DNA from: Mucinivorans hirudinis
GTDB lineage: Bacteria; Bacteroidota; Bacteroidia; Bacteroidales; Rikenellaceae
Assembly: GCA_000723505.1 (NCBI GenBank)
Contig: HG934468.1
Span: 124,001 to 188,000, forward strand
Length of the DNA: 64,000 nucleotides
Direction of reading: 5' to 3'
The position numbers and the translations under genes were made by a program. The first letter of the stretch is position 1. Each line of letters opens with the position of its first letter. Under the pieces are notes generated by a model. It was not told where the DNA came from. It did no database searches and saw nothing but the letters and a program-made list of their open reading frames with translations. Positions 1 to 64,000 of the stretch are shown here, piece after piece.

Positions 1-2588
1 ATGGACTTCACAAGAGTTTTGTCGCTGAGATTCAATGTATCTCTTCGATAAATCTTCAATGAGTTGTTGCTGTTTTCGCACAAGAAATAATCAGAGAATG
101 ATATTACATCACCGCCGAGTGCGACTTCGGTGATTGTGTTGTTGATATTGGTTCGCCTGTCGTGGAGGTAGCAACTCTCTGCGGTGTTGATTGCTATTGC
201 GTTGTGAGACTTCACCAACGACATTACACCTCCCATCATAGTCGAATTGGAGACGGTGCGAGTTATCCGCCGTGTTGGTTTCTCGTTGAGTATTTTGAGC
301 TGAGAGCGGATGCCACCGGTGCGGGAGTCTGCCCACGAAAGCAGGGTGTAAATCTTCCCATTCTGATAGGTTGCCAAACCGCTATACTCCATCTCCACCC
401 TCTCAATAGCCACTCCCCGATAATCAACAACCATTATCGAAACTCCATCTACAACCACAAAAGCACCATCGGCAGGGAATATCTTTGAACCAACTCTGCG
501 CTGCATCAACTCCCTAAGTGATTTTGAGGCTGTGTCGTAAATCCAAAGGTCGTGTGTGGAGGTAAGCATCACCAATAGATTGCCGCACTTCAATGAATCA
601 ATAACTGAGAAGTCGAGATTTGCAACTGTCAGACAATCGTCCCCTTCTGGTGGGGTCTCTTTGGTGAGTAGTCCCGGCATCTCAATAAACTCTACGCCGA
701 ATTGGTCTTTGAGGCAATCCAAGTCTATGGAATTGACATAGAAACCCGCAAGCAGATATTTATCATCTTGCAGAACGGTGTTCATATCAAGATGGACACC
801 CGTAAAGGTCTCGCCTGCAATACGCTTCCCCGCAAGCTGTTTGTAACGAAGAGCACAGCGGATAATATGCTCCACCAAACTACCGTAATCATTAGCCCCC
901 TTTGAGTGCCATATCCTTGTTGGCTTGCCGCTGCTATCGGTGAAGTACAAGGAGTAAATCAATGAGTCATTTGGGATATTGGCAACGTGTGCAATGGGCA
1001 GTGTGATAACCATATCTGCATTGTTTGCAGGATTTACAAGAAGTTCGTAGCTCAACGAGTCTTGAAAATCATCTCCCAAATCCAAATTGAGACGAAGGTT
1101 GTCGAATAGAAAATACTCTTCATACTCGGATGTAATATCTCCGAATGAGTTGTGGTTAATCCACGCCTCTAAGTTCTGCTTGAAGGTAATCTGAAAGTTA
1201 CCCGCAATGGGAAAGCCCTGAATCTCTATCTTCTTCTCTGCCTCCCACGGCTCTTTCTCAAAGTTCTCTTCAAAGTAATGCTCTCGTGTGTGCCAGCTGC
1301 CGTCCTCTTGAAGCCATTGAGCCTGAGTCTGAGTTTGGGCTTGATTTTGGGCTTGGGTTTGAGATGAGGGTGTAATTCTTACTCCCCAAATAGCCCTCAT
1401 CGGTTTTGTTGGCAAAGTCAAGCTGCCGAACCCCATCACATATTTGTATGCACGAGCTTTTAGTGAAAACTCCAAAGTAGAGATGTATGCCGAACTCTCA
1501 ATCGGAAAACCGTTGAAGGAGCAGAGTTGGTTGGTGGGAGTATCTTTCCCTGCAAATTTGATTGAGTTTGGTTCGATTACAGTAATCCAAGCCGGGTTGC
1601 TCCAATTCGAGGAGTTGAACACTCCCATTTGTGTGAAGAGATTGTCGAGCAGTCGGTTCTCCACTTTCACCTCCACTTTGCGAAGAGCGGGGACAATGTC
1701 AAGCACCGAACTATCTTCAATAATTATCTCCCCTCGCCACATTGATTCGATTCTCTCACGGGTTGCTTCGGTGATAATGGGTTCGCCGATGTGGGTTACC
1801 AAACTTCTGCCATCTGCCGCCGTGAGCCAACCTATGGGGAACAAAGCCCCGACTTCGTAGAAGCTTAGCGGGCGAGTGTCGTTGTAGGGCGAGATTGCCC
1901 TGCGGATATGCAGAGCACCGTTACTTTGAAAAATCTGAGCAGCGAAAGGTTTCAAGCAGAGTTCGAGTATATCTCGGTAGGTGGGGTTCTCATGGACCGA
2001 GTAGAGCTTAGTCATCTCAACGAAAGTCTGCCTGAGGGGCGATTCTGTCTCAACCATATTCTCACCAAACAAATCCATCCAGTCGGCAACGGAGACATCC
2101 AACTCCAAGAGGTTGATGCACTCATATATCAACTCCCAAAGGGACTTTCGTCCTGAGAATGGCGAGCCATCAGCTTTGCGAAAGGGGAGGTTTGAAAGGA
2201 GGTTGAAACCATCGACAGCTTTGATGGTAACCGTGTATGGCGGCTTGGCAAAGTTCTCAGAGTAGAAGTCAGCTACGACATAGCCTCGCCAATAGAGCTT
2301 GGTATTCCTGTAAATTGAAACCCGAAACTTTCTTGGGTCGGCTGTGAAGAGATTGATATAGTGAAAGTTTTCGAGGCAAAGAATGTTGATAGTAGCCTCC
2401 GAACCTTTGACGGGAATATAAAACTCATCGCCACGCCGCTCCCAAGTAATCGAGAGTGGTGTGCCGCCATCAAAGTGCATCACTTCAGCCGCACCTACAA
2501 AGCCCCTTTCGGCAACCTCTACTCGCCAAAAGACCTCCTTGTGCTTGCTCCTAAGCTCCGCAAAATATCTGAGTCCAAAATTTGCCAT
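1..2588 (-). CDS. Large phage tail-like protein, partial (3' end beyond left edge)
   Basis: I translated the complement from the ATG at 2588 and found an uninterrupted frame to base 1, so at least 862 codons. A TAG stop lies a few bases upstream in the same frame, which fixes the start. Residues 1-130 (MANFGLRYFAEL..., then TPLSITWERRGDEFYIPVKG, FTADPRKFRVSIY, YWRGYVVADFYS, YTVTIKAVDGFNLL) match, from memory, the N-terminal region of large tail or baseplate proteins in Bacteroidota prophages. A Gln-rich linker (QTQAQNQAQTQTQAQ) lies near residues 405-422, and the visible C-terminal part has beta-rich, propeller-like text. No signal peptide or membrane segment is visible. It is read away from the integrase and separated from it by a terminator, so it probably has its own promoter. 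Function beyond 'tail-like' is inference. Confidence 0.7.
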   Translation of the reverse strand, partial: MANFGLRYFAELRSKHKEVFWRVEVAERGFVGAAEVMHFDGGTPLSITWERRGDEFYIPVKGSEATINILCLENFHYINLFTADPRKFRVSIYRNTKLYWRGYVVADFYSENFAKPPYTVTIKAVDGFNLLSNLPFRKADGSPFSGRKSLWELIYECINLLELDVSVADWMDLFGENMVETESPLRQTFVEMTKLYSVHENPTYRDILELCLKPFAAQIFQSNGALHIRRAISPYNDTRPLSFYEVGALFPIGWLTAADGRSLVTHIGEPIITEATRERIESMWRGEIIIEDSSVLDIVPALRKVEVKVENRLLDNLFTQMGVFNSSNWSNPAWITVIEPNSIKFAGKDTPTNQLCSFNGFPIESSAYISTLEFSLKARAYKYVMGFGSLTLPTKPMRAIWGVRITPSSQTQAQNQAQTQTQAQWLQEDGSWHTREHYFEENFEKEPWEAEKKIEIQGFPIAGNFQITFKQNLEAWINHNSFGDITSEYEEYFLFDNLRLNLDLGDDFQDSLSYELLVNPANNADMVITLPIAHVANIPNDSLIYSLYFTDSSGKPTRIWHSKGANDYGSLVEHIIRCALRYKQLAGKRIAGETFTGVHLDMNTVLQDDKYLLAGFYVNSIDLDCLKDQFGVEFIEMPGLLTKETPPEGDDCLTVANLDFSVIDSLKCGNLLVMLTSTHDLWIYDTASKSLRELMQRRVGSKIFPADGAFVVVDGVSIMVVDYRGVAIERVEMEYSGLATYQNGKIYTLLSWADSRTGGIRSQLKILNEKPTRRITRTVSNSTMMGGVMSLVKSHNAIAINTAESCYLHDRRTNINNTITEVALGGDVISFSDYFLCENSNNSLKIYRRDTLNLSDKTLVKS

Positions 2589-2611
2589 TCTCTACCTGAA
2601 AATTATTCGGT

Positions 2612-2625
2612 GTCGCCATAGCGAC
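2612..2625. promoter_or_regulatory. Small palindrome upstream of the tail-like gene
   Basis: GTCGC-CATA-GCGAC is a perfect 5-bp inverted repeat 24-37 bases before the tail-like gene start. It could be an operator half-site pair or a short leader hairpin. No clear TAnnTTTG promoter was found in this 96-base gap, so its role is open. Confidence 0.3.
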
Positions 2626-2684
2626 TTTTGCTGTAAAGGTAGAACCACCACCTACCAAGTGCCTTTGCACGATGCAAAACAGAA

Positions 2685-2714
2685 AAAAAGCACCGAAGAG
2701 ATTCGATGCTTTTT
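2685..2714 (-). terminator. Rho-independent terminator after the integrase
   Basis: Hairpin with arms AAAAAGCA-c-CGAA and TTCG-a-TGCTTTTT around a GAGA loop. Read on the minus strand it ends in a T-rich run and lies just after the integrase stop at 2734. It separates the integrase transcript from the tail-like gene. Confidence 0.75.
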
Positions 2715-2733
2715 CTTGCTGTTTTGTTGCCTA

Positions 2734-3966
2734 TTAGCAACTCATCTGCACGCCTTTGCTTGTGAGGCGATTAGCAAGCTCACCCATCTCACTGCTGATG
2801 CGGTTTTTGGAGATATGGGTGTAGATTTGCGTAGTGCGAATGTTGGAGTGTCCGAGCAGTACCCGTGCCGTTTCGATGGGCACACCATTGGAGAGTAGAA
2901 TTGAAGAGGCGAAAGTATGACGGGCAAGATGGAATGTAACTTTCTGATTGACACCGCATATAGAGGCTATCTCTTTGAGGTAATCATTAACCTTTTGATT
3001 CGAGGGAATTGATAAAAGTTTGTCTCCCTTAGCACTTGCAGCGTTTTTTTCGATTATGGCAAGGGGAATCTCCAAAAGTGGCACATAGACAGGCACATTT
3101 GTCTTTTGTCGCTTTGTGGTAATCCATAAATTGCCGTCATCGCCCCTTACCAAGCAATCTTTCGTCAAGTTGCAGACATCCACATAAGCAAATCCGGTGA
3201 AACAGCTGAAGACAAATACATCTCGCACAGCCTCTAACCTCTCTGAGGGCATCTTTTTGCCCAGCATCGTCTTGACATCTTCGAGGGTCAAGCAGCCTCT
3301 TTCGGTCTTGTCGAAGTGGAATTTGAAGGTGGCAAAAGGGTCGGTCGATACCCATCCGTTATTGAGGGCGACATTGTAAATCGTTCTGAATCGCTGCACA
3401 AACTTAATTGAGTAGTTGTTCGAGTGGTCGCCGTTATTGCGGACAAAGGTATAGAAGTCGCTCACAAACTTTGGGGAGATGTCGGCAAGGATAATATTCC
3501 GTGATGTGTACTTGGAGACGATAAAGTCTGCTAAGTGGTTGCGGGTGAGAATATAGCGGGAGTAGGTTTTGTAGGTTGTCTCTTTGCCCACAAGTTTCTT
3601 GTAATCCTCGTTGTGCAAGTAGCAAAGCTCCAAGAGGTTCATACACCGCTCATCTTTCGAGGTTATAGAGTTTTTGAGTTTCGAGGAGGTGATGACCTCA
3701 CCCCGGCGAAACATTTCGTTGTATTGGTTGAAAATCAGTGCGTAAAACTCCTGCAACATTGAGTTTATGAGTTTGTCCTCTTTGGTTGTGCCGACTGTTC
3801 GCCCCTCTTTGCCAACCCATCTTTCGGGCAAGACATCGCACTGCGTTGTAATGTGGGTCATCTGACCATTGACGGTTATGCGAGCCAAAATTGGTGCTCG
3901 ACCATTGCGTTTGAGTTTGCCCTTGTGGGCAACAAATAAGACTTTGAATGTGCTTTTATCAGACAT
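2734..3966 (-). CDS. Tyrosine recombinase/integrase, CTnDOT-like class
   Basis: 410 residues with an N-terminal arm-binding-like domain (about 1-100), a SAM-like core-binding domain (about 105-210) and a C-terminal catalytic domain. Visible catalytic signature: HLARHTFAS (His/Arg), LLGHSNIRTTQIYTHI with the nucleophile Tyr, and Lys in TTKRQKT. The position that usually carries the first catalytic Arg (CFTGLRY in most families) reads CFTGFAYVDV, so Arg I is missing. The CTnDOT integrase of Bacteroides is known for this absence. The gene starts 419 bases from the 3' end of tRNA-Lys and reads away from it, the usual layout of an element integrated at a tRNA 3' end. Prophages and conjugative elements both use this enzyme class. 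Confidence 0.9.
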   Translation of the reverse strand: MSDKSTFKVLFVAHKGKLKRNGRAPILARITVNGQMTHITTQCDVLPERWVGKEGRTVGTTKEDKLINSMLQEFYALIFNQYNEMFRRGEVITSSKLKNSITSKDERCMNLLELCYLHNEDYKKLVGKETTYKTYSRYILTRNHLADFIVSKYTSRNIILADISPKFVSDFYTFVRNNGDHSNNYSIKFVQRFRTIYNVALNNGWVSTDPFATFKFHFDKTERGCLTLEDVKTMLGKKMPSERLEAVRDVFVFSCFTGFAYVDVCNLTKDCLVRGDDGNLWITTKRQKTNVPVYVPLLEIPLAIIEKNAASAKGDKLLSIPSNQKVNDYLKEIASICGVNQKVTFHLARHTFASSILLSNGVPIETARVLLGHSNIRTTQIYTHISKNRISSEMGELANRLTSKGVQMSC

Positions 3967-4345
3967 AGCTTTTGTAGTTTTTTGCTGCTACAAAGTTAGC
4001 TATTGGATTCCGAACCCTGCACCCCTGCAATGGGACTTAGCAGGACTTGTCATCGGACTTTTCAATACATTATAAATAACTTTGCAGCAGCGTGTTATCT
4101 ACCACAAAACTAAAGCTCTTTTCGTTGATATTCAAGTGAATTGTGATGTTTCGGGCGGCATATTCCGTAATCCCCGCGGTAAGTGTGTCCTATTGTTTTT
4201 CTCGATAGGTTACATTTTACTTACGGCTCAGAGTCCTGCTTCGTCCTATTATCGAAAGCAAAAACCGCAAATTGTAGGACGGGATAGGACACGAAAGCTC
4301 TTACAAAACTTTGTGTTTCAAAGAGATGTAGAGCTAAAACACACA
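3967..4345. other. Gene-free integrase/tRNA gap with attachment-like repeats
   Basis: This 379-base stretch has no convincing gene. It holds a 15-bp inverted repeat (3984-3998 GCTGCTACAAAGTTA and 4077-4091 TAACTTTGCAGCAGC, one mismatch), each arm containing TAACTTTG, a match to the Bacteroidota -7 box, pointing outward. GGACTT occurs three times at 4033, 4043 and 4055. A perfect 9-bp inverted pair GTGTCCTAT/ATAGGACAC lies at 4185-4193 and 4284-4292, with another CGTCCTATT at 4242. Such clusters are what arm-type integrase or excisionase sites look like. The other attachment site lies outside the window, so the core cannot be defined. Confidence 0.5.
3991..3998 (-). promoter_or_regulatory. Putative -7 box of the integrase promoter
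   Basis: TAACTTTG on the minus strand, 25 bases upstream of the integrase ATG, matches TAnnTTTG. No clean TTTG -33 element lies at the usual 19-20 base distance, so this is moderate evidence. Confidence 0.4.
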
Positions 4346-4376
4346 AAAAGAGGTAGTTATAATACTACCTCTTTTC
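4346..4376 (-). terminator. Terminator downstream of tRNA-Lys
   Basis: Perfect hairpin: AAAA plus GAGGTAGT, loop TATAAT, ACTACCTC plus TTTT. It sits 9 bases past the tRNA 3' end and would stop the tRNA transcript; its A/T flanks make it usable in both directions. If it belongs to the host tRNA, the element boundary lies to its left. Confidence 0.8.
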
Positions 4377-4384
4377 TCGTTTTG

Positions 4385-4457
4385 TGATCCCGCTGGGGCT
4401 CGAACCCAGGACCCCAACATTAAAAGTGTTGTGCTCTACCTGCTGAGCTACGGAATC
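4385..4457 (-). tRNA. tRNA-Lys (anticodon UUU)
   Basis: The complement folds as a 73-nt cloverleaf: acceptor GATTCCG/CGGGATC (one G-U pair), D arm GCTC...GAGC, anticodon stem CAACA/TGTTG with loop CTTTTAA giving anticodon TTT, five-base variable loop, T arm CTGGG-TTCGAGC-CCCAG, discriminator A. CCA is not encoded. Its 3' end faces the integrase. Confidence 0.97.
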
Positions 4458-4471
4458 CTCTTTTGCGAGTG

Positions 4472-4502
4472 CAAAGGTAGAAACTTTATTTTGAATTTCA
4501 AA
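4472..4502 (-). promoter_or_regulatory. Promoter of tRNA-Lys
   Basis: On the minus strand TTTG (4499-4502), 19 bases, then TACCTTTG (4472-4479), about 15 bases before the tRNA 5' end. This is a textbook Bacteroidota primary-sigma promoter and helps identify the phylum. Confidence 0.8.
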
Positions 4503-4517
4503 ATTTTTTGCAAAAAA

Positions 4518-5618
4518 TTACAAAATTTCTCTGTAAAATGTGTCGCGTTCTATTGGTACGTATCCCATACGTGCTATCAATGAGCGCATCTGAGAGGTTG
4601 TCATACTTGGTTTCTGGTCGGCGACACCAGCCATAGAATATATTTTTGTTGTGTCGTCAATGGTGCCGTCAATATCGTCAGCACCAAATGCCAATGCAAG
4701 CTCAGTAGCATCCTTGCCTAACATAACCCAATAAGCTTTAATATGATCAAAGTTATCCAAATAAAGTCGCGAAATAGCCAACATTCTCATATCCTCAGGC
4801 AAAGAAACCTCGCCAAGAGAAGACATTGAATTATTTACCGACCTGTATTTCAGAGGTATAAAAGCCGAGAATCCACCCGTCTCGTCCTGCAAAGCGCGCA
4901 GGCGTGCGAGGTGGTCGATACGATGACGGTAAGTTTCGATGTGCCCATATAAAATTGTAGCATTGGTGGTTATGCCCATCTTATGTGCGGCACGATGGGT
5001 TGCGAGCCACTCTTCGGCGGATGATTTTTCACCGCAGATCTGCGCACGCACCTCTGTATCAAAAATCTCTGCACCTCCGCCCGGAATCGCCCCCATACCA
5101 GCCTCCTTCAATAGCACGAGACCCTCCTCAAGAGATAATCCCGCCTTACGGATGATATAGTTCAATTCCACTGCCGTATAAGCCTTTACGACAACCTCTG
5201 GAAGGGCGCGCTTTACGGTTTTTACTATTTCGATATAATCCACAAGAGTGTGAAGCGGATGCACTCCGCCAACTATGTGGACTTCTGTTATACCTTTATG
5301 TTGATACACAGCAGCCTGATTATAAATATCTTCCAATGAGTCATACCACGCACCAGGCTCATCGAGGGAGCATCTTCTGTAAGAGCAAAATTTACAACGA
5401 AACAGACAAATATTGGTGGGCTCAATATGGATATTCCTATTATAATATGCTCTTTTGCCGTTGATTTGTTCTCGTTTGGCGGTTGCCAACATTCCGAGTA
5501 GTGCGAGTGGCGCGCGCTCGAAAAGTATCAAAGCATCCTCGTTTGACAAGCGTGTTCCGGAGGATACGGACTCTGCAATGCGTATTAGGTCTGCATCGTG
5601 TGTGAGAAATTCTATCAT
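4518..5618 (-). CDS. mqnE: Aminofutalosine synthase (radical SAM)
   Basis: 366 residues. MqnE makes aminofutalosine from the enolpyruvyl-benzoate intermediate in the futalosine route to menaquinone. The radical SAM motif CLFRCKFC gives Cys71, Cys75 and Cys78 (CX3CX2C). HIEPTNIC, HIVGGVHP, VKAYTAVE, PGGGAEIF and ATILYGHIET are characteristic of MqnE; the sister enzyme MqnC has different text around its cysteines. The ATG overlaps the stop of the upstream peptidase gene (ATGA), so the two are translationally coupled. No other mqn gene lies in the window. A CofH-like role is the main alternative and is less likely. Confidence 0.88.
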   Translation of the reverse strand: MIEFLTHDADLIRIAESVSSGTRLSNEDALILFERAPLALLGMLATAKREQINGKRAYYNRNIHIEPTNICLFRCKFCSYRRCSLDEPGAWYDSLEDIYNQAAVYQHKGITEVHIVGGVHPLHTLVDYIEIVKTVKRALPEVVVKAYTAVELNYIIRKAGLSLEEGLVLLKEAGMGAIPGGGAEIFDTEVRAQICGEKSSAEEWLATHRAAHKMGITTNATILYGHIETYRHRIDHLARLRALQDETGGFSAFIPLKYRSVNNSMSSLGEVSLPEDMRMLAISRLYLDNFDHIKAYWVMLGKDATELALAFGADDIDGTIDDTTKIYSMAGVADQKPSMTTSQMRSLIARMGYVPIERDTFYREIL

Positions 5619-6661
5619 TGTAATAATTTATATAGCATTGTTTTATACTGCTCAATTCCCTTCGCAATCTCCTCGATATAAACATACTCATCCGCCGTGT
5701 GCGAGCGCGCCGAATCACCAACTCCCATTTTAAGTGATGGACAGCTAAGCAATGCTTGGTCGGAGGTTGTCGGCGAACCGTAATAGTTCAAACCCATCTC
5801 CAAACCTATCTTCACCAAAGGATGGTCAAGTGAAATTGAAGATGGCTTCAAGCGCATACTCCGTGCTAAAACCTCACAATCAACGTTTTCGCGAATAATT
5901 GACAAAACCTCTTGGTTGGTATAACACTCCGTGGTGCGTACATCAACTGTGAAACGGCACTCCGCCGGTACAACATTGTGTTGCGAACCCGCTCCTATCA
6001 CTGTAACACTCATTTTTACAGCACCAAACAGAGGGCTCACCCGTGCAAATCTGTAATTGCGGAACCACTCGATATCCTTCAATGCCTTGTAAATAGAATT
6101 TTCCCCCTCCTCTCGTGCCGCGTGCCCCGCCTTCCCCCGAGCCAAACAATCGAGAACCATAAGTCCGCGCTCTGCAACAGCCATTTGCATAAGTGTAGGC
6201 TCGCCCACTATCGCAAAATCAATCTCAGGCAGCAGCGGCAGCAACGACTCTATGCCGCCTCTACCACTAACCTCCTCTTCGGCTGTGAGTGCCAAGCAGA
6301 GGTTATATCGAAAATCTACCTGATTGTAAAAGTGTAAAAAAGCAGCCGCAAGCGCAACAACACTTGCCCCTGCATCGTTACTACCAAGACCGTAGATTTT
6401 ACCATCCTCCTCGGCGGGCTCGAAAGGGTCGCGCGAGTAGGCTGGGTTAGGACGGACAGTGTCGTGGTGGGAGTTGAGCAGAATCGTGGGCTTCTCGGGA
6501 TTGAAAAATCTATTGAATGCCCACACGTTATTACCCTCTCTCGACACGTTCATAACACCCTCTGCGATTAGGAAATTATATAACAAATCCGCACTTTTAT
6601 CCTCCTCGCGCGAAAAAGATGGCGTGGATATTAATTTTTTTAGTAAATTTGTCCATTTCAT
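5615..6661 (-). CDS. M20 family metallopeptidase, acetylornithine deacetylase-like
   Basis: 348 residues from the ATG at 6661 (MKWTNLL); the frame is open further upstream, but a longer protein would overlap the divergent gene at 6852. Zinc-site motifs: NSHHDTV (His65-His66-Asp67), YGLGSNDAG (Asp96), catalytic TAEEE near residues 127-130 and a C-terminal RSHTADEY His. Together with the length these point to the ArgE/DapE subgroup, cytosolic di-zinc amidohydrolases that remove acyl groups in arginine or lysine synthesis. Bacteroidota often use an ArgE-like M20 enzyme for N-acetyl or N-succinyl ornithine; the substrate cannot be read here. It is coupled to mqnE by ATGA overlap, which is probably transcriptional convenience rather than pathway logic. 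Confidence 0.8.
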   Translation of the reverse strand: MKWTNLLKKLISTPSFSREEDKSADLLYNFLIAEGVMNVSREGNNVWAFNRFFNPEKPTILLNSHHDTVRPNPAYSRDPFEPAEEDGKIYGLGSNDAGASVVALAAAFLHFYNQVDFRYNLCLALTAEEEVSGRGGIESLLPLLPEIDFAIVGEPTLMQMAVAERGLMVLDCLARGKAGHAAREEGENSIYKALKDIEWFRNYRFARVSPLFGAVKMSVTVIGAGSQHNVVPAECRFTVDVRTTECYTNQEVLSIIRENVDCEVLARSMRLKPSSISLDHPLVKIGLEMGLNYYGSPTTSDQALLSCPSLKMGVGDSARSHTADEYVYIEEIAKGIEQYKTMLYKLLQ

Positions 6662-6851
6662 AAAACAATAGTTCATTATTTTTTTTAGTTCCTGTAACCC
6701 CGCACAGCTACGTATGGTCTCATCATAGTTGATTATCAGTATATTATTACGACTGAGACCCGATGCCAAGTATGGGGCGACAATAAAAGTTATTTTACTA
6801 AATATCAATAAATTAAGCAAGTTTACAATAAGGTATCGATAAAACAAAGGT

Positions 6852-7199
6852 ATGAAAAAATTCATTTTCTTGCTAGTCTTAGTTTTTGCACAAGCCGCGG
6901 CACAGGATGTACGCCTTGCGCGCGAGGTGGTCGATTTTGGCGTTGTGCCGATGAAACCACGCTCGCAGCAGAGCGTGATGCTATATAATAAGGGCATTAA
7001 GCCGATGGTTATTATGGCGGTAAATGTTGATTGCAACTGTACGAAGGTTGAGTGGAGTAAAAAGCCTGTGATGGCGGGCGACAGTACACTGCTCAAAATA
7101 AACTATGACCCAAGCGATAAAGGGGTGTTTTACAAGAAGATACGGGTAAAAACCTCACAGGGCGAAAACACAATAACGATTAAAGGAAGGGTTGAGTGA
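6852..7199 (+). CDS. Secreted DUF1573 protein
   Basis: 115 residues. A cleavable signal peptide (about 1-18, MKKFIFLLVLVFAQAAAQ) is followed by one DUF1573 Ig-like domain with the family hallmark DCNCTKVEWSKKPV. These small periplasmic proteins are very common in Bacteroidota; their biochemical role is not established. The stop codon overlaps the start of the next gene (TGATG), so the pair is coupled. Confidence 0.88.
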   Translation: MKKFIFLLVLVFAQAAAQDVRLAREVVDFGVVPMKPRSQQSVMLYNKGIKPMVIMAVNVDCNCTKVEWSKKPVMAGDSTLLKINYDPSDKGVFYKKIRVKTSQGENTITIKGRVE

Positions 7200-7960
7200 T
7201 GAGACGATTTTTTGTAGTTTTTCTTTTACTGACGGCTCTGCTCGCTCATTCTCAGGATGTTCCCAAGCCGGCACGCGCATTAGTCAATGACTTTGCAGGA
7301 CTCTTTACGGCTCAGCAAAAGGCACTATTGGAGGACTCCTTGCTTCGATTCGAGAGGGCAACATCCAACGAAATTGCAGTTGTAACCGTGAATTCATTAG
7401 ATGGTTACACGCCCGCCGATTATGCCTTGAAGCTATTGCGCGACTGGGCTGTAGGAAAAAAAGAGAAGGATAATGGCGTTGTGATGCTCATCAAACCGCG
7501 CAACCAAACCAAGGGTGAGGTCTATATCGCCGTTGGATATGGTCTGGAGGGTGTGTTGCCCGACAGTAGAACAGGGCGAATTATTGATAATGAGATGATT
7601 CCTGCGCTACGAGAGGGTGATTACCACAAGGCAGCAATGCGTGGGGCTGAGGCTCTGATGGCGGCAACGCGTGGCGAATATACGGGTGACAGACAAGAAG
7701 ATATGGGCGATGCTCTGATGGGGCTATTGCCGATTGTTTTGATAATAATATTGTTTATCGTAATTTCAGCGAAAGCGCGTAGAGGTGGAGGTGGTGATAG
7801 TGGCAATAGCGGCGGTTCGGGGCGCGGCTTTATTCCTCCGATACTTTTCCCACCGGGCAGAGGTTTCGGCGGTAGAGGCGGCGGCTTTGGTGGATTTGGC
7901 GGATTTGGCGGATTTGGCGGAGGCTCGGGCGGCGGAGGTGGCGCAGGACGGAGCTTTTGA
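7199..7960 (+). CDS. TPM-domain membrane protein with Gly-rich tail
   Basis: 253 residues from ATG 7199; a GTG three bases earlier is possible. Signal peptide about 1-18, then a TPM (TLP18.3/Psb32/MOLO-1) domain about 22-150 with VNDFAGLFTAQQ and YIAVGYGLEGVLPD, a membrane helix near 178-194 (GLLPIVLIIILFIVI), and a C-terminal tail almost wholly Gly, Phe and Ser. This is the YgcG-like architecture: periplasmic domain, one helix, low-complexity end. The function is uncertain; some TPM proteins have phosphatase activity. The Gly-rich tail is encoded by GC-rich near-repeats that may vary in length. Confidence 0.85.
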   Translation: MRRFFVVFLLLTALLAHSQDVPKPARALVNDFAGLFTAQQKALLEDSLLRFERATSNEIAVVTVNSLDGYTPADYALKLLRDWAVGKKEKDNGVVMLIKPRNQTKGEVYIAVGYGLEGVLPDSRTGRIIDNEMIPALREGDYHKAAMRGAEALMAATRGEYTGDRQEDMGDALMGLLPIVLIIILFIVISAKARRGGGGDSGNSGGSGRGFIPPILFPPGRGFGGRGGGFGGFGGFGGFGGGSGGGGGAGRSF

Positions 7961-8023
7961 GTGAAAAATAAAAAATGATTATCACCTCTACACACCCCAC
8001 CCACAAAAAACAGCAACAAAAAT

Positions 8024-10174
8024 ATGAAAAGAGCATTAATGTTACTAATCGCGGCAACCACTATTGCCGTAGCACAGCAAAAGCAAATCGACTATGAGGC
8101 AATCAACAGAGGAAGTTTTTATGCGCGCGGTGTTAGTGGGCTGCGCGGAATGAACGATGGCGAGCATTATACCACAATCGGAAACGGAACGATTGTACGC
8201 TGGCGCTATTGGGACGGACAGGTGGCTGACACCATATTCAAAACCTCGGATTACAATCCACTCATACGATTCAGCAACTATCAATTCTCGGATGATGAAT
8301 CCAAGATATTATTTGCGACGGAGCGCGAGGGTATCTATCGACACTCGTCGAAGGCTAATTTTTATATCTTTGACAGAACCGAAAAAAGCTTGAAACCGGT
8401 ATCACAAAAAGGCAAGCAGCAGGAGGCTACCCTTTCGCCAGATGGTCGCAAAGTGGCTTTTGTGCGGGATAACAACTTGTTTATGGTGGATTTGGCAAGT
8501 GGAACAGAGAAGCAAATTACGGGAGATGGGCGTAAGAATGAGGTGATTAACGGAATTCCGGATTGGGTCTACGAGGAGGAGTATGGCTTTAGTCGTGCCT
8601 TTGAGTGGTCGCCATCCTCGGATGCGATTGCCTTCTATCGCTTTGACGAAAGCCGCGTTAAGGAGTATTCGATGAATACTTTTAATGGCAATCTCTATCC
8701 CGTCAATTTCGATTTCAAATACCCCAAGGCGGGCGAAAAGAACTCTATTGTTCAGATTAAGGTCTACCGATTGGAGGGTGGTAAGACCGTTAATGTCGAT
8801 TTGGGAACCGAGTTAGACCAATATATCCCGCGCATTCAATGGACAGGCATAAAGGATGAATTGGCGGTGCACCGACTCAATCGCCTCCAAAATCGTTACA
8901 GCCTGCTCTTTGTCAATGCAAACACGGGCGCCTCTACGGTTATTTACAACGAAAGTTCACCACGCTATATCGAACGGATAGATGACAGCAAATTAACATT
9001 TCTGCCCGATGGCAAGCGCTTTATAGTTCAAAATGAGAATGACGGCTGGATGCACCTCTACCTATATGACCACAAGGGCAAGATGCTCCACCAGATTACC
9101 AAAGGCGAATGGGAGGTTACATCCATTGATGGTGTAGACTTCAAAAACGGCAAGTTGTACTATACCTCGACAGAAACTTCACCCCTCAGACGCGATTTAT
9201 TCGTAGTCGATTTCACCAAACCCAATAGCTTCCGTAGCCGCAAGTGCCTCACCAATCGAGATGGAACATACTCAACGGCAATGAGCAAGGGACAGAAATA
9301 TTATATCAACACTTTTTCTAACTCTACGACCCCGACGCGTGTAACGCTCCATACCTCAAATGGAAGTATGATTCGCGTATTGGAGGATAATGCACGCCTG
9401 AGCGAGAGTCTGCGCGAGTGGGATATGCCCGTGAAGGAGTTTGTGAAAATTCCGGTGAATGGTGTTGTCTTGAATGGTTACATATTGAAACCCAAGAATT
9501 TTGACCCTGCCAAGAAATACCCGCTCTTTATGACTCAGTACAGTGGTCCCGGCTCGCAAAATGTTGCCGACCGCTGGGGAATGGGCTGGGAGGCGGCACT
9601 CTTGAAGGAGGGCTATCTGGTGGCGTGTGTGGATGGACGCGGAACGGGTTTCCGTGGCGAGGATTTCCGCAAGTGCACCTATCGCGAGTTGGGAAAGTAC
9701 GAGACCGAAGACCAAATAGCTGCTGCTAAGTGGTTTGCCGAACAATCCTATATCGATGGCAAACGTATCGGCATATATGGGTGGAGCTTCGGCGGATTTA
9801 TGGCGCTGAACTGCATTTTGAAGGGGGCAGATATTTTTGCGGTGGCAGTTTCGGTTGCTCCCGTTACGAATTGGCGCTACTACGACACAATATATACCGA
9901 AGTTTATAACGGTCTGCCACAGGACAATCCCCAAGGGTATGACAACAACAGCCCCATTAATTTTGCCGACAAACTCCGCGGCAAATTACTCTTGGCACAC
10001 GGCTCGGCAGATGATAATGTCCACATTCAGAACTCTTATGAGATGGTAGAGGCTTTTGTGCAAGCGGGCAAAGATTTCGAGTGGGTAATTTATCCCGACA
10101 AAGACCACGGAATGGGCAGCTCGCATAATCACCTGATTCGCAAGGCTATTGATTTTGTAAAGCGGAATCTGTAG
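8024..10174 (+). CDS. Dipeptidyl peptidase IV, S9 family
   Basis: 716 residues with a signal peptide (MKRALMLLIAATTIAVAQ). An N-terminal beta-propeller (about 30-460; SPDGRKVAFVRDNNLFMVD, FEWSPSSDAIAFYRFDE) precedes an alpha/beta hydrolase domain. The nucleophile is Ser588 in GWSFGG; the acid is in HGSADDNVH and the base His in DKDHGMG. The double-Glu motif of DPP IV appears as YEEEYGF. It should release X-Pro dipeptides from peptides in the periplasm or at the surface, as its homologs do in peptide-fermenting Bacteroidales. The length is normal for the family. It stands 63 bases after the TPM gene. Confidence 0.93.
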   Translation: MKRALMLLIAATTIAVAQQKQIDYEAINRGSFYARGVSGLRGMNDGEHYTTIGNGTIVRWRYWDGQVADTIFKTSDYNPLIRFSNYQFSDDESKILFATEREGIYRHSSKANFYIFDRTEKSLKPVSQKGKQQEATLSPDGRKVAFVRDNNLFMVDLASGTEKQITGDGRKNEVINGIPDWVYEEEYGFSRAFEWSPSSDAIAFYRFDESRVKEYSMNTFNGNLYPVNFDFKYPKAGEKNSIVQIKVYRLEGGKTVNVDLGTELDQYIPRIQWTGIKDELAVHRLNRLQNRYSLLFVNANTGASTVIYNESSPRYIERIDDSKLTFLPDGKRFIVQNENDGWMHLYLYDHKGKMLHQITKGEWEVTSIDGVDFKNGKLYYTSTETSPLRRDLFVVDFTKPNSFRSRKCLTNRDGTYSTAMSKGQKYYINTFSNSTTPTRVTLHTSNGSMIRVLEDNARLSESLREWDMPVKEFVKIPVNGVVLNGYILKPKNFDPAKKYPLFMTQYSGPGSQNVADRWGMGWEAALLKEGYLVACVDGRGTGFRGEDFRKCTYRELGKYETEDQIAAAKWFAEQSYIDGKRIGIYGWSFGGFMALNCILKGADIFAVAVSVAPVTNWRYYDTIYTEVYNGLPQDNPQGYDNNSPINFADKLRGKLLLAHGSADDNVHIQNSYEMVEAFVQAGKDFEWVIYPDKDHGMGSSHNHLIRKAIDFVKRNL

Positions 10175-10181
10175 AAGTTGC

Positions 10182-10201
10182 CACCTCCTGCTTGGGAGGT
10201 G
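10182..10201 (+). terminator. Hairpin after the dipeptidyl peptidase gene
   Basis: CACCTCC-TGCTTG-GGAGGTG, a 7-bp stem eight bases past the stop codon. No T run follows, so it is either a weak terminator or an RNA-stabilising hairpin. Confidence 0.4.
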
Positions 10202-10222
10202 ATGCTTGCCGCCCTCTGGTGA

Positions 10223-10244
10223 GTATTAACTCGGCATTAAATAA
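10223..10244 (+). repeat. 22-bp dispersed repeat, single copy
   Basis: GTATTAACTCGGCATTAAAT plus AA. The exact reverse complement occurs at 55089-55110 and a 20/22 match at 54937. There is no partner arm nearby here. It sits between the peptidase gene and the hydrogenase-like gene. Confidence 0.7.
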
Positions 10245-10322
10245 CTGTTGCCACCTTTGATAGCAAAGATAGAAATATTTTAGTCAATTAGCCCCCCCTC
10301 CTCCAGATTCCCGATAAAAACT

Positions 10323-11957
10323 ATGAAAGGTATAATCAATATTGCGGAGCATAATTGCTCGGATTGCTATAGATGCGTGAAGGCGTGCAACATTAAGGCT
10401 ATTTCAGTCAGGGCGAACGAGGCGAAGATTTGTGAGAGTGAATGTACCCGCTGCGGAGAGTGCCTTGAGGTGTGTCCGCACGATATGATTGAGCTCAGGG
10501 ACGATGTAGAGTATGTAAAGCGGCTTATCAAGCGCAATGAACGGGTGGCTGTTTCGCTCCATTGGTCGTGGAACTCGGAGTTTGCGGGCATAGAGGATTT
10601 TCGTATGGTGGAGGCGCTTAAACTATTGGGATTCACAAATGTAAGCGAAATGTTGCTCGGCTCGGAATATTACGAGGAGTGCTTGGTGCAGAAGCTCTAC
10701 AATGAACCTAAATCATATTTTGGCATTGAATGCCCCGTTGTTGTGCGACTAGTCACGATGCACTACCCCCACTTAGTCGAAAACCTGCCACCCATTGCCC
10801 ACCCCGCCGTACTCCACGGCAGGATGTTGCGCCAATGGTTTGGTGCGGATTGTAGGGTGGTGCATATCACACCTTGTGTGGCGATGAAGCCACAGGACGC
10901 TGATGAGGGTGAGATTGATGCAGTGCTTACCTTCAGTGAGCTACGCCAGTGGATGTGGGACGAGGGGGTGGAATTCGACTTTATCCCGGGTAACGAAAAC
11001 TACCATTTTGAACCCTACAAAGCTACCCATCGTCGCGGGGTTGTGGTCGAGAATATGTTCAACAGAATAATACTCAGCGGATTCAAACGAACAACAAAGA
11101 CGCTGGAACAGGCGGCACTGCTACCCGAAAGAATGGTTACGGAGCTGTGGAGTTGCTCGGGCGGGTGCTTGGAGAGTACGGGTGCTACGGATGGGGTGCC
11201 TCTGGTTATCAAGGAACTAGAGCAGAGGATACGAAAATATGATAACCACGGTGGATACTCTCTACCGCGCGTGAGTGAGAGGGGAGATTATGCTGTTTTA
11301 GAGATGGTTTCAAGCAATGTTGCCGAATCTCAAATTGAGCAGGCGCTTCAAAACATTGGGAAATTTCGCCCCTCGGACTACTATAATTGCAGCGCGTGCG
11401 GCTATGACAGCTGCCGTGACTTTGCGCTGGCAATTGTCAAAGGAAAAGCGGAGCAAGAAATGTGCGTGTCGTATAGCCGTAATTTGGCGCAAAAGAAGTT
11501 TACGACACTGCTCTCCAAAATGCCTTCGGGAGTGATGCTGGCGGATCACAACCTCCGTATAATAGAGGCTAACAGTAAGATAGCCGATATTTTGGGTGCA
11601 GAGGCGCAGTTGATTTTCGGTGCAAATCAAGGTATGCGCGGGGCTGACCTCGAGAAGTTGATAACATTTACGCCTTTAATTTCCGGCTGCTTAGCGTGGA
11701 ACAAGGATGTCACCGACGAACAGGTGCAAATTGGAGAGCAGATATATCGCGTGTCAGCATTTTCGGTTGAACCTCACAGGGTTGTATGCGTGGTGGTGAA
11801 TCAGGCGAAAAATAGCGGTTACATTTCTGAACAGGCAGCGACAATGGCGCGTGAGGCGATAGCGGAAAATTTGGAGGCGGTGCAGAAAATTGCACACCTG
11901 CTTGGCGAGACTGCCTCGCGGACAGAAGCGGTCATTAATTCCATAATTAAGTGGTGA
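10323..11957 (+). CDS. Sensory FeFe-hydrogenase-like Fe-S protein with PAS domain
   Basis: 544 residues, no signal peptide. Two ferredoxin clusters: Cys12/15/18/22 and Cys41/44/47/51. A hydrogenase large-subunit-like domain follows (about 75-330) with L2-like ITPCVAMKP and L3-like SCSGGC, but the L1 motif TSCCP of active enzymes is reduced to IECPVVV. Next comes a further Fe-S module (NCSACGYDSC, near residue 355) and a PAS domain (about 395-470). This matches proteins described as sensory or HsfB-like relatives of FeFe hydrogenases, thought to sense redox state or hydrogen. Relatives I recall sit next to a SpoIIE-type phosphatase; none is here, and the next gene is hutI. Catalytic hydrogen turnover is unlikely. 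Confidence 0.8.
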   Translation: MKGIINIAEHNCSDCYRCVKACNIKAISVRANEAKICESECTRCGECLEVCPHDMIELRDDVEYVKRLIKRNERVAVSLHWSWNSEFAGIEDFRMVEALKLLGFTNVSEMLLGSEYYEECLVQKLYNEPKSYFGIECPVVVRLVTMHYPHLVENLPPIAHPAVLHGRMLRQWFGADCRVVHITPCVAMKPQDADEGEIDAVLTFSELRQWMWDEGVEFDFIPGNENYHFEPYKATHRRGVVVENMFNRIILSGFKRTTKTLEQAALLPERMVTELWSCSGGCLESTGATDGVPLVIKELEQRIRKYDNHGGYSLPRVSERGDYAVLEMVSSNVAESQIEQALQNIGKFRPSDYYNCSACGYDSCRDFALAIVKGKAEQEMCVSYSRNLAQKKFTTLLSKMPSGVMLADHNLRIIEANSKIADILGAEAQLIFGANQGMRGADLEKLITFTPLISGCLAWNKDVTDEQVQIGEQIYRVSAFSVEPHRVVCVVVNQAKNSGYISEQAATMAREAIAENLEAVQKIAHLLGETASRTEAVINSIIKW

Positions 11958-12066
11958 AAAAGAATTAATTGTACATTTTTAATGGGGTACTTTTAATGGA
12001 ACTGTTTTTATTTTTCCCCACTTAAATAGAGGTCGGATTGATACCTTGAACAAAAAACATAATGCT

Positions 12067-13278
12067 ATGATTATAACCAACATAAAAGGGATTGTCGGAT
12101 GTTGGCAAGCCGATTGTGAGAGGGTTGCCGGAGCGGAGATGGCACAAATTCCAATCGTAGAGAATGGTTATCTGATTGTCGAAGAGGGTGTTGTGCACGA
12201 TTTTGGCTCAATGGACAACTTTCCCTTTGAGCGTGAGGACTTTGATGCAACTGGCAGGTATCTCCTCCCCGCTTTCTGTGACAGCCACACCCACCTTATT
12301 TATGCAGCCCCTCGTGCGAGTGAGTGGGTAGACCGAATCAAGGGCCTTAGCTATGAGGATATTGCGCGTCGCGGTGGTGGTATACTCAACTCCGTAGATG
12401 CACTCCGTGCCAAGAGCGAAGAGGAGTTATATGCCGACGCACTGTGCCGCGTGGCGGAAATTCGCCAAACGGGCACAGGTGCTGTTGAGATAAAGAGCGG
12501 ATATGGTCTTGATTTAGAGAATGAGCTAAAGATGTTACGCGTGGCGGCAAGGCTCAGAGAGTCCACCGACCTCACAATTCGCACCACCCTGCTTGCCGCC
12601 CACGCCGTGCCACGCGAATATCAGGGTAACAGAGAGGGGTATGTCGATTATATTATTAGAGATATAATACCTTCGGTTGCCGCTCAGGGTATTGCCGACT
12701 ATGTCGATGTCTTTTGCGACGAGGGTTTCTTTACGGTTGCCGATACGGAGCGCATTCTTGATAAGGCACTTCAATATGGCATCAGGGGTAAAATTCACTC
12801 CAATGAGCTGGCAGCAATCGGAGGTGTGGAGCTTGCCTGCACCAAGGGTTGTCTCTCGGCAGACCACTTAGAGAGGATGAACCAAGCCGCTTTCGAAGCC
12901 TTTGCCCGCTCGCCACAAACTATGCCCACGGCACTGCCTGCCGCCTCCTTCTTTTTGGGCATCCCCTACACCCCCATCCGCGGGATGATTGACCGAGGGT
13001 TAGCTGTGGCTTTAGCTTCTGACTTCAACCCGGGGAGCGCCCCGAGCGGAAATATGCAATTCGTCGGCACATTGGCTTGCACACAGGCATCAATGCTTCC
13101 TACGGAGGCACTAACCGCCTCTACGCTCAATTCGGCAGCCGCAATGGGGCTTAGCCACAGCCACGGTGCAATTAGGCGTGGAGCACCCGCAGCACTGCTT
13201 ATCACCAAGATTATGCCCTGTTTAGACTATCTTTACTATAATTTCGGGAGCAACAACATTGCCCACACGCTTTTGTAG
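12067..13278 (+). CDS. hutI: Imidazolonepropionase (histidine degradation)
   Basis: 403 residues from ATG 12067 (MIITNIKGIV); a TTG seven codons earlier is less likely. It hydrolyses imidazolone-5-propionate to formiminoglutamate, the third step of histidine breakdown. It has the amidohydrolase fold with metal motif SHTHLIY near residue 74, EIKSGYGLD, LAAHAVP, the FCDEGFF and KIHSNEL strands, and ASDFNPGSAP with the metal Asp. No hutH, hutU or ftcD lies in this window, so the rest of the pathway must be elsewhere if present. Confidence 0.93.
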   Translation: MIITNIKGIVGCWQADCERVAGAEMAQIPIVENGYLIVEEGVVHDFGSMDNFPFEREDFDATGRYLLPAFCDSHTHLIYAAPRASEWVDRIKGLSYEDIARRGGGILNSVDALRAKSEEELYADALCRVAEIRQTGTGAVEIKSGYGLDLENELKMLRVAARLRESTDLTIRTTLLAAHAVPREYQGNREGYVDYIIRDIIPSVAAQGIADYVDVFCDEGFFTVADTERILDKALQYGIRGKIHSNELAAIGGVELACTKGCLSADHLERMNQAAFEAFARSPQTMPTALPAASFFLGIPYTPIRGMIDRGLAVALASDFNPGSAPSGNMQFVGTLACTQASMLPTEALTASTLNSAAAMGLSHSHGAIRRGAPAALLITKIMPCLDYLYYNFGSNNIAHTLL

Positions 13279-13327
13279 TATGAGGACAAAGTCTGTGGGA
13301 GGAGCTAGAATATTTCAATATTATTTG

Positions 13328-13335
13328 TATCTTTG
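13328..13335 (+). promoter_or_regulatory. Putative -7 box of the moxR-bat operon
   Basis: TATCTTTG matches TAnnTTTG about 97 bases before the moxR ATG. No TTTG is seen at the expected -33 distance. It would imply a leader of about 90 nt. Confidence 0.4.
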
Positions 13336-13431
13336 CGCGCCGTTTGGGGTGAGAAAATTGTGTTGAAAACATACAATAAACTTTTACCTGTGAACGTTGT
13401 AAAATACATAACTCAAAAAGTCATAATAACA

Positions 13432-14433
13432 ATGTCGGAATCAACCGCTAATATCAAGGAGCTGAACGATAAGATTCAGCAAAAGAGTGCATTTGTCGAT
13501 ATTCTCGCAATGGAGATGGGCAAGGTAATCGTCGGTCAGAAACATTTGGTGGAGAGCCTTATGATTGGGCTTCTAAGCAATGGACACATCCTGCTGGAGG
13601 GTGTGCCAGGGCTGGCAAAGACCCTTGCTATCAATACGCTGGCTCAGGCGATTGACGCAAAGTTCAGCCGCATCCAGTTTACCCCCGACCTTCTACCTGC
13701 CGACCTGACGGGTACGTTGATTTACAGCCAAAAGAACGAAAATTTTTCTGTAAAGAAGGGTCCCATCTTCGCAAACTTTGTGTTGGCAGACGAAATCAAC
13801 CGCTCGCCGGCAAAAGTGCAATCAGCACTGTTGGAGGCGATGCAGGAGCGTCAGGTTACAATCGGCGACCAGACCTACAAGCTGCCTCAGCCTTTCCTTG
13901 TTATGGCAACGCAAAACCCGCTGGAGCAAGAGGGTACATATCCGCTGCCCGAGGCACAGGTAGACCGTTTTATGTTGAAAGTTAAAATCGGTTACCCGAC
14001 ACGGGCAGAGGAGCGTCAAATCATCCGTATGAATATGATGGGAGCGGAGTTTCCCAGTGCAAGCAAAGTGATTACGCCTGAGGAGATTATCAAGGCGCGT
14101 GAGGTGGTGGAGCAGGTCTATATGGACGAGAAGATTGAGCGTTATATTGTTGATATTGTATTCGCAACGCGCGAGCCAAAGGAGTATGGTCTCGAAAAAT
14201 TGGCTGTGATGATTGGCTATGGCTGTTCGCCACGTGCCTCGATTTCGTTGGCTAAGGCATCCAAGGCTTATGCCTTTATCAAGCGTCGCGGTTATGTCAT
14301 CCCCGAGGATGTGCGTGCGGTTTGCTATGACGTTCTGCGCCACCGTATCGGATTGACCTACGAGGCTGAGGCTGAGAACCTCACCACTGAAGATATTATT
14401 ACCGAAATATTGAATACGGTTGAAGTACCTTAA
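13432..14433 (+). CDS. moxR: MoxR-family AAA+ ATPase
   Basis: 333 residues from ATG 13432 (MSESTANIKEL). Walker A GVPGLAKT at residues 57-64, Walker B VLADEINR, sensor-like MATQNPLEQEGTYPLPEAQ and arginine-finger region VDRFMLK. MoxR ATPases act as chaperones with von Willebrand factor A (VWA) proteins, and here the partners follow directly (DUF58, BatA, BatB). It is the first gene of the Bat operon, which in Bacteroides fragilis is linked to aerotolerance. A 137-base gap filled by an inverted repeat array separates it from the DUF58 gene. Confidence 0.93.
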   Translation: MSESTANIKELNDKIQQKSAFVDILAMEMGKVIVGQKHLVESLMIGLLSNGHILLEGVPGLAKTLAINTLAQAIDAKFSRIQFTPDLLPADLTGTLIYSQKNENFSVKKGPIFANFVLADEINRSPAKVQSALLEAMQERQVTIGDQTYKLPQPFLVMATQNPLEQEGTYPLPEAQVDRFMLKVKIGYPTRAEERQIIRMNMMGAEFPSASKVITPEEIIKAREVVEQVYMDEKIERYIVDIVFATREPKEYGLEKLAVMIGYGCSPRASISLAKASKAYAFIKRRGYVIPEDVRAVCYDVLRHRIGLTYEAEAENLTTEDIITEILNTVEVP

Positions 14434-14569
14434 TTGTGATTTGTGATTCGTGATTTGTGATTCGTGATTTAGGACTTGTAGGACTTGTAGGACTTGTAGG
14501 TCAGCTCTAAAAATCACAAATCACAAATCACAAATCACAAATCACAAAACACAAATCACGAATCACAAC
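14434..14569. repeat. Inverted heptamer array with nonamer core (copy A)
   Basis: It fills the whole moxR-DUF58 gap. The left arm (14434-14470) is TTGTGAT/TTGTGATTCGTGA words; the right arm (14512-14569) is their complement, AAATCAC words. The last 19 bases of the right arm pair exactly with part of the left. Between them AGGACTTGT occurs three times in tandem (14471-14497), ending in GACTTGTAGGTC (14491-14502), the complement of a core also found at 38395 and 55129. It is not coding. Confidence 0.85.
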
Positions 14570-14570
14570 T

Positions 14571-15446
14571 ATGGAGGAAGATATCATAAAAAAAGTCCGC
14601 AAGATCGAGATTAAGACGCGCGGACTGTCTAACGATATATTTGCGGGGAAGTACCACTCGGCTTTCAAGGGGAGAGGTATGGCTTTCAGCGAGGTACGGG
14701 AGTATCGCTTGGGTGATGATATTCGCGATATCGACTGGAATGTTACCGCGCGAACGAGTAATCCCCATATCAAAGTTTTTGAGGAGGAGCGAGAACTTAC
14801 TCTGATGTTGCTCGTTGATGTGAGTGGTAGTCGTATGTTCGGCACGCGCGAAAGGCTCAAAAAGAGCCTCGCAACGGAAATGGCGGCTGTACTCGCCTTC
14901 TCGGCAGCGCAGAATAACGACAAAATTGGCTGCATCTTCTTCTCGGACAAGATAGAAAAGTATGTGCCACCGAAAAAGGGTAAGCAGCACGTGTTGCGCA
15001 TTATCAGCGACTTGGTCGATTTCAAGCCTGAAAGCACAGGCACGGATTTGGGCTTGGCACTCAAATTCTTCTCCAATGTGATAAAGAAGAGGTGCACGGC
15101 ATTTGTAATATCCGATTTTATGGATGTTACGGCAGATAAGGCTAATTTCGAGGATGCACTCAAAATTGCCGCCTCCAAGCACGATGTTGTAGGATTGCGA
15201 CTCTATGACGAGCGGGAGGCGGAGTTGCCAAACGTGGGAATTATAGAGTTAAAGGATGCTGAAAGCGGTGAAAAACAGTGGGTTGATACCGCCTCGCGTC
15301 GTGTGCGAGAGGATTATCACAGAAATTGGCAACACAGGAGTGCGGTTATCGACAATGTACTGACAAAGAACCGTGTTGATAGCGTAAATGTTGCCACCGA
15401 CCAGGACTATGTTATTGCACTGATGCGACTATTCAAAATGCGTTAA
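14571..15446 (+). CDS. DUF58 protein of the Bat operon
   Basis: 291 residues, cytosolic. It carries the DUF58 signature: GRGMAFSEVREYRLGDDIRDIDWNVTAR (cited from about residues 36-63 in pieces), followed by a VWA-like LLVDVSGS near residues 80-87 with a DxSxS metal site. DUF58 proteins almost always follow moxR and are thought to join MoxR to the membrane VWA proteins BatA and BatB. Its stop lies one base before the next ATG. Confidence 0.9.
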   Translation: MEEDIIKKVRKIEIKTRGLSNDIFAGKYHSAFKGRGMAFSEVREYRLGDDIRDIDWNVTARTSNPHIKVFEEERELTLMLLVDVSGSRMFGTRERLKKSLATEMAAVLAFSAAQNNDKIGCIFFSDKIEKYVPPKKGKQHVLRIISDLVDFKPESTGTDLGLALKFFSNVIKKRCTAFVISDFMDVTADKANFEDALKIAASKHDVVGLRLYDEREAELPNVGIIELKDAESGEKQWVDTASRRVREDYHRNWQHRSAVIDNVLTKNRVDSVNVATDQDYVIALMRLFKMR

Positions 15447-15447
15447 T

Positions 15448-16404
15448 ATGAAAAAGTCATTATCAATCATAATTATTGCTCTAATCTGCTCCTTTGTTGC
15501 GGCTCAACAGCATCCGGTGGTAAAGAGCCGTTTAGTTACCGACACCATTATGCTCGGCGACCAGGTGGTTATGGAGGTGGATATTGCAAAGGATATTGCT
15601 GCCGAAATTCAAATCCCTCAGTTCGAGAAGGGTGTGCTCACCGATAAGGTTGAGATTCTCGGCACGCCACGCATTGATACCATCAGCCGCGATGGACGCA
15701 ATGTTACGGTTCGTTTGACCTATACCCTCACCTCGTTCGATGCGGGAATATATCAGATTGCCGGCTTCCCCATTGTAGTCGAGGGGCGCGGGATGAACGA
15801 CACGGTACGCTCGGCGGGTATGATGCAGCTTGTTGTGCAAACGTTTGATATTGATACTACTAAGATGCAGATTGCCGATATTAAACAACCTCTCGGTACT
15901 CCCATTACTTGGGCTGAAATTAAGGATGTTGTGCTGTGGTCTTTGGCGGGGGCACTGCTGTTGGCGGTGGTTATATACTTTGTAATCAGATTTGTGAAGA
16001 GTCGTAGGCGCGAGGTTACGGCTAAACTAAACGAACCGCCACACATAACGGCTATTCGAGAATTGATGAAAGTTCACAGCGAGAAACTTCCACAGGCGGG
16101 CAAATATAAAGAGTACTATTCTCGAGTTACCGACACTTTGCGTACATACATAGAGAGTCGCTACGAAATTGGCGCAATGGAGATGACCACGCCCGAGATT
16201 ATAGCATCACTCGATGAGGTTAATGATGACAAACTTATCAATAAACTCAGAGAGCTATTCTCGTTGGCTGACCTGGTAAAATTTGCTAAATGGACACCGA
16301 CTATTGAGGAGTGCGAAGAGGGTTATCAAACTGCATATTACTACGTTGAGCAGACAAAAATTATTATCGTTAATCCAGAAACACCGGCAGAACAAGATGC
16401 GTAA
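15448..16404 (+). CDS. BatD-like membrane protein of the Bat operon
   Basis: 318 residues. Signal peptide (about 1-20), an extracytoplasmic beta domain of about 130 residues, a membrane helix near 167-187 (VVLWSLAGALLLAVVIYFVI), then a helical cytoplasmic domain. The layout is that of the unnamed gene between DUF58 and batA in other Bacteroidales and resembles a shortened BatD. Its stop overlaps the start of the next gene. Function is unknown; being part of the MoxR/VWA complex is inference from position. Confidence 0.75.
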   Translation: MKKSLSIIIIALICSFVAAQQHPVVKSRLVTDTIMLGDQVVMEVDIAKDIAAEIQIPQFEKGVLTDKVEILGTPRIDTISRDGRNVTVRLTYTLTSFDAGIYQIAGFPIVVEGRGMNDTVRSAGMMQLVVQTFDIDTTKMQIADIKQPLGTPITWAEIKDVVLWSLAGALLLAVVIYFVIRFVKSRRREVTAKLNEPPHITAIRELMKVHSEKLPQAGKYKEYYSRVTDTLRTYIESRYEIGAMEMTTPEIIASLDEVNDDKLINKLRELFSLADLVKFAKWTPTIEECEEGYQTAYYYVEQTKIIIVNPETPAEQDA

Positions 16405-17092
16405 TCTATCTATTATATTATTGTTATTGCCTTTGGCTGCTTTTGCACAGAAGGAGCGGAGTGATGTACGCACAGGTAATAAGCTCTACGACAAGGGCAA
16501 ATACCCCGAGGCGGAGGTGGAGTACAAGCGCGCTTTGGAGAAGAACATAAACTCGTATGAGGCAAATTTCAACCTTGCCGGTGCCCTCTACAAGCAGGGA
16601 CGGTATGAGGATGCCATCTCGATTCTGCAAAAAACGGCTCAGGATGGCTCAGACCTCGAAAATCAATCGAAGGCACTCTACAATCTTGGCAATAATCTCT
16701 TGAAATTACGTAAGTTAGACGAGTCGATAGAGAGCTATAAAAGTGCACTGAGAATCAACCCTACAGATGTGCAGGCAAAGTTCAACTTGGCTTATGCTCA
16801 GAAACTTAAACAGGAAGACGAGAATAAGGATAAAAACCAAGACCAGAACCAAGACCAAAATCAAGACCAAAATAACCAAGACCAGAATCAAGACCAGAAC
16901 CAAAATCAGGACAAGCAGGACGACAAACAGGATAAGAAAGACGACAAACAGAATCAACAGCAGCCACCGCCACAAAAGTCCGAGGCTGAGCGTATGTTGA
17001 AGGCGATTCAGGCAGCCGAAGATAACACGAAGAAGAAGGTAGACGAACAAAAAGTCCAAGTCGTGGGTAAGCAGCAGGGCAAACAATGGTAG
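16397..17092 (+). CDS. batC: TPR protein, BatC-like
   Basis: 231 residues from ATG 16397, which overlaps the previous stop; a longer frame upstream would lie inside that gene. Signal peptide (about 1-17), two or three TPR repeats (about 25-125; YEANFNLAGALYKQGRYEDA, ALYNLGNNLLKLRKLDESI), then a strongly biased Gln/Asp/Asn/Lys linker of about 55 residues built from QDQN units, ending in a short helical part. This is the BatC architecture. In the usual Bat order batC follows batB, whereas here it precedes batA, so the gene appears relocated. The low-complexity DNA (16838-16950) is prone to length change. Confidence 0.75.
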   Translation: MRNLSIILLLLPLAAFAQKERSDVRTGNKLYDKGKYPEAEVEYKRALEKNINSYEANFNLAGALYKQGRYEDAISILQKTAQDGSDLENQSKALYNLGNNLLKLRKLDESIESYKSALRINPTDVQAKFNLAYAQKLKQEDENKDKNQDQNQDQNQDQNNQDQNQDQNQNQDKQDDKQDKKDDKQNQQQPPPQKSEAERMLKAIQAAEDNTKKKVDEQKVQVVGKQQGKQW

Positions 17093-17098
17093 ATTTTT

Positions 17099-17189
17099 TT
17101 GTGATTTGTGATATGTGATACTGTGATTTGCCATACAGCAATTTACTTTATAATAAATATCACAAATCACAGTATCACAAATCACAAGA
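17099..17189. repeat. Inverted heptamer array (copy B)
   Basis: The batC-batA gap. Left arm 17099-17130 (TTGTGATTTGTGATATGTGA...) and right arm 17158-17189 pair over about 26 bases with one mismatch, around an A/T-rich 27-base loop. It uses the same GTGATTT/AAATCAC words as copies A, D and E but lacks the nonamer core. Confidence 0.8.
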
Positions 17190-17191
17190 AT

Positions 17192-18194
17192 ATGTTTCAG
17201 GAGATATTACGTTTTGAGAATCCGCGAATGTTGTGGCTACTGTTGGTGATAGTGCCGATGGTTGGTTACTATATTTTTCGCACCTTTCAGGGACGGGCGG
17301 CGGTGCAAATATCCTCAATAGAGGGGGTTGCATCGGCACGACGCACTGCTAAATATTGGCTGCGCCATATACCATTCATACTCAGGTGTTCTATGGTGGC
17401 ATTGATGATTGTGGTCATTGCACGTCCGCAAACATCAGAACACTATAACAATACCAATGCCGAGGGTATAGATATTGTTATGGCACTGGATATAAGCGGT
17501 TCGATGCTTGCGCGCGACTTCCAGCCCGACCGTATGGAGGCTGCCAAGAAGATAACCTCACAATTCATAATCGAACGTCCTACTGACCGTAGTAGGATTG
17601 GTAGTATTTGCAGGTGAGGCATTTACGCAGTCGCCACTGACCACCGACCACGTTAGTCTGGTGAACCTATTGAGCCAAATTAAGAGTGGTATGATAGATG
17701 ATGGTACGGCGATTGGCAATGGTTTGGCGACAGCTGTAAACCGCCTCAAGGAGAGCAAAGCACCGAGTAAAGTGATAATTTTGCTTACCGACGGGGTGAA
17801 CAACACGGGGCAAATTGACCCAAAAACTGCCGCTGACATTGCTGCCGAATATGGGCTGAGGGTTTACACGATAGGTGTTGGTTCAGAGGGAGTTGCCCCC
17901 TATCCAGCGTATGACCCTTGGGGTAAGGTTGTTTACCAGATGGGTAAGGTGGAGATTGATGAAAAGCTGCTAGAAGAGATTTCCGAAAAGACCGGCGGAC
18001 GCTATTTTAGAGCTACGGATAATACCAAGTTGGCAGAAATTTATACGGAAATTAATAAGTTGGAAAAAGCAAAGATTGAGGTCGAGAATTTTACTAAATA
18101 TACGGAGCTGTACCATTTATATCTGCTAATGGCATTAGTGTTGTTTGTACTAGAAATTCTTTGCCGTTACGTTATTTTCAGGACTATACCATAA
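17192..18194 (+). pseudogene. batA: batA, frameshifted
   Basis: Two overlapping frames together spell a normal BatA of about 333 residues. The first (17192-17617) has two N-terminal membrane helices and the VWA metal site ALDISGSM, then reads TDRSRIGSICR and stops. The second resumes as LVVFAGEAFTQSPLTTDH and carries LTDGVNNTG, RVYTIGVG and a C-terminal helix. The total of 1003 nt is one more than a multiple of three. Removing one base near 17591 (CGT-A-GTAGGA) restores DRVGLVVFAGEA. The break lies inside the VWA domain, so the product would be inactive unless this is a sequencing error or a recoding site. An IS element lies 73 bases downstream. Confidence 0.85.
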
Positions 18195-18221
18195 TATTTT
18201 ATTGTCCCCGTATAAAAGCGT

Positions 18222-18251
18222 GGGGCGGGCTATTGGGGATTCCGCCCCAAT
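18222..18251 (+). promoter_or_regulatory. Two mutually exclusive hairpins between batA and the IS
   Basis: GGGGCGG (18222-18228) can pair with CCGCCCC (18242-18248), or ATTGGGG (18232-18238) can pair with CCCCAAT (18245-18251). The arms overlap, so only one can form. Before the IS inserted, this would have been the batA-batB leader. Confidence 0.45.
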
Positions 18252-18267
18252 GACATTAAAAGAAAAA

Positions 18268-19722
18268 CATTACTGACCGACAAAAAAGTTGAGAAAAAAA
18301 GAGAGGGGTAATCCCCTTTGAAGAGAATTACCCCGATAGTTGTAATTTTGTAAGTGCAAACAATACAAGATTCAACTATGGGCAAAGATAGTTATAAAAA
18401 TTTAGTCGGTCAGCCGATTTTCAAACAGGTTGTAGATTTTCTGCCAAGAGCGAAGTTTGACCTGTTAGTTCACCGCCACAAATCGGATAGGTACTACAAA
18501 CGATTTCGCTCGTGGGAGCAGTTGATAACTTTGCTCTTTGGGGTCTTTAGCAGGTGTGATTCTGTGGGCGAGATTGCAGCAGCAATGCAGGGCTTGCAAG
18601 GCAAGTTGAGCTATTTGGGGCTAGATAAATCGCCCGCCAAAAGCACCATAGGCGATGCTTTGCGAGATAGAGATGAGGTTTTGTTCAGGGATTACTACTT
18701 TGAGTTATTGAGCCACTACTCGCCACTTTTGTCGGTCAGCCGAATTAAGGGGGTGGATTTTGAGAAGTTTTACATCTTCGATTCTACCACTATTCGCCTA
18801 TTTTCGGACATAATGAAGGGGGTAGGTCGTAACCCCAAAGGAGATGGTAAGAAGAAGGGTGGATTGAAGGTGCATATGATGATAGACGCTCACGCCGATT
18901 GTGCCAAGCACGTCAATATAAGCGAGGCAAAAATGCACGATAAGAAATTTCTGAGCAAGCTCAACCTCACAGCAGGGAGTATGATTTGTTTCGACAAGGC
19001 GTACAACGACTATGGGCAATATGCCCGCTGGACAGAAGAGGGAGTTTGGTTTGTCGGACGGTTGAAACGCAATGCTGTTTACGAGGTACAGGAGGTTATT
19101 TCAGAGAAAGTGCTGAACGACAAAGAGTTTGGAGTAATATCAGAGGAGCACATTCATCTGAATTACAAGGATAATAAGGAGCAGAAGAAGGTTTGTTTAA
19201 GGAAAGTTGTTTATCGTGATGAAAAGGGTCGGATATTGGTTTTTATCACCAATAACTTTCAAATCAGTGCAGAGGATGTGGCTTTTATCTACAAGTGCCG
19301 CTGGCAAATAGAGCTGTTGTTTAAGAAGTTGAAGCAGAATTTTCAACTACACTTTTTCTACTCTGAGACCGAGAATGGAATTAAGACGCAGATATGGATA
19401 ACGCTCATTGCTCATCTACTTTTGACGGTGTTGAAAGTCAAAACGCAGACTGACAAAGCATTTTCGACTGTTGCGGTGTTGGTGAGGATACATTTGACGA
19501 GTTATCTGGATATTTTTTGGATGATTCAGAACTGCAAACGCACTTATCACAAGCGAAAAGGGGCTAATTTTTGCTCATCGAGCCGAGCCCCAACGATACA
19601 AATGGCACTATTTTGAGGGGGCGTAGGTATTTTGAAATGACTATTTATGCGGAAATACATGCTGATTACTAAACGATTGCAGAAATAATTAACAAAAATC
19701 CGATTTTAGTCGGTTAATAATG
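18268..19722 (+). mobile_element. IS4-family insertion sequence, copy 1
   Basis: 1455 bp. The ends are imperfect inverted repeats: CATTACTGACCGAC at the left, and on the opposite strand CATTATTAACCGAC at the right. It is flanked by the 10-bp direct duplication AAAAGAAAAA (18258-18267 and 19723-19732), the footprint of transposition into the batA-batB gap. An internal hairpin (GGGGTAAT/ATTACCCC, 18305-18335) precedes the transposase gene, a common guard against outside transcription. It is nearly identical to copy 2, so the insertion is recent. Confidence 0.93.
18378..19616 (+). CDS. IS4-family transposase (DDE), copy 1
   Basis: 412 residues from ATG 18378 (MGKDSYKN); a GTG eight codons upstream is the alternative. 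The N-terminal helical domain (about 1-90, SWEQLITLLFGVFSRCDSV) is of the DUF4372 type. Catalytic text: FDSTTI (first Asp), MICFDKAYNDY (second Asp), and CRWQIELLFKKLKQNF, the YREK-like motif with the Glu. The gene is intact. It differs from copy 2 at one residue (Val/Ile in FKQVVDF) and a few silent bases. Confidence 0.93.
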   Translation: MGKDSYKNLVGQPIFKQVVDFLPRAKFDLLVHRHKSDRYYKRFRSWEQLITLLFGVFSRCDSVGEIAAAMQGLQGKLSYLGLDKSPAKSTIGDALRDRDEVLFRDYYFELLSHYSPLLSVSRIKGVDFEKFYIFDSTTIRLFSDIMKGVGRNPKGDGKKKGGLKVHMMIDAHADCAKHVNISEAKMHDKKFLSKLNLTAGSMICFDKAYNDYGQYARWTEEGVWFVGRLKRNAVYEVQEVISEKVLNDKEFGVISEEHIHLNYKDNKEQKKVCLRKVVYRDEKGRILVFITNNFQISAEDVAFIYKCRWQIELLFKKLKQNFQLHFFYSETENGIKTQIWITLIAHLLLTVLKVKTQTDKAFSTVAVLVRIHLTSYLDIFWMIQNCKRTYHKRKGANFCSSSRAPTIQMALF

Positions 19723-19739
19723 AAAAGAAAAATAACAAA

Positions 19740-20753
19740 ATGTTTCGTTTCGCAGAACCATACTACCTATATGCACTACTATTAATCCCAACATTGATAG
19801 TACTTTTTGTCGTATACCGCCGTGCTCAAAAGAGACGGCTCGCAAAATTTGGCGACCTTGCCATTATTGCTCAACTTATGCCCGAGGCTTCGCCCAAGCG
19901 GGTACGCAATAAGTTTATTTTACTGCTTATAGTCGTTGGCTTGATGGTTGTTGCATTGGCTCAACCTCAGTTTGGCGCGAAGCTAAGAGAGGTCAAACGC
20001 AAAGGCATCGAAATTATGCTGGCTGTGGACGTTAGTAAGTCGATGTTGGCAGAGGATTTTAAGCCTAATCGTCTGGAGCGCACCAAGTATGCCGCGAGCC
20101 GCCTAGTAGAGCAGCTTGAGGATGACCGCGTGGGGATGATTGTCTTTGCTGGCGATGCTTTTATACAATTGCCCATCACCTCGGACTACGTTTCGGCACG
20201 TGGTTTTATTAACTCGGTATCCACCGATATTGTACCCGTGCAAGGCACATCGATTGCAAAGGCAATAGAGTTGGCAACCCGTTCATATTCAGAAAATAGT
20301 AACAAAAGTCGTGCTCTTGTTATCATCAGTGATGGCGAGAGCCACGACGACGACCCCGTGGCTGCCGCACAGCAGGCTAAGGAGAGCGGAATCATCATCT
20401 ACACTGTTGGTATAGGTACGCCCGAGGGTGCGCCTATTTCCATCAACGGCGAGATGATGAAAGACGAGGAGGGGAATATGGTAGTCTCGAAGCTGGACGA
20501 ACAGACCCTGCAACAACTTGCCGTGCTCACGGGTGGTACTTATGTGAGAGCAACCAACCAGAGCGTCGGACTTGACGAAATATTGAAACGAATTAAGGCT
20601 ATGGAAAAGCAGGAGTTCAATGCACTTGCTTTTGCCGAGTATAACGACCAGTTCCACTATTTGGTGGCACTCGCACTGCTCATATTGCTTATCGAATTTA
20701 TAATGTTAGACCGCAAAAACCGTATACTCAGCAAAATATCTATCTTCAAATAA
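19740..20753 (+). CDS. batB: BatB, membrane VWA protein
   Basis: 337 residues. Two N-terminal helices (about 10-25 and 60-78), a VWA domain with metal site LAVDVSKSM and partner motifs IVFAGDAFIQLPITSD and VIISDGESHDDDP, and a C-terminal helix (FHYLVALALLILLIEFIML). It is intact, unlike batA. Its stop overlaps the batD start (TAATG). With the IS just upstream, batB, batD and batE may be cut off from the operon promoter or driven from the IS. BatA and BatB are paralogs thought to form a complex at the inner membrane with MoxR. Confidence 0.92.
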   Translation: MFRFAEPYYLYALLLIPTLIVLFVVYRRAQKRRLAKFGDLAIIAQLMPEASPKRVRNKFILLLIVVGLMVVALAQPQFGAKLREVKRKGIEIMLAVDVSKSMLAEDFKPNRLERTKYAASRLVEQLEDDRVGMIVFAGDAFIQLPITSDYVSARGFINSVSTDIVPVQGTSIAKAIELATRSYSENSNKSRALVIISDGESHDDDPVAAAQQAKESGIIIYTVGIGTPEGAPISINGEMMKDEEGNMVVSKLDEQTLQQLAVLTGGTYVRATNQSVGLDEILKRIKAMEKQEFNALAFAEYNDQFHYLVALALLILLIEFIMLDRKNRILSKISIFK

Positions 20754-22555
20754 TGAAAAAAATAGCACTATATTTTATACTTATTTTCGCCGTTGCCGTC
20801 GCACACGCACAAGTGAGTTTCGAACTTCGTGCCCCAAATGCCGTGGCTCAAGGCGAACGTTTTCGCATAGAGTTTGTACTTACAAATGCCAAAGCGCAAA
20901 GATTCACCCCTCCCACGATTACGGGTGTCGATGTGTTGGCGGGACCAATCACTTCGACAGGAACAAATATCGAAATCGTAAATGGTAACCGTAAGGATTA
21001 CAGCACAGTAACATACACATACACAGTGCAGGCATTGGACGATGCCAAGAAGATTGCAATTGGCGCATCTTCCGTTACCACCGAGGATGGCAAAAATTAC
21101 TCGACAAAAGCATCTCAAATAGATGTCCTTGCGGCGCAAAATCAGGGCAACGCACAACAACGCCGCCAATCTGGCACGGTGGACAAGGATGCCGTTCAGT
21201 TGAGAATGAGCGTCAATAAAAGTTCGGTGTACAAGGGTGAGGCAGTGGTTGCCACACTCAGATTATATACTCAGGTGGGAATATCGGGGTTCGAGAGTGT
21301 TAAGATGCCGGCATTTAACGGCTTCTGGAAACAAGAACTTACGATGGATAATCAGCGTCCTACGCGAGAAAATTTGGATGGGAAACTGTATGAGAGTCAG
21401 GTTGTTTCACAATGGTTGATATACCCGCAGCGAACCGGCACGTTGGAAATTGAGCAGACCGATGTTACGGCTCTTGTTCAGGTTGTTACACAGGCAAGTG
21501 GTTCGTCGATGTTCGATATGTTTTTCGATAGCGGACGGGTGGAGACCGTAAAACGCAAACTCACAACTGCTCCCGTGAAGATAACGGTAAAGGATTTGCC
21601 TGCTCCTCAGCCTCTTGGCTTCTCGGGCGCAGTGGGTAAATTTACGATGAGCGCTTCGATTACAACGAATGAAATCAGTGCCAACTCTGGCGGTTCTATC
21701 AATGTAGAGTTGAAGGGTGTGGGTGATTTTCCGTTGATTGACAATCCTGTAATAGAGTTCCCCAACGGTTTTGAAAAATATGAAATAAAACAGAGTGAGC
21801 AGATTACAAACTCAGCAGGCGGCACAAGCGGCACGCGTAAATGGGAGTTTCCATTCATTGCTCGCGCCGAGGGTGACTACACAATTCCTGCCGTAGAATT
21901 TGTCTATTTCGACCCCTCAACGGGTAAGTACAACACGATAAAGAGTGATGAATTCTCAGTAAAAGTTCTCAGAGATAACAGTGCCGGAGCAAACTCGGCA
22001 GCAATAGTTTCGGGAGTCACCAAAGAGGATTTAAAGATGCTCGGGGAGGATGTCCGCTTTATCTACACAGGTAAGCCCAACTTCACGAAAAAGGATAATT
22101 TCTTCTTGTGGTCGGTGACTTTCTTTATTGCATTTGCATTGATAATCTTGGTGTTCTTCGGAATGTTGGTTCTACTTAAACAGCAAATTAAAAACCGTTC
22201 GGACGTTGCCCGAACTAAGACCAAGAAGGCAAATAGCACTGCAATTCGCCGTCTGAAAAAGGCAAAATCCTATATGACAGTCGGCGCGAACGAAAAATTC
22301 TTTGAGGAGATGTTACGCGCACTATGGGGCTATATGGGTGATAAACTGACAATTCAGGTGTCGGATTTGAGCAAGGAGCGTCTTCGTGACGAGTTTGAGC
22401 GACGTGGGGTCAATGGCGAACAGGGCGAAGAGTTTTTGAGCCTTATCGGCGAGTGCGAGTTGGCACAATACTCACCCGCTGGCTCAGTCGATATGAGCAA
22501 AGTGTACGAAGAGGCATTGGATTTGATTGGAAAATTAGAAATCAGAAAATCGTGA
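20753..22555 (+). CDS. batD: BatD, membrane-anchored beta-domain protein
   Basis: 600 residues. Signal peptide (about 1-19), several Ig-like beta domains (VSFELRAPNAVAQGERFRIE at the start, KITVKDLPAPQPLGFSGAVGKF near residue 280-300), a membrane helix near 455-480 (FFLWSVTFFIAFALIILVFFGML) and a basic, helical cytoplasmic end. This is the BatD/BAT oxygen-tolerance family. Coupled to batB by overlap; batE follows 59 bases later. Confidence 0.92.
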   Translation: MKKIALYFILIFAVAVAHAQVSFELRAPNAVAQGERFRIEFVLTNAKAQRFTPPTITGVDVLAGPITSTGTNIEIVNGNRKDYSTVTYTYTVQALDDAKKIAIGASSVTTEDGKNYSTKASQIDVLAAQNQGNAQQRRQSGTVDKDAVQLRMSVNKSSVYKGEAVVATLRLYTQVGISGFESVKMPAFNGFWKQELTMDNQRPTRENLDGKLYESQVVSQWLIYPQRTGTLEIEQTDVTALVQVVTQASGSSMFDMFFDSGRVETVKRKLTTAPVKITVKDLPAPQPLGFSGAVGKFTMSASITTNEISANSGGSINVELKGVGDFPLIDNPVIEFPNGFEKYEIKQSEQITNSAGGTSGTRKWEFPFIARAEGDYTIPAVEFVYFDPSTGKYNTIKSDEFSVKVLRDNSAGANSAAIVSGVTKEDLKMLGEDVRFIYTGKPNFTKKDNFFLWSVTFFIAFALIILVFFGMLVLLKQQIKNRSDVARTKTKKANSTAIRRLKKAKSYMTVGANEKFFEEMLRALWGYMGDKLTIQVSDLSKERLRDEFERRGVNGEQGEEFLSLIGECELAQYSPAGSVDMSKVYEEALDLIGKLEIRKS

Positions 22556-22614
22556 ATCGCGGCAAAATCAAAATAGACCCGCTTATCCCAAATGTTCAAT
22601 AACTCCAACAAACA

Positions 22615-23370
22615 ATGAAAAAATTACTATATATCACAATCGCAGTTTTCGCTTTCGTTTCGCTCAACGCTCAACAGAATACGGAGCGTTGGGAGCGTGC
22701 AAACAAGGCTTATATGGAAGATGAATTTACGCAGGCAATTCTACTCTACGAGGAGATTTTGTCCACGGACGAACATTCGGCGGAGCTATATTATAACCTT
22801 GGTAACGCCTATTTCAAGACGAACAATCTGGGCAAAGCTATTCTAAACTATAATCGCGCACTGCGCCTGAACCCATCGAACGAAGATTTTGCACATAACT
22901 TAGCTATCTCTCAAGCACGCACTATCGACAAGATAGAGCCCGTGCCACAGTTTTTCATCAAACAGTGGTTCATATACTTGGGGCGCATAACAGGGACGGA
23001 TGGCTGGGCAATGTTGAGCATTATTTTCCTTACAATTACTCTCTCATCTGTAGTGCTATGGTTGATTTCCAATAGATTATCACTCCGCAAATTCGGTTTT
23101 TACACCGCCCTTATCGGCGCAGTTGCCACAATCGGCTCACTCATATACGCACAGGTCAATTATTCGCGTCAAACATCATATAATGAAGCTATTGTAATGA
23201 ATTCTGCTGCGCCCGTGAAGAGTTCGCCATCGGTGAGTGGCAAGGATCTGTTCCTGCTTCACGAGGGCACGAAGCTGCGCAAGTTGCAGAGCATTGACCA
23301 CTGGAGCGAAATTCAGTTGGAGGACGGAAATAAAGGGTGGATAATGTCCACGGCAATAGAGCAAATTTAA
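22615..23370 (+). CDS. batE: BatE, TPR and SH3-like protein
   Basis: 251 residues. Signal peptide (about 1-19), TPR repeats (about 25-105; ELYYNLGNAYFKTNNLGKAILNYNRALRLNPSN), two membrane helices (about 140-160 and 165-185) and a bacterial SH3-like domain at the end (WSEIQLEDGNKGWIMSTAIE). This is the standard last gene of the Bat operon. Confidence 0.92.
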   Translation: MKKLLYITIAVFAFVSLNAQQNTERWERANKAYMEDEFTQAILLYEEILSTDEHSAELYYNLGNAYFKTNNLGKAILNYNRALRLNPSNEDFAHNLAISQARTIDKIEPVPQFFIKQWFIYLGRITGTDGWAMLSIIFLTITLSSVVLWLISNRLSLRKFGFYTALIGAVATIGSLIYAQVNYSRQTSYNEAIVMNSAAPVKSSPSVSGKDLFLLHEGTKLRKLQSIDHWSEIQLEDGNKGWIMSTAIEQI

Positions 23371-23371
23371 T

Positions 23372-23409
23372 TTTTCGTGAACCGATTCACAATTCACGAT
23401 TCACGAAAA
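23372..23409. repeat. Inverted repeat between batE and recR (copy C)
   Basis: TTTTTCGTGAA pairs with TTCACGAAAAG, with inner words TTCACAATTCACGATTCACG. It has the same design as the heptamer arrays but with TTCACGA words. It lies directly before the recR ATG and may be a weak terminator or ribosome-site hairpin. Confidence 0.65.
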
Positions 23410-23410
23410 G

Positions 23411-24001
23411 ATGTCCAAACTTCTAGAAAACGTCGTAGGCGAATTTGCCAAGCTGCCGGGTGTCGGACGACGCTCGGCGTTACGGTTGGCTCTCAATCTA
23501 TTGCGGCGCGAGGTGGAGGATGCGGACGCACTAGCAGGTGCGATATATCAGTTCCGCCGCGATGTAAAGAGTTGTATATATTGCAACAATATTTCGGATA
23601 CAGAGATTTGTCCCATATGTCAGGATACGCGGCGTGACAAGAAGATGATTTGCGTTGTGGAGCAGGTTGCCGATTTGATAACTATCGAGAATACAAGGCA
23701 ATATGGCGGTCTTTATCACGTGCTTGGCGGAGTAATCTCTCCGATGCAGGGAGTTTCGCCCTCGGACTTGAAAATAGACTTACTCATAGACAACATCACC
23801 AAAAACGAGGTCGAAGAGGTTATTCTAGCCATCCCCTCCACTATTGAGGGCGAAACCACATCTTATTATATAACCCGTCGAATCAAGCAGTTAGGTGTAA
23901 AAATAAGTGCCATATCACGTGGCATCGGCTTCGGCACTGAGATAGAGTACGCGGACGAAATGACAATAACCCACGCACTCCGCAATCGGGTAAGTTATTA
24001 G
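23411..24001 (+). CDS. recR: Recombination mediator RecR
   Basis: 196 residues. Helix-hairpin-helix LPGVGRRSALRLAL, four-Cys zinc finger CIYCNNISDTEICPICQD and Toprim domain (MICVVEQVADLITIE, YHVLGGVISPMQGVSP). RecR forms a ring that, with RecF or RecO, loads RecA at gaps. The C-terminus (THALRNRVSY) looks complete. Its stop is the exact point where the broken exporter gene on the other strand ends, so this is a recombination junction. Confidence 0.95.
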   Translation: MSKLLENVVGEFAKLPGVGRRSALRLALNLLRREVEDADALAGAIYQFRRDVKSCIYCNNISDTEICPICQDTRRDKKMICVVEQVADLITIENTRQYGGLYHVLGGVISPMQGVSPSDLKIDLLIDNITKNEVEEVILAIPSTIEGETTSYYITRRIKQLGVKISAISRGIGFGTEIEYADEMTITHALRNRVSY

Positions 24002-24548
24002 CCCAACTTCAACGCCGAGAAGTTTTTTCGGTATTTTTCGCTCAAAAACGGGGGTGATTTCATTCTATTGAGTTGATTTTCAGAAGTATCATTAGGGAAT
24101 ACTCCGTTGGAGTAGGTTCTAATATTAAAATTATACCCTTACGTTCTATTTCTTTATTTCGTACCTCTTTATAACTTTGAAGCCATGATTTTTTAAACTC
24201 AGCTTCATCGTATTCTAATAAGCCTGCTGCTGGATCGGAAACATAAACTACGTTGTTTTTAATTTCATAAATTACCACAAAGTGTTGTTGGTTCCAATGT
24301 GCAATACAAGGTAGCTGTACTTCATCACGCAATTGTCTCCATGTTACTTTAGCCCCTGTTGTGCGGAAACCAATCAATTCAGCAGCATCACTTATCCCTA
24401 ATAATGATACGCCTTCTCGAGTAATATGACATTTTTTACGAAGATTTTGCAGTGAATAGTGGCGACCAGAATATTGTGCTATGTTTCGTAAACAAGTTGG
24501 TACACAATCCATCGCATCTAATTGAGTGTAACTAGGAAATGCCTTCAA
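24001..24548 (-). pseudogene. C39-peptidase ABC exporter, frameshifted and truncated
   Basis: The 5' part (MKAFPSYTQLDAMDC...) is a full C39 peptidase domain with Gln9, Cys15, His89 (QQHFVV) and Asp105 (YVSDPAAG), the domain that cuts leader peptides at a double-Gly site in PCAT-type bacteriocin exporters. After LEPTP the frame runs out at 24060. Shifting frame near 24095 gives NDTSENQLNRMKSPPFLSEKY-RKNFSALKLG, the expected lead-in to the first membrane helix, which ends at the recR stop. The membrane and ATPase domains are gone. It lies three bases after the S41 fragment, so the two were one operon. Confidence 0.75.
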
Positions 24549-24551
24549 TGT

Positions 24552-25136
24552 CTACTTATTTTTAATGATTGTCAATAACTTTTCTAACACTGCATCTTTA
24601 CCGGTCATATACTCGCTTGCAACATAAGGTATATGAATATCTGGGTATAACACTCCATCTATTGCTTTTGTGTATTCGTTGTATTCGGTGGTTGATACAG
24701 CATCAAAAAAGATAGTCGATGAACCAAGCTGTGATCCTGGGATTATTTCGCCATATTTGAGTGCGCTATGTAGCAATGGTTCTCCAACGAGAGTTGCTGC
24801 ATTATTGTAATGCATAATATTGCAAAATGAGGCTGCTACGGACCCTGTATCTTTGCTTTGTAGCACATAATATTTCATACTAGTTATGAAGTGTTTTGGA
24901 TTTAGCTCTACCTCAGAGATTACACATTCCTTTGGAATGTCAACTACTTGACCAATCATATCTTGGTTTAGAAAATCATAATCTCCAATAGTTTCCGGCG
25001 ACACTCTCAGCCTTTGACCTTTCAAGTATTTGATTGACGGTTTATCAATAAATATTGATAACATCTCATCAAATCTATCTCCGTAACCACCAGGATTTCG
25101 TCTGAGGTCTAATATGACAGAAGTAATATTGTTTTT
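24552..25136 (-). pseudogene. S41-type secreted protease, 3' fragment
   Basis: About 193 residues, starting at ITSVILDLRRNPGGYGDRF, the S41 (C-terminal processing peptidase/tail-specific protease) core, and including DTGSVAASFCNIMHY, where the nucleophile Ser is expected, and YPDIHIPY near the end. The matching 5' half is on the far side of the IS. The duplicated target ATTGTTTTT (25128-25136) encodes the shared KNN residues, so the insertion point is exact. Joined, the protein would be about 470 residues with a signal peptide. S41 proteins of this size accompany some Bacteroidota peptide-natural-product exporters. Confidence 0.85.
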
Positions 25137-26590
25137 CATTACTGACCGACAAAAAAGTTGAGAAAAAAAGAGAGGGGTAATCCCCTTTGAAGAGAATTAC
25201 CCCGATAGTTGTAATTTTGTAAGTGCAAACAATACAAGATTCAACTATGGGCAAAGATAGTTATAAAAATTTAGTCGGTCAGCCGATTTTCAAACAGATT
25301 GTAGATTTTCTGCCAAGAGCGAAGTTTGACCTGTTAGTTCACCGTCACAAATCGGATAGGTACTACAAACGATTTCGCTCGTGGGAGCAGTTGATAACTT
25401 TGCTCTTTGGGGTCTTTAGCAGGTGTGATTCTGTGGGCGAGATTGCAGCAGCAATGCAGGGCTTGCAAGGCAAGTTGAGCTATTTGGGGCTAGATAAATC
25501 GCCCGCCAAAAGCACCATAGGCGATGCTTTGCGAGATAGAGATGAGGTTTTGTTCAGGGATTACTACTTTGAGTTATTGAGCCACTACTCGCCACTTTTG
25601 TCGGTCAGCCGAATTAAGGGGGTGGATTTTGAGAAGTTTTACATCTTCGATTCTACCACTATTCGCCTATTTTCGGACATAATGAAGGGGGTAGGTCGTA
25701 ACCCCAAAGGAGATGGTAAGAAGAAGGGTGGATTGAAGGTGCATATGATGATAGACGCTCACGCCGATTGTGCCAAGCACGTCAATATAAGCGAGGCAAA
25801 AATGCACGATAAGAAATTTCTGAGCAAGCTCAACCTCACAGCAGGGAGTATGATTTGTTTCGACAAGGCGTACAACGACTATGGGCAATATGCCCGCTGG
25901 ACAGAAGAGGGAGTTTGGTTTGTCGGACGGTTGAAACGCAATGCTGTTTACGAGGTACAGGAGGTTATTTCAGAGAAAGTGCTGAACGACAAAGAGTTTG
26001 GAGTAATATCAGAGGAGCACATTCATCTGAATTATAAGGATAATAAGGAGCAGAAGAAGGTTTGTTTAAGGAAAGTTGTTTATCGTGATGAAAAGGGTCG
26101 GATATTGGTTTTTATCACCAATAACTTTCAAATCAGTGCAGAGGATGTGGCTTTTATCTACAAGTGCCGCTGGCAAATAGAGCTGTTGTTTAAGAAGTTG
26201 AAGCAGAATTTTCAACTACACTTTTTCTACTCTGAGACCGAGAATGGAATTAAGACGCAGATATGGATAACGCTCATTGCTCATCTACTTTTGACGGTGT
26301 TGAAAGTCAAAACGCAGACTGACAAAGCATTTTCGACTGTTGCGGTGTTGGTGAGGATACATTTGACGAGTTATCTGGATATTTTTTGGATGATTCAGAA
26401 CTGCAAACGCACTTATCACAAGCGAAAAGGGGCTAATTTTTGCTCATCGAGCCGAGCCCCAACGATACAAATGGCACTATTTTGAGGGGGGTAGGTATTT
26501 TGAAATGACTATTTATGCGGAAATACATGCTGATTACTAAACGATTGCAGAAATAATTAACAAAAATCCGATTTTAGTCGGTTAATAATG
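25137..26590 (+). mobile_element. IS4-family insertion sequence, copy 2
   Basis: 1454 bp, one base shorter than copy 1 (a G-run difference after the transposase stop) and otherwise about 99.7% identical by eye. The inverted ends are the same. The target duplication is ATTGTTTTT (25128-25136 and 26591-26599); if the outer C is counted as target it becomes 10 bp. It interrupts the S41 protease gene. Confidence 0.93.
25247..26485 (+). CDS. IS4-family transposase (DDE), copy 2
   Basis: 412 residues from ATG 25247. Intact DDE enzyme as in copy 1, with Ile instead of Val in FKQIVDF. Transcription runs opposite to the interrupted host gene. Confidence 0.93.
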   Translation: MGKDSYKNLVGQPIFKQIVDFLPRAKFDLLVHRHKSDRYYKRFRSWEQLITLLFGVFSRCDSVGEIAAAMQGLQGKLSYLGLDKSPAKSTIGDALRDRDEVLFRDYYFELLSHYSPLLSVSRIKGVDFEKFYIFDSTTIRLFSDIMKGVGRNPKGDGKKKGGLKVHMMIDAHADCAKHVNISEAKMHDKKFLSKLNLTAGSMICFDKAYNDYGQYARWTEEGVWFVGRLKRNAVYEVQEVISEKVLNDKEFGVISEEHIHLNYKDNKEQKKVCLRKVVYRDEKGRILVFITNNFQISAEDVAFIYKCRWQIELLFKKLKQNFQLHFFYSETENGIKTQIWITLIAHLLLTVLKVKTQTDKAFSTVAVLVRIHLTSYLDIFWMIQNCKRTYHKRKGANFCSSSRAPTIQMALF

Positions 26591-27424
26591 ATTGTTTTTC
26601 TTAAATTCGTTAATAGTTGTTTTTATATGCTTAATCAAATAACTATTGTTAGGATAAAACTGCTCAATCTCCAAATAACCAACTTTCTCCTGTTCATAAA
26701 GCTTAGTTTTAAACTGATCGTTAATAACCATCTGCTTAAAAGTCTGATTTCCGTTATAAGTGGTTGCATCAACGGTGTGCTGTTCACCATTTCGTAAGAG
26801 AGTGATTGTATATTTATTTGTCAGATGCCGTGCATTATAATTTTTCAATAGTGTCATTGGCACTTGATACCTATCGTGATATGAATAATGAAGGAGCTGA
26901 GAAGCATCAGCATCATTTATTCTAACAATCATATCTCCCACCTCTATATGAGGATCAATGCTTCGATTAACTACCAAAGTGTCATTTATTAACATAAACC
27001 TTACACCCAACCTCTTTATTTGTGAGATAAATGATTTTAATGACTTTGTGTCCCGAACATCCTCAAAGGCATAGTTGCTGTCAACTCTTAAATGTGGGTC
27101 AATCCATTGCATCCAATCCAGATACGGCTTTAATACATATAGTAATTCATGAGTCATTAGTGAGTCCTTACCTATGCTTTCGCATCTCATCACGACAAGA
27201 TTTCTTACACTATCTAAAGCCTTAGGGTTGTTAAGCTCCATAGCAGGATGCTTTGCTATTGGTTGTACCAATGTGCTTACCTCATTCGTTGGAGTCATTC
27301 GTTGATACATAATACCAAGTCTGGTAGTTGTCGGTATATCTCTATCTTTTAGTGCTTGCATAGACGATTGTCCTTGAGCAGAAAAAGAGATCACACACAA
27401 TATAATGATAAACAGTTTTTTCAT
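26591..27424 (-). pseudogene. S41-type secreted protease, 5' fragment
   Basis: About 277 native residues: signal peptide MKKLFIIILCVISFSAQGQ, a helical N-terminal region, a PDZ-like stretch (IDPHIEVGDMIVRINDADA) and KVGYLEIEQFYPNNSYLIKHI leading into the S41 core. After EFKKNN the frame enters the IS and stops within three codons. The upstream sequence carries CTCCTCCCC (27436-27444), a strong GGGGAGGAG ribosome site on the coding strand, which is unusual in this phylum. Without its other half the protein cannot be active. Confidence 0.85.
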
Positions 27425-27667
27425 AATGATCTATACTCCTCCCCATTGTTAAGACCAAATTTTGAGTTAGTTAAGTCAAGGGATTTTTGTTAATTTATTT
27501 GCAGTGTGCCCATGGTTTCGGGTAGTTTTATGTAATGGAGAGCCTTTTTTGAGCTCTCAACATTGGAGGGTTTTGCTACGCGCTTGTGGCTTGGTCTCAT
27601 TAAAACTGAACATCAGATCAGAATATTGCCTCTTTGGGGACTCTACGACAAGTAACAAAATGGGCTG
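27425..27667. other. Gap between mutS and the S41 gene, possible mobile-element debris
   Basis: 243 bases. It has a hairpin (GAGAGC 27538-27543 with GCTCTC 27553-27558) and a small closed frame around it on the minus strand (ESSKKALHYIKLPETMGTLQIN), bounded by stops, which looks like the end of a lost gene. I could not assign it to a family. Confidence 0.3.
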
Positions 27668-30238
27668 CTACCCCAAAATCTTTTTAATCTCGTCCAGCTT
27701 ATTAAGTGCCTCAATCGGCGTGAGATTATTGACATCTAACCCCTTAATCTGCTTTTTGATACTCATAATAGTAGGATCTTCCAGCTGAATAAAACTCAGT
27801 TGGATAGGCTTTTCTGTGGCTATCGCAACATCAACCTTGCCGGTGCGCTGTTTTTCCAATTCCGCCAATACGCGTTTCGCCCTATCCACCACCGAGTTAG
27901 GCATTCCTGCCATCTTTGCCACGTGGATACCGAAGGAGTGCTCCGTGCCGCCGCGCACCAATTTCCTCAAAAATATCACCCGCTTTTCAACCTCACGAAC
28001 AGAAACATTGTAGTTGCGAATGCGCTCAAACTGATTTTCCATTTCGTTAAGTTCGTGGTAGTGGGTCGCAAACATCGTGCGCGCTGCGGGCTTCGAGTGG
28101 AGATACTCCACCATTGCCCACGCAATCGAAATGCCATCGTAAGTGCTTGTACCTCTGCCTATTTCATCCAAAAGCACAAGCGAGCTACCCGAAATATTAT
28201 TGAGAATATTTGCCGACTCCAACATCTCCACCATAAAGGTAGATTCGCCCTGCGAAATGTTGTCCGAAGCACCAACTCTAGTAAAAATCCGGTCTACAAC
28301 CCCGATGTTCGCCTCTCGAGCAGGCACATAGCAACCTATCTGCGCCATCAATACAATCAGAGCCGTCTGACGCAACAACGCCGACTTACCCGCCATATTG
28401 GGACCTGTAATAATTATAATCTGCTGATTCTGACTATCTAAATAGACATCATTCGGAATATATGGTTCGCCTATGGGCAGCCGCGTTTCGATAACCGGAT
28501 GGCGACCATCCTTAATATCAATCACATCCGTGTCACTCATCACGGGGCGACAGTAGCGATTCTCCTTGGCAACGCGCGCAAAACTGCAAAGAGTATCAAT
28601 CTCGGCAATAGCATTTGCAGTCTGTTTAGCCTGAGCCACAGAGCCTTGTAACCATACCACAAGCTCCGCAAAAATTCGTGCTTCAATCTCCGTAATGCGC
28701 CCCTCTGCCCCGAGAATCTTCTCTTCATAATCTTTAAGCTCCTGAGTGATATAACGTTCGGCATTAACAAGTGTCTGCTTGCGAATCCACTCCGTAGGAA
28801 CTTTATCTTTGTGCGCATTACGAACCTCAATATAGTATCCAAAAACAGAATTATAGCTAATTTTAAGGGATGTGATGCCTGTGCGCTCTATTTCTCGCTG
28901 CTGAATTTCCAACAAGAAATCCTTGCCGTGCGAACTTATGCGGCGCAATTCATCAAGCTCTTTATCAACCTCATAGGCAATTATCGAACCCTTGCCCGGC
29001 TGCAGGGCGGGCTCGGGGAGAACAACCTTGCCGATGCGCTCCACCACTTCGCCCAAATCTGCAATACGTTTTGCCGTCTCAATCTCAGAGCATAATGATT
29101 TGATATTGGCGGAATTAGTAAGCGATTTTGCAAGTTGCACCACCTCGCGCGGATTTACACGCCCAGCCGCCACCTTACCAATAATACGCTCTAAATCACC
29201 AACTTCAGTCAGATTATCTATCAACGCATTTTGTAGTTCGATATTATTGAGTAGTTTCGAGACCACATCGTGTCGCTCGCCAATTTTCTGTGCATCACGA
29301 AGCGGCAACGAAATCCAGCGACGCAGCATCCGCGCACCCATAGGGCACGCAGTTCTGTCCAAAACATCGGTCAGCGAAACTCCTCCCTCGGAAAGCGGAT
29401 AAAAAAGCTCGAGGTTGCGAATGGAATATCTGTCCACCCAGACGTATTTATCGCTATCCAAGCGCGAGATTGAATTTATGTGCCCAAGCTCCGTATGTAC
29501 CGTGTATTCAAGATAATAGAGAACCGCTCCGGCCGCCGTGACAGCCAAAACCATCGACTCAACCCCAAAACCTTTTAATGACTGAACATCAAGCTGTTTT
29601 ACCAATTTCTCGCGCGCCGAAGTCTCGTTGAAAGCCCAATCATCCAAACGATATGTAAAATACCTATCTCCAAAAAGCTCCTTATACTGTTCATTATCAG
29701 AGCGTTTATAGACTATCTCTTTTGGCGAGAAGTTTGAAATCAACTTTTCGATATAGTCCAACTTACCTTCCGAGGCATAAAACTCACCTGTGGACACGTC
29801 CAAAATAGCGACCCCTGCCCTACCCCCCTTGCCAAAAGAAATTGCCGCAAGATAGCTGTTCTCCTTATATTGAAGCACATTATCGTGATACGACACACCG
29901 GGCGTAACCAACTCAACCACACCCCGTTTCACTATCCCCTTAGCCTTCTTTGGGTCTTCCAACTGCTCGCAAATAGCCACTCGATAACCCGCCGTTACCA
30001 ACTTGGGCATATAATTATCCACCGCGTGGTGGGGAAAACCGGCAAGCGGAACGGTTGCTGCACTACCGTTTGCCCGCTTGGTGAGGGTGATACCCAAAAC
30101 GCGACTTGCAATCTCGGCATCATCTCCAAAGGTCTCATAAAAGTCCCCCGCTCGAAACAGCAACAAAGCATCCGGATATTGAGCTTTGATTGAGTAATAC
30201 TGTTTCATCAGCGGAGTTTCGGCATATTTTTTTTCCAT
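27668..30238 (-). CDS. mutS: DNA mismatch repair protein MutS
   Basis: 856 residues. The N-terminal mismatch-binding domain has [31 protein letters not shown] (cited by its key FYETF, Phe and Glu contacting the mismatch). The ATPase domain has Walker A GPNMAGKS near residues 612-619, Walker [17 protein letters not shown] and [10 protein letters not shown]. Full length for MutS1; it recognises mispairs and recruits MutL. No mutL here. Confidence 0.97.
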
Positions 30239-30243
30239 AATTT

Positions 30244-31287
30244 TTAGTAAGGAGTTTGGGAGAGTGATTGTTGCATTCTGAGGAGGTGGTCGCCCGTTAG
30301 CAATGTCGTATCTTTTGCCGTGAGGACTCGATATTTTTCTCGCCCCGTTGCTAACTTATCGCACCAATGCGCAATCATCTCTATTTCAATATCTTTATCT
30401 TCATAAACTGTCAGAACCACGGTCATCCCCGTATCGGTGTACTTGTCCTGCTGGTTGGATATAAAGTTACCGAGCGAATAAATTACTCGCAGGGCAGTAT
30501 CCACCGGTTGCACCACGTGAGGATGAGAACCAACCACCACATCTATACCATTATTCCTCAACCATTTGGCAAGTTCAATCTGTCCCTTGTCGGGCTTACG
30601 TTGATACTCCGCACCCCAGTGCATAAAGGCAATCAGGTGAGTTGCCGCACTATCTACCATCGCCCGTTCAATATCTTGCTTAATCAACAACGTATCAATG
30701 TGATTGACCCACGCACCACGAGGAACCGGCATCCCATTTGTTCCATATGTGTAATTAAGCAAGGCGACCCGCAGACGCCCCTTGCCGAGCATTAAAATCT
30801 CTTTCCGCAGTACAGAATCCGCCCACGCACCAGTGGTCTTCAGACCAAGTTTTTTGAGATAAGCAGTTGTATTTTTCAAACCGCGTATCCCCCTGTCGCA
30901 TATATGGTTATTGGCAAGGGCGGCAACATTTACTCCAGCCGCGGCAAGCGCATCGGCAAACCCGGCAGGAGAGCTGAAGCAGGGGTATCCACTATATTTT
31001 CCATCGTCGGAAATTGTTGTTTCAAAGTTAATTACCGCAAAGTCCACACTCCGCCACACCGAATCCATATATGCAAAGTTGCGAGAATAGTCAAACCCAT
31101 CGGCAGAGAGGCGTGCTGCCGCAATCTGAGGCAGGTGCTGCATAGCATCGCCCGAAAAAGAGATTCGCATCACACTCTTTTGCCGCACAAAAGGCTCTCG
31201 CACAATAAAGTGACCCACCACCGAAGGGGAAATAACGGCAATAATCGCCACTGCCAAAAGCAGCAAAATATGTAGGGGTCTGACCAT
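30244..31287 (-). CDS. CapA-family metallophosphoesterase-like protein
   Basis: 347 residues from ATG 31287 ([11 protein letters not shown]); the frame is open ten codons further to a TTG that I do not favour. One N-terminal membrane anchor, then a PGA_cap domain: [39 protein letters not shown] and [11 protein letters not shown], with [10 protein letters not shown] near the end. CapA is part of poly-gamma-glutamate synthesis or anchoring in Bacillus, but homologs outside such operons have no assigned role. The lone position here, six bases downstream of mutS's start region on the same strand, gives no pathway hint. Confidence 0.85.
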
Positions 31288-31314
31288 TACCGAGGAACGA
31301 AAAGCAAATATTTG

Positions 31315-31322
31315 CAAAGTTA
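31315..31322 (-). promoter_or_regulatory. Putative -7 box for the CapA-like gene
   Basis: TAACTTTG on the minus strand, 28 bases before the ATG at 31287. This favours 31287 as the start, since the longer frame would overlap it. Confidence 0.45.
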
Positions 31323-31355
31323 CATTTTTTTTACAAATTCTCGCATTCCGAAATT

Positions 31356-31387
31356 TTTGCCTAATCGCGAATAAATACCTATCTTTG
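31356..31387 (+). promoter_or_regulatory. Promoter of smpB
   Basis: TTTG (31356-31359), 20 bases, TATCTTTG (31380-31387), and the ATG follows 11 bases later at 31399. The transcript would be nearly leaderless. Confidence 0.7.
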
Positions 31388-31398
31388 CACTCTTAAAA

Positions 31399-31863
31399 AT
31401 GGAAAAGCGCAAAGAGATAGCAATCGTCAATAAAAAGGCTCGTTTCGATTATGAAATACTCGAGACGTGGGTTGCCGGTATTGTGCTCACAGGAACGGAG
31501 ATAAAGTCGATTCGACTGCACAAAGCCTCACTGGTGGATTGTTATTGTGCGTTCCACTCGGGCGAGTTGTATGTGCAGGGGATGAACATTGCCGAGTATG
31601 ATTGGGGAACGTATAACAACCACGCACCCAAGCGCGAACGCAAATTACTACTCCAAAAAAAAGAGCTTCGCAAGATTGAGCGAGCCGTGCAGGACAAGGG
31701 CATTACCATTGTGGGACTGAAACTTTTTGTGAACGACAAGGGGTTGGCAAAGCTGCTTGTGGGGCTTGGGCGCGGACGTAAGTCGTTCGACAAGAGGGAG
31801 TATATCAAGGACAAGGACAATAAACGCGAGTTAGATAGAGTAAAAAAAGCGTATAAAAAGTGA
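31399..31863 (+). CDS. smpB: SsrA-binding protein SmpB
   Basis: 154 residues: [22 protein letters not shown] (start of the oligonucleotide-binding fold), [28 protein letters not shown] and a Lys/Arg-rich tail ending DRVKKAYKK. SmpB delivers tmRNA to stalled ribosomes. ssrA itself is not in the window. The stop overlaps the next start (GTGA). Confidence 0.95.
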
Positions 31864-33083
31864 AAAAAATCAGAACAGAAGATTGGGTAGCGACCATCCT
31901 TGGTCTGCTGATTATGGTTTCGGCAATGGTATTGGGTAGCCCTATGGTTACTCTCCCCAAGAGTTTTGCTTCGACAGCAAATTGGATACAGATAGGCATA
32001 TTTTTTATCCTTGTGTTGGCTCTATTGGTTGTTGCCAATCTATTTTTGGGACGCTCTCTGAAAAAAATAATTGTATCATTTGCCGCTATTTTTTCGTTAT
32101 CATTACTGGCAAATTATATTGCATCAATCCCATTTATCAAAGAACGAACAGGATTGGAAAGTGTATTTTTTGCAGTTGCCATAGGTCTCTTGATAAGTAA
32201 TACCGTTGGAACGCCTAAGTGGTTGAAATCAGCCGTTTACAGTGAGTTTTATGTAAAGATAGGTTTGGTACTGTTGGGTTCGACCATTATTTTTGGCGAG
32301 GTGATGCAGGCAGGAGCTTTGGGTATGGTACAGGCGTTGGTTGTGATACTAAGTGTTTGGGGATTTGGATATTGGATTGCGCGTAAAATGGGCGTGGACA
32401 GGGAGATGAGCACAATGTTGGCTTCGGCAGTTTCCATCTGCGGAGTCTCGGCTGCGATTGCCACGGCGGGGGCAATAAAGGGTGATTCCAAGAAACTTAG
32501 CTACGTCATTTCGTTGGTTTTGGTTTGCGCCATTCCAATGATGTATTTGATGCCATATATCTCTGTTTATATGGGACTTACACCCGAGGTTGGAGGGGCT
32601 TGGCTCGGCGGCACCATTGACACTACCGGAGCGGTCGTTGCGGCAGGCTCGGCACTAGGGGAGACGGGAGAACAGTATGCCGTGATTGTGAAATCGGCTC
32701 AAAATGTGTTACTTGGATTTGCTGCGTTGGCAATTTCGCTCTACTGGACTTACAAGGGCAAAACGCGCCGCGACCGCTCAACAGCGGGTGAATTGTGGGA
32801 GCGCTTTCCGAAATTTGTTCTGGGTTTTCTCATTGCTTCGCTGGTCTTTAGTTTCGTGTTGGATGTCGATGCTGCTAAGGCTATAGGCAAGAGTACTAAG
32901 AATATACAGTCTGCACTATTTTCAATCGCTTTTGTTTGCATCGGGCTTGAGACCCGTTTCAAAGATATTTTTAATAAGGAGTTCAAAAACGCCCTCTGGG
33001 CATTTCTATCGGCACAGATTTTTAATATTATCGTAACTCTCGTGGTGGCATATCTACTGTTCAACCACCTGTTATTCAAATAG
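31860..33083 (+). CDS. YeiH-family membrane protein (putative sulfate exporter, UPF0324)
   Basis: 407 residues with about ten to eleven hydrophobic helices, starting at GTG 31860. Family text: [36 protein letters not shown] and [14 protein letters not shown]. The UPF0324/YeiH family is labelled 'putative sulfate exporter' by homology, with little direct proof. It is coupled to smpB by overlap and runs into pyrD after four bases. Confidence 0.88.
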
Positions 33084-33087
33084 AAAA

Positions 33088-34113
33088 ATGTACAAATCAG
33101 TCATACGTCCGTTGTTTTTCAAACTTCAGCCCGAGACAATTCACCACATTATTGTGGGCGGAATGAAGGTTGTGGGCTATATCCCTTTTGCCAAAGCTCT
33201 CATTAAGAGTTGCCACTGCGTGAAGTCGTCATCGCTGGAAAGGGAGGTTATTGGGCTGAAATTCCCAAACCCCATCGGGCTTGCAGCGGGGTTCGACAAA
33301 AATGCTGAGGTGTACGACGTGTTATCGTGTATGGGATTCGGGTTTGTAGAGATTGGAACGGTAACGCCCAAGGCTCAGAGCGGCAACCCTAAGCCGCGAA
33401 TGTTCCGCCTGCCAAAAGATAAGGCTATCATCAACCGTATGGGGTTCAATAACGAGGGTTTGAAGGCTGCAGTACGCCGCCTTCGTAGCCGCAATCCCAA
33501 GTTGATTATCGGCGGAAACATCGGTAAAAACACAACTACACCCAACGAAAAGGCTGCGGAGGACTACCTAAAACTTTTTCGCGGGCTCTATGACTATGTC
33601 GATTATTTCGTCGTGAATGTGAGCTGCCCCAACGTGGCGAACCTCACAAGCCTGCAAAGCAAACAATCTACCATTGATATTTTAATGCCTCTCAAAGAGT
33701 TCCGTAAGGGACAAAAGCAATACCGTCCGATTTTGCTGAAGATTTCACCTGATTTATCCACCGAACAGGTTGATACGATGATTGAGGTGGTTCGCCAAAC
33801 CAAAATAGACGGCATTGTGGCAACCAATACAACCACCTCTCGTGGGGGACTTGCCACTGATGATGACGATGTTAAGCGCATAGCAAATGGCGGCTTGAGC
33901 GGTGCGCCCCTCACGGAACGTTCGCGCGAAATGGTGCGCTACATTCATCAAAAAACGGGGGGTAAGATTGCCATTATCGGTGTTGGCGGCATTATGAGCG
34001 TGCAAGACGCAAAAGAGATGCTCGCAGCCGGAGCATCTCTGGTTCAGGTCTACTCGGGATTTATCTATGAAGGTCCCGGTTTTGTAAAGTCTATTTTGAA
34101 GTATCTCAAATAG
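33088..34113 (+). CDS. pyrD: Dihydroorotate dehydrogenase, class 2 (quinone)
   Basis: 341 residues. FMN-binding barrel with GLAAGFDKNAEVYD, FGFVEIGTVTP, NRMGFNNEG, ISPDL and GVGGIMSVQDAKEML. The N-terminal helical extension (RPLFFKLQPETIHH) and the catalytic Ser in NVSCPN mark class 2, the membrane-associated, quinone-linked type. It oxidises dihydroorotate to orotate in pyrimidine synthesis. Its 3' end overlaps the convergent efflux gene by eight bases. Confidence 0.95.
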   Translation: MYKSVIRPLFFKLQPETIHHIIVGGMKVVGYIPFAKALIKSCHCVKSSSLEREVIGLKFPNPIGLAAGFDKNAEVYDVLSCMGFGFVEIGTVTPKAQSGNPKPRMFRLPKDKAIINRMGFNNEGLKAAVRRLRSRNPKLIIGGNIGKNTTTPNEKAAEDYLKLFRGLYDYVDYFVVNVSCPNVANLTSLQSKQSTIDILMPLKEFRKGQKQYRPILLKISPDLSTEQVDTMIEVVRQTKIDGIVATNTTTSRGGLATDDDDVKRIANGGLSGAPLTERSREMVRYIHQKTGGKIAIIGVGGIMSVQDAKEMLAAGASLVQVYSGFIYEGPGFVKSILKYLK

Positions 34114-35257
34114 TTATTATCTCTATAACGGCTCTTGCGAGCGTCGCCCTACGGCGCGCTTCCAGCAGTGAGAGTTGTAAATCAAAACCCTGTTGCAACA
34201 TCAACAGTGCATCGGCAATAGTAATGGAACGGTGCTTGATTAGCGTATTCAGGTCTTCCGATAGCGCCTTATAGCTATAGGTAGAGACTAAGGTTTCGAC
34301 AACGTCATTGCTGTACTCGTAATCATTCCAAATGGTGGCAAGGTAGACATCCACGCCTTTTTGAACGTTTGCCTTCTGCGCTTTAGAACTCTCAATCAAA
34401 GCCTTACTATGCTTCACATTATTCCTGTTCTGCCAGAGCGGAATCGATATACCGGTCACAATGCCGCCATAAGGGCTTGCTGCCGGTTCTGTATTGAGGC
34501 GATAACCTGCCTTGAGTTTGGGCATCCATTCGCTACGGCTCAGTCTGAGCGAGCGAGCGGCAATCATAGAGTCGGCACGAGCTAAAACTAAGTTATAATC
34601 ATTTGCTTTGGCTCTTTCAAAAAAGTTTTGGCGTTGAATTGCCGCAAAGTTTGGCGGCGTTTCGCTATCCTCGATTTGCACACCCCACCGGGTGAGTGTT
34701 ACCAAAGAATTCTCCAAATCGTTCTTGGCATTTTGGGCAAGAATGGCGCGGCTCATATACAAATCCATTGCCGTGTAGTGGTTTACTACGGTCATCTCGC
34801 CACTCTCCACAAGCTGCTTTATACTTTTTTGGTAACCGTCCAGCGAGGAGCGTTGGCTCTCCAGTAGTTCGTATAATTCTTTGTTATACAGCGCATTGAT
34901 ATAGCTCTCAGAGATTGCGAGCATCAATTCACGCACCCGTTGGCTGAGTTCTGTTTCAGCGCGGGAGATGCCCAATCGCGAGAGTTTTGTGCGGTTGGCA
35001 TAGACCGTCGGAAAGTCGAAGGTCTGTTCCAAGCGGAGTTCCACACCTCCGTTTACGAGGAAATCCACGCCGAGTTCTGGGTCATCGGGATTCAGTCCGC
35101 GCCTTTGGGCGAGCGAGTCGGCTGTAAAGCCTTTTTGCAGTGCTTTGCCCGCAAGGGATTGCGCGGCGGCGTTGTAGATTTTCGCATAAAAATCTTGTGC
35201 CGAGGATGTTGCCCCTATTAGAATTAACGACAATATTACTATCTTTTTCATTCTCAA
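34106..35257 (-). CDS. TolC-family outer-membrane protein of a Cus-type efflux system
   Basis: 383 residues, signal peptide (about 1-20), rich in coiled-coil text (RAETELSQRVRELMLAISESYINAL, SIKQLVESGEMTVVNHYTAMDLYMSRA). This is the outer-membrane channel of a heavy-metal RND pump, and somewhat shorter than usual. It starts one base after the pump gene ends, so it is last in the operon. Its end overlaps pyrD on the other strand. Confidence 0.85.
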   Translation of the reverse strand: MRMKKIVILSLILIGATSSAQDFYAKIYNAAAQSLAGKALQKGFTADSLAQRRGLNPDDPELGVDFLVNGGVELRLEQTFDFPTVYANRTKLSRLGISRAETELSQRVRELMLAISESYINALYNKELYELLESQRSSLDGYQKSIKQLVESGEMTVVNHYTAMDLYMSRAILAQNAKNDLENSLVTLTRWGVQIEDSETPPNFAAIQRQNFFERAKANDYNLVLARADSMIAARSLRLSRSEWMPKLKAGYRLNTEPAASPYGGIVTGISIPLWQNRNNVKHSKALIESSKAQKANVQKGVDVYLATIWNDYEYSNDVVETLVSTYSYKALSEDLNTLIKHRSITIADALLMLQQGFDLQLSLLEARRRATLARAVIEIITI

Positions 35258-35258
35258 A

Positions 35259-38200
35259 TTACGCTTTATTATAGTTAGTTGTCAAAAAGTATGCCACGGG
35301 TACAACAAAAAGATTGAGCAAAGTGGAGGTGAGCAGTCCGCCCAAAATCACCACAGCCAATGGACTCTGTATCTCATTGCCGGGCAACTCGCCACCCAAC
35401 GCCAACGGAATCAACGCCAAACCGGAGGTCAATGCCGTCATCACAATCGGGCTAATCCTATCCACCGCCCCGCGCTTGATGCAATCTGCAATCGCCACTC
35501 CTTCGCCCCTGAGATGTTCAAAACGAGAAACCAACAGTATCCCGTTACGCGTTGCAATGCCAAACAACGAGATGAAACCAATGATTGAAGGAATCGAAAT
35601 CACTCCGGAGGTAGCCCACACGGCAAATATGCCGCCAATTATCGCGAGCGGTAAATTGAGCATCACAACCAGAGTGAGCGACATTTTTTTGAACTCTCGA
35701 TAGAGCAACATAAATACCACCAAAATAGCAAACAGTGAAGTCCATAACAGCGTTCGCGATGCCGCCTGCTCACTCTCCGCCTGCCCGCCAAACGCCACGT
35801 GATAACCCTCGGGCAGCGTAATATCAGCTGCAATAATCTCTCTGATAGCTCCTACTACCGAGCGCAGGTCGCTCCCCTCGACATTGCCCGAAACCACCAA
35901 TTTGCGGCTCACATTCTCGCGCGATATGGTATTAAAACCACTACCCGACTCCACCGTTGCTATCGAACCGAGTTGCACCTTGCCACGTGCTCCGTCCACC
36001 CAAACACTCTCCAGTGCCTGGCGAGTCATTGTGTTCTCTTTGAGGGTTATATCAAAAGTTCGTCCATTTTCGTAGACCTGCGACACGACCTGCCCGATGG
36101 TCGCAACCTGCATCGCCTCATTAAATCCCGCCGGGGTGATACCCCACGCGGCAAGTTGAGTGCGGTTTGGCTTTACTAAAAGTTCAGGGCGCTCAATCTG
36201 CTGTTCCACAACAACATCCACCCAACCTTCCACCCCTTCTGTTGCCTCTTTTATCTCGTTGCCAAGACGGTAGAGCTCGCTAAGATTATCACCGAAAATC
36301 TTGATTGCTATATTTGCCCGCGTGCCCGAGAGCAGGAGGTCGATGCGGTGTGAAATAGGCTGCCCAATCTCAAAGACTATACCCTTGATTGAAGCCAACC
36401 GCTCGCGCACATCAGCAAAAAAGGCGGCGCGGCTCCTATCTTTCAGCACAAAGGGCACATCAATTTCGGACGTTCCCGTGCCAAGGGCGTGTTCGTCCAT
36501 TTCGGCGCGCCCTGTCTTGCGCGAAACTGTGACAACCTCGGGCAATTCCATCAATTTTTTCTCGGCAAGTGTGGCGATATCGCGACTACCCTCCAACGAA
36601 ATACCGGGCAGAGCCGAAACTGAAATCGCCATAGACCCCTCATTAAAAGGTGGTAAAAAATTGCGCCCGAGGGTCATAAACACCACTGCTGCCAATACAA
36701 ATATTGCACCCGTGGTTATTACAACAATTTTCTTGTGGTTATCAAGCAAATAAGAGAGAGACCGTCCGTAAATCCTCTTCATTCCACGCACAATGCCCAC
36801 CTCTTTTTCGTTCCTAACACCCCTCACCAAAAGGTAGCTTGAGAGCACGGGCGTAAGCGTGATTGCCACAACCATAGAGGCAAACAGCGACACGATAAAG
36901 GCTATGCCGAGCGGTTGAAGCATCCGCCCCTCCATCCCTGAAAGGAAAAATAGCGGCAGGAATGTAACCATAATAATAAGAGTTGCATTCCAAATCGAGG
37001 AGCGAATTTCGACAGAGGCATCATAAATCACCTTCAACGGATTCTCACCCTTGCGCTCGCGCAGCCGCTTGAAGACGTTTTCCACATCAATAATAGCATC
37101 GTCCACCAGCGAGCCAATGGCGATAGCCATACCGCCCAAACTCATCGTATTGAGTGAAAATCCGAAAATCTTCAGAACTATTATCGAGAAGAGCAGAGAT
37201 AACGGAATGGCTAATAACGAAATAATGGTCGTTCGAGCATTTCCCAGAAAGACCATCAAGATGATAATAACAAGGATACCTCCCTCGAACAAAGCCCATT
37301 TGATATTGTCAATCGAACTTTGTATAAACTTGGCTTGACGAAAAATCTCGGTATTCATCCTCACATCGGCAGGCAGGGTGCGTGCGATATCCTCCAAGGT
37401 TTTATCCAACTTTTCGGTAAGCTCGATTGTCCCCACAGCAGGTTGTTTAGTAATGGAGAGGCGCACAGCCTGCTTGCCCATAACGCTGGCATCACCCATC
37501 TTGGGTAGCTTGCTACCTATCTGAATATCGGCAATATCGGCAAGAGTTATGGGCGACAAGTCGTCATTGAGTTTTACGACCGTCTCCCCCATTGCCTTGG
37601 TGTCGGTGGTGCGGGTCAAGCCGCGAACGATATATTCGTTGCCCCACTCGTTGATGATGCCACCCGTGGCGTTGTCGTTCATCGAAGCAGTAGCCGCGAG
37701 AATCTCATCCAGCGTAATGCCTAACTGCTTAACAACATTGCTTTTAAGAATAATTTGATACTCCTTTATATCGCCCCCGACAACCGTAACCTGCGCCACG
37801 CCACCCGTTGAGAGTAGCCGCGGGCGGATAGACCAATCTGCAATCGTGCGAAGCTCCTCCATTGAGGTTGAGTCCGACGTTAGCCCCACAACCATCACTT
37901 CACCAAGCAGTGAACTTTGCGGAGCGAGCACAGGTTGTTCAGCTCCGGAGGGGAGAGCAACGCCCGAGATTTTTTCGGCAACTATCTGACGAGCCGTGTA
38001 AATATTAGTACCCCAGTCAAATTCCACAGTAACAACAGAAAAACCCGTCATCGTGTTCGAGCGCACGCGTCGCACGCCCGTAGCACCATTGACGGCAGTT
38101 TCCAGAGGGAATGTAACCAACTTTTCAACCTCCTCCGTCGCCATCGACGGAGCTTCGGTCATAACGACAACCGTAGGGGCAGTGAGGTCAGGGAAGACAT

Positions 38201-38309
38201 CAACCTCCATCCTCGATGCCGTAATTGTCCCGCCGATTAGTAGCATAATCGACAAAATGACAATCACAAAACGATTGTCTAATGAAAATTCAATTATTTT
38301 ATTCAGCAT
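35259..38309 (-). CDS. Heavy-metal RND pump, CusA-like
   Basis: 1016 residues, twelve predicted helices with two large periplasmic loops. The fourth-helix motif reads GGMAIAIGSLVDDAIIDVENVFKRL, closest to the AIAIG-VDAAI-EN pattern of the Cu(I)/Ag(I) HME-RND branch; CzcA-type divalent pumps carry DFG...DGAV. Later text GGQAESEQ and VVPVAYFL fits the family. It moves metal from periplasm or cytosol through the TolC channel. Metal choice is an inference from the motif. Confidence 0.9.
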   Translation of the reverse strand: MLNKIIEFSLDNRFVIVILSIMLLIGGTITASRMEVDVFPDLTAPTVVVMTEAPSMATEEVEKLVTFPLETAVNGATGVRRVRSNTMTGFSVVTVEFDWGTNIYTARQIVAEKISGVALPSGAEQPVLAPQSSLLGEVMVVGLTSDSTSMEELRTIADWSIRPRLLSTGGVAQVTVVGGDIKEYQIILKSNVVKQLGITLDEILAATASMNDNATGGIINEWGNEYIVRGLTRTTDTKAMGETVVKLNDDLSPITLADIADIQIGSKLPKMGDASVMGKQAVRLSITKQPAVGTIELTEKLDKTLEDIARTLPADVRMNTEIFRQAKFIQSSIDNIKWALFEGGILVIIILMVFLGNARTTIISLLAIPLSLLFSIIVLKIFGFSLNTMSLGGMAIAIGSLVDDAIIDVENVFKRLRERKGENPLKVIYDASVEIRSSIWNATLIIMVTFLPLFFLSGMEGRMLQPLGIAFIVSLFASMVVAITLTPVLSSYLLVRGVRNEKEVGIVRGMKRIYGRSLSYLLDNHKKIVVITTGAIFVLAAVVFMTLGRNFLPPFNEGSMAISVSALPGISLEGSRDIATLAEKKLMELPEVVTVSRKTGRAEMDEHALGTGTSEIDVPFVLKDRSRAAFFADVRERLASIKGIVFEIGQPISHRIDLLLSGTRANIAIKIFGDNLSELYRLGNEIKEATEGVEGWVDVVVEQQIERPELLVKPNRTQLAAWGITPAGFNEAMQVATIGQVVSQVYENGRTFDITLKENTMTRQALESVWVDGARGKVQLGSIATVESGSGFNTISRENVSRKLVVSGNVEGSDLRSVVGAIREIIAADITLPEGYHVAFGGQAESEQAASRTLLWTSLFAILVVFMLLYREFKKMSLTLVVMLNLPLAIIGGIFAVWATSGVISIPSIIGFISLFGIATRNGILLVSRFEHLRGEGVAIADCIKRGAVDRISPIVMTALTSGLALIPLALGGELPGNEIQSPLAVVILGGLLTSTLLNLFVVPVAYFLTTNYNKA

Positions 38310-38471
38310 TGTTTTATTGTGATGTTGTGATGTTGTGATGTTGTGATGTTGTGATGTTGTGATTTGTGATTTGTGATGTTGTGATTTTAGAACCGACCTA
38401 CAAGTCCTACAAGTCCTAAAACCACAACATCACAAATCACAAATCACAAATCACAAATCACAACATCACAA
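38310..38471. repeat. Inverted heptamer array with nonamer core (copy D)
   Basis: It fills the gap between the pump and adaptor genes exactly. The left arm (about 38317-38385) is GATGTTGT and GATTTGT words. The core (38386-38420) reads TTTTAGAACCGACC followed by two TACAAGTCC units. The right arm (38421-38471) is the complement, with ACAACATC and AAATCAC words. Reverse-complemented copy A has nearly the same core text (TTTTAGAGCTGACC plus three nonamers), so these are copies of one element, not chance simple repeats. Confidence 0.85.
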
Positions 38472-39617
38472 TTAATGATTGTGGCCATCGGGAATTGCTG
38501 TACTCATCGATGCCAAGCGCACAAAATATGCGCCGCGAGTCACCACTACATCATCCTTTTTAACACCATCAACCACCTCAATATCAATGCCATTACTTGC
38601 TCCAAGCCTTACCGGACGTTTTTCGTATGTGTCGGTGCAGGTTTTTAGGTAGACAAAAAATGCCCCTTGCTCCTCGGTAATTGAGGTTACGGGAATTACA
38701 ATGGTATTGGGCTTGGTAGCAGTTTTCAGGAAAACATCTACCACAGAGCCATTTACCAGTGAGGCTCGATTCTGAATCTCGAACTGAATTGGAAGCGTCG
38801 AACCATTTGTGAGCGAACCTTTCGAGAGGAGTTTTCCGCCCAAGTCGGCAATATTGTAGACCTCGCCGCTGTATGGGAGCGCGAAATTTGCTGAATTAAT
38901 CAAAGCAAGTTCTTTGAAATTGCGCGCAGGAAGTTCGGCTTTCAGAATCAGCGTACGACTGCTCGAAACAGTCGCAATAACCTGACCCTGTTCTACATAG
39001 CCGCCGTTAATCACGCTGAGCGAAGTGATATAACCGCCGATTGTACTCGCAATATCCTTTGCGCCATTCTTAGTATTGGAAGCGAGCATTTTATACGCCT
39101 GTTCGGCAGTTGTGAGGTTTAGATTGGCATCCTCAATTTGCTGCGCGGTCGCGAGTTGCTTTTCATACAAATCCTTTATCCGCATATGCTCACGTTGAGC
39201 TTTTTGGAGTATAGCTTCGGCGTCCGCAATTCGAACTGCAAGGTTGTCATCCGTAAGGGTTGATGAGCTGATTGACAGAATTTTAGAACCACTATTTACC
39301 GCTGAACCAATAGTAAGGTTACCAGCAAAAGTTACTATGCCCGAGGCGGTGGCTACGATTGCCGCCTCATGTGACGGAGTCGAGATAATTGTACCTCCGG
39401 TTCGTATTACCCCTGTAAATTCCTTGGGTTCAACTGATTGCCACTCAACACCAAGTTCTTTTGCCTGCTCGGGTTCAAGTGTGATTCCCCCTTGGTGGTT
39501 GTGCCCCGAAGATGAGGCTGCGGATTCTGCCGCGTGGTTGTGCCCCGCGTGAGGGTCTGCTTCACCACAGGCTACGACAAATGCCATAGCCACAATAAGA
39601 TATGATATTTTTTTCAT
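38472..39617 (-). CDS. RND membrane-fusion adaptor lipoprotein, His-rich
   Basis: 381 residues. Lipoprotein signal with lipobox VVAC (Cys17), then the His-rich stretch DPHAGHNHAAES...SGHNHQGG (residues about 21-43), a likely metal-binding segment, and again DGHNH at the C-terminus. The barrel-sandwich and hairpin domains follow (EWQSVEPKEFTGVIRTGG, ADAEAILQKAQREHMRIKDLYEKQL in parts). It bridges pump and channel and may hand metal over. It lies upstream of the pump gene across repeat copy D. Confidence 0.88.
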   Translation of the reverse strand: MKKISYLIVAMAFVVACGEADPHAGHNHAAESAASSSGHNHQGGITLEPEQAKELGVEWQSVEPKEFTGVIRTGGTIISTPSHEAAIVATASGIVTFAGNLTIGSAVNSGSKILSISSSTLTDDNLAVRIADAEAILQKAQREHMRIKDLYEKQLATAQQIEDANLNLTTAEQAYKMLASNTKNGAKDIASTIGGYITSLSVINGGYVEQGQVIATVSSSRTLILKAELPARNFKELALINSANFALPYSGEVYNIADLGGKLLSKGSLTNGSTLPIQFEIQNRASLVNGSVVDVFLKTATKPNTIVIPVTSITEEQGAFFVYLKTCTDTYEKRPVRLGASNGIDIEVVDGVKKDDVVVTRGAYFVRLASMSTAIPDGHNH

Positions 39618-39651
39618 TGATTGTTGTCTTTTGTTTCAGAAAAATTTCTAC

Positions 39652-40032
39652 TTAACAAAAAACAACAGGAGGGGCACGCAACGGCTTGCTGCGAGCAACA
39701 AAGAATTTTAATAATGGAGCGTCGCCGACATCGTAACCGATTTCTTCAACCTTTCTCACTGCCTGCAATAACAGAAACCGCTCCAATACGACGCAGGGAG
39801 CAACAAAGAATATATCTTCTTGATTGAGAGTGAAATTATGAGACAAACCGCAAAATTCGCCGTGGTTGTGACTTTCCTCGGCAGCAAAAGAGTCGCTGGT
39901 GCTGTGGTGGAACGCACAGCACGCCTCGATGCTTTCGCCCTGCCCGTGGTGGTGGGGCAGCAGGCTATGCGCCACCAACATCACTAACGCAAGCGAAACC
40001 ACAAGAAACGATATTTTGCGAAAAAATCTCAT
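39652..40032 (-). CDS. Small His/Cys-rich membrane-anchored protein
   Basis: 126 residues. One N-terminal hydrophobic segment (about 7-25, ISFLVVSLALVMLVAHSLL), then HHHGQGESIEACCAFHH, ESHNHGEFCGLSHN and a basic end. His and Cys clusters suggest metal binding outside the inner membrane. From memory, small proteins of this kind (perhaps DUF6769) accompany Cus-type pumps in Bacteroidota. The start overlaps the pheS stop by one base (TAATG) and the adaptor gene follows 34 bases on. A metallochaperone or sensor role is inference. Confidence 0.65.
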   Translation of the reverse strand: MRFFRKISFLVVSLALVMLVAHSLLPHHHGQGESIEACCAFHHSTSDSFAAEESHNHGEFCGLSHNFTLNQEDIFFVAPCVVLERFLLLQAVRKVEEIGYDVGDAPLLKFFVARSKPLRAPPVVFC

Positions 40033-41054
40033 TAATATATTGCCTTAAACTGCTCTAAAAAGCGCAAATCATTCTCAAAGTATAGTCTCAAATCCTTAAC
40101 TCCGTACTTGAGCATCGTGATACGTTCGACCCCCATTCCAAAGGCAAAACCGCTATATTTTTGGCTATCTATTCCACACATTTCAAGTACATTCGGGTCT
40201 ACCATACCCGCACCCATAATCTCTAACCAACCCGTGTATTTACATACATTGCACCCCTTACCCGCGCACAAGTTACACGAAACGTCAACCTCTGCCGAGG
40301 GTTCGGTAAATGGAAAATACGATGGGCGAAGGCGGATTTGCGTCTTCTCTCCAAAAAGCTCCGAGGCAAAATATTTAATGGTCTGTTTCAAATCTGCAAA
40401 GTTCACATTTTCATCAATATATAACCCCTCCACCTGATGAAAGATGCAGTGCGCACGGTAGGAAATAGCCTCATTTCGGAAGACGCGACCCGGACAAACC
40501 ACTCTAATTGGCGGTTTTTGAGTCTGCATCACCCGAACCTGAATCGAACTTGTGTGCGTTCTGAGGAGTATATCCGGATTTTTTTCAATAAAGAAAGTAT
40601 CCTGCATATCTCGTGCAGGGTGCTCGGGCGGAAAGTTGAGCGCCGTGAATACGTGGAAATCGTCCTCTATCTCCGGCCCATCAGCCACAGCAAAGCCGAT
40701 TCGCGAAAAAATATCTATTATCTGGCTACGCACCAATGATATAGGATGGCGAGTGCCGGCTGGTTCACAGTTTGCCGGTCGGGTATAGTCGTCACACTCA
40801 CGCGCTGCAAGGTCTGAATTTTCGACAAACTCTTTCAATGCCGCTATTTTCTCGGTTGCAGCATTTTTGAGTGCGTTAATCTTCTGTCCCACTGCGCGTT
40901 TCTCGTCAGGGGTAATAATCTTGAAATCCTCGAAAAGGGTTGTAATCTCACCCTTCTTGCCCATCATCCGAACGCGAAACTCCTCGATTTTCGCTATATT
41001 GTCCGAAGAAAAATCTTCGATATGTTTCAATAGATTTTCAATTCTTTGTATCAT
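40032..41054 (-). CDS. pheS: Phenylalanine-tRNA ligase alpha subunit
   Basis: 340 residues from ATG 41054 (MIQRIENLLK); ten more codons upstream are open but lie inside the methyltransferase gene. The N-terminal coiled coil (about 1-90) binds tRNA; the class II core shows TRPANCEPAGTRHPI, PAEIEDDFHVF-like PEIEDDFHVFTAL, FRNEAISYRAHCIFHQVEGL (motif 2) and FGMGVERITMLKYGV (motif 3). A Cys-rich insert SCNLCAGKGCNVC looks like a metal knuckle. pheT is not adjacent. ATGA overlap with the upstream gene. Confidence 0.95.
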   Translation of the reverse strand: MIQRIENLLKHIEDFSSDNIAKIEEFRVRMMGKKGEITTLFEDFKIITPDEKRAVGQKINALKNAATEKIAALKEFVENSDLAARECDDYTRPANCEPAGTRHPISLVRSQIIDIFSRIGFAVADGPEIEDDFHVFTALNFPPEHPARDMQDTFFIEKNPDILLRTHTSSIQVRVMQTQKPPIRVVCPGRVFRNEAISYRAHCIFHQVEGLYIDENVNFADLKQTIKYFASELFGEKTQIRLRPSYFPFTEPSAEVDVSCNLCAGKGCNVCKYTGWLEIMGAGMVDPNVLEMCGIDSQKYSGFAFGMGVERITMLKYGVKDLRLYFENDLRFLEQFKAIY

Positions 41055-42142
41055 ATTTTTTCTAATAAAAAAAGATATTCGCAATATTTCCCGTCAGAGT
41101 TTATCCACTCATTCGTCCAGCGCATCGTACTCATAGCATTGCGACGATAGTCAATCTCTACGGCTCGAACTAATTTACCTGTTTGATTTATAATATCATA
41201 CAGCTCCTCCTTTGTGGCTCTGCCACCCGAACTATACGACAACAATATGTATCTTGCCTTTGTCTCACTCAGAAGCTTGCCGATAGACTTTATCGCTATA
41301 AAAGCACCCTGATCATCTCGCCTATACTCCTCGAAAACCGACCCTGCCACATCGTCTCGCGAATCTTCCCTGCGATTTGCTTTACCGAAAAGCGGCGGGT
41401 TATCATTCAAAATTAGCGACTTCCATATGTGGTAATAAGAGTTATAACGAACCCTGCTCGGCGGCATCTTTTCGTTGTTCGAGCCATATGGAGGGTCGAA
41501 ATATGCCAAATCGTAACAATCCCTATCAATTACATCAAAAATATCGTTTTGCAAAACGCAATTATCGCCCTCGGACACAAACAATTTCGGAATCTTCAGA
41601 ACCAAATCCTTATAGGAGCGAGGCGACCACTCCGACAAATACGCAGCATAGTGCCCCAGCGTACTGTCCACAGAGTCGAGGGCGAGCACTAAACTCGTCA
41701 TCGCCACAGCCCTAGTAACCTCATCCAACTTCAAATTCTCTATCTCCATTCGGATTGCGTCCGCCTTTCTGCAATTTTTCAGCTGAAAAGGTCTCTTACA
41801 GTCCTCCCGTGCGCACCCTCCGTAATTCTCTGATAGCCAACCGTGAAAACCTTTCACGTTATTCAAATATCCGATAAGCTCACTGTAGTATTCGGGCTCT
41901 TCTCTATTGAGCAGATATGCCGTTGCAAATGTCTTACTCCACACAGCCACATCATTCGAAGTCGTATCATATCCCAATCGTGCAAAAGCCTGCGAAACTC
42001 GTGTCGTGCCTGAAAAACCGTCTAAAACCTTCTTAATCTCTAAACCATTGATAATTGCTAAAATCTCAGGTAGTATCTTTAACTTCGAACCTGCGTATTT
42101 AATTCCTTCTGTGGGTGGTATATCATTTAGAATCTTTGACAA
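41051..42142 (-). CDS. DNA adenine methyltransferase, D12 class
   Basis: 363 residues. The AdoMet site is IKYAGSKLKILPEI (F/Y-x-G-G-K motif equivalent) plus VLDGFSGTTRVSQAF; the catalytic motif is DPPY in YDLAYFDPPYGSN. These mark an N6-adenine methyltransferase of the Dam/D12 class. There is no restriction gene beside it, so it looks like an orphan enzyme. It overlaps the cyclophilin gene end by 20 bases and pheS by four, in the middle of a housekeeping-like operon rather than in a defence island. The target site cannot be read from the sequence. Confidence 0.88.
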   Translation of the reverse strand: MSKILNDIPPTEGIKYAGSKLKILPEILAIINGLEIKKVLDGFSGTTRVSQAFARLGYDTTSNDVAVWSKTFATAYLLNREEPEYYSELIGYLNNVKGFHGWLSENYGGCAREDCKRPFQLKNCRKADAIRMEIENLKLDEVTRAVAMTSLVLALDSVDSTLGHYAAYLSEWSPRSYKDLVLKIPKLFVSEGDNCVLQNDIFDVIDRDCYDLAYFDPPYGSNNEKMPPSRVRYNSYYHIWKSLILNDNPPLFGKANRREDSRDDVAGSVFEEYRRDDQGAFIAIKSIGKLLSETKARYILLSYSSGGRATKEELYDIINQTGKLVRAVEIDYRRNAMSTMRWTNEWINSDGKYCEYLFLLEKI

Positions 42143-42848
42143 CTTCCACTATTATTGACTTAATATAGGCATCCTTTTTGGGGCGGTCGTTCTTATAAGT
42201 CGGTATCGCATTTATCTTATCCACAACATTTTGTCCACTTATAACCTCACCGAAAATCGTATACAATCCATCCAATTGGGGAGTACCACCCGCTTTACGG
42301 TAGACCGCTTCGACCTCGGGCGTCATCTCGCGCGCGCCACGTTGCTTCATCTTCCCCTGCATCTCGTTCATCGTACTATCACTAAAAACGTTTCCGACAA
42401 CCACATAGAACTGAGAACCGCTCGATTTGCGCTCAGGATTGCCATCATCGCCCTCACGCGCTGCCGCCAGCACACCCTTCTTGTGAAAAAACTCGGGCAC
42501 AATCTCAGCCGGCAACTTATATCCCGAGTCATTATTGCCATAAGTTCGCACCTCTGACCCCTCGCGCGAGCTCGGGTCACCCGCCTGAATCATAAAATCC
42601 TTGATAACGCGGTGAAAAATAATGCCTTTATAAAAATCGCTGCGAGCGAGTTTCACAAAGTTGTCGCGGTGAATGGGCGTTTCGTTGTGAAGTTTCACAC
42701 GAAAAACCCCTTCCGAAGTATAAAATGTTGCCTCATAATGCTTGCCATCGCTAATGGTATCATTGTTATTCTGTTTGCGAATCAACTGAGCAAAAGACAG
42801 TTGCACCAACAGGACGAAAAAGGCAAAAATTAAGATTCTTCTTGTCAT
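42123..42848 (-). CDS. Secreted cyclophilin-type peptidyl-prolyl isomerase
   Basis: 241 residues with signal peptide (about 1-20). The cyclophilin domain covers about 40-235: FYKGIIFHRVIKDFMIQAGDP with the catalytic Arg, GSQFYVVVG and LDGLYTIFGEVISGQNVVDKI. It helps periplasmic proteins fold. First gene of a run of tightly packed leftward genes reaching the metal efflux system. Confidence 0.93.
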   Translation of the reverse strand: MTRRILIFAFFVLLVQLSFAQLIRKQNNNDTISDGKHYEATFYTSEGVFRVKLHNETPIHRDNFVKLARSDFYKGIIFHRVIKDFMIQAGDPSSREGSEVRTYGNNDSGYKLPAEIVPEFFHKKGVLAAAREGDDGNPERKSSGSQFYVVVGNVFSDSTMNEMQGKMKQRGAREMTPEVEAVYRKAGGTPQLDGLYTIFGEVISGQNVVDKINAIPTYKNDRPKKDAYIKSIIVEVVKDSK

Positions 42849-42871
42849 TGTTTAAAGTTTTTATCAACAAA

Positions 42872-42902
42872 CAAAGGTAATAAAAAAGTGCTACACATCA
42901 AA
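42872..42902 (-). promoter_or_regulatory. Promoter of the cyclophilin-led gene run
   Basis: Minus strand TTTG (42899-42902), 19 bases, TACCTTTG (42872-42879), 24 bases before the ATG. A full consensus match; it may drive everything down to 34106. Confidence 0.75.
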
Positions 42903-42932
42903 AAAAAGTTGGAGGCTATGCCGCCCCCAACT

Positions 42933-43250
42933 CTATTTAACCTCCTCGAAATCGACATAATCGCCGATATCTTTGTGGTTATGACTTTTGGTTTGTCCTG
43001 TTGTCTCAACTGTAACTTCACCCTCCTTTCGTTTGTCTTTGCTCTGTGCCGAGGTTCCTGCTGAGCCATAGGAGGTATAAAATCCTTTGAAAGGACCGTA
43101 GTTGAATGCTCCACCACCAACTCCACCACCGCCCCGCTGCATTCGGCGTTGCATCCGCCCAACCCAAAAGCGAAGAAGTAGCCTGCCTATTATGCCAAGC
43201 AACCAAAAACCTATGACTATCGTTAGTATTACGCTGAGAAACATCTCCAT
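42933..43250 (-). CDS. Small membrane protein, DUF4834
   Basis: 105 residues. One N-terminal helix (about 4-26, FLSVILTIVIGFWLLGIIGRLLL), a basic Gly-rich hinge and an acidic end (KDIGDYVDFEEVK). This is the Bacteroidota DUF4834 pattern. Function unknown. Confidence 0.75.
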   Translation of the reverse strand: MEMFLSVILTIVIGFWLLGIIGRLLLRFWVGRMQRRMQRGGGGVGGGAFNYGPFKGFYTSYGSAGTSAQSKDKRKEGEVTVETTGQTKSHNHKDIGDYVDFEEVK

Positions 43251-43257
43251 AGTTTTG

Positions 43258-43343
43258 TTGTGATTTGTGATGATGTGATTTGTGATAAACGCTCCAAATC
43301 GATTTTCTCAAAAAATCACATATCACATCATCACAAATCACAA
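43258..43343. repeat. Inverted heptamer array (copy E)
   Basis: Left arm TTGTGATTTGTGATGATG (from 43258) and right arm ending CATCATCACAAATCACAA (to 43343), around a 30-base loop. Same words as copies A, B and D, no nonamer core. It lies between the DUF4834 and rubredoxin genes. Confidence 0.8.
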
Positions 43344-43347
43344 TCAA

Positions 43348-43506
43348 TTAGCACTTGCTAAATTCATCTTTGCCTACGCCACAAAGTGGACATTCAAAAT
43401 CTTCGGGAAGATTCTCAAAAGCTGTTCCCGGCTCAATGCCACCATCGGCGTAGCCGACTGCAGGGTCGTAGACCCATCCGCATACATCGCATTTATACTT
43501 TTCCAT
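43348..43506 (-). CDS. Rubredoxin
   Basis: 52 residues, found by translating the complement. Two CxxC knuckles, [10 protein letters not shown] and CPLCGVGKD, hold a single iron; the length and spacing are standard (MEKYKCDVC...FSKC). Rubredoxin carries single electrons, usually to oxygen or peroxide detoxifying enzymes in anaerobes. No rubrerythrin or rubredoxin oxidoreductase is next to it. It shares strand with purB, whose stop is six bases upstream (43512). Confidence 0.95.
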
Positions 43507-43511
43507 AATTT

Positions 43512-44867
43512 TTATTTAATTAAGTTAATACCTACGTAGTTCGCCGGAGTGATTTTTCTCAACCGCTCCTTTACATCTTCACTAACGTCCAACTCTGCAA
43601 TAAATTGTGCGATGGTCTCTGCCGTTATCGCTTTGTTTGTGCGTGTTAATGCTTTTAGTGCTTCATAAGGGTTGGCATAACCAACTCTTCTCAAAACAGT
43701 TTGAATAGCCTCGCCAACAACCGCCCAGTTATCCTCCAAATCCTGCTCGATGGCAGATAGGTTGATAAGCAATTTTCCGAGCCCGCGACTCAATGAATTT
43801 AACCCTATCAAAGAGTGTGCCAAAGGTACGCCTATGTTGCGAAGAACGGTTGAGTCTGTGAGGTCTCGTTGCAGGCGCGATATGGGTAACTTGGCTGCAA
43901 GGTGCTCGTATAGGGCATTGGCAATGCCAAAGTTACCCTCCGCATTCTCGAAGTCTATCGGATTGACTTTATGCGGCATAGCCGAACTCCCAACCTCTCC
44001 CTCCTTGATTTTCTGCTTGAAATATTCCATCGAAATATATTGCCACACGTCTCGCGAAAAATCTATCAAAATCGTATTAATTCTTTTGAGTACATCGAAC
44101 GTTGCTGCCAAATTGTCATAGTGTTCAATCTGGGTAGTAAGTTGCGAACGGCATAAACCAAGGGTTTCATCAACAAAATCGTTGGCAAAAGCCACCCAAT
44201 CAATCTCTGGATAGGCAACATTATGAGCGTTGAAATTGCCTGTCGCTCCGCCAAACTTTGCCGAGAAAGGGACAGCTTTGAGCTGCTTTAACTGTGCCTG
44301 TAACCGTTCAACGAAAACCATAACCTCCTTGCCAAGAACAGTAGGCGAGGCGGGCTGCCCGTGGGTGCGTGCCAGCATCGGAACACCGCTCCACTCCACT
44401 CCATAATCCCGTAGAGTGGAAATAATAGCCTCAAATTTAGGTATATAAACGTCATTGAGCGCCTCTTTAAGGCTTAGTGGCGTAGCGGTGTTGTTTATAT
44501 CCTGCGAGGTGAGTCCGAAGTGGATAAACTCGCGCTGACTTTGCAAACCGAGGGCATCAAACTTCTCTTTCAAAAAATATTCTACTGCCTTAACATCGTG
44601 GTTGGTGGTCTTTTCTATTGTTTTCACACGCTGGGCATCCACCAACGAAAAGTTTTCGTAGATAGCCCTGAGTGAAGAGTAAGCGTCTTGCGAAAAATTC
44701 TCGAGCCCCGGCAGTGGGATACGAGTAAGAGCCGCAAAATATTCGACCTCCACCTGCACTCTATATCTAATGAGAGCAAATTCCGAAAAATACTTTGCCA
44801 GTGGTTCGCCGCCCGCGCGGTAGCGTCCGTCTATGGGCGAAACAGCCGTGAGTGTATTGAGTTCCAT
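43512..44867 (-). CDS. purB: Adenylosuccinate lyase
   Basis: 451 residues from ATG 44867 ([16 protein letters not shown], as in E. coli PurB); an ATG five codons earlier is possible. Superfamily motif [19 protein letters not shown] carries the catalytic Ser loop; [12 protein letters not shown] and [11 protein letters not shown] are the other conserved regions. It acts twice in purine synthesis, making AICAR and AMP by fumarate release. Confidence 0.95.
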
Positions 44868-44886
44868 TTTTCCGTTTTTCAAACGA

Positions 44887-44894
44887 CAAAGATA
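44887..44894 (-). promoter_or_regulatory. Putative -7 box before purB
   Basis: TATCTTTG on the minus strand, 20 bases before the purB ATG and four bases before the end of the upstream receptor gene. The nearest TTTG is only 12 bases upstream of the box, so the -33 element is doubtful. Confidence 0.35.
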
Positions 44895-44897
44895 ATA

Positions 44898-47168
44898 TTA
44901 TCTATTCAAATTAAAAATAAGATTCACCCCAAAAGTTGTCGGCTTCCCTTTTTGGACAAATGAACGACCGAAGCTCTCGAAATAGAATGCGCCGTACTCG
45001 GTATTTGTGAGGTTGCGACCCCAAATCTCCAACTTTGCAAGACTATGTCTCAGAGAGATTTTGCCACCCAGCAAACCGTAAAAAGGCTGCGTGATATCGT
45101 TAGCCTCAGTCCAATAAATCTTGCCGTAGCCGCTATAATCTGCTGAAATCAAAATCTGTTTTATAAATTTTCCACCTGTTGGGATTGAATATGATGCGCC
45201 CAAAGATAGGGTATTCGCCGGTGTATAGGGGATAAAATTGCCGCTGTAATCAACCTCTACACCCTCTTTGTTCACACCGGCTTTGTAGTCAACAAATTTC
45301 GAGTTTACATATCCGTAGTTCAAATCAACGCTCAAATTATCTGTCAAAGAGGCGTTTAGTGACACATCGGCACCAAAGCTACGCCCACGTCCCGCATTGC
45401 TCAGGATGCGTCCGCTGCCGCCGTCCACAAACTGCGTCAGCTGTAAATCACGAATATCCATATAAAATAGTGCCACATCGGCTTTCAAAAAACCAAACTT
45501 AGCACGGAAACCGGCTTCATAGTTCCAACTCGTTTCGGGCTTGTATGAGACTGTTTCGCTCAAGCGGTCTTCTTTGGGCTTAGGTGCAGGCGCGCCACCA
45601 ATGGGTGGTCGAACAGTTTTAAGGCTGTCTTGAATCACCTCTGAAAACATTTGAATATTGTAACCACCTGCTTTATAGCCCTTTGAAACAGTTGCATAGG
45701 TCATAATATCCTCCGTGCATTCATATTTGACGGCGATTTTCGGCAACAATTCAATAAAGCTCTGAGAGAGGTTGCCCGTAAGGGTTTTGGCAATGTCGAA
45801 CGGAATTGGGCGTGGCATATACGACGAGGTTATGGTAGTATTCATTGCCATCGAGGTATTGTAATAGAGCCATTGTTTCTCGTAGTCCAAACGTAGTCCT
45901 GCGGTTACGGAGAATCTGTTGGTGAAATTGTAGGTCGATTGGTGGAAAATAGCTGCACCGAAAGCGGGAGTTTTATAAAAACCGGGGTTTGGAATCTCTT
46001 TGTTGTTAATGGTAATTTTGACGGGCACTGTCGGCGGCATCATCTTATCGAAGACCGGTTGCAGAATCTCGCGAACGCCATCCTCGCAAAAGGTGACATC
46101 ACCATTGGTGCGCATCAAGTTGTAGAACCCAAATGCTCCTGCCGACCACTGATATCTGCCTAGGGTGGTTGAGCGCGCCGCGAATTCCTGATTAAAAGAG
46201 TGTTGATTCTGACGCTGATTGATAGTAAAGATAGATTTGGCTGTAAAATCTTGGTCCATCTTCATATCGTCATTCAGATATTGATAACCCGTACTCGAAC
46301 TCCACAAAATGCGAGGTGAGCTATACTCGAACCGCAGGCTGTTATTCATCATCGCGCGGCGGTAACTCCCTTCATCATTATAGTTTACATCGGCAATCTT
46401 CTTTGTCTCTTTGTCATAGAGACCATACGCGAAGGCACCTTGATTGGTAAAGTCGAATGAGGTTTCAAAATTCATTAATAGATTGTTTGTCAGGCGACTA
46501 TCTAGTTTCAAACGACCTCCTGCCGACTCCTCGGGGTCGGCACGTTTGCCAGTAAAAACATTGGTAAAATATCCTGCCGACTTATCATAATAACCCATCA
46601 CTGCCAAGCCTGTATTTTTGCAAATCAACGAATAGTTAGAAAATTTTGCCGAGTAGCTATCATAATTCGCCGCCCCAAGAGCAATCTTAGTGCCCTGATA
46701 ATCAAGAGGCAAAAGTGTGTAAATATTTATTATGCCGCTCATTGCATTACGCCCATAGAGAGTCCCTTGCGCTCCGCGAAGAACCTCAATGCGCTGAATA
46801 TCCATCAGTTCGAAGTCGAGCGTGCTCTTGTCCATCATTGGTATATTATTGAGGTACATTCCCACCGACTGCCCGCTCGAGCGAGTGCCGATACCGCGCA
46901 GATAGATTGCCGTAGTCATCTTACTGCCATAGTCGGGAATATAGAGATTTGGAACGAAAGAGCTGATATTCTTGATGCTTTCAACCCCGAGCCGACTAAT
47001 ATTCAAAGGGGTAATAATGGTTACAGAAGTTGGAATTTTTCCGAGTCTGTTGGTCTCTTTTGTGGACGAAAGCACAACAACTTGTTCTAATGTGCGAGTA
47101 GTGTCGATTTGAGATTTAGATTGCAATGAGATGACAATCAAAATTATAGCATATAAAATTCTTTTCAT
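44898..47168 (-). CDS. TonB-dependent outer-membrane receptor
   Basis: 756 residues from ATG 47168 (MKRILYAII); the 20 codons upstream are open but would cover the promoter. Signal peptide, plug domain (LEQVVVLSSTKETNRLGKIPTSVTII, with YLRGIGTRSSGQSVGMYLNN) and a beta-barrel ending NLIFNLNR. IRGAQGTLYGRNAMSG matches the plug loop. No CarboxypepD-like extension and no SusD partner nearby, so it is a siderophore/vitamin-type receptor rather than SusC. The substrate is unknown. Confidence 0.9.
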   Translation of the reverse strand: MKRILYAIILIVISLQSKSQIDTTRTLEQVVVLSSTKETNRLGKIPTSVTIITPLNISRLGVESIKNISSFVPNLYIPDYGSKMTTAIYLRGIGTRSSGQSVGMYLNNIPMMDKSTLDFELMDIQRIEVLRGAQGTLYGRNAMSGIINIYTLLPLDYQGTKIALGAANYDSYSAKFSNYSLICKNTGLAVMGYYDKSAGYFTNVFTGKRADPEESAGGRLKLDSRLTNNLLMNFETSFDFTNQGAFAYGLYDKETKKIADVNYNDEGSYRRAMMNNSLRFEYSSPRILWSSSTGYQYLNDDMKMDQDFTAKSIFTINQRQNQHSFNQEFAARSTTLGRYQWSAGAFGFYNLMRTNGDVTFCEDGVREILQPVFDKMMPPTVPVKITINNKEIPNPGFYKTPAFGAAIFHQSTYNFTNRFSVTAGLRLDYEKQWLYYNTSMAMNTTITSSYMPRPIPFDIAKTLTGNLSQSFIELLPKIAVKYECTEDIMTYATVSKGYKAGGYNIQMFSEVIQDSLKTVRPPIGGAPAPKPKEDRLSETVSYKPETSWNYEAGFRAKFGFLKADVALFYMDIRDLQLTQFVDGGSGRILSNAGRGRSFGADVSLNASLTDNLSVDLNYGYVNSKFVDYKAGVNKEGVEVDYSGNFIPYTPANTLSLGASYSIPTGGKFIKQILISADYSGYGKIYWTEANDITQPFYGLLGGKISLRHSLAKLEIWGRNLTNTEYGAFYFESFGRSFVQKGKPTTFGVNLIFNLNR

Positions 47169-47186
47169 AACAAAAATTTTGGTTAG

Positions 47187-47218
47187 CAAAGTAACAAAAA
47201 ATTTATGAGAAATGCAAA
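47187..47218 (-). promoter_or_regulatory. Promoter of the TonB-dependent receptor
   Basis: Minus strand TTTG (47215-47218), 20 bases, TTACTTTG (47187-47194), one base off TAnnTTTG, 18 bases before the ATG at 47168. Confidence 0.5.
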
Positions 47219-47228
47219 TCAAAAACAT

Positions 47229-47378
47229 TATGCCAAATTGTCAGAAAAAGTGAAGTTTGGCAAAGAGTTTGCGTAGCCATATGCGAGATGATGATCTACT
47301 GAGCTGAGTTCGGGATAAGATCAGTTGAAAAAGTAGTTTAATACCTAACTCTACCCGCACATCAGGTTGGGAAATTTG
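47229..47378. other. Gap upstream of the receptor gene
   Basis: 150 bases with no gene, hairpin or riboswitch-like pattern that I can support. It separates the receptor promoter from the IS3 remnant. Confidence 0.5.
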
Positions 47379-47839
47379 TTAATAATGTTTTTGTGTTTTA
47401 GGTGTATTTATTCCAATTTCGGAGTTGTATTTTCTCCAGAATTCATCAATGGTAAGGTTGCCAAGAGCCGAGTGGCGACGATTTTTGTTGTACCAACAAT
47501 TACCTTTATCTGACATACTTTGAGTTATTATATTGTCTTTTAGCAATTTGACAGACTTACTGCCAGTGTATTGCACGCCTGTGTCTGAATGAAAAAGCAA
47601 CCCATCAGGATGGCATTACGGCGTTTTACAGCCATCTTTAATGCTGCAACAGTACTGTTTTCGTCAGTCATATCGCTACTAAAACTCCACCCTATGATTT
47701 TACGGTCAAATATATCCATAACGGTTGTGAAGTAGTCAAAACCTCCTATTCTCGGAATATATGTTATATCGGAAACCCATTTCATTCCCGGGGCTGAAGC
47801 CGTAAAATCCCTATCCGGCAGATTTGGGGCTACCGGATT
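47379..47839 (-). pseudogene. IS3-family transposase (OrfB) remnant
   Basis: The complement reads NPVAPNLPDRDFTASAPG-MKWVSDITYIP...FDRKIIGWSFSSDM (rve integrase core, first Asp), then a one-base deletion near 47609 (AATGCCATCCTGATGG) shifts frame, and it resumes as GLLFHSDTGVQYTGS (second Asp). After MSDKGNCW it jumps to YNKNRRHSALGNLTIDEFW. The segment that normally carries the catalytic Glu (DNAVAESFFKTLK) is missing. The 5' end is lost too, with a stop just before NPVAP. The copy is dead by three separate lesions. Confidence 0.85.
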
Positions 47840-48293
47840 GTGTTATGATTGGAATTAGTTGTACATATTCTGTATTTTCGCCTCAAACGACTCTTCAGTC
47901 CCAACCTGTACATATAAAAATAGTCGTCCTGCCGGATTAATCGGCAGGACGGCTATTTTTAGAAAAATGGTTTCTTAATAAGTCCAATATTATATTCCAG
48001 GCGAAAACACCCGAACGTTCCCTATATAATAGCAGTGGGTGTTAGAAAACATTGCTCTCACTTTGCGACACAAATTACTTATCTTCATCAGATTAAGTAT
48101 AATTGTTGTTTTTCAAAAGAATCATATTTGACTAACAACGTATTATATCGAGTCAAGAAAATCATTCCAACAAAATGGAAGATATTGTTTTGACATCCTA
48201 TCCACTTATCTTTCACGTTGATTATCAGGGCAATAATCATAGAAACACCGAAGAATAATCAATTAAAAATCTTCAAAAATGTTGTACAGCCCC
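47840..48293. other. A/T-rich stretch without genes
   Basis: 454 bases between the IS3 remnant and the DUF4924 gene. Apart from the strong hairpin at 47916-47960 I see no frame, repeat or promoter worth calling. It may be old mobile-element debris. Confidence 0.45.
47916..47960. terminator. Strong bidirectional hairpin
   Basis: AAAAATAG-t-CGTCCTGCCG, loop GATTAAT, CGGCAGGACG-g-CTATTTTT: a 19-base stem with one mismatch, A run before and T run after. It is a typical two-way rho-independent terminator, although no gene ends right beside it on either side, so it may mark the end of a deleted gene. Confidence 0.7.
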
Positions 48294-48839
48294 CTATGGA
48301 ATCTCTTCTTGGTATGGGTCTATTTCGCCACGCTCTATTTTGTGGTAGTAGTCGGCAAGTAGAGCTACGACGGGAGAAATCAACTCAAGCACATCTTCGA
48401 CGTGCTTCTTGTTTTGCACACCCTTTAGGCGACACAACACAACGGAGTATAACGCGCGAAAACACAGCTCAATATCACTACCTTCGCCGAGGTTTCGTAA
48501 CTCGGGGGCAAGCCTCGAAAAAGTCTGTCGATACCTTTTGCCAATGGGAGCTTGCAGCAAGTGTTCGTGCAAATCGTTGAGCGCCCCCATTAGGTGTTCC
48601 GTATGTTCCAAGTGCCCCTTATCGCGCTTCCCTTCGGATGCAAGAAGCTGAACAATATCCATATACCAAGCAAAAGCCACCTCGCGCTGCTCCACACTCA
48701 GCGATGTTTGCGAAGCAACAAGTGTTGCATAAATCTTGTCGGGCGAAAACTCCAGTGCACGAAGTAGATCCTCTAACTGCCACAGATAGAGGATATATTC
48801 GGCGATGTTATCTTTTCTTTTCTGCTGTGCTATAAACAT
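48294..48839 (-). CDS. DUF4924 protein
   Basis: 181 residues from ATG 48839 (MFIAQQKRKDNIAEYILYLWQLEDLLRA cited by its ends); an ATG four codons earlier is less typical. All-helical, no signal peptide. The opening IAQQKRKDNIAEYILYMWQ-type text is the Bacteroidota DUF4924 hallmark. Function unknown. It follows ychF on the same strand by 35 bases. Confidence 0.75.
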   Translation of the reverse strand: MFIAQQKRKDNIAEYILYLWQLEDLLRALEFSPDKIYATLVASQTSLSVEQREVAFAWYMDIVQLLASEGKRDKGHLEHTEHLMGALNDLHEHLLQAPIGKRYRQTFSRLAPELRNLGEGSDIELCFRALYSVVLCRLKGVQNKKHVEDVLELISPVVALLADYYHKIERGEIDPYQEEIP

Positions 48840-48874
48840 TTTTATCCGCAAAAGCCTCCTTAGCCCCCGTTGAA

Positions 48875-49978
48875 TTAAACATTGAATCGAAAGTGCATAA
48901 TATCACCATCCTGCACCACATACTCCTTACCCTCGACACTCAATTTACCAGCCTCGCGACAAGCCGACTCCGAGCCAAGTGCAATATAATCATCATATTT
49001 GATAACCTCGGCACGGATGAAGCCGCGCTCGAAATCTGAGTGGATAACCCCTGCCGCCTGCGGAGCTTTCGTACCCTTGGGATACGTCCACGCACGTGTC
49101 TCCTGCTCGCCCGTCGTAAAGTATGTTTCGAGGTTAAGTAGCGCATAAGCAGCACGTATCAAGCGACTTACACCACTCTCCTCTAAACCTATATCAGCAA
49201 GGAACATCTGCCGCTCCTCGTAACTCTCCAGCTCGGCAATGTCCGCCTCAATCGCCGCAGCAACCACGAGCACCTGAGCATTTTCGTCCTTCACCGCCTC
49301 CATCACCGCCTCCGTATATTCATTACCCGTTACGGCACTCGCCTCATCCACATTACAAACATAGAGAACCGGTTTGTTGGTCAGTAGGCAAAGCTCCGCC
49401 ATCATCTTCTCATCCTCCTTATTTTCTAACACCACCGTGCGTGCAGACTTTCCCTGAACCAGAGCCTCGCGATATTGCACCAATAGGTCATACCAACGTT
49501 TGGCAACCTTGTCGCCGCCTGTTTGCGCCTGCTTTTGCACTTTGCCGATACGACTTTCAACCGTCTCTAAATCTTTGAGTTGAAGTTCCGTATCAATAAT
49601 CTCCTTGTCGCGAACCGGATTCACCGAACCGTCCACGTGTGTAACATTGCTGTCGTCGAAGCAGCGCAGCACGTGAATAATCGCATCCGTCGTACGGATA
49701 TTGCCAAGGAATTTATTTCCAAGCCCTTCGCCCTTGCTCGCGCCCTTTACCAAGCCCGCAATATCGACAATCTCGATAGTGGTTGGGATTATGCGTTTGG
49801 GTTTGTCAATCGCCGCCAAGCGAACCAAACGTTCATCGGGAACGGTAATTACGCCCACGTTGGGGTCGATTGTACAGAAAGGGAAGTTGGCTGCCTGAGC
49901 CTTAGCGTTGCTTAGTGAGTTGAAGAGGGTCGATTTCCCGACATTCGGAAGACCGACAATACCACATTGAAGAGCCAT
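48875..49978 (-). CDS. ychF: Redox-regulated GTPase/ATPase YchF (Obg family)
   Basis: 367 residues. G1 GIVGLPNVGKST, G3-like DIAGLVKGASKGEG, the altered G4 NVDE region typical of YchF (which prefers ATP), and a C-terminal TGS domain ending HSDFERGFIRAEVIKYDDY...VQDGDIMHFRFNV (cited at its ends). It binds ribosomes and modulates stress responses; universally conserved. Confidence 0.95.
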   Translation of the reverse strand: MALQCGIVGLPNVGKSTLFNSLSNAKAQAANFPFCTIDPNVGVITVPDERLVRLAAIDKPKRIIPTTIEIVDIAGLVKGASKGEGLGNKFLGNIRTTDAIIHVLRCFDDSNVTHVDGSVNPVRDKEIIDTELQLKDLETVESRIGKVQKQAQTGGDKVAKRWYDLLVQYREALVQGKSARTVVLENKEDEKMMAELCLLTNKPVLYVCNVDEASAVTGNEYTEAVMEAVKDENAQVLVVAAAIEADIAELESYEERQMFLADIGLEESGVSRLIRAAYALLNLETYFTTGEQETRAWTYPKGTKAPQAAGVIHSDFERGFIRAEVIKYDDYIALGSESACREAGKLSVEGKEYVVQDGDIMHFRFNV

Positions 49979-49984
49979 ATTTTT

Positions 49985-50067
49985 GAGTAAAATGAAAAGT
50001 GAAAAATAGGGTGAAAAATGGTTGGGTGAAAACGTTTTTTCATTTTTCGTTTTTCATCTTTCACTCA
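49985..50067. repeat. Imperfect inverted word array before ychF (copy F)
   Basis: GAGTAAAATGAAAAGTGAAAAATA (left, cited as GTGAAAAAT words) pairs with CATTTTTCGTTTTTCATC and TTTCACTC on the right. It has the same layout as the heptamer arrays with GTGAAAAA words. It lies downstream of the ychF promoter, so it would form a leader hairpin. Confidence 0.6.
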
Positions 50068-50077
50068 ATTCGTGGTG

Positions 50078-50085
50078 CAAAGATA
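50078..50085 (-). promoter_or_regulatory. Putative -7 box of ychF
   Basis: TATCTTTG on the minus strand, about 100 bases before the ychF ATG. It is placed back to back with the box for the exonuclease gene and implies that repeat copy F is transcribed as the ychF leader. Confidence 0.5.
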
Positions 50086-50097
50086 ATAAAAAATTAG

Positions 50098-50105
50098 TAT
50101 ATTTG
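50098..50105 (+). promoter_or_regulatory. Putative -7 box of the exonuclease gene
   Basis: TATATTTG matches TAnnTTTG, eight bases before the ATG at 50114. The message would be almost leaderless. Confidence 0.5.
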
Positions 50106-50113
50106 CGGATTGT

Positions 50114-50683
50114 ATGTTTCAGCCTACTATAACAAATGAAGAGGTCAATGCACTGCCCGTGGTGAAATTCGCGGGTAGGATTATTGTCGTTGATAGCGAG
50201 GAGAGTCTGGCTGAGGCAGAGCGAGTGCTTGAGGGTGAACAGATTCTGGGCTTTGATACCGAGACACGCCCATCGTTTCAAAAAGGGTTTTCTTATCGTA
50301 TGTCTCTGCTGCAACTATCTACCGGCGATACGGCTGTGCTCCTGAGGCTAAATTTGGTGGAGATTTCGCCCGTAATAAAAAATATAGTACAATCCGCCTC
50401 CGTTATCAAGGTGGGAGCGGCAATACGTGATGATATAAAGGGGCTGCAAAAACTCAAACGGTTCAAGCCGGCGGGGTTCGTAGATTTGCAGAGTATCGTT
50501 GGGCGGTATGGTATTGAGGAGTTGAGCGTGAGGAAAATGGCGGCAATAGTGCTTGGGGTAAAGGTGAGTAAGGCACAGAGACTAAGCAACTGGGAAGCAC
50601 AAAATCTGACCGCTGCTCAGCAGGATTATGCCGCTGTTGATGCGTGGGTTTGCCGAGAAATATACAATAATTTAATAAAATAA
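50114..50683 (+). CDS. 3'-5' exonuclease, RNase D/WRN type
   Basis: 189 residues. DEDD-y residues: FDTETRP (Asp-x-Glu), VGAAIRDDIKGL (Asp) and QDYAAVDAWV (Tyr and Asp). It has only the exonuclease domain, without HRDC. It trims 3' ends of RNA or DNA. The stop overlaps the M3 peptidase start (TAATG). Confidence 0.9.
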   Translation: MFQPTITNEEVNALPVVKFAGRIIVVDSEESLAEAERVLEGEQILGFDTETRPSFQKGFSYRMSLLQLSTGDTAVLLRLNLVEISPVIKNIVQSASVIKVGAAIRDDIKGLQKLKRFKPAGFVDLQSIVGRYGIEELSVRKMAAIVLGVKVSKAQRLSNWEAQNLTAAQQDYAAVDAWVCREIYNNLIK

Positions 50684-52770
50684 TGAAAACACTAATAGCA
50701 GCAGTGATTATGACAGCAGCAATCGCAACATCGTGCACCGAGCAGGCGAAAAATCCACTAATGGAGGCAAAGTGGAATACCGTGCACCAAACGCCACCCT
50801 TCGCACAAATAAAAGTTGAACATTTCAAACCCGCGGTTATAGCACAAATTGAGCAGGCTAAGCAGGGCATTGATGCCATTATTAACAACGCAGCCGAGCC
50901 TAATTTCGAGAACACTATCGAGGCTTTGGAGGGCAACGGCAAGGAGCTTTCGCGTACGCTGGGCGTATTGTTCAACCTCAATTCGGCTGAGACAAATGAT
51001 GAAATTCAGGCAGTTGTAGTTGAACTTTCACCGATTTTGACCGACTATTCTAACGACATTTCGTTGAACGAAAAACTGTTTGAGAGAATCAAGAAGGTCT
51101 ATGAGCAACGCGGTACTCTTGTGCTCGACAACGAGCAAAAGATGCTTCTGGAGGATACCTACAAGGGTTTTGTTCGCAGCGGCGCAAACCTCACCCCCGA
51201 GCAGAAAGATAAATATCGCGAAATCAGCAAAGAGCTATCTCTGTTGAGCGTTCAATTCGACCAAAACGAACTTGGGGCAACTAACGCTTACGAGTTGATA
51301 ATCACAGACACTACAAAGTTGGCGGGTCTGCCCGAGGATGTGGTGGAGGCTGCGGCGGCAGAGGCTCAGGCTAAGGGCAAGCAGGGCTATCTCTTTACAC
51401 TTCAATATCCAAGCTACGTTCCGTTTCTCAAGTATGCGGACGACCGTTCATTAAGAGAGCAGATTTGGCTGGCAAAGAGCAAGTTATGCGCTACGGGCGA
51501 CTCTACGGATAACCAAAAAATCGTAAAGCGCACTGCCGAGTTGCGCTTGTCGCTCGCCAATCTGTTGGGCTACAAAACTTATGCCGACTATGCGCTCGAG
51601 AATCGTATGGCTCAATCTGCCGAAAAGGTAAACTCGTTCCTTGCCGAACTGCTGGAAAAGTCTATCGACTACGCTCGAGGCGATGTTAAAACACTTGAGC
51701 AGTATGCTGCCAAGCAAGGTTTTACAGGCAAGTTGATGCCTTGGGATTTTTCGTACTACGATAATAAGTATGTGACGGAAAAATATTCGGTAAACGATGA
51801 AATGACTCGCCCCTATTTTCAATTGGAAAAAGCGGAAGAGGCATTGTTTATGTTGGCTAACAAGCTCTATGGCATCAATTTCAAACTAAACAAGGATATT
51901 CCGGTCTACCATCCCGATGTGCTGGCGTATGAGGTTTACGACGAGAATGGAGATTTCCTCTCTGTCCTCTATTGCGACTATTTCCCGCGCGCGGGCAAAA
52001 ATAGCGGTGCGTGGATGAACACTTTTAGAGAGGCATCGGCTCAAGAGAGACCTATCGTTGTGTTGGTTAATAACTTCACTAAACCAACCGCAACAAAACC
52101 ATCTCTGCTGAGCTTCGATGAGTTCGAGACTATGCTACACGAGTTCGGACACGGCTTGCACGGCATCTTTGGCAAAGGCAAATACGCATCACTCACAGGA
52201 ACAAGCGTTTACCGCGACTTTGTGGAGCTCCCCTCTCAGATTATGGAGAACTGGGCAACCGAAGAGGAATATTTAAAACTGTTCGCAAAACATTATGAGA
52301 CAGGGGCAGATATGCCCGCGGATTTGATTGCAAAACTTATCGACAAAAAGAACCACAATGCGGCTTACGCCAACGTGCGTCAGTTGAGTTTCGGGTTGAA
52401 CGATATGGCTTGGCACTCTATAACTGAGCCTGTTGGGGTCTCAGTGGAGGTATTCGAGAAGAGTGCGAACGGTAAAGCACAGGTGCTGCCCACTGTCGAA
52501 GGCACGATGATGAGTCCCTCCTTTGGGCATATCTTCGCCGGAGGCTACGCGGCGGGATATTATAGCTATAAGTGGGCAGAGGTGTTGGAGGCGGATGCTT
52601 TCAACCGGTTCAAAAAGAACGGCATCTTCGATAAGGCGACTGCCACATCGTTCCGCAAAAATATTTTGGAAAAAGGTGGTACCGAACACCCTATGACATT
52701 GTATGTTGCCTTTGCGGGCGCAGAACCTACTGTCGAACCACTCTTGGAAAAAATGGGATTGAAGAGGTGA
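50683..52770 (+). CDS. M3-family peptidase (peptidyl-dipeptidase Dcp-like), lipoprotein
   Basis: 695 residues. N-terminal lipobox-like IATSC (Cys18), so probably membrane-tethered in the periplasm. Zinc motif HEFGH in ETMLHEFGHGLHGIFG with the downstream Glu in ELPSQIMENW, plus FSYYDNKYVTEKY and YAAGYYSYKWAEV near the C-terminus. The family removes dipeptides or cuts short peptides. Bacteroidales Dcp-like enzymes feed on peptides released by other proteases such as DPP IV. Confidence 0.92.
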   Translation: MKTLIAAVIMTAAIATSCTEQAKNPLMEAKWNTVHQTPPFAQIKVEHFKPAVIAQIEQAKQGIDAIINNAAEPNFENTIEALEGNGKELSRTLGVLFNLNSAETNDEIQAVVVELSPILTDYSNDISLNEKLFERIKKVYEQRGTLVLDNEQKMLLEDTYKGFVRSGANLTPEQKDKYREISKELSLLSVQFDQNELGATNAYELIITDTTKLAGLPEDVVEAAAAEAQAKGKQGYLFTLQYPSYVPFLKYADDRSLREQIWLAKSKLCATGDSTDNQKIVKRTAELRLSLANLLGYKTYADYALENRMAQSAEKVNSFLAELLEKSIDYARGDVKTLEQYAAKQGFTGKLMPWDFSYYDNKYVTEKYSVNDEMTRPYFQLEKAEEALFMLANKLYGINFKLNKDIPVYHPDVLAYEVYDENGDFLSVLYCDYFPRAGKNSGAWMNTFREASAQERPIVVLVNNFTKPTATKPSLLSFDEFETMLHEFGHGLHGIFGKGKYASLTGTSVYRDFVELPSQIMENWATEEEYLKLFAKHYETGADMPADLIAKLIDKKNHNAAYANVRQLSFGLNDMAWHSITEPVGVSVEVFEKSANGKAQVLPTVEGTMMSPSFGHIFAGGYAAGYYSYKWAEVLEADAFNRFKKNGIFDKATATSFRKNILEKGGTEHPMTLYVAFAGAEPTVEPLLEKMGLKR

Positions 52771-52794
52771 CCTGCATTTAATATTTAGCATTAA

Positions 52795-53517
52795 ATGATG
52801 AAAATCAAAAACTTACTACTAATAGCCTTATTTTGTGTTTCGCTCTGTGGTTTTGCGCAGCGCGTGCCTGATTATGCCAAGATTGAAGAGGAGATTATAA
52901 ATCCATCCTCTCAATATTACTATCCGTTGTTGATGCAGCGCTATGTTGCAAATGATACAACGCTGACTGTTAATGACTTTTATCATCTTTACTATGGCTA
53001 CACCTTTCAGGAGAGTTACAAACCACTCATAGAGCCTCTTCAGAAAGATAGCCTTGCTTCGCTATTTGCCACGCGCACAACCTTTCCGCCCGATGTGTTC
53101 GATAAGATTGAGCGTTACTCCAAGGTGATACTTTCAGTAGAACCATTTAATTTGCGAGATATTAACGTTTTAGCATTTGCATATCAAAACGCGGGTCTTA
53201 ACGAGAAAGCCGAGCAGATGATGTTCAAGCTCGAAAAAATCGTGGAAGTTATTAAATCTACGGGGGATGGATTGTCCGAAAAATCGCCGTGGTGGGTCAT
53301 TTATCGGCATCATTCAAACGACCTGCTGTCTGTTTTGGATATAGAGACGGTCAAAAATATTACCATTTCCAAAAATATTGAGTACCTTCAAATCCGCAAT
53401 CGTGCCGACTCGCGTATTAAGGGCTATTTTTTCAATATATCAGGTATTTACAACCGAAGCGATGACTATATAAACGAGGCGGAGCAACCCAAACGCAAAT
53501 TAGAAATCAAAAAATAA
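52795..53517 (+). CDS. Secreted DUF4919 protein
   Basis: 240 residues; ATG 52795 or the next ATG 52798. Signal peptide (about 1-21), then DYAKIEEEIINPSSQYYYPLLMQRY and LTVNDFYHLYYGYTFQ, the DUF4919 opening as I recall it. Helical, TPR-like text (DINVLAFAYQNAGLNEKAEQMM). Function unknown. The start codon is part of a small palindrome (CATTTAAT-ATTTAGC-ATTAAATG, 52775-52797). Confidence 0.75.
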   Translation: MMKIKNLLLIALFCVSLCGFAQRVPDYAKIEEEIINPSSQYYYPLLMQRYVANDTTLTVNDFYHLYYGYTFQESYKPLIEPLQKDSLASLFATRTTFPPDVFDKIERYSKVILSVEPFNLRDINVLAFAYQNAGLNEKAEQMMFKLEKIVEVIKSTGDGLSEKSPWWVIYRHHSNDLLSVLDIETVKNITISKNIEYLQIRNRADSRIKGYFFNISGIYNRSDDYINEAEQPKRKLEIKK

Positions 53518-53521
53518 AACA

Positions 53522-54892
53522 ATGTACGACGTAATAGTTATCGGTAGCGGACCCGGTGGGTATGCGGCTGCCATACGCGCAAGCCAACTCGGCAAAAAAA
53601 CGGCAATCGTAGAGGCAGCCGAATTGGGGGGTGTCTGCCTAAACTGGGGCTGTATCCCAACTAAGGCGCTCCTAAAAAGTGCCACAGTGTTGGAATATGC
53701 AAAGCACGCGTCAGAATATGGGATTGAGATAGAGAGCATTACTACCAATCTTGAAAAAATTGTGGAGCGCAGCCGCGCCGTTGCTGCCGCAATGAGCAAG
53801 GGGGTGGAATACCTGATGAAAAAGAATAATATCACCGTTATCACCGGTCGCGGCGCGATCACGGCTCAGGGCACAGTGAAAGTTGGCGCAGAGGTATACG
53901 AGGCTGAAAATGTGATTATTGCAACCGGTGCACGTCCTCGCGAACTACCCTCTATTCCTGTAGACGGAGAACGTGTTATCACCTCTAAGCAGGCACTTGT
54001 TCTGAAAAAGCTGCCTGCTACAATGGTAGTTATCGGCTCGGGCGCAATCGGTGTAGAGTTTGCCACTTTCTATAATACTCTGGGGGTAAAGGTTACCGTT
54101 ATTGAGTATGCTGAGAATGTAGCACCGCTTGAAGATGAGGAGATTAGCAAACTTTTGGATAGAGCTTTGCGCAAATCGAAAATCGCGACAATGACCTCCA
54201 CCGCCGTCACAAAGGTTGAAACAACGGATGATGGTTGCAGGGTATACATTCAAGGCAAGAAAGGCGAACAAACGATTGATTGTGATGTAGTTCTCTCGGC
54301 TGTGGGTATATCTGCCAATATCGAGAATATCGGCTTGGAGGAGGTGGGCATCGCCACCGAGCGCGGCAAAATAGTTGTCAATGAAAACTACGAAACCTCA
54401 CGCAGGGGTATCTATGCTATCGGCGATGTTATCGCAACACCCGCCTTGGCGCACGTTGCCTCAGCCGAAGCAATTCACGCTGCCGAACATATCGCGGGAC
54501 TCAACCCCAAGCCAATAAACTACGACATTATACCTTCGTGCATCTATACAACGCCAGAGGTTTCGAGCGTGGGACTTACCGAGAAACAAGCCCTCGAGAA
54601 GGGTTATGAGTTAAGAATCGGCAAATTCCCCTACACCGCATCCGGCAAAGCAACAGCCGCGGGCAATCGCGACGGCTTAGTGAAATTAATTTTTGACTCT
54701 AAGACAGATATTATTTTGGGAGCACACCTTATCGGATTGAATGTTACCGAATTAGTAGCCGAGCCGACTTTGGCAATGGCTATGGGCGTTCGTGCGGTGG
54801 ATTTGATAAAAACCATCCACCCCCACCCTACTATGGCAGAAGCTGTTATGGAGGCGGCAGCGGCAGCTCACAACGAAGCGATTCACCTGTAA
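53522..54892 (+). CDS. lpd: Dihydrolipoamide dehydrogenase
   Basis: 456 residues. FAD site GSGPGGYAAAIRAS, redox pair GGVCLNWGCIPTK (two Cys five apart), NAD site VVIGSGAIGVEFA, FAD motif GIYAIGDVIATPALAHVAS and C-terminal His-Glu in HPHPTMAEAVMEAA. It reoxidises lipoyl groups of 2-oxoacid dehydrogenases or the glycine cleavage system; none of those partners is adjacent. Confidence 0.93.
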   Translation: MYDVIVIGSGPGGYAAAIRASQLGKKTAIVEAAELGGVCLNWGCIPTKALLKSATVLEYAKHASEYGIEIESITTNLEKIVERSRAVAAAMSKGVEYLMKKNNITVITGRGAITAQGTVKVGAEVYEAENVIIATGARPRELPSIPVDGERVITSKQALVLKKLPATMVVIGSGAIGVEFATFYNTLGVKVTVIEYAENVAPLEDEEISKLLDRALRKSKIATMTSTAVTKVETTDDGCRVYIQGKKGEQTIDCDVVLSAVGISANIENIGLEEVGIATERGKIVVNENYETSRRGIYAIGDVIATPALAHVASAEAIHAAEHIAGLNPKPINYDIIPSCIYTTPEVSSVGLTEKQALEKGYELRIGKFPYTASGKATAAGNRDGLVKLIFDSKTDIILGAHLIGLNVTELVAEPTLAMAMGVRAVDLIKTIHPHPTMAEAVMEAAAAAHNEAIHL

Positions 54893-54897
54893 AAGAA

Positions 54898-54935
54898 AAT
54901 AACCCCGAGTTTCGCGGAGGATAATCGGGGTTATT
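54898..54935 (+). terminator. Terminator after lpd
   Basis: AATAACCCCGA (54898-54908) pairs with TCGGGGTTATT (54925-54935) around a 16-base loop, five bases past the stop. Confidence 0.75.
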
Positions 54936-54936
54936 A

Positions 54937-55110
54937 TATTAACTCGGCATTCAATAATTTGGATTTTTGATAACTCTTTTGCGCAATTTCAGCGTTATGC
55001 CCACCCAATAAAAATCCCTATATATGTCTATTATACTGCGGTTTTTATTGCAGCTCAAGCCTTGAACTTGCATAAAATATCTGCAAAATTATTTAATGCC
55101 GAGTTAATAC
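54937..55110. repeat. Small inverted-repeat element, MITE-like
   Basis: 174 bases bounded by TATTAACTCGGCATTCAATAA... on the left (54937-54957, cited in part) and its inverted partner TTATTTAATGCCGAGTTAAT plus AC at 55089-55110. The right arm is an exact complement of the single repeat at 10223. The 131-base interior has no frame. No direct target duplication is obvious. It could be a non-autonomous element or a paired regulatory sequence; the IS4 ends in this window do not match it. Confidence 0.5.
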
Positions 55111-55128
55111 ATAAGGAAATCCCCAAAT

Positions 55129-55195
55129 GACCTACAAGTCATATAAGTCCTACAAGTCCTACAAGTCCTACAAGTCCTACAAGTCCTACAAGTCC
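55129..55195. repeat. Nonamer array with GACCTACAAGTC core (copy G)
   Basis: It begins with GACCTACAAGTC (55129-55140), continues ATATAAGTCC and then five perfect TACAAGTCC units (55151-55195). The core is shared with copies A and D but there are no heptamer arms. It ends ten bases before the stop of the RND pump gene. Confidence 0.85.
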
Positions 55196-55204
55196 TAATA
55201 GCCC

Positions 55205-58201
55205 CTACCGCCTCCGATAGCAATAATAGTACGCCAGCGGAATAAAAAATACCGAAACGATAGTTCCCACCACCATTCCTCCAATGAGAGCTAAGGATAG
55301 CGGGCGTTGCAGGTCATTGCCCATACCTCCGGCAAAGAGGAAGGGGACAATTGCTAAAATGGTGGTGAGCGAGGTCATAATAATAGGTTTGAGGCGGCGG
55401 CGACCACCCGTCATCACCGCACGTAGTGTCGAGTAGCCACCGCGACGCAGACGGTTGATGGTATCGACCTTGAGGATGGAGTCGTTAATAACGATACCGC
55501 ACATCACCACAATACCGATAAGCGACATAATATTGATGCTCGAACCGCAAATCCACAACACGAAGAGCGCGCCGAAAATATCGACAACAATCTCCGAAAG
55601 GATAATAAGGGGCTGAACCAGAGACTCGAACTGTGCGGCAAGGATGAAGTAGAGCAGCAGCAGCGAGACGATGAGCACGATGATGAGCTGCACGGTGGTC
55701 TCGCGAGAGGTGAAAAAGCTGCCGGTGAAGCTAACCTCGAAATCGGTATTTTTATTGACAACCTCACGCACAGCCGTCATAGTTTCCATTACATCCTTGG
55801 CATCTATGTTCATCGGCAGCGGGTAGAAATCGCCCTCGGCTCCCGAGATGATGCTCCGCAGGTCGCGCTCGCGATTCTCCACAAGCAAGACACGAAGCGG
55901 AATCTCCACATTCTCCACATTGCGCACACTCTTCTGGTCGAGAATCTGCCGAACGGTCTGCTCCGCCTCACCCATCTTCACGGGCAGGCGAAACTGCCCC
56001 TCGTTAATCTCGAAGAGGCGGTTTTCGTTGAATGCCGACTTCAAAACGTAGTATAGCTGGTTGTAATCCACCTTGTGCAGGCTCAGCAGCTCGGGTTTGA
56101 TGTAGAGGGTTACGTGCTCCTGCCACTCGACAGGCTCGATAGCCACCCCCGGCAGACGTGCCGAAATTTGGCTCAAAATAGGGTTGAGCTTATCGGGCTC
56201 GGGCGAGCGTCCCGAAGTGGGGCGCAAGCGCGTGAGCAGCATCGGCTCGGTCTCGGCAAAAATCATATCGAAGAGGTTGCCCGCCTCGGCTGTGGAGAAG
56301 GCGGCATCGGGGTATTTGGCGGCAACAAAGCTGCGCGCCTGCTCAATAACTCTGTCAATATGGTTACTCTTTACATAAATAATAGACTCATTCTTTGCTA
56401 ATTCAGGTGTGTGTGGCAACATAAATCGCTGCTGTCCGACCATTGCCGTGTAGTGCTCCACGCTATCCAACGCCGCCACCAGCTCCGCCGTGCGCCGCCC
56501 ATTCTCAGCAGCGGTGATGCGCTCGTTCCAATTCACGCTCAGCAGAATATCGTCCCGCTCCATAGGCGGTATCGTCCGCTTCTCCAATGCCATATAGACA
56601 AACACCGAACCGAGAGTCATAAGAACAACAATCGACCAAGTGATTGCCTGATGACGAAAAACCCATTTTAACCCTTTTTCATAGAGAGCCTCATAGTTTA
56701 TTATACTTATCTTAGTGAGGAACTTATTGGGTTTACGTGCGAGTGATTTCTTATAAAATAGGTAATAATATACAGGAATTATGGTCATTGCCACAATCAG
56801 CGAGCTGACAAGCCCTATGGTTACCGCCATTGCTTGGTCATAGAACATAGCTCCCGCAATGCCGCTCAGGAAGATAAGCGGAATAAATATGGAGCAGGTG
56901 GTGAGCACCGAACTTACCATCGGCGCAAAGACCTCCTGAGTTCCCCGCGCCACGGCATCGGCAAGGCTCTCGCCCCGCTCCCACCGCTGGGAGATGTTGT
57001 CGATAACAATAATCGAGTTATCCACCATCATACCAAGCCCCAGCAGCAAGCCCGAGAGCGAGATGATATTTATGGATATACCCATAACGAAGAATAAGAG
57101 GAGCGAAACCACCATCGAGAGCGGTATGGTGATGGTTACTAGCAGCGGCGTGCGCAAATCCTGCATAAAGAGGAAGAGGACAAATGCCGCCAAGAGAGCA
57201 CCAAGGATGAGGTTCTGTTTGAGGTTGCCGATAGAGTACTCCAACAGCTGGGTCTGGTCGCGCGTTATGGAGAACTCCACGGTGGGGTAATCCTTCGCAA
57301 AAAGCCCTACGAGCTTATCTATCTCGCTCTGCAAGTCGCCCATCTTGGCATCGGACTGCTTGATAACAGCCATCGAGATAGCCTCTTTGCCGTCCGCCTC
57401 AATCATTCCCGACACCCGCTGCGCTCGAAGAGTAACATTTGCCAACTCACCCACGCGGAAGAGTCGCCCATCGAGATTGACAACAACGCGTTCAATATCA
57501 ACCTTATCCACAATCTTTGTGCTGAAGCGGATATTATACTGATACTGACCATCTCTGACCGTCAGGTTGCCAAGATTGATATTGCTCGCATTAATCGCCC
57601 TCTCAATAATCTGCGGCTCAATATCCCGAAAATCATCCTTAAGCTCGATTACCAGCTCCGGAAATTGTTCGCCGCTAATATCCACAAAGGCAACCTGCGG
57701 CAACTGCTCCAACCGCTTGGCGATAACCGTGCGGGCAAAGGTGCTCAAATCGAGGATGTTGCCATCGTCCTTGGCGTTGATGTTCAGGTAGAAGGCAGGT
57801 ATATCCGTAGCCGAAGCCTTCACCACCGAGGGGCGCTCTATGCTCTTTGGCAGATAGCTCATCGACTTGTCGATACGCTCATTCACATCTATAAATAGGT
57901 AGTCTACGTCCGCACCGTACTCAAATTTCAACGAGATATTCGCCCCGCCGTCCTTAGCCTCAGTCTGAATTGAGCGCAGGCGCGAGGTCTGCATCAACTG
58001 ACTTCTCAGAGGTTGAACAACAGAGACAGCAAGCTCGCGAGCCGAAAGGGCGGGAGCATTGATGCGAACCGTAATCTCGGGTATGTCCACCGAGGGCATC
58101 AACCCCACAGGGAGCATCGACGAGGCTACAAAACCCAAAACGATGATGGCTATGGCAAACATCGTTACGGCTATGGGGCGGGTGATAAGTTTTTTTATCA
58201 T
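55205..58201 (-). CDS. RND efflux pump, AcrB/HAE-like
   Basis: 998 residues, twelve helices and two periplasmic loops. Fourth-helix region LSGLLLGLGMMVDNSIIVIDNISQRW, and GLVSSLIVAMTIIPVYYYLF, are typical of the hydrophobe/amphiphile RND group. It exports drugs, bile acids or lipids with the adaptor and TolC encoded just upstream. Last gene of the three-gene operon (TolC, adaptor, pump). Confidence 0.9.
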   Translation of the reverse strand: MIKKLITRPIAVTMFAIAIIVLGFVASSMLPVGLMPSVDIPEITVRINAPALSARELAVSVVQPLRSQLMQTSRLRSIQTEAKDGGANISLKFEYGADVDYLFIDVNERIDKSMSYLPKSIERPSVVKASATDIPAFYLNINAKDDGNILDLSTFARTVIAKRLEQLPQVAFVDISGEQFPELVIELKDDFRDIEPQIIERAINASNINLGNLTVRDGQYQYNIRFSTKIVDKVDIERVVVNLDGRLFRVGELANVTLRAQRVSGMIEADGKEAISMAVIKQSDAKMGDLQSEIDKLVGLFAKDYPTVEFSITRDQTQLLEYSIGNLKQNLILGALLAAFVLFLFMQDLRTPLLVTITIPLSMVVSLLLFFVMGISINIISLSGLLLGLGMMVDNSIIVIDNISQRWERGESLADAVARGTQEVFAPMVSSVLTTCSIFIPLIFLSGIAGAMFYDQAMAVTIGLVSSLIVAMTIIPVYYYLFYKKSLARKPNKFLTKISIINYEALYEKGLKWVFRHQAITWSIVVLMTLGSVFVYMALEKRTIPPMERDDILLSVNWNERITAAENGRRTAELVAALDSVEHYTAMVGQQRFMLPHTPELAKNESIIYVKSNHIDRVIEQARSFVAAKYPDAAFSTAEAGNLFDMIFAETEPMLLTRLRPTSGRSPEPDKLNPILSQISARLPGVAIEPVEWQEHVTLYIKPELLSLHKVDYNQLYYVLKSAFNENRLFEINEGQFRLPVKMGEAEQTVRQILDQKSVRNVENVEIPLRVLLVENRERDLRSIISGAEGDFYPLPMNIDAKDVMETMTAVREVVNKNTDFEVSFTGSFFTSRETTVQLIIVLIVSLLLLYFILAAQFESLVQPLIILSEIVVDIFGALFVLWICGSSINIMSLIGIVVMCGIVINDSILKVDTINRLRRGGYSTLRAVMTGGRRRLKPIIMTSLTTILAIVPFLFAGGMGNDLQRPLSLALIGGMVVGTIVSVFFIPLAYYYCYRRR

Positions 58202-58298
58202 TGTTTCTTCTACTGACCTATCTATCCAAAAAGTCCTACTTGTCTTAAAATCCTCCTCACTTCACCCTCACTTCACCCTCACTTCACCCTCACTTCAA
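58202..58298. repeat. 11-bp tandem array overlapping a stop codon, with degenerate core (copy H)
   Basis: Four units of CCTCACTTCAC (58255-58298, last base changed). Units three and four lie inside the adaptor gene and unit three contains its stop. Upstream of the array, TACTGACCTATCTATCC and AAAGTCCTACTTGTCTTA (58211-58247) look like a decayed GACCTACAAGTCCTA core. Read on the gene strand, each frame through the units meets TGA, so changes in unit number still end the protein quickly. Confidence 0.7.
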
Positions 58299-59346
58299 CA
58301 TTATCGGCAAGATTTAGATTGCCGCTCACAATTATCGCATCGCCGGGCGAGAGGTCGGCACCGCGGTCGGTATTTGCCACCACCGCGTAGGAGTCGCTGT
58401 TGGCTGCCTCTATCAAGACATACGTCCATATGGTCTTACCCTCGGGGGTCATACGGAACAACACCTCGTGGTTGTCGCGAATAAGCACCGCACTCTTGGG
58501 CACAACCATCTTACCCGCAACGGAGCTCTCCACATAGACCTTCACATTCATCCCGTCTAACAACCCGCCCGGGTTGGGTATGTTTGCCGTAACCATAATC
58601 TGCCCCTTCTCGTCCACCATCTGGTTTATCGAAGTGACCGTTCCCGTGTATCTGTTTTGTGGGTCAGTAAAAGTTGCTACCTTGACCTGCTGCCCCTCGC
58701 GCACGTTTTTGAGTTCACTTTCCAACACCGCAAACTCAATGTCGAAGGAGCCATCGTCAATCACCGTGCAGAAGAAGTCGCCCTTGGGGTTCTCCCAAAG
58801 TTTGGTTTTGAGGTTGGCAATCTTGCCATCGAAAGGGGCTGTCAAAGTGCACTTTTCGAGCGCCATACGCGCTGCCGCAACATCGTCCACCGCCGATTCG
58901 TAACCCGAACGTATCTTTGCCGTGCGCAGGTGCTCGGGCTTGACGGCAGTGGTGTCGCCGCTTGTGTAGCCAAAGCCGAGCAGGGCATCGCTAAGGTCGA
59001 TGCGCGCCTTTTCCAGCCGGCTCATCGCCTGCTTCAGCCTAAGGCTCTGCTCGCCACTCTCCACCGCGGCAAGAGTCTCGCCGCCACGAACCGTGCCGCC
59101 GTTCTTGATGTTGAGTTTATCGACAATGCCGCTCGCCGCAAATCGCAAATCGCTCTTCTGCTTGGCGCGGAGCTTGCCGTTGCTGATGAGCTGCGAGCGG
59201 AAGATGCCACGGCTCAGGTGGATGGTATCCACGTAGTTGATAGCCTGTGCGCGCTGAATCTTATTGTCAGTCGCCTCCTGCTTCTTCTCGCCATCGCACC
59301 CCACTGCCGCCACCGCCGCTAAACAGATAATTAGTAGTCGTTTCAT
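58279..59346 (-). CDS. RND periplasmic adaptor lipoprotein
   Basis: 355 residues from ATG 59346 (MKRLLIICLAA). Lipobox AVGC (Cys17). Barrel-sandwich halves near residues 55-90 and 150-190 (LRFAASGIVDKLNIKNGGTV, TAPFDGKIANLKTKL), a short hairpin, and a beta-barrel domain. The C-terminus is written by the 11-bp array, ending NVEVRVK. It links pump and TolC partner. Confidence 0.88.
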   Translation of the reverse strand: MKRLLIICLAAVAAVGCDGEKKQEATDNKIQRAQAINYVDTIHLSRGIFRSQLISNGKLRAKQKSDLRFAASGIVDKLNIKNGGTVRGGETLAAVESGEQSLRLKQAMSRLEKARIDLSDALLGFGYTSGDTTAVKPEHLRTAKIRSGYESAVDDVAAARMALEKCTLTAPFDGKIANLKTKLWENPKGDFFCTVIDDGSFDIEFAVLESELKNVREGQQVKVATFTDPQNRYTGTVTSINQMVDEKGQIMVTANIPNPGGLLDGMNVKVYVESSVAGKMVVPKSAVLIRDNHEVLFRMTPEGKTIWTYVLIEAANSDSYAVVANTDRGADLSPGDAIIVSGNLNLADNVEVRVK

Positions 59347-59401
59347 ATCGGGTAACTGTTTATTTATCAAAACATCTTGCTTAATAGGGTTTAGTTCCGG
59401 T

Positions 59402-59549
59402 CGATTTTCGCAGAAAATCGTACAGACCGCCGCCGCCCCACGCGGCGGTCTGCCTTTGGCATCCCACCGCCGGCGAGGAGTCTGAGTAACCCACAGGGTG
59501 CAGATTATTTACCTTCGCTGCGTTTGGGCAAAGACGAGCCTCGCACCCT
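59402..59549. other. Three hairpins between TolC and adaptor genes
   Basis: In the 223-base gap: CGATTTTC-GCA-GAAAATCG (59402-59420), a GC-rich stem CAGACCGCCG/CGGCGGTCTG (59423-59452), and AGGGTGC/GCACCCT enclosing 41 bases (59495-59549). No frame is visible. They may attenuate or stabilise the downstream adaptor-pump message. Confidence 0.5.
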
Positions 59550-59569
59550 ACAAAATTAGAGTCGAGTTA

Positions 59570-61048
59570 CTATTCCGTTATTTTATCAAACTCCGCCGAG
59601 ATATTCTGCTCCTTTAGAAAATCGTAGAGGGTCATTCGCTGAATGGAGTAGTAGTAGCTCCAGTAGTTGTGAAGCTCCGTGATTAGACGGTTGTGTGCCG
59701 AATTTCGCTCGGATTGCGCCGTGTTCAGCTCCAGAACGCTCAACTTACCTTCGGCGAACTGCTCTGTGGAGATGCGGTAACGCTCTGCCGATACCTCGTC
59801 CGCACGGCGCGATATGCCACACTGCATACCCTGATTGTTGAACTGCATAACCTTCAAATATATATCCTGTCGGCGGTCGATAGCATCTTTCTCCAAGGTA
59901 GCCTCCACAACATCCTGCTGCGAGAGCGACATTTTCACTCTGCCCTTCGATACACCACCATCAAAAATAGGCACGCTAATACCCAGCCGCACAGTCTCTT
60001 GGTCTAACGGATTACGATAAGCTCCCGCCAAATCCTTCGCCACCTGATTCAACCCGAAGCGGGCATAAAGGTTAAATTGGGGATTGTGCTCCGCCTTAGC
60101 CTGAGCCACTGCCTTCTCGGCTTCGAGGCGGCTGACCTTCTGCCGATAGGCAAAAGAGGTGTTATCCATCGTCAGGCGATATGCCGAATCAAGGCTGATA
60201 TTAAGCTCGGGCACATCCTCGGGAACTCTCAGAGTAATATCAACACGCTCGTTATAACCCAGATATGAGCGCAGACGCGCCTGCGCAAGGTTTAGCTGGA
60301 GCTGATTTTCGTTGATGGCAATGCCCTCGTTCAGAAGGCGTAGCTCGAGCTGCAATAGGTCGGAGTGGGTTATCGCCCCAAGCTCAAAACGGCGTTTGGA
60401 GATCCTGAAGAGCGTATCTGTCGAGGCGTGGTTCACCCGCGCCATCTCCAAATTCTGTTGCGCCACCAACTGATTGAAAAAGAGGGTTACGGCATAGTTT
60501 ATAATGCTCTCGCGCGCCTCCAAGAAGTTGAACTTTGCCAATTCATAACGCACCGGCTCAATCTTCTTGTCCCATTTGAGGCGGTTGAATGCTCCGATAG
60601 GCTGATTGAGAATCAAGCTGATAGGCGATGAGTTGTAGTAAACACCGTGCTGGGGCGCGTATTGGTCTAACCTATCCAACCCCGAAGATAGTGAAACGGT
60701 ACCGCCAGTAAGCCCAATGTTCTGTATCACATTCAGCCCAAGGCTGTTGCGCATCGCATAGTTCTGCACATATTTATACTCTCCCGTGTTGGGGTCTTGG
60801 AGCGAGACGAGCGAGCGGTCGAAGCTAGGTAATGTCCCGTCCAAAGAAAATTTGGGCAGAAACTGCGCCCTGTATGTCCTATACTGCCAATAACTGCCCA
60901 AAAACGAATGACGCGCCACCATCGCATCAATCGAATTCTCCATCGCCAAATCTATCACCTCCTCCAAAGAGTGGCTCACCGAGATACGCTCCTGCGCCGA
61001 GACACTGAGACTCACAACGGATAAAAGTGTAAATATTATCTTCTTCAT
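59570..61048 (-). CDS. TolC-family outer-membrane efflux protein
   Basis: 492 residues with signal peptide (about 1-18). Two OEP repeats with long helices (YELAKFNFLEARESIINYAVTLFFNQL, SVLELNTAQSERNSAHNRLITEL cited in part). First gene of the operon with the adaptor and AcrB-like pump. Full length for the family. Confidence 0.9.
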   Translation of the reverse strand: MKKIIFTLLSVVSLSVSAQERISVSHSLEEVIDLAMENSIDAMVARHSFLGSYWQYRTYRAQFLPKFSLDGTLPSFDRSLVSLQDPNTGEYKYVQNYAMRNSLGLNVIQNIGLTGGTVSLSSGLDRLDQYAPQHGVYYNSSPISLILNQPIGAFNRLKWDKKIEPVRYELAKFNFLEARESIINYAVTLFFNQLVAQQNLEMARVNHASTDTLFRISKRRFELGAITHSDLLQLELRLLNEGIAINENQLQLNLAQARLRSYLGYNERVDITLRVPEDVPELNISLDSAYRLTMDNTSFAYRQKVSRLEAEKAVAQAKAEHNPQFNLYARFGLNQVAKDLAGAYRNPLDQETVRLGISVPIFDGGVSKGRVKMSLSQQDVVEATLEKDAIDRRQDIYLKVMQFNNQGMQCGISRRADEVSAERYRISTEQFAEGKLSVLELNTAQSERNSAHNRLITELHNYWSYYYSIQRMTLYDFLKEQNISAEFDKITE

Positions 61049-61109
61049 CTACTAATAATTTATTCGTCAGTAACGCAGAAATGGATGGCACTCCGTCTCT
61101 ACAACAGTC

Positions 61110-61140
61110 CAAAGATAAAAATTAAGCGTCTGATTTCAAA
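61110..61140 (-). promoter_or_regulatory. Promoter of the RND efflux operon
   Basis: Minus strand TTTG (61137-61140), 19 bases, TATCTTTG (61110-61117): a full consensus match, with a leader of about 55 nt before the TolC ATG. Confidence 0.75.
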
Positions 61141-61181
61141 ATAAAATTACGGAAATAATTTTTTTTAGCAAATTAAAACTG

Positions 61182-61217
61182 CAAAAGTTCGTTAATAAGT
61201 TTATTAACGAACTTTTG
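61182..61217. promoter_or_regulatory. Perfect palindrome, likely operator or terminator
   Basis: AAAAGTTCGTTAATAA, GT, TTATTAACGAACTTTT: 16-base arms with no mismatch, extended by one C/G pair. The two-base spacer favours a dimeric repressor site (TetR-like operators look like this) 42 bases upstream of the efflux -33 box. As a terminator for sufD it would be A/T-rich with a tight loop. No regulator gene is nearby. Confidence 0.55.
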
Positions 61218-61224
61218 TCACTAA

Positions 61225-61355
61225 CGGGGGGCTAAAAAATTAGTAAATCACCATCTTGGGGTTGTTCACAGGAATATTCCTTTGTTATTTTGGGTTTTTC
61301 GGAAGCCCCCGAAGAAGTTGCTACAATGAGCTCAATGCGTGGTCGATGTGAACGA
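61225..61355. other. Gap after sufD with a closed orphan frame
   Basis: Directly after sufD the minus strand has a 43-codon open frame without ATG, GTG or TTG (it reads IELIVATSSGASEKPK and ends DGDLLIF), between two stops. GGGGGCT near 61227 and AGCCCCC near 61302 form an inverted pair. It may be the tail of a lost gene; I do not call it a CDS. Confidence 0.3.
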
Positions 61356-62312
61356 TTAGAGCGCTAGCCTTGATGCAATTTTTTGTTTTACAATGTTTTG
61401 AAGCTCGCCAAACTCATCCAAACGAACCACATCTTCGGCAAAGCCCTCAATTTGCAATAGACGTGCAACGTCCGCAGAGATGCCCCGCTGACGCATATAG
61501 TAGATGACCTCGGCATCCAATCTGCCAACGGTTGCTCCGTGACTGCACTTTACGTCATCGTTATAAATCTCCAACCACGGGCGGCTGTTTATGCGCGCCT
61601 TTTCCGATATTAGTATGTTGTGATTCTGCTGATTAGCCGAAGTTTGAAAAGCCTCCTTAGCCACGAAGATGTGTCCCGTAAATGCAGCTGTGGAATGTCC
61701 GCCTACCACCCCTTTTAGAAATTGACGACTAGTGGTATGCGAGGTTAGATGATTTATTTTTATGTAATTATCGACGTGTTCGCCGTTGTCTGTCAGGTAT
61801 AGTCCATTAATAGAACACTCCGCTCCATCCCCGGCGAGTTGAATTGTTTGATTTCGCACCACACACTGATTACTGATATCAATGACCGAAATTTCCGCAA
61901 AACCGCCGCCACTCACCACTGCCGACAAATCGGAGACAATCAACGAACGACTGTCGGTAATGATAGCTAATTTGAGCTTTGCACCGTTTTCAACTTCGAT
62001 ATTCAACTGTTCACGAATTTTCACCTCCGTGCCACTGTGATGAAAAATCACAACCATTGCAGAGGCTGTCACATCCACCTTGATTTGGTTCACAACTGTG
62101 TAGCTCTTCGCCGCTCCATAATGCAAATCTATGGTAATCACACCACAAGCCTGCTCTGCTCTACCAATGAAGACATCATATCCGTGAGCGGTTTCGGTGA
62201 AAAATCTTGCCTGTGCGGTTATTGATTTTTCTACGATGCCGTTTGCGGAAAATTCGATTAATTTCTCAATATCAGGCGTATATTTGTATCTCTCGCTATT
62301 CATCGTTGCCAT
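61356..62312 (-). CDS. sufD: Fe-S cluster assembly protein SufD
   Basis: 318 residues, SufB/SufD beta-helix core (about 80-300): GGHSTAAFTGHIFVAKEAFQTSANQQNHNILIS cited at its ends, INSRPWLEIYNDDVKCSHGATVG with the conserved Cys-Ser-His, and MRQRGIS. It forms a scaffold with SufB and SufC for new Fe-S clusters. It overlaps the sufC end by 17 bases. Shorter at the N-terminus than E. coli SufD, as usual in this phylum. Confidence 0.92.
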   Translation of the reverse strand: MATMNSERYKYTPDIEKLIEFSANGIVEKSITAQARFFTETAHGYDVFIGRAEQACGVITIDLHYGAAKSYTVVNQIKVDVTASAMVVIFHHSGTEVKIREQLNIEVENGAKLKLAIITDSRSLIVSDLSAVVSGGGFAEISVIDISNQCVVRNQTIQLAGDGAECSINGLYLTDNGEHVDNYIKINHLTSHTTSRQFLKGVVGGHSTAAFTGHIFVAKEAFQTSANQQNHNILISEKARINSRPWLEIYNDDVKCSHGATVGRLDAEVIYYMRQRGISADVARLLQIEGFAEDVVRLDEFGELQNIVKQKIASRLAL

Positions 62313-63054
62313 ATTCTTTTATAAGAAAATCGTAACCCTTCTCCTCCAACTCCAACGCCAACTCTCTGCCGGCAGTGTGAATTATTCGACCCTTGTAGAG
62401 CACGTGCACGAAATCAGGTACGATGTAATCCAAAAGTCGCTTGTAGTGAGTGATAACTATAGTGGCATTGTCCGCACTCTTGAGCTTTTGCACGCCTGTT
62501 GCTACAACGCGCAGAGCATCAATATCCAAGCCGCTATCGGTTTCATCCAAAACAGCAAGCGAAGGGGCAAGCATAGCCATCTGGAAAATCTCGTTACGCT
62601 TCTTCTCTCCACCCGAAAAACCCTCATTTACTGAGCGATTTATCAGTCTATCACCCAGCTCGACAATCTCCGCCTTCTCACGCATCAACTTTAAGAAAGC
62701 ACCGGCAGAGATTGGCTCTTCGCCACGACGTTTACGTTGCTCGTTGATAGCCGTGCGCAGGAATTGCGCCATCGATACCCCCGGAATCTCCACAGGATAT
62801 TGAAAACCGAGGAAAAGCCCTGCTGCCGCTCGAGCTTCTATGCTCATATCAAGAAGGTTAGCTCCCTTAAAGCTAACCTCACCCTCTGTTACCGTCAACT
62901 TCTCCTTTCCCGCCAAAACCGAAGCCAAAGTCGATTTGCCCGCCCCATTGGGTCCCATTATCGCGTGCACCTCTCCGGCATTGACCTTCAAATTAACTCC
63001 GCGAAGTATCTCTTTATCCTCTACGGATGCGTGTAAATTATTAATGATTAACAT
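62296..63054 (-). CDS. sufC: Fe-S cluster assembly ATPase SufC
   Basis: 252 residues, ABC ATPase without membrane part. Walker A GPNGAGKST (34-42), signature FSGGEKKRNE, Walker B LAVLDETDSGLDIDAL and switch His in VITHYKRLL. It powers the SufBCD scaffold. Normally sufB lies directly upstream; here the upstream neighbour is a creatininase-family gene, so sufB is outside the window or elsewhere. Confidence 0.95.
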   Translation of the reverse strand: MLIINNLHASVEDKEILRGVNLKVNAGEVHAIMGPNGAGKSTLASVLAGKEKLTVTEGEVSFKGANLLDMSIEARAAAGLFLGFQYPVEIPGVSMAQFLRTAINEQRKRRGEEPISAGAFLKLMREKAEIVELGDRLINRSVNEGFSGGEKKRNEIFQMAMLAPSLAVLDETDSGLDIDALRVVATGVQKLKSADNATIVITHYKRLLDYIVPDFVHVLYKGRIIHTAGRELALELEEKGYDFLIKEYGNDE

Positions 63055-63116
63055 AACTTTTCGACAATATTTATTACCTGTTACCCCGCCTCAAGCTAGG
63101 GTTGCAGATGAGTGAA

Positions 63117-63827
63117 TTATAGTTCATTTATTAATTGTACCAATTTTGAAATAACTGCTCGGGAGTACCTCTCCCCCTTTTCGGCTGTCGACTTGTGTGG
63201 ATTTCCAATACCCGTATCCTGAGTAGTTTCTCGCCAATTACGTGGAATCCAAGCAGTTTTTTCTTTCAACGATTTTTGAGCAAAAGACTCTGCTTCACCA
63301 CTACCCGCTACCGACAAATCGACCAATTCCGGGTGATAGTGCATCAGCACCGAAGTTTCCAGCTCGTCAGCGTGGTCACCCTCCTCCTCGAAATATCCGG
63401 TTCGCCCAACTATCGAAAACCAGTCGGCAATATAAATCTTAAAGTCGGGGTACTCAAATGCTAAATCCCTCACCAACCCCTTAAAGCTGTTACCGCCGTG
63501 CCCATTGACAATCAGTAGTTTATTAATTCCTTGTCGGCTTAGGGAACGCACAAAATCCTCTAATATAAGTTTTTGCGTTTCGGTTCGGGTATGGATGCAG
63601 CAGGGGTATTCGCTCTGTCCCGGGTTTTGCTGTCCGAGGAAAATCGGAGGAAATACCGCCACGTCCGCACGTCCCGTCAGCGAAACAGCCTCCAAGGCAA
63701 CGCGCTGCGAAAGAATGCAATCCGTATAATAGGGCAGGTGATAATTGTGTGGCTCAATCGCCCCCCACGGCAAAATTGCAAGGCTGACCTTGTCTATATC
63801 TTTAAGTGTTACTTTTTGTAGGTTCAT
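63117..63827 (-). CDS. Creatininase-family amidohydrolase
   Basis: 236 residues from ATG 63827 (MNLQKVTL); the frame is open another 41 codons but that part lies antisense-free inside the next gene and has no family text. Metal-site motifs: WGAIEPHNYHLPYYTDC, VNGHGGNSFKG and GDHADELETS. Creatininase-fold enzymes hydrolyse cyclic or linear amides, including creatinine and FAPy-type compounds; the substrate is unknown. It overlaps the upstream RHH gene and precedes sufC by 62 bases. Confidence 0.85.
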   Translation of the reverse strand: MNLQKVTLKDIDKVSLAILPWGAIEPHNYHLPYYTDCILSQRVALEAVSLTGRADVAVFPPIFLGQQNPGQSEYPCCIHTRTETQKLILEDFVRSLSRQGINKLLIVNGHGGNSFKGLVRDLAFEYPDFKIYIADWFSIVGRTGYFEEEGDHADELETSVLMHYHPELVDLSVAGSGEAESFAQKSLKEKTAWIPRNWRETTQDTGIGNPHKSTAEKGERYSRAVISKLVQLINEL

Positions 63828-63987
63828 TCTTAGTTTTTGGTAAACGTTTACTCTTTTTGAGTGCTTCACAGAGGATATAGAGAATCTGACCATTGACCGA
63901 GCGGAACTCATCCTCTGCCCACTTCTCAATAGCCTCCATCGTCTGAGCATCCAACCTCAGCACAAAATTTTTTGTCTCCTTAGCCAT
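63802..63987 (-). CDS. Arc-like ribbon-helix-helix DNA-binding protein
   Basis: 61 residues: MAKETKNFVLRLDAQTMEAIE has the beta-strand of the ribbon, then EKWAEDEFRSVNGQILYILCEALKK forms the two helices with the conserved GQI turn. A Lys/Pro-rich tail follows. Such proteins bind DNA as dimers and regulate nearby genes. It overlaps the creatininase start by 26 bases, so they are co-transcribed, and it may control this gene set. Partner toxin not seen. Confidence 0.8.
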   Translation of the reverse strand: MAKETKNFVLRLDAQTMEAIEKWAEDEFRSVNGQILYILCEALKKSKRLPKTKNEPTKSNT

Positions 63988-64000
63988 TATTGATGCAAAG

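Follow-up and report, generated by a model that had tools for sequence, protein, structure and literature searches.

Background

Peptidase-containing ABC transporters (PCATs) combine maturation and export of peptides: it is established for the family that the C39 head cuts at Gly-Gly and that the PCAT exports (PMC10352776, PMC10885120). In PCAT/AMS proteins such as PCAT1 and LahT, the C39 domain is joined to a permease and an ATPase. PCATs of Bacteroidales are associated with GG-motif precursors, and radical-SAM RiPP clusters, including the TIGR04148/TIGR04150 systems, occur in this order (PMC10352776). Mucinivorans hirudinis M3T, a member of the Rikenellaceae from the leech gut, has a genome in which repetitive and transposable elements are numerous (PMC4319616).

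We analyzed a stretch of 64,000 nucleotides of this genome (contig positions 124001-188000), hereafter the window, in which the interval between two housekeeping genes, recR and mutS, holds pieces of an S41 peptidase gene and of a PCAT gene. The window C39 domain is homologous to the solved PCAT peptidase domains, but compared with PCAT1- and LahT-type proteins the window copy is truncated, lacks permease and ATPase, and has Val in place of the Gly that follows the catalytic Cys. TIGR04148 and TIGR04150 proteins are found at other M. hirudinis PCAT loci, and a relative from Marinifilum likewise has a GG precursor, a radical SAM/SPASM protein, an S41 peptidase, and a PCAT. The window locus and its paralogue differ from the radical-SAM RiPP clusters in having the S41 gene directly before the PCAT and in retaining no radical SAM gene. 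As for the S41 (C-terminal processing) peptidases, they share the PF03572 domain with the window gene, which differs in being split by an IS and in its putative role in peptide maturation. We consider it likely, with a probability of about 0.88, that the window locus once matured and exported a peptide by means of an S41 protease and a PCAT, and that it now survives as a remnant without function.

An S41 peptidase gene and a PCAT head lie between recR and mutS

The features of the interval, in window coordinates, are as follows.

23411-24001, plus strand: recR, complete (TIGR00615, E=9.6e-68), its TAG stop adjoining the next feature
24002-24086: truncated outer end of an IS1634-family element (CCCAACTTCAACG...), 85 bp, terminus defined from L022, L024, and L049
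24087-24548, minus strand: C39 peptidase domain, PCAT head (PF03412, E=3.7e-32; profile match 24060-24548)
24147-24680, minus strand: 534-bp tract covering the S41 tail and C39, 99% identical to ~8903-9436 of L021
24552-25136, minus strand: C-terminal part of S41 (PF03572, E=4.6e-12; domain match to 25139)
25128-25136: left target duplication, 9 bp, ATTGTTTTT, read from the sequence
25137-26590, plus strand: IS4-family element (transposase 25223-26485, NF033592, E=3.7e-64), with copies in L021 and L024
26591-26599: right target duplication, 9 bp, ATTGTTTTT, read from the sequence
26591-27424, minus strand: N-terminal part of S41 (ORF 26582-27424), with a secretion-signal-like N-terminus
27431-27581: truncated IS3-family terminus holding GGGGAGGAG, 6 bp upstream of S41
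27668-30238, minus strand: complete right-hand flanking gene, an 856-aa open reading frame, which we take to be mutS from recognition of its sequence rather than from a family search

In the loci of 29 relatives, no mutS gene turned up within ~1.5 kb of recR; thus, the recR-mutS junction is not a conserved neighborhood in that sample.

The S41 gene runs from 27424 to 24552, toward recR, and is cut by the IS4-family element. The reading frame is identical on either side of the element, and 9-bp duplications of the same kind border other copies of it (three compared). This bears out the preliminary description, which had proposed a protease gene cut by an IS. The C-terminal part carries the PF03572 domain and can be aligned with the full-length S41 proteins of L021 and L046. 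The N-terminal part had no Pfam match of its own; full-length S41 relatives align with it over their N-terminal half, identity being 28% to the S41 protein of L021 and 32% to that of the same-genus genome G003. Ser- and Lys-containing motifs, which may include the catalytic residues, are conserved in the alignment. A second copy of the window IS4-family element was noticed at 18268-19722, upstream of recR, between the ORFs 17598-18194 and 19740-20753.

Three bases separate the S41 stop from the TTG start codon of the C39 frame, and Cys15, His89, and Asp105 are all present, as had been described. To this we add that residue 16 is Val (DCVPTC), where Gly was found in 25 of the 25 other C39 motifs compared; hence the DCG motif of PCATs is altered. 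Recognizable transporter sequence is cut off after LEPTPTEYSLMI and stops at 24087, at the IS end, so that no permease or ATPase belongs to the same protein and the remaining C39 product is of 162 aa. Behind the domain lies an LEPTP motif, which the full-length PCATs of L017 and L059 share. The window C39 is the head of a PCAT whose permease and ATPase are gone. As for truncation, a short C39 protein standing alone in an intact relative was not encountered, and in an 80-genome Bacteroidales sample frames of ~710-790 residues held most of the C39 matches, some frames being shorter or partial, which agrees with the truncation proposed earlier.

IS ends bound the remnant on both sides

The 85 bp that follow recR correspond to the end of an IS1634-family element (transposase NF033559, E=1.7e-69), of which the genome has ~34 other matches, with 88-93% identity, finishing at or near the same base. 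Its outer terminus lies directly after the recR TAG and its inner side is joined to C39 sequence. Since the C39 frame simply reads into this IS sequence, the frameshift that had been invoked before the abrupt end at the recR stop is not required, the tail being the IS end itself. A frameshift may still exist in the last few codons before the junction.

On the other side, the IS3-family terminus (transposase NF033516, E=2.1e-66) recurs at three other places in the genome with 100% identity over 150-152 bp. The GGGGAGGAG sequence, initially read as a ribosome site, is part of this terminus (...GGGGAGGAGTATA) and is found identically in the other genomic copies; that reading was therefore abandoned. 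For the stretch 27582-27667, ahead of mutS, the genome contained no further match.

GC content is 35-36% in the S41 and C39 pieces vs 46.3% in the window, and their tetranucleotide use is an outlier, only ~0.3-1.6% of equal-sized windows being more deviant. Such k-mer comparison sustains the low GC and foreign-looking base use noted at the outset. Acquisition of these genes from elsewhere is plausible, their composition fitting it without proving it.

A paralogous locus shares a nearly identical tract

A paralogous locus (L021/L048) lies at 2.66 Mb, wherein an S41 gene of 474 aa is followed by a nearly identical C39 head, then by IS-interrupted ABC-transporter pieces and a HlyD gene. Both loci have damage in the 3' part of the transporter gene. 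The two S41 proteins share ~28% identity in the N-terminal part and 53% over the first 150 residues of the C-terminal part. The 534-bp tract shows four differences from the paralogue, one of which makes Val of the Gly after the catalytic Cys. Upstream of the tract, S41 identity to the paralogue is only ~60%. This difference, 99% over 534 bp against ~60%, suggests recombination between the two loci, by gene conversion or another event, as the simplest reading of the sequences.

PF03412 matches occur at 11 places in the genome. In five loci (L017, L018, L019, L020, and L024), the PCAT gene is followed by HlyD and LanC-like genes with 86-99% DNA identity, and the genes upstream of these modules differ in several cases. 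Matches to TIGR04148 or TIGR04150 were obtained in both loci tested, L018 and L019. A tentative idea, which we hold to be possible but rather less than probable, is that, in this IS-rich symbiont, peptide loci that differ in their upstream genes swap export heads (a PCAT, in many cases accompanied by HlyD and a LanC-like gene) through recombination; the 534-bp tract would be one such event, and the five closely similar PCAT modules, which follow partly different genes, would represent others. The window tract may be part of the same tendency.

Besides, a tyrosine-recombinase-like ORF and a relaxase (PF03432 in L021) were noticed beside peptide-export loci, at 1787-6187 of L021 and 270-908 of L017, which suggests that these loci may be carried on mobilizable elements. 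Small ORFs with double-glycine leaders (e.g. MNISNYSVAELTETEIMNVSGG...), candidate precursors, were also seen at 10281-10673 of L049 and 11719-11925 of L023, where a PCAT fragment or a radical SAM gene lies close by.

An apparently intact locus exists in Marinifilum

S41 relatives are rare: at E<=1e-20, they were found in 3 of 393 Bacteroidales genomes, M. hirudinis being one of the three. Among those inspected, the relatives in G003, G388, G221, Labilibaculum, and Ancylomarina stand alone, with no C39 nearby. Scanning genome contigs with the S41 of the paralogue yielded four relatives, and a PCAT was present only in Marinifilum. Querying the phylum sample with the Marinifilum S41 gave matches from the M. 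hirudinis genome only, a search of the family of G221 for S41 relatives returned G221 itself only, and a search of plasmids and viral contigs gave no match. Furthermore, none of the 29 PCAT loci examined had an S41 relative within 1.5 kb. This indicates that the S41 and C39 pairing is uncommon; the statement that such pairs are a general trait of Bacteroidota was too broad, the rare relatives inspected standing alone except in Marinifilum.

The search for an intact locus in relatives led to Marinifilum caeruleilacunae (L059), the sole intact S41 and PCAT locus found. This compact, apparently intact locus encodes a 55-aa precursor, whose leader reads ...LSTKELQESKGG, together with an S41 peptidase, a radical SAM/SPASM enzyme, a 735-aa PCAT, and two further products, a 226-aa protein and that of a small ORF. 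Its radical SAM protein falls short of the TIGR04148 family, and S41 is separated from PCAT by the radical SAM gene and further ORFs, whereas S41 abuts PCAT in M. hirudinis.

A pattern scan of the window and L021 revealed no plausible GG-leader precursor near the S41 genes, the Marinifilum locus having one. Nor does the window retain a maturation enzyme or an HlyD-type fusion protein, which are represented by radical SAM in L059 and HlyD at the paralogue. Because the precursor, the radical SAM gene, and the transporter body are missing from the window, we infer its membership in an export locus from the paralogue and the relative. On these grounds, the IS-broken paralogue and the apparently intact Marinifilum locus support the proposal that the window holds the remains of a double-glycine peptide export locus.

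Could the pieces be something other than a remnant?

The preliminary description had noted that the C39 domain is in one frame and could act alone. If so, the fragment would be a working leader peptidase for double-glycine precursors exported by other PCATs of the genome. The open frame and the triad are indeed there, and some residual activity is possible for that reason; in vitro, leaders are taken off with isolated C39 domains, LahT150 among them (PMC10885120), and the genome has other C39/PCAT places that might be served. However, the Gly16 to Val change, where 25 other motifs are invariant, together with the lack of a precursor nearby, makes independent activity unlikely. Besides, S41 carries one IS within it and has another immediately before its start, the tail of the C39 product is fused and IS-derived, and the other PCATs inspected have a C39 of their own. 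We thus retain the open frame and triad, and regard autonomous function as very improbable.

Another view would be that S41 is an ordinary stand-alone protease, beside which the C39 head was placed by recombination, the two having never formed one functional unit. The sharp identity boundary inside S41 would fit with this, as would the stand-alone S41 relatives of G003, G388, G221, Labilibaculum, and Ancylomarina and the 29 sampled PCAT loci devoid of an S41 neighbor. Yet the S41-C39 adjacency recurs at a second locus, the 2.66-Mb paralogue, and an S41 relative lies inside the apparently intact GG-peptide locus of Marinifilum. We therefore give this view little credit, and favor the decayed S41-protease and PCAT locus.

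Probable function of the ancestor and decay of the window locus

In its intact form, the locus most likely operated as the Marinifilum one does. Its product would be a small precursor bearing a double-glycine leader, to be modified by the radical SAM/SPASM enzyme wherever that maturase is present. Removal of the leader after Gly-Gly would fall to the C39 domain at the N-terminus of the PCAT, and the PCAT would export the core through the HlyD-type fusion protein. Outside the inner membrane, the secreted S41 would presumably trim or turn over the exported peptide. In the window, the IS4 element split S41, the IS3 element would have replaced the region just upstream of it, and an IS1634-related deletion would have taken away the transporter body; the order of these events, like the peptide substrate, is a proposal. 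With its protease gene interrupted, the body of the transporter lost, Val in place of the Gly behind the catalytic Cys, and no precursor detected in the vicinity, the copy in the window very probably yields nothing useful.

The junctions described here document a peptide-export locus of a gut symbiont that decayed through IS activity, the fossil of a known type of system. One intact relative ties a rare type of S41 peptidase to a radical SAM/GG-peptide/PCAT cluster. Last, the shared tract and the similar PCAT modules raise the testable idea that RiPP loci exchange their export modules.
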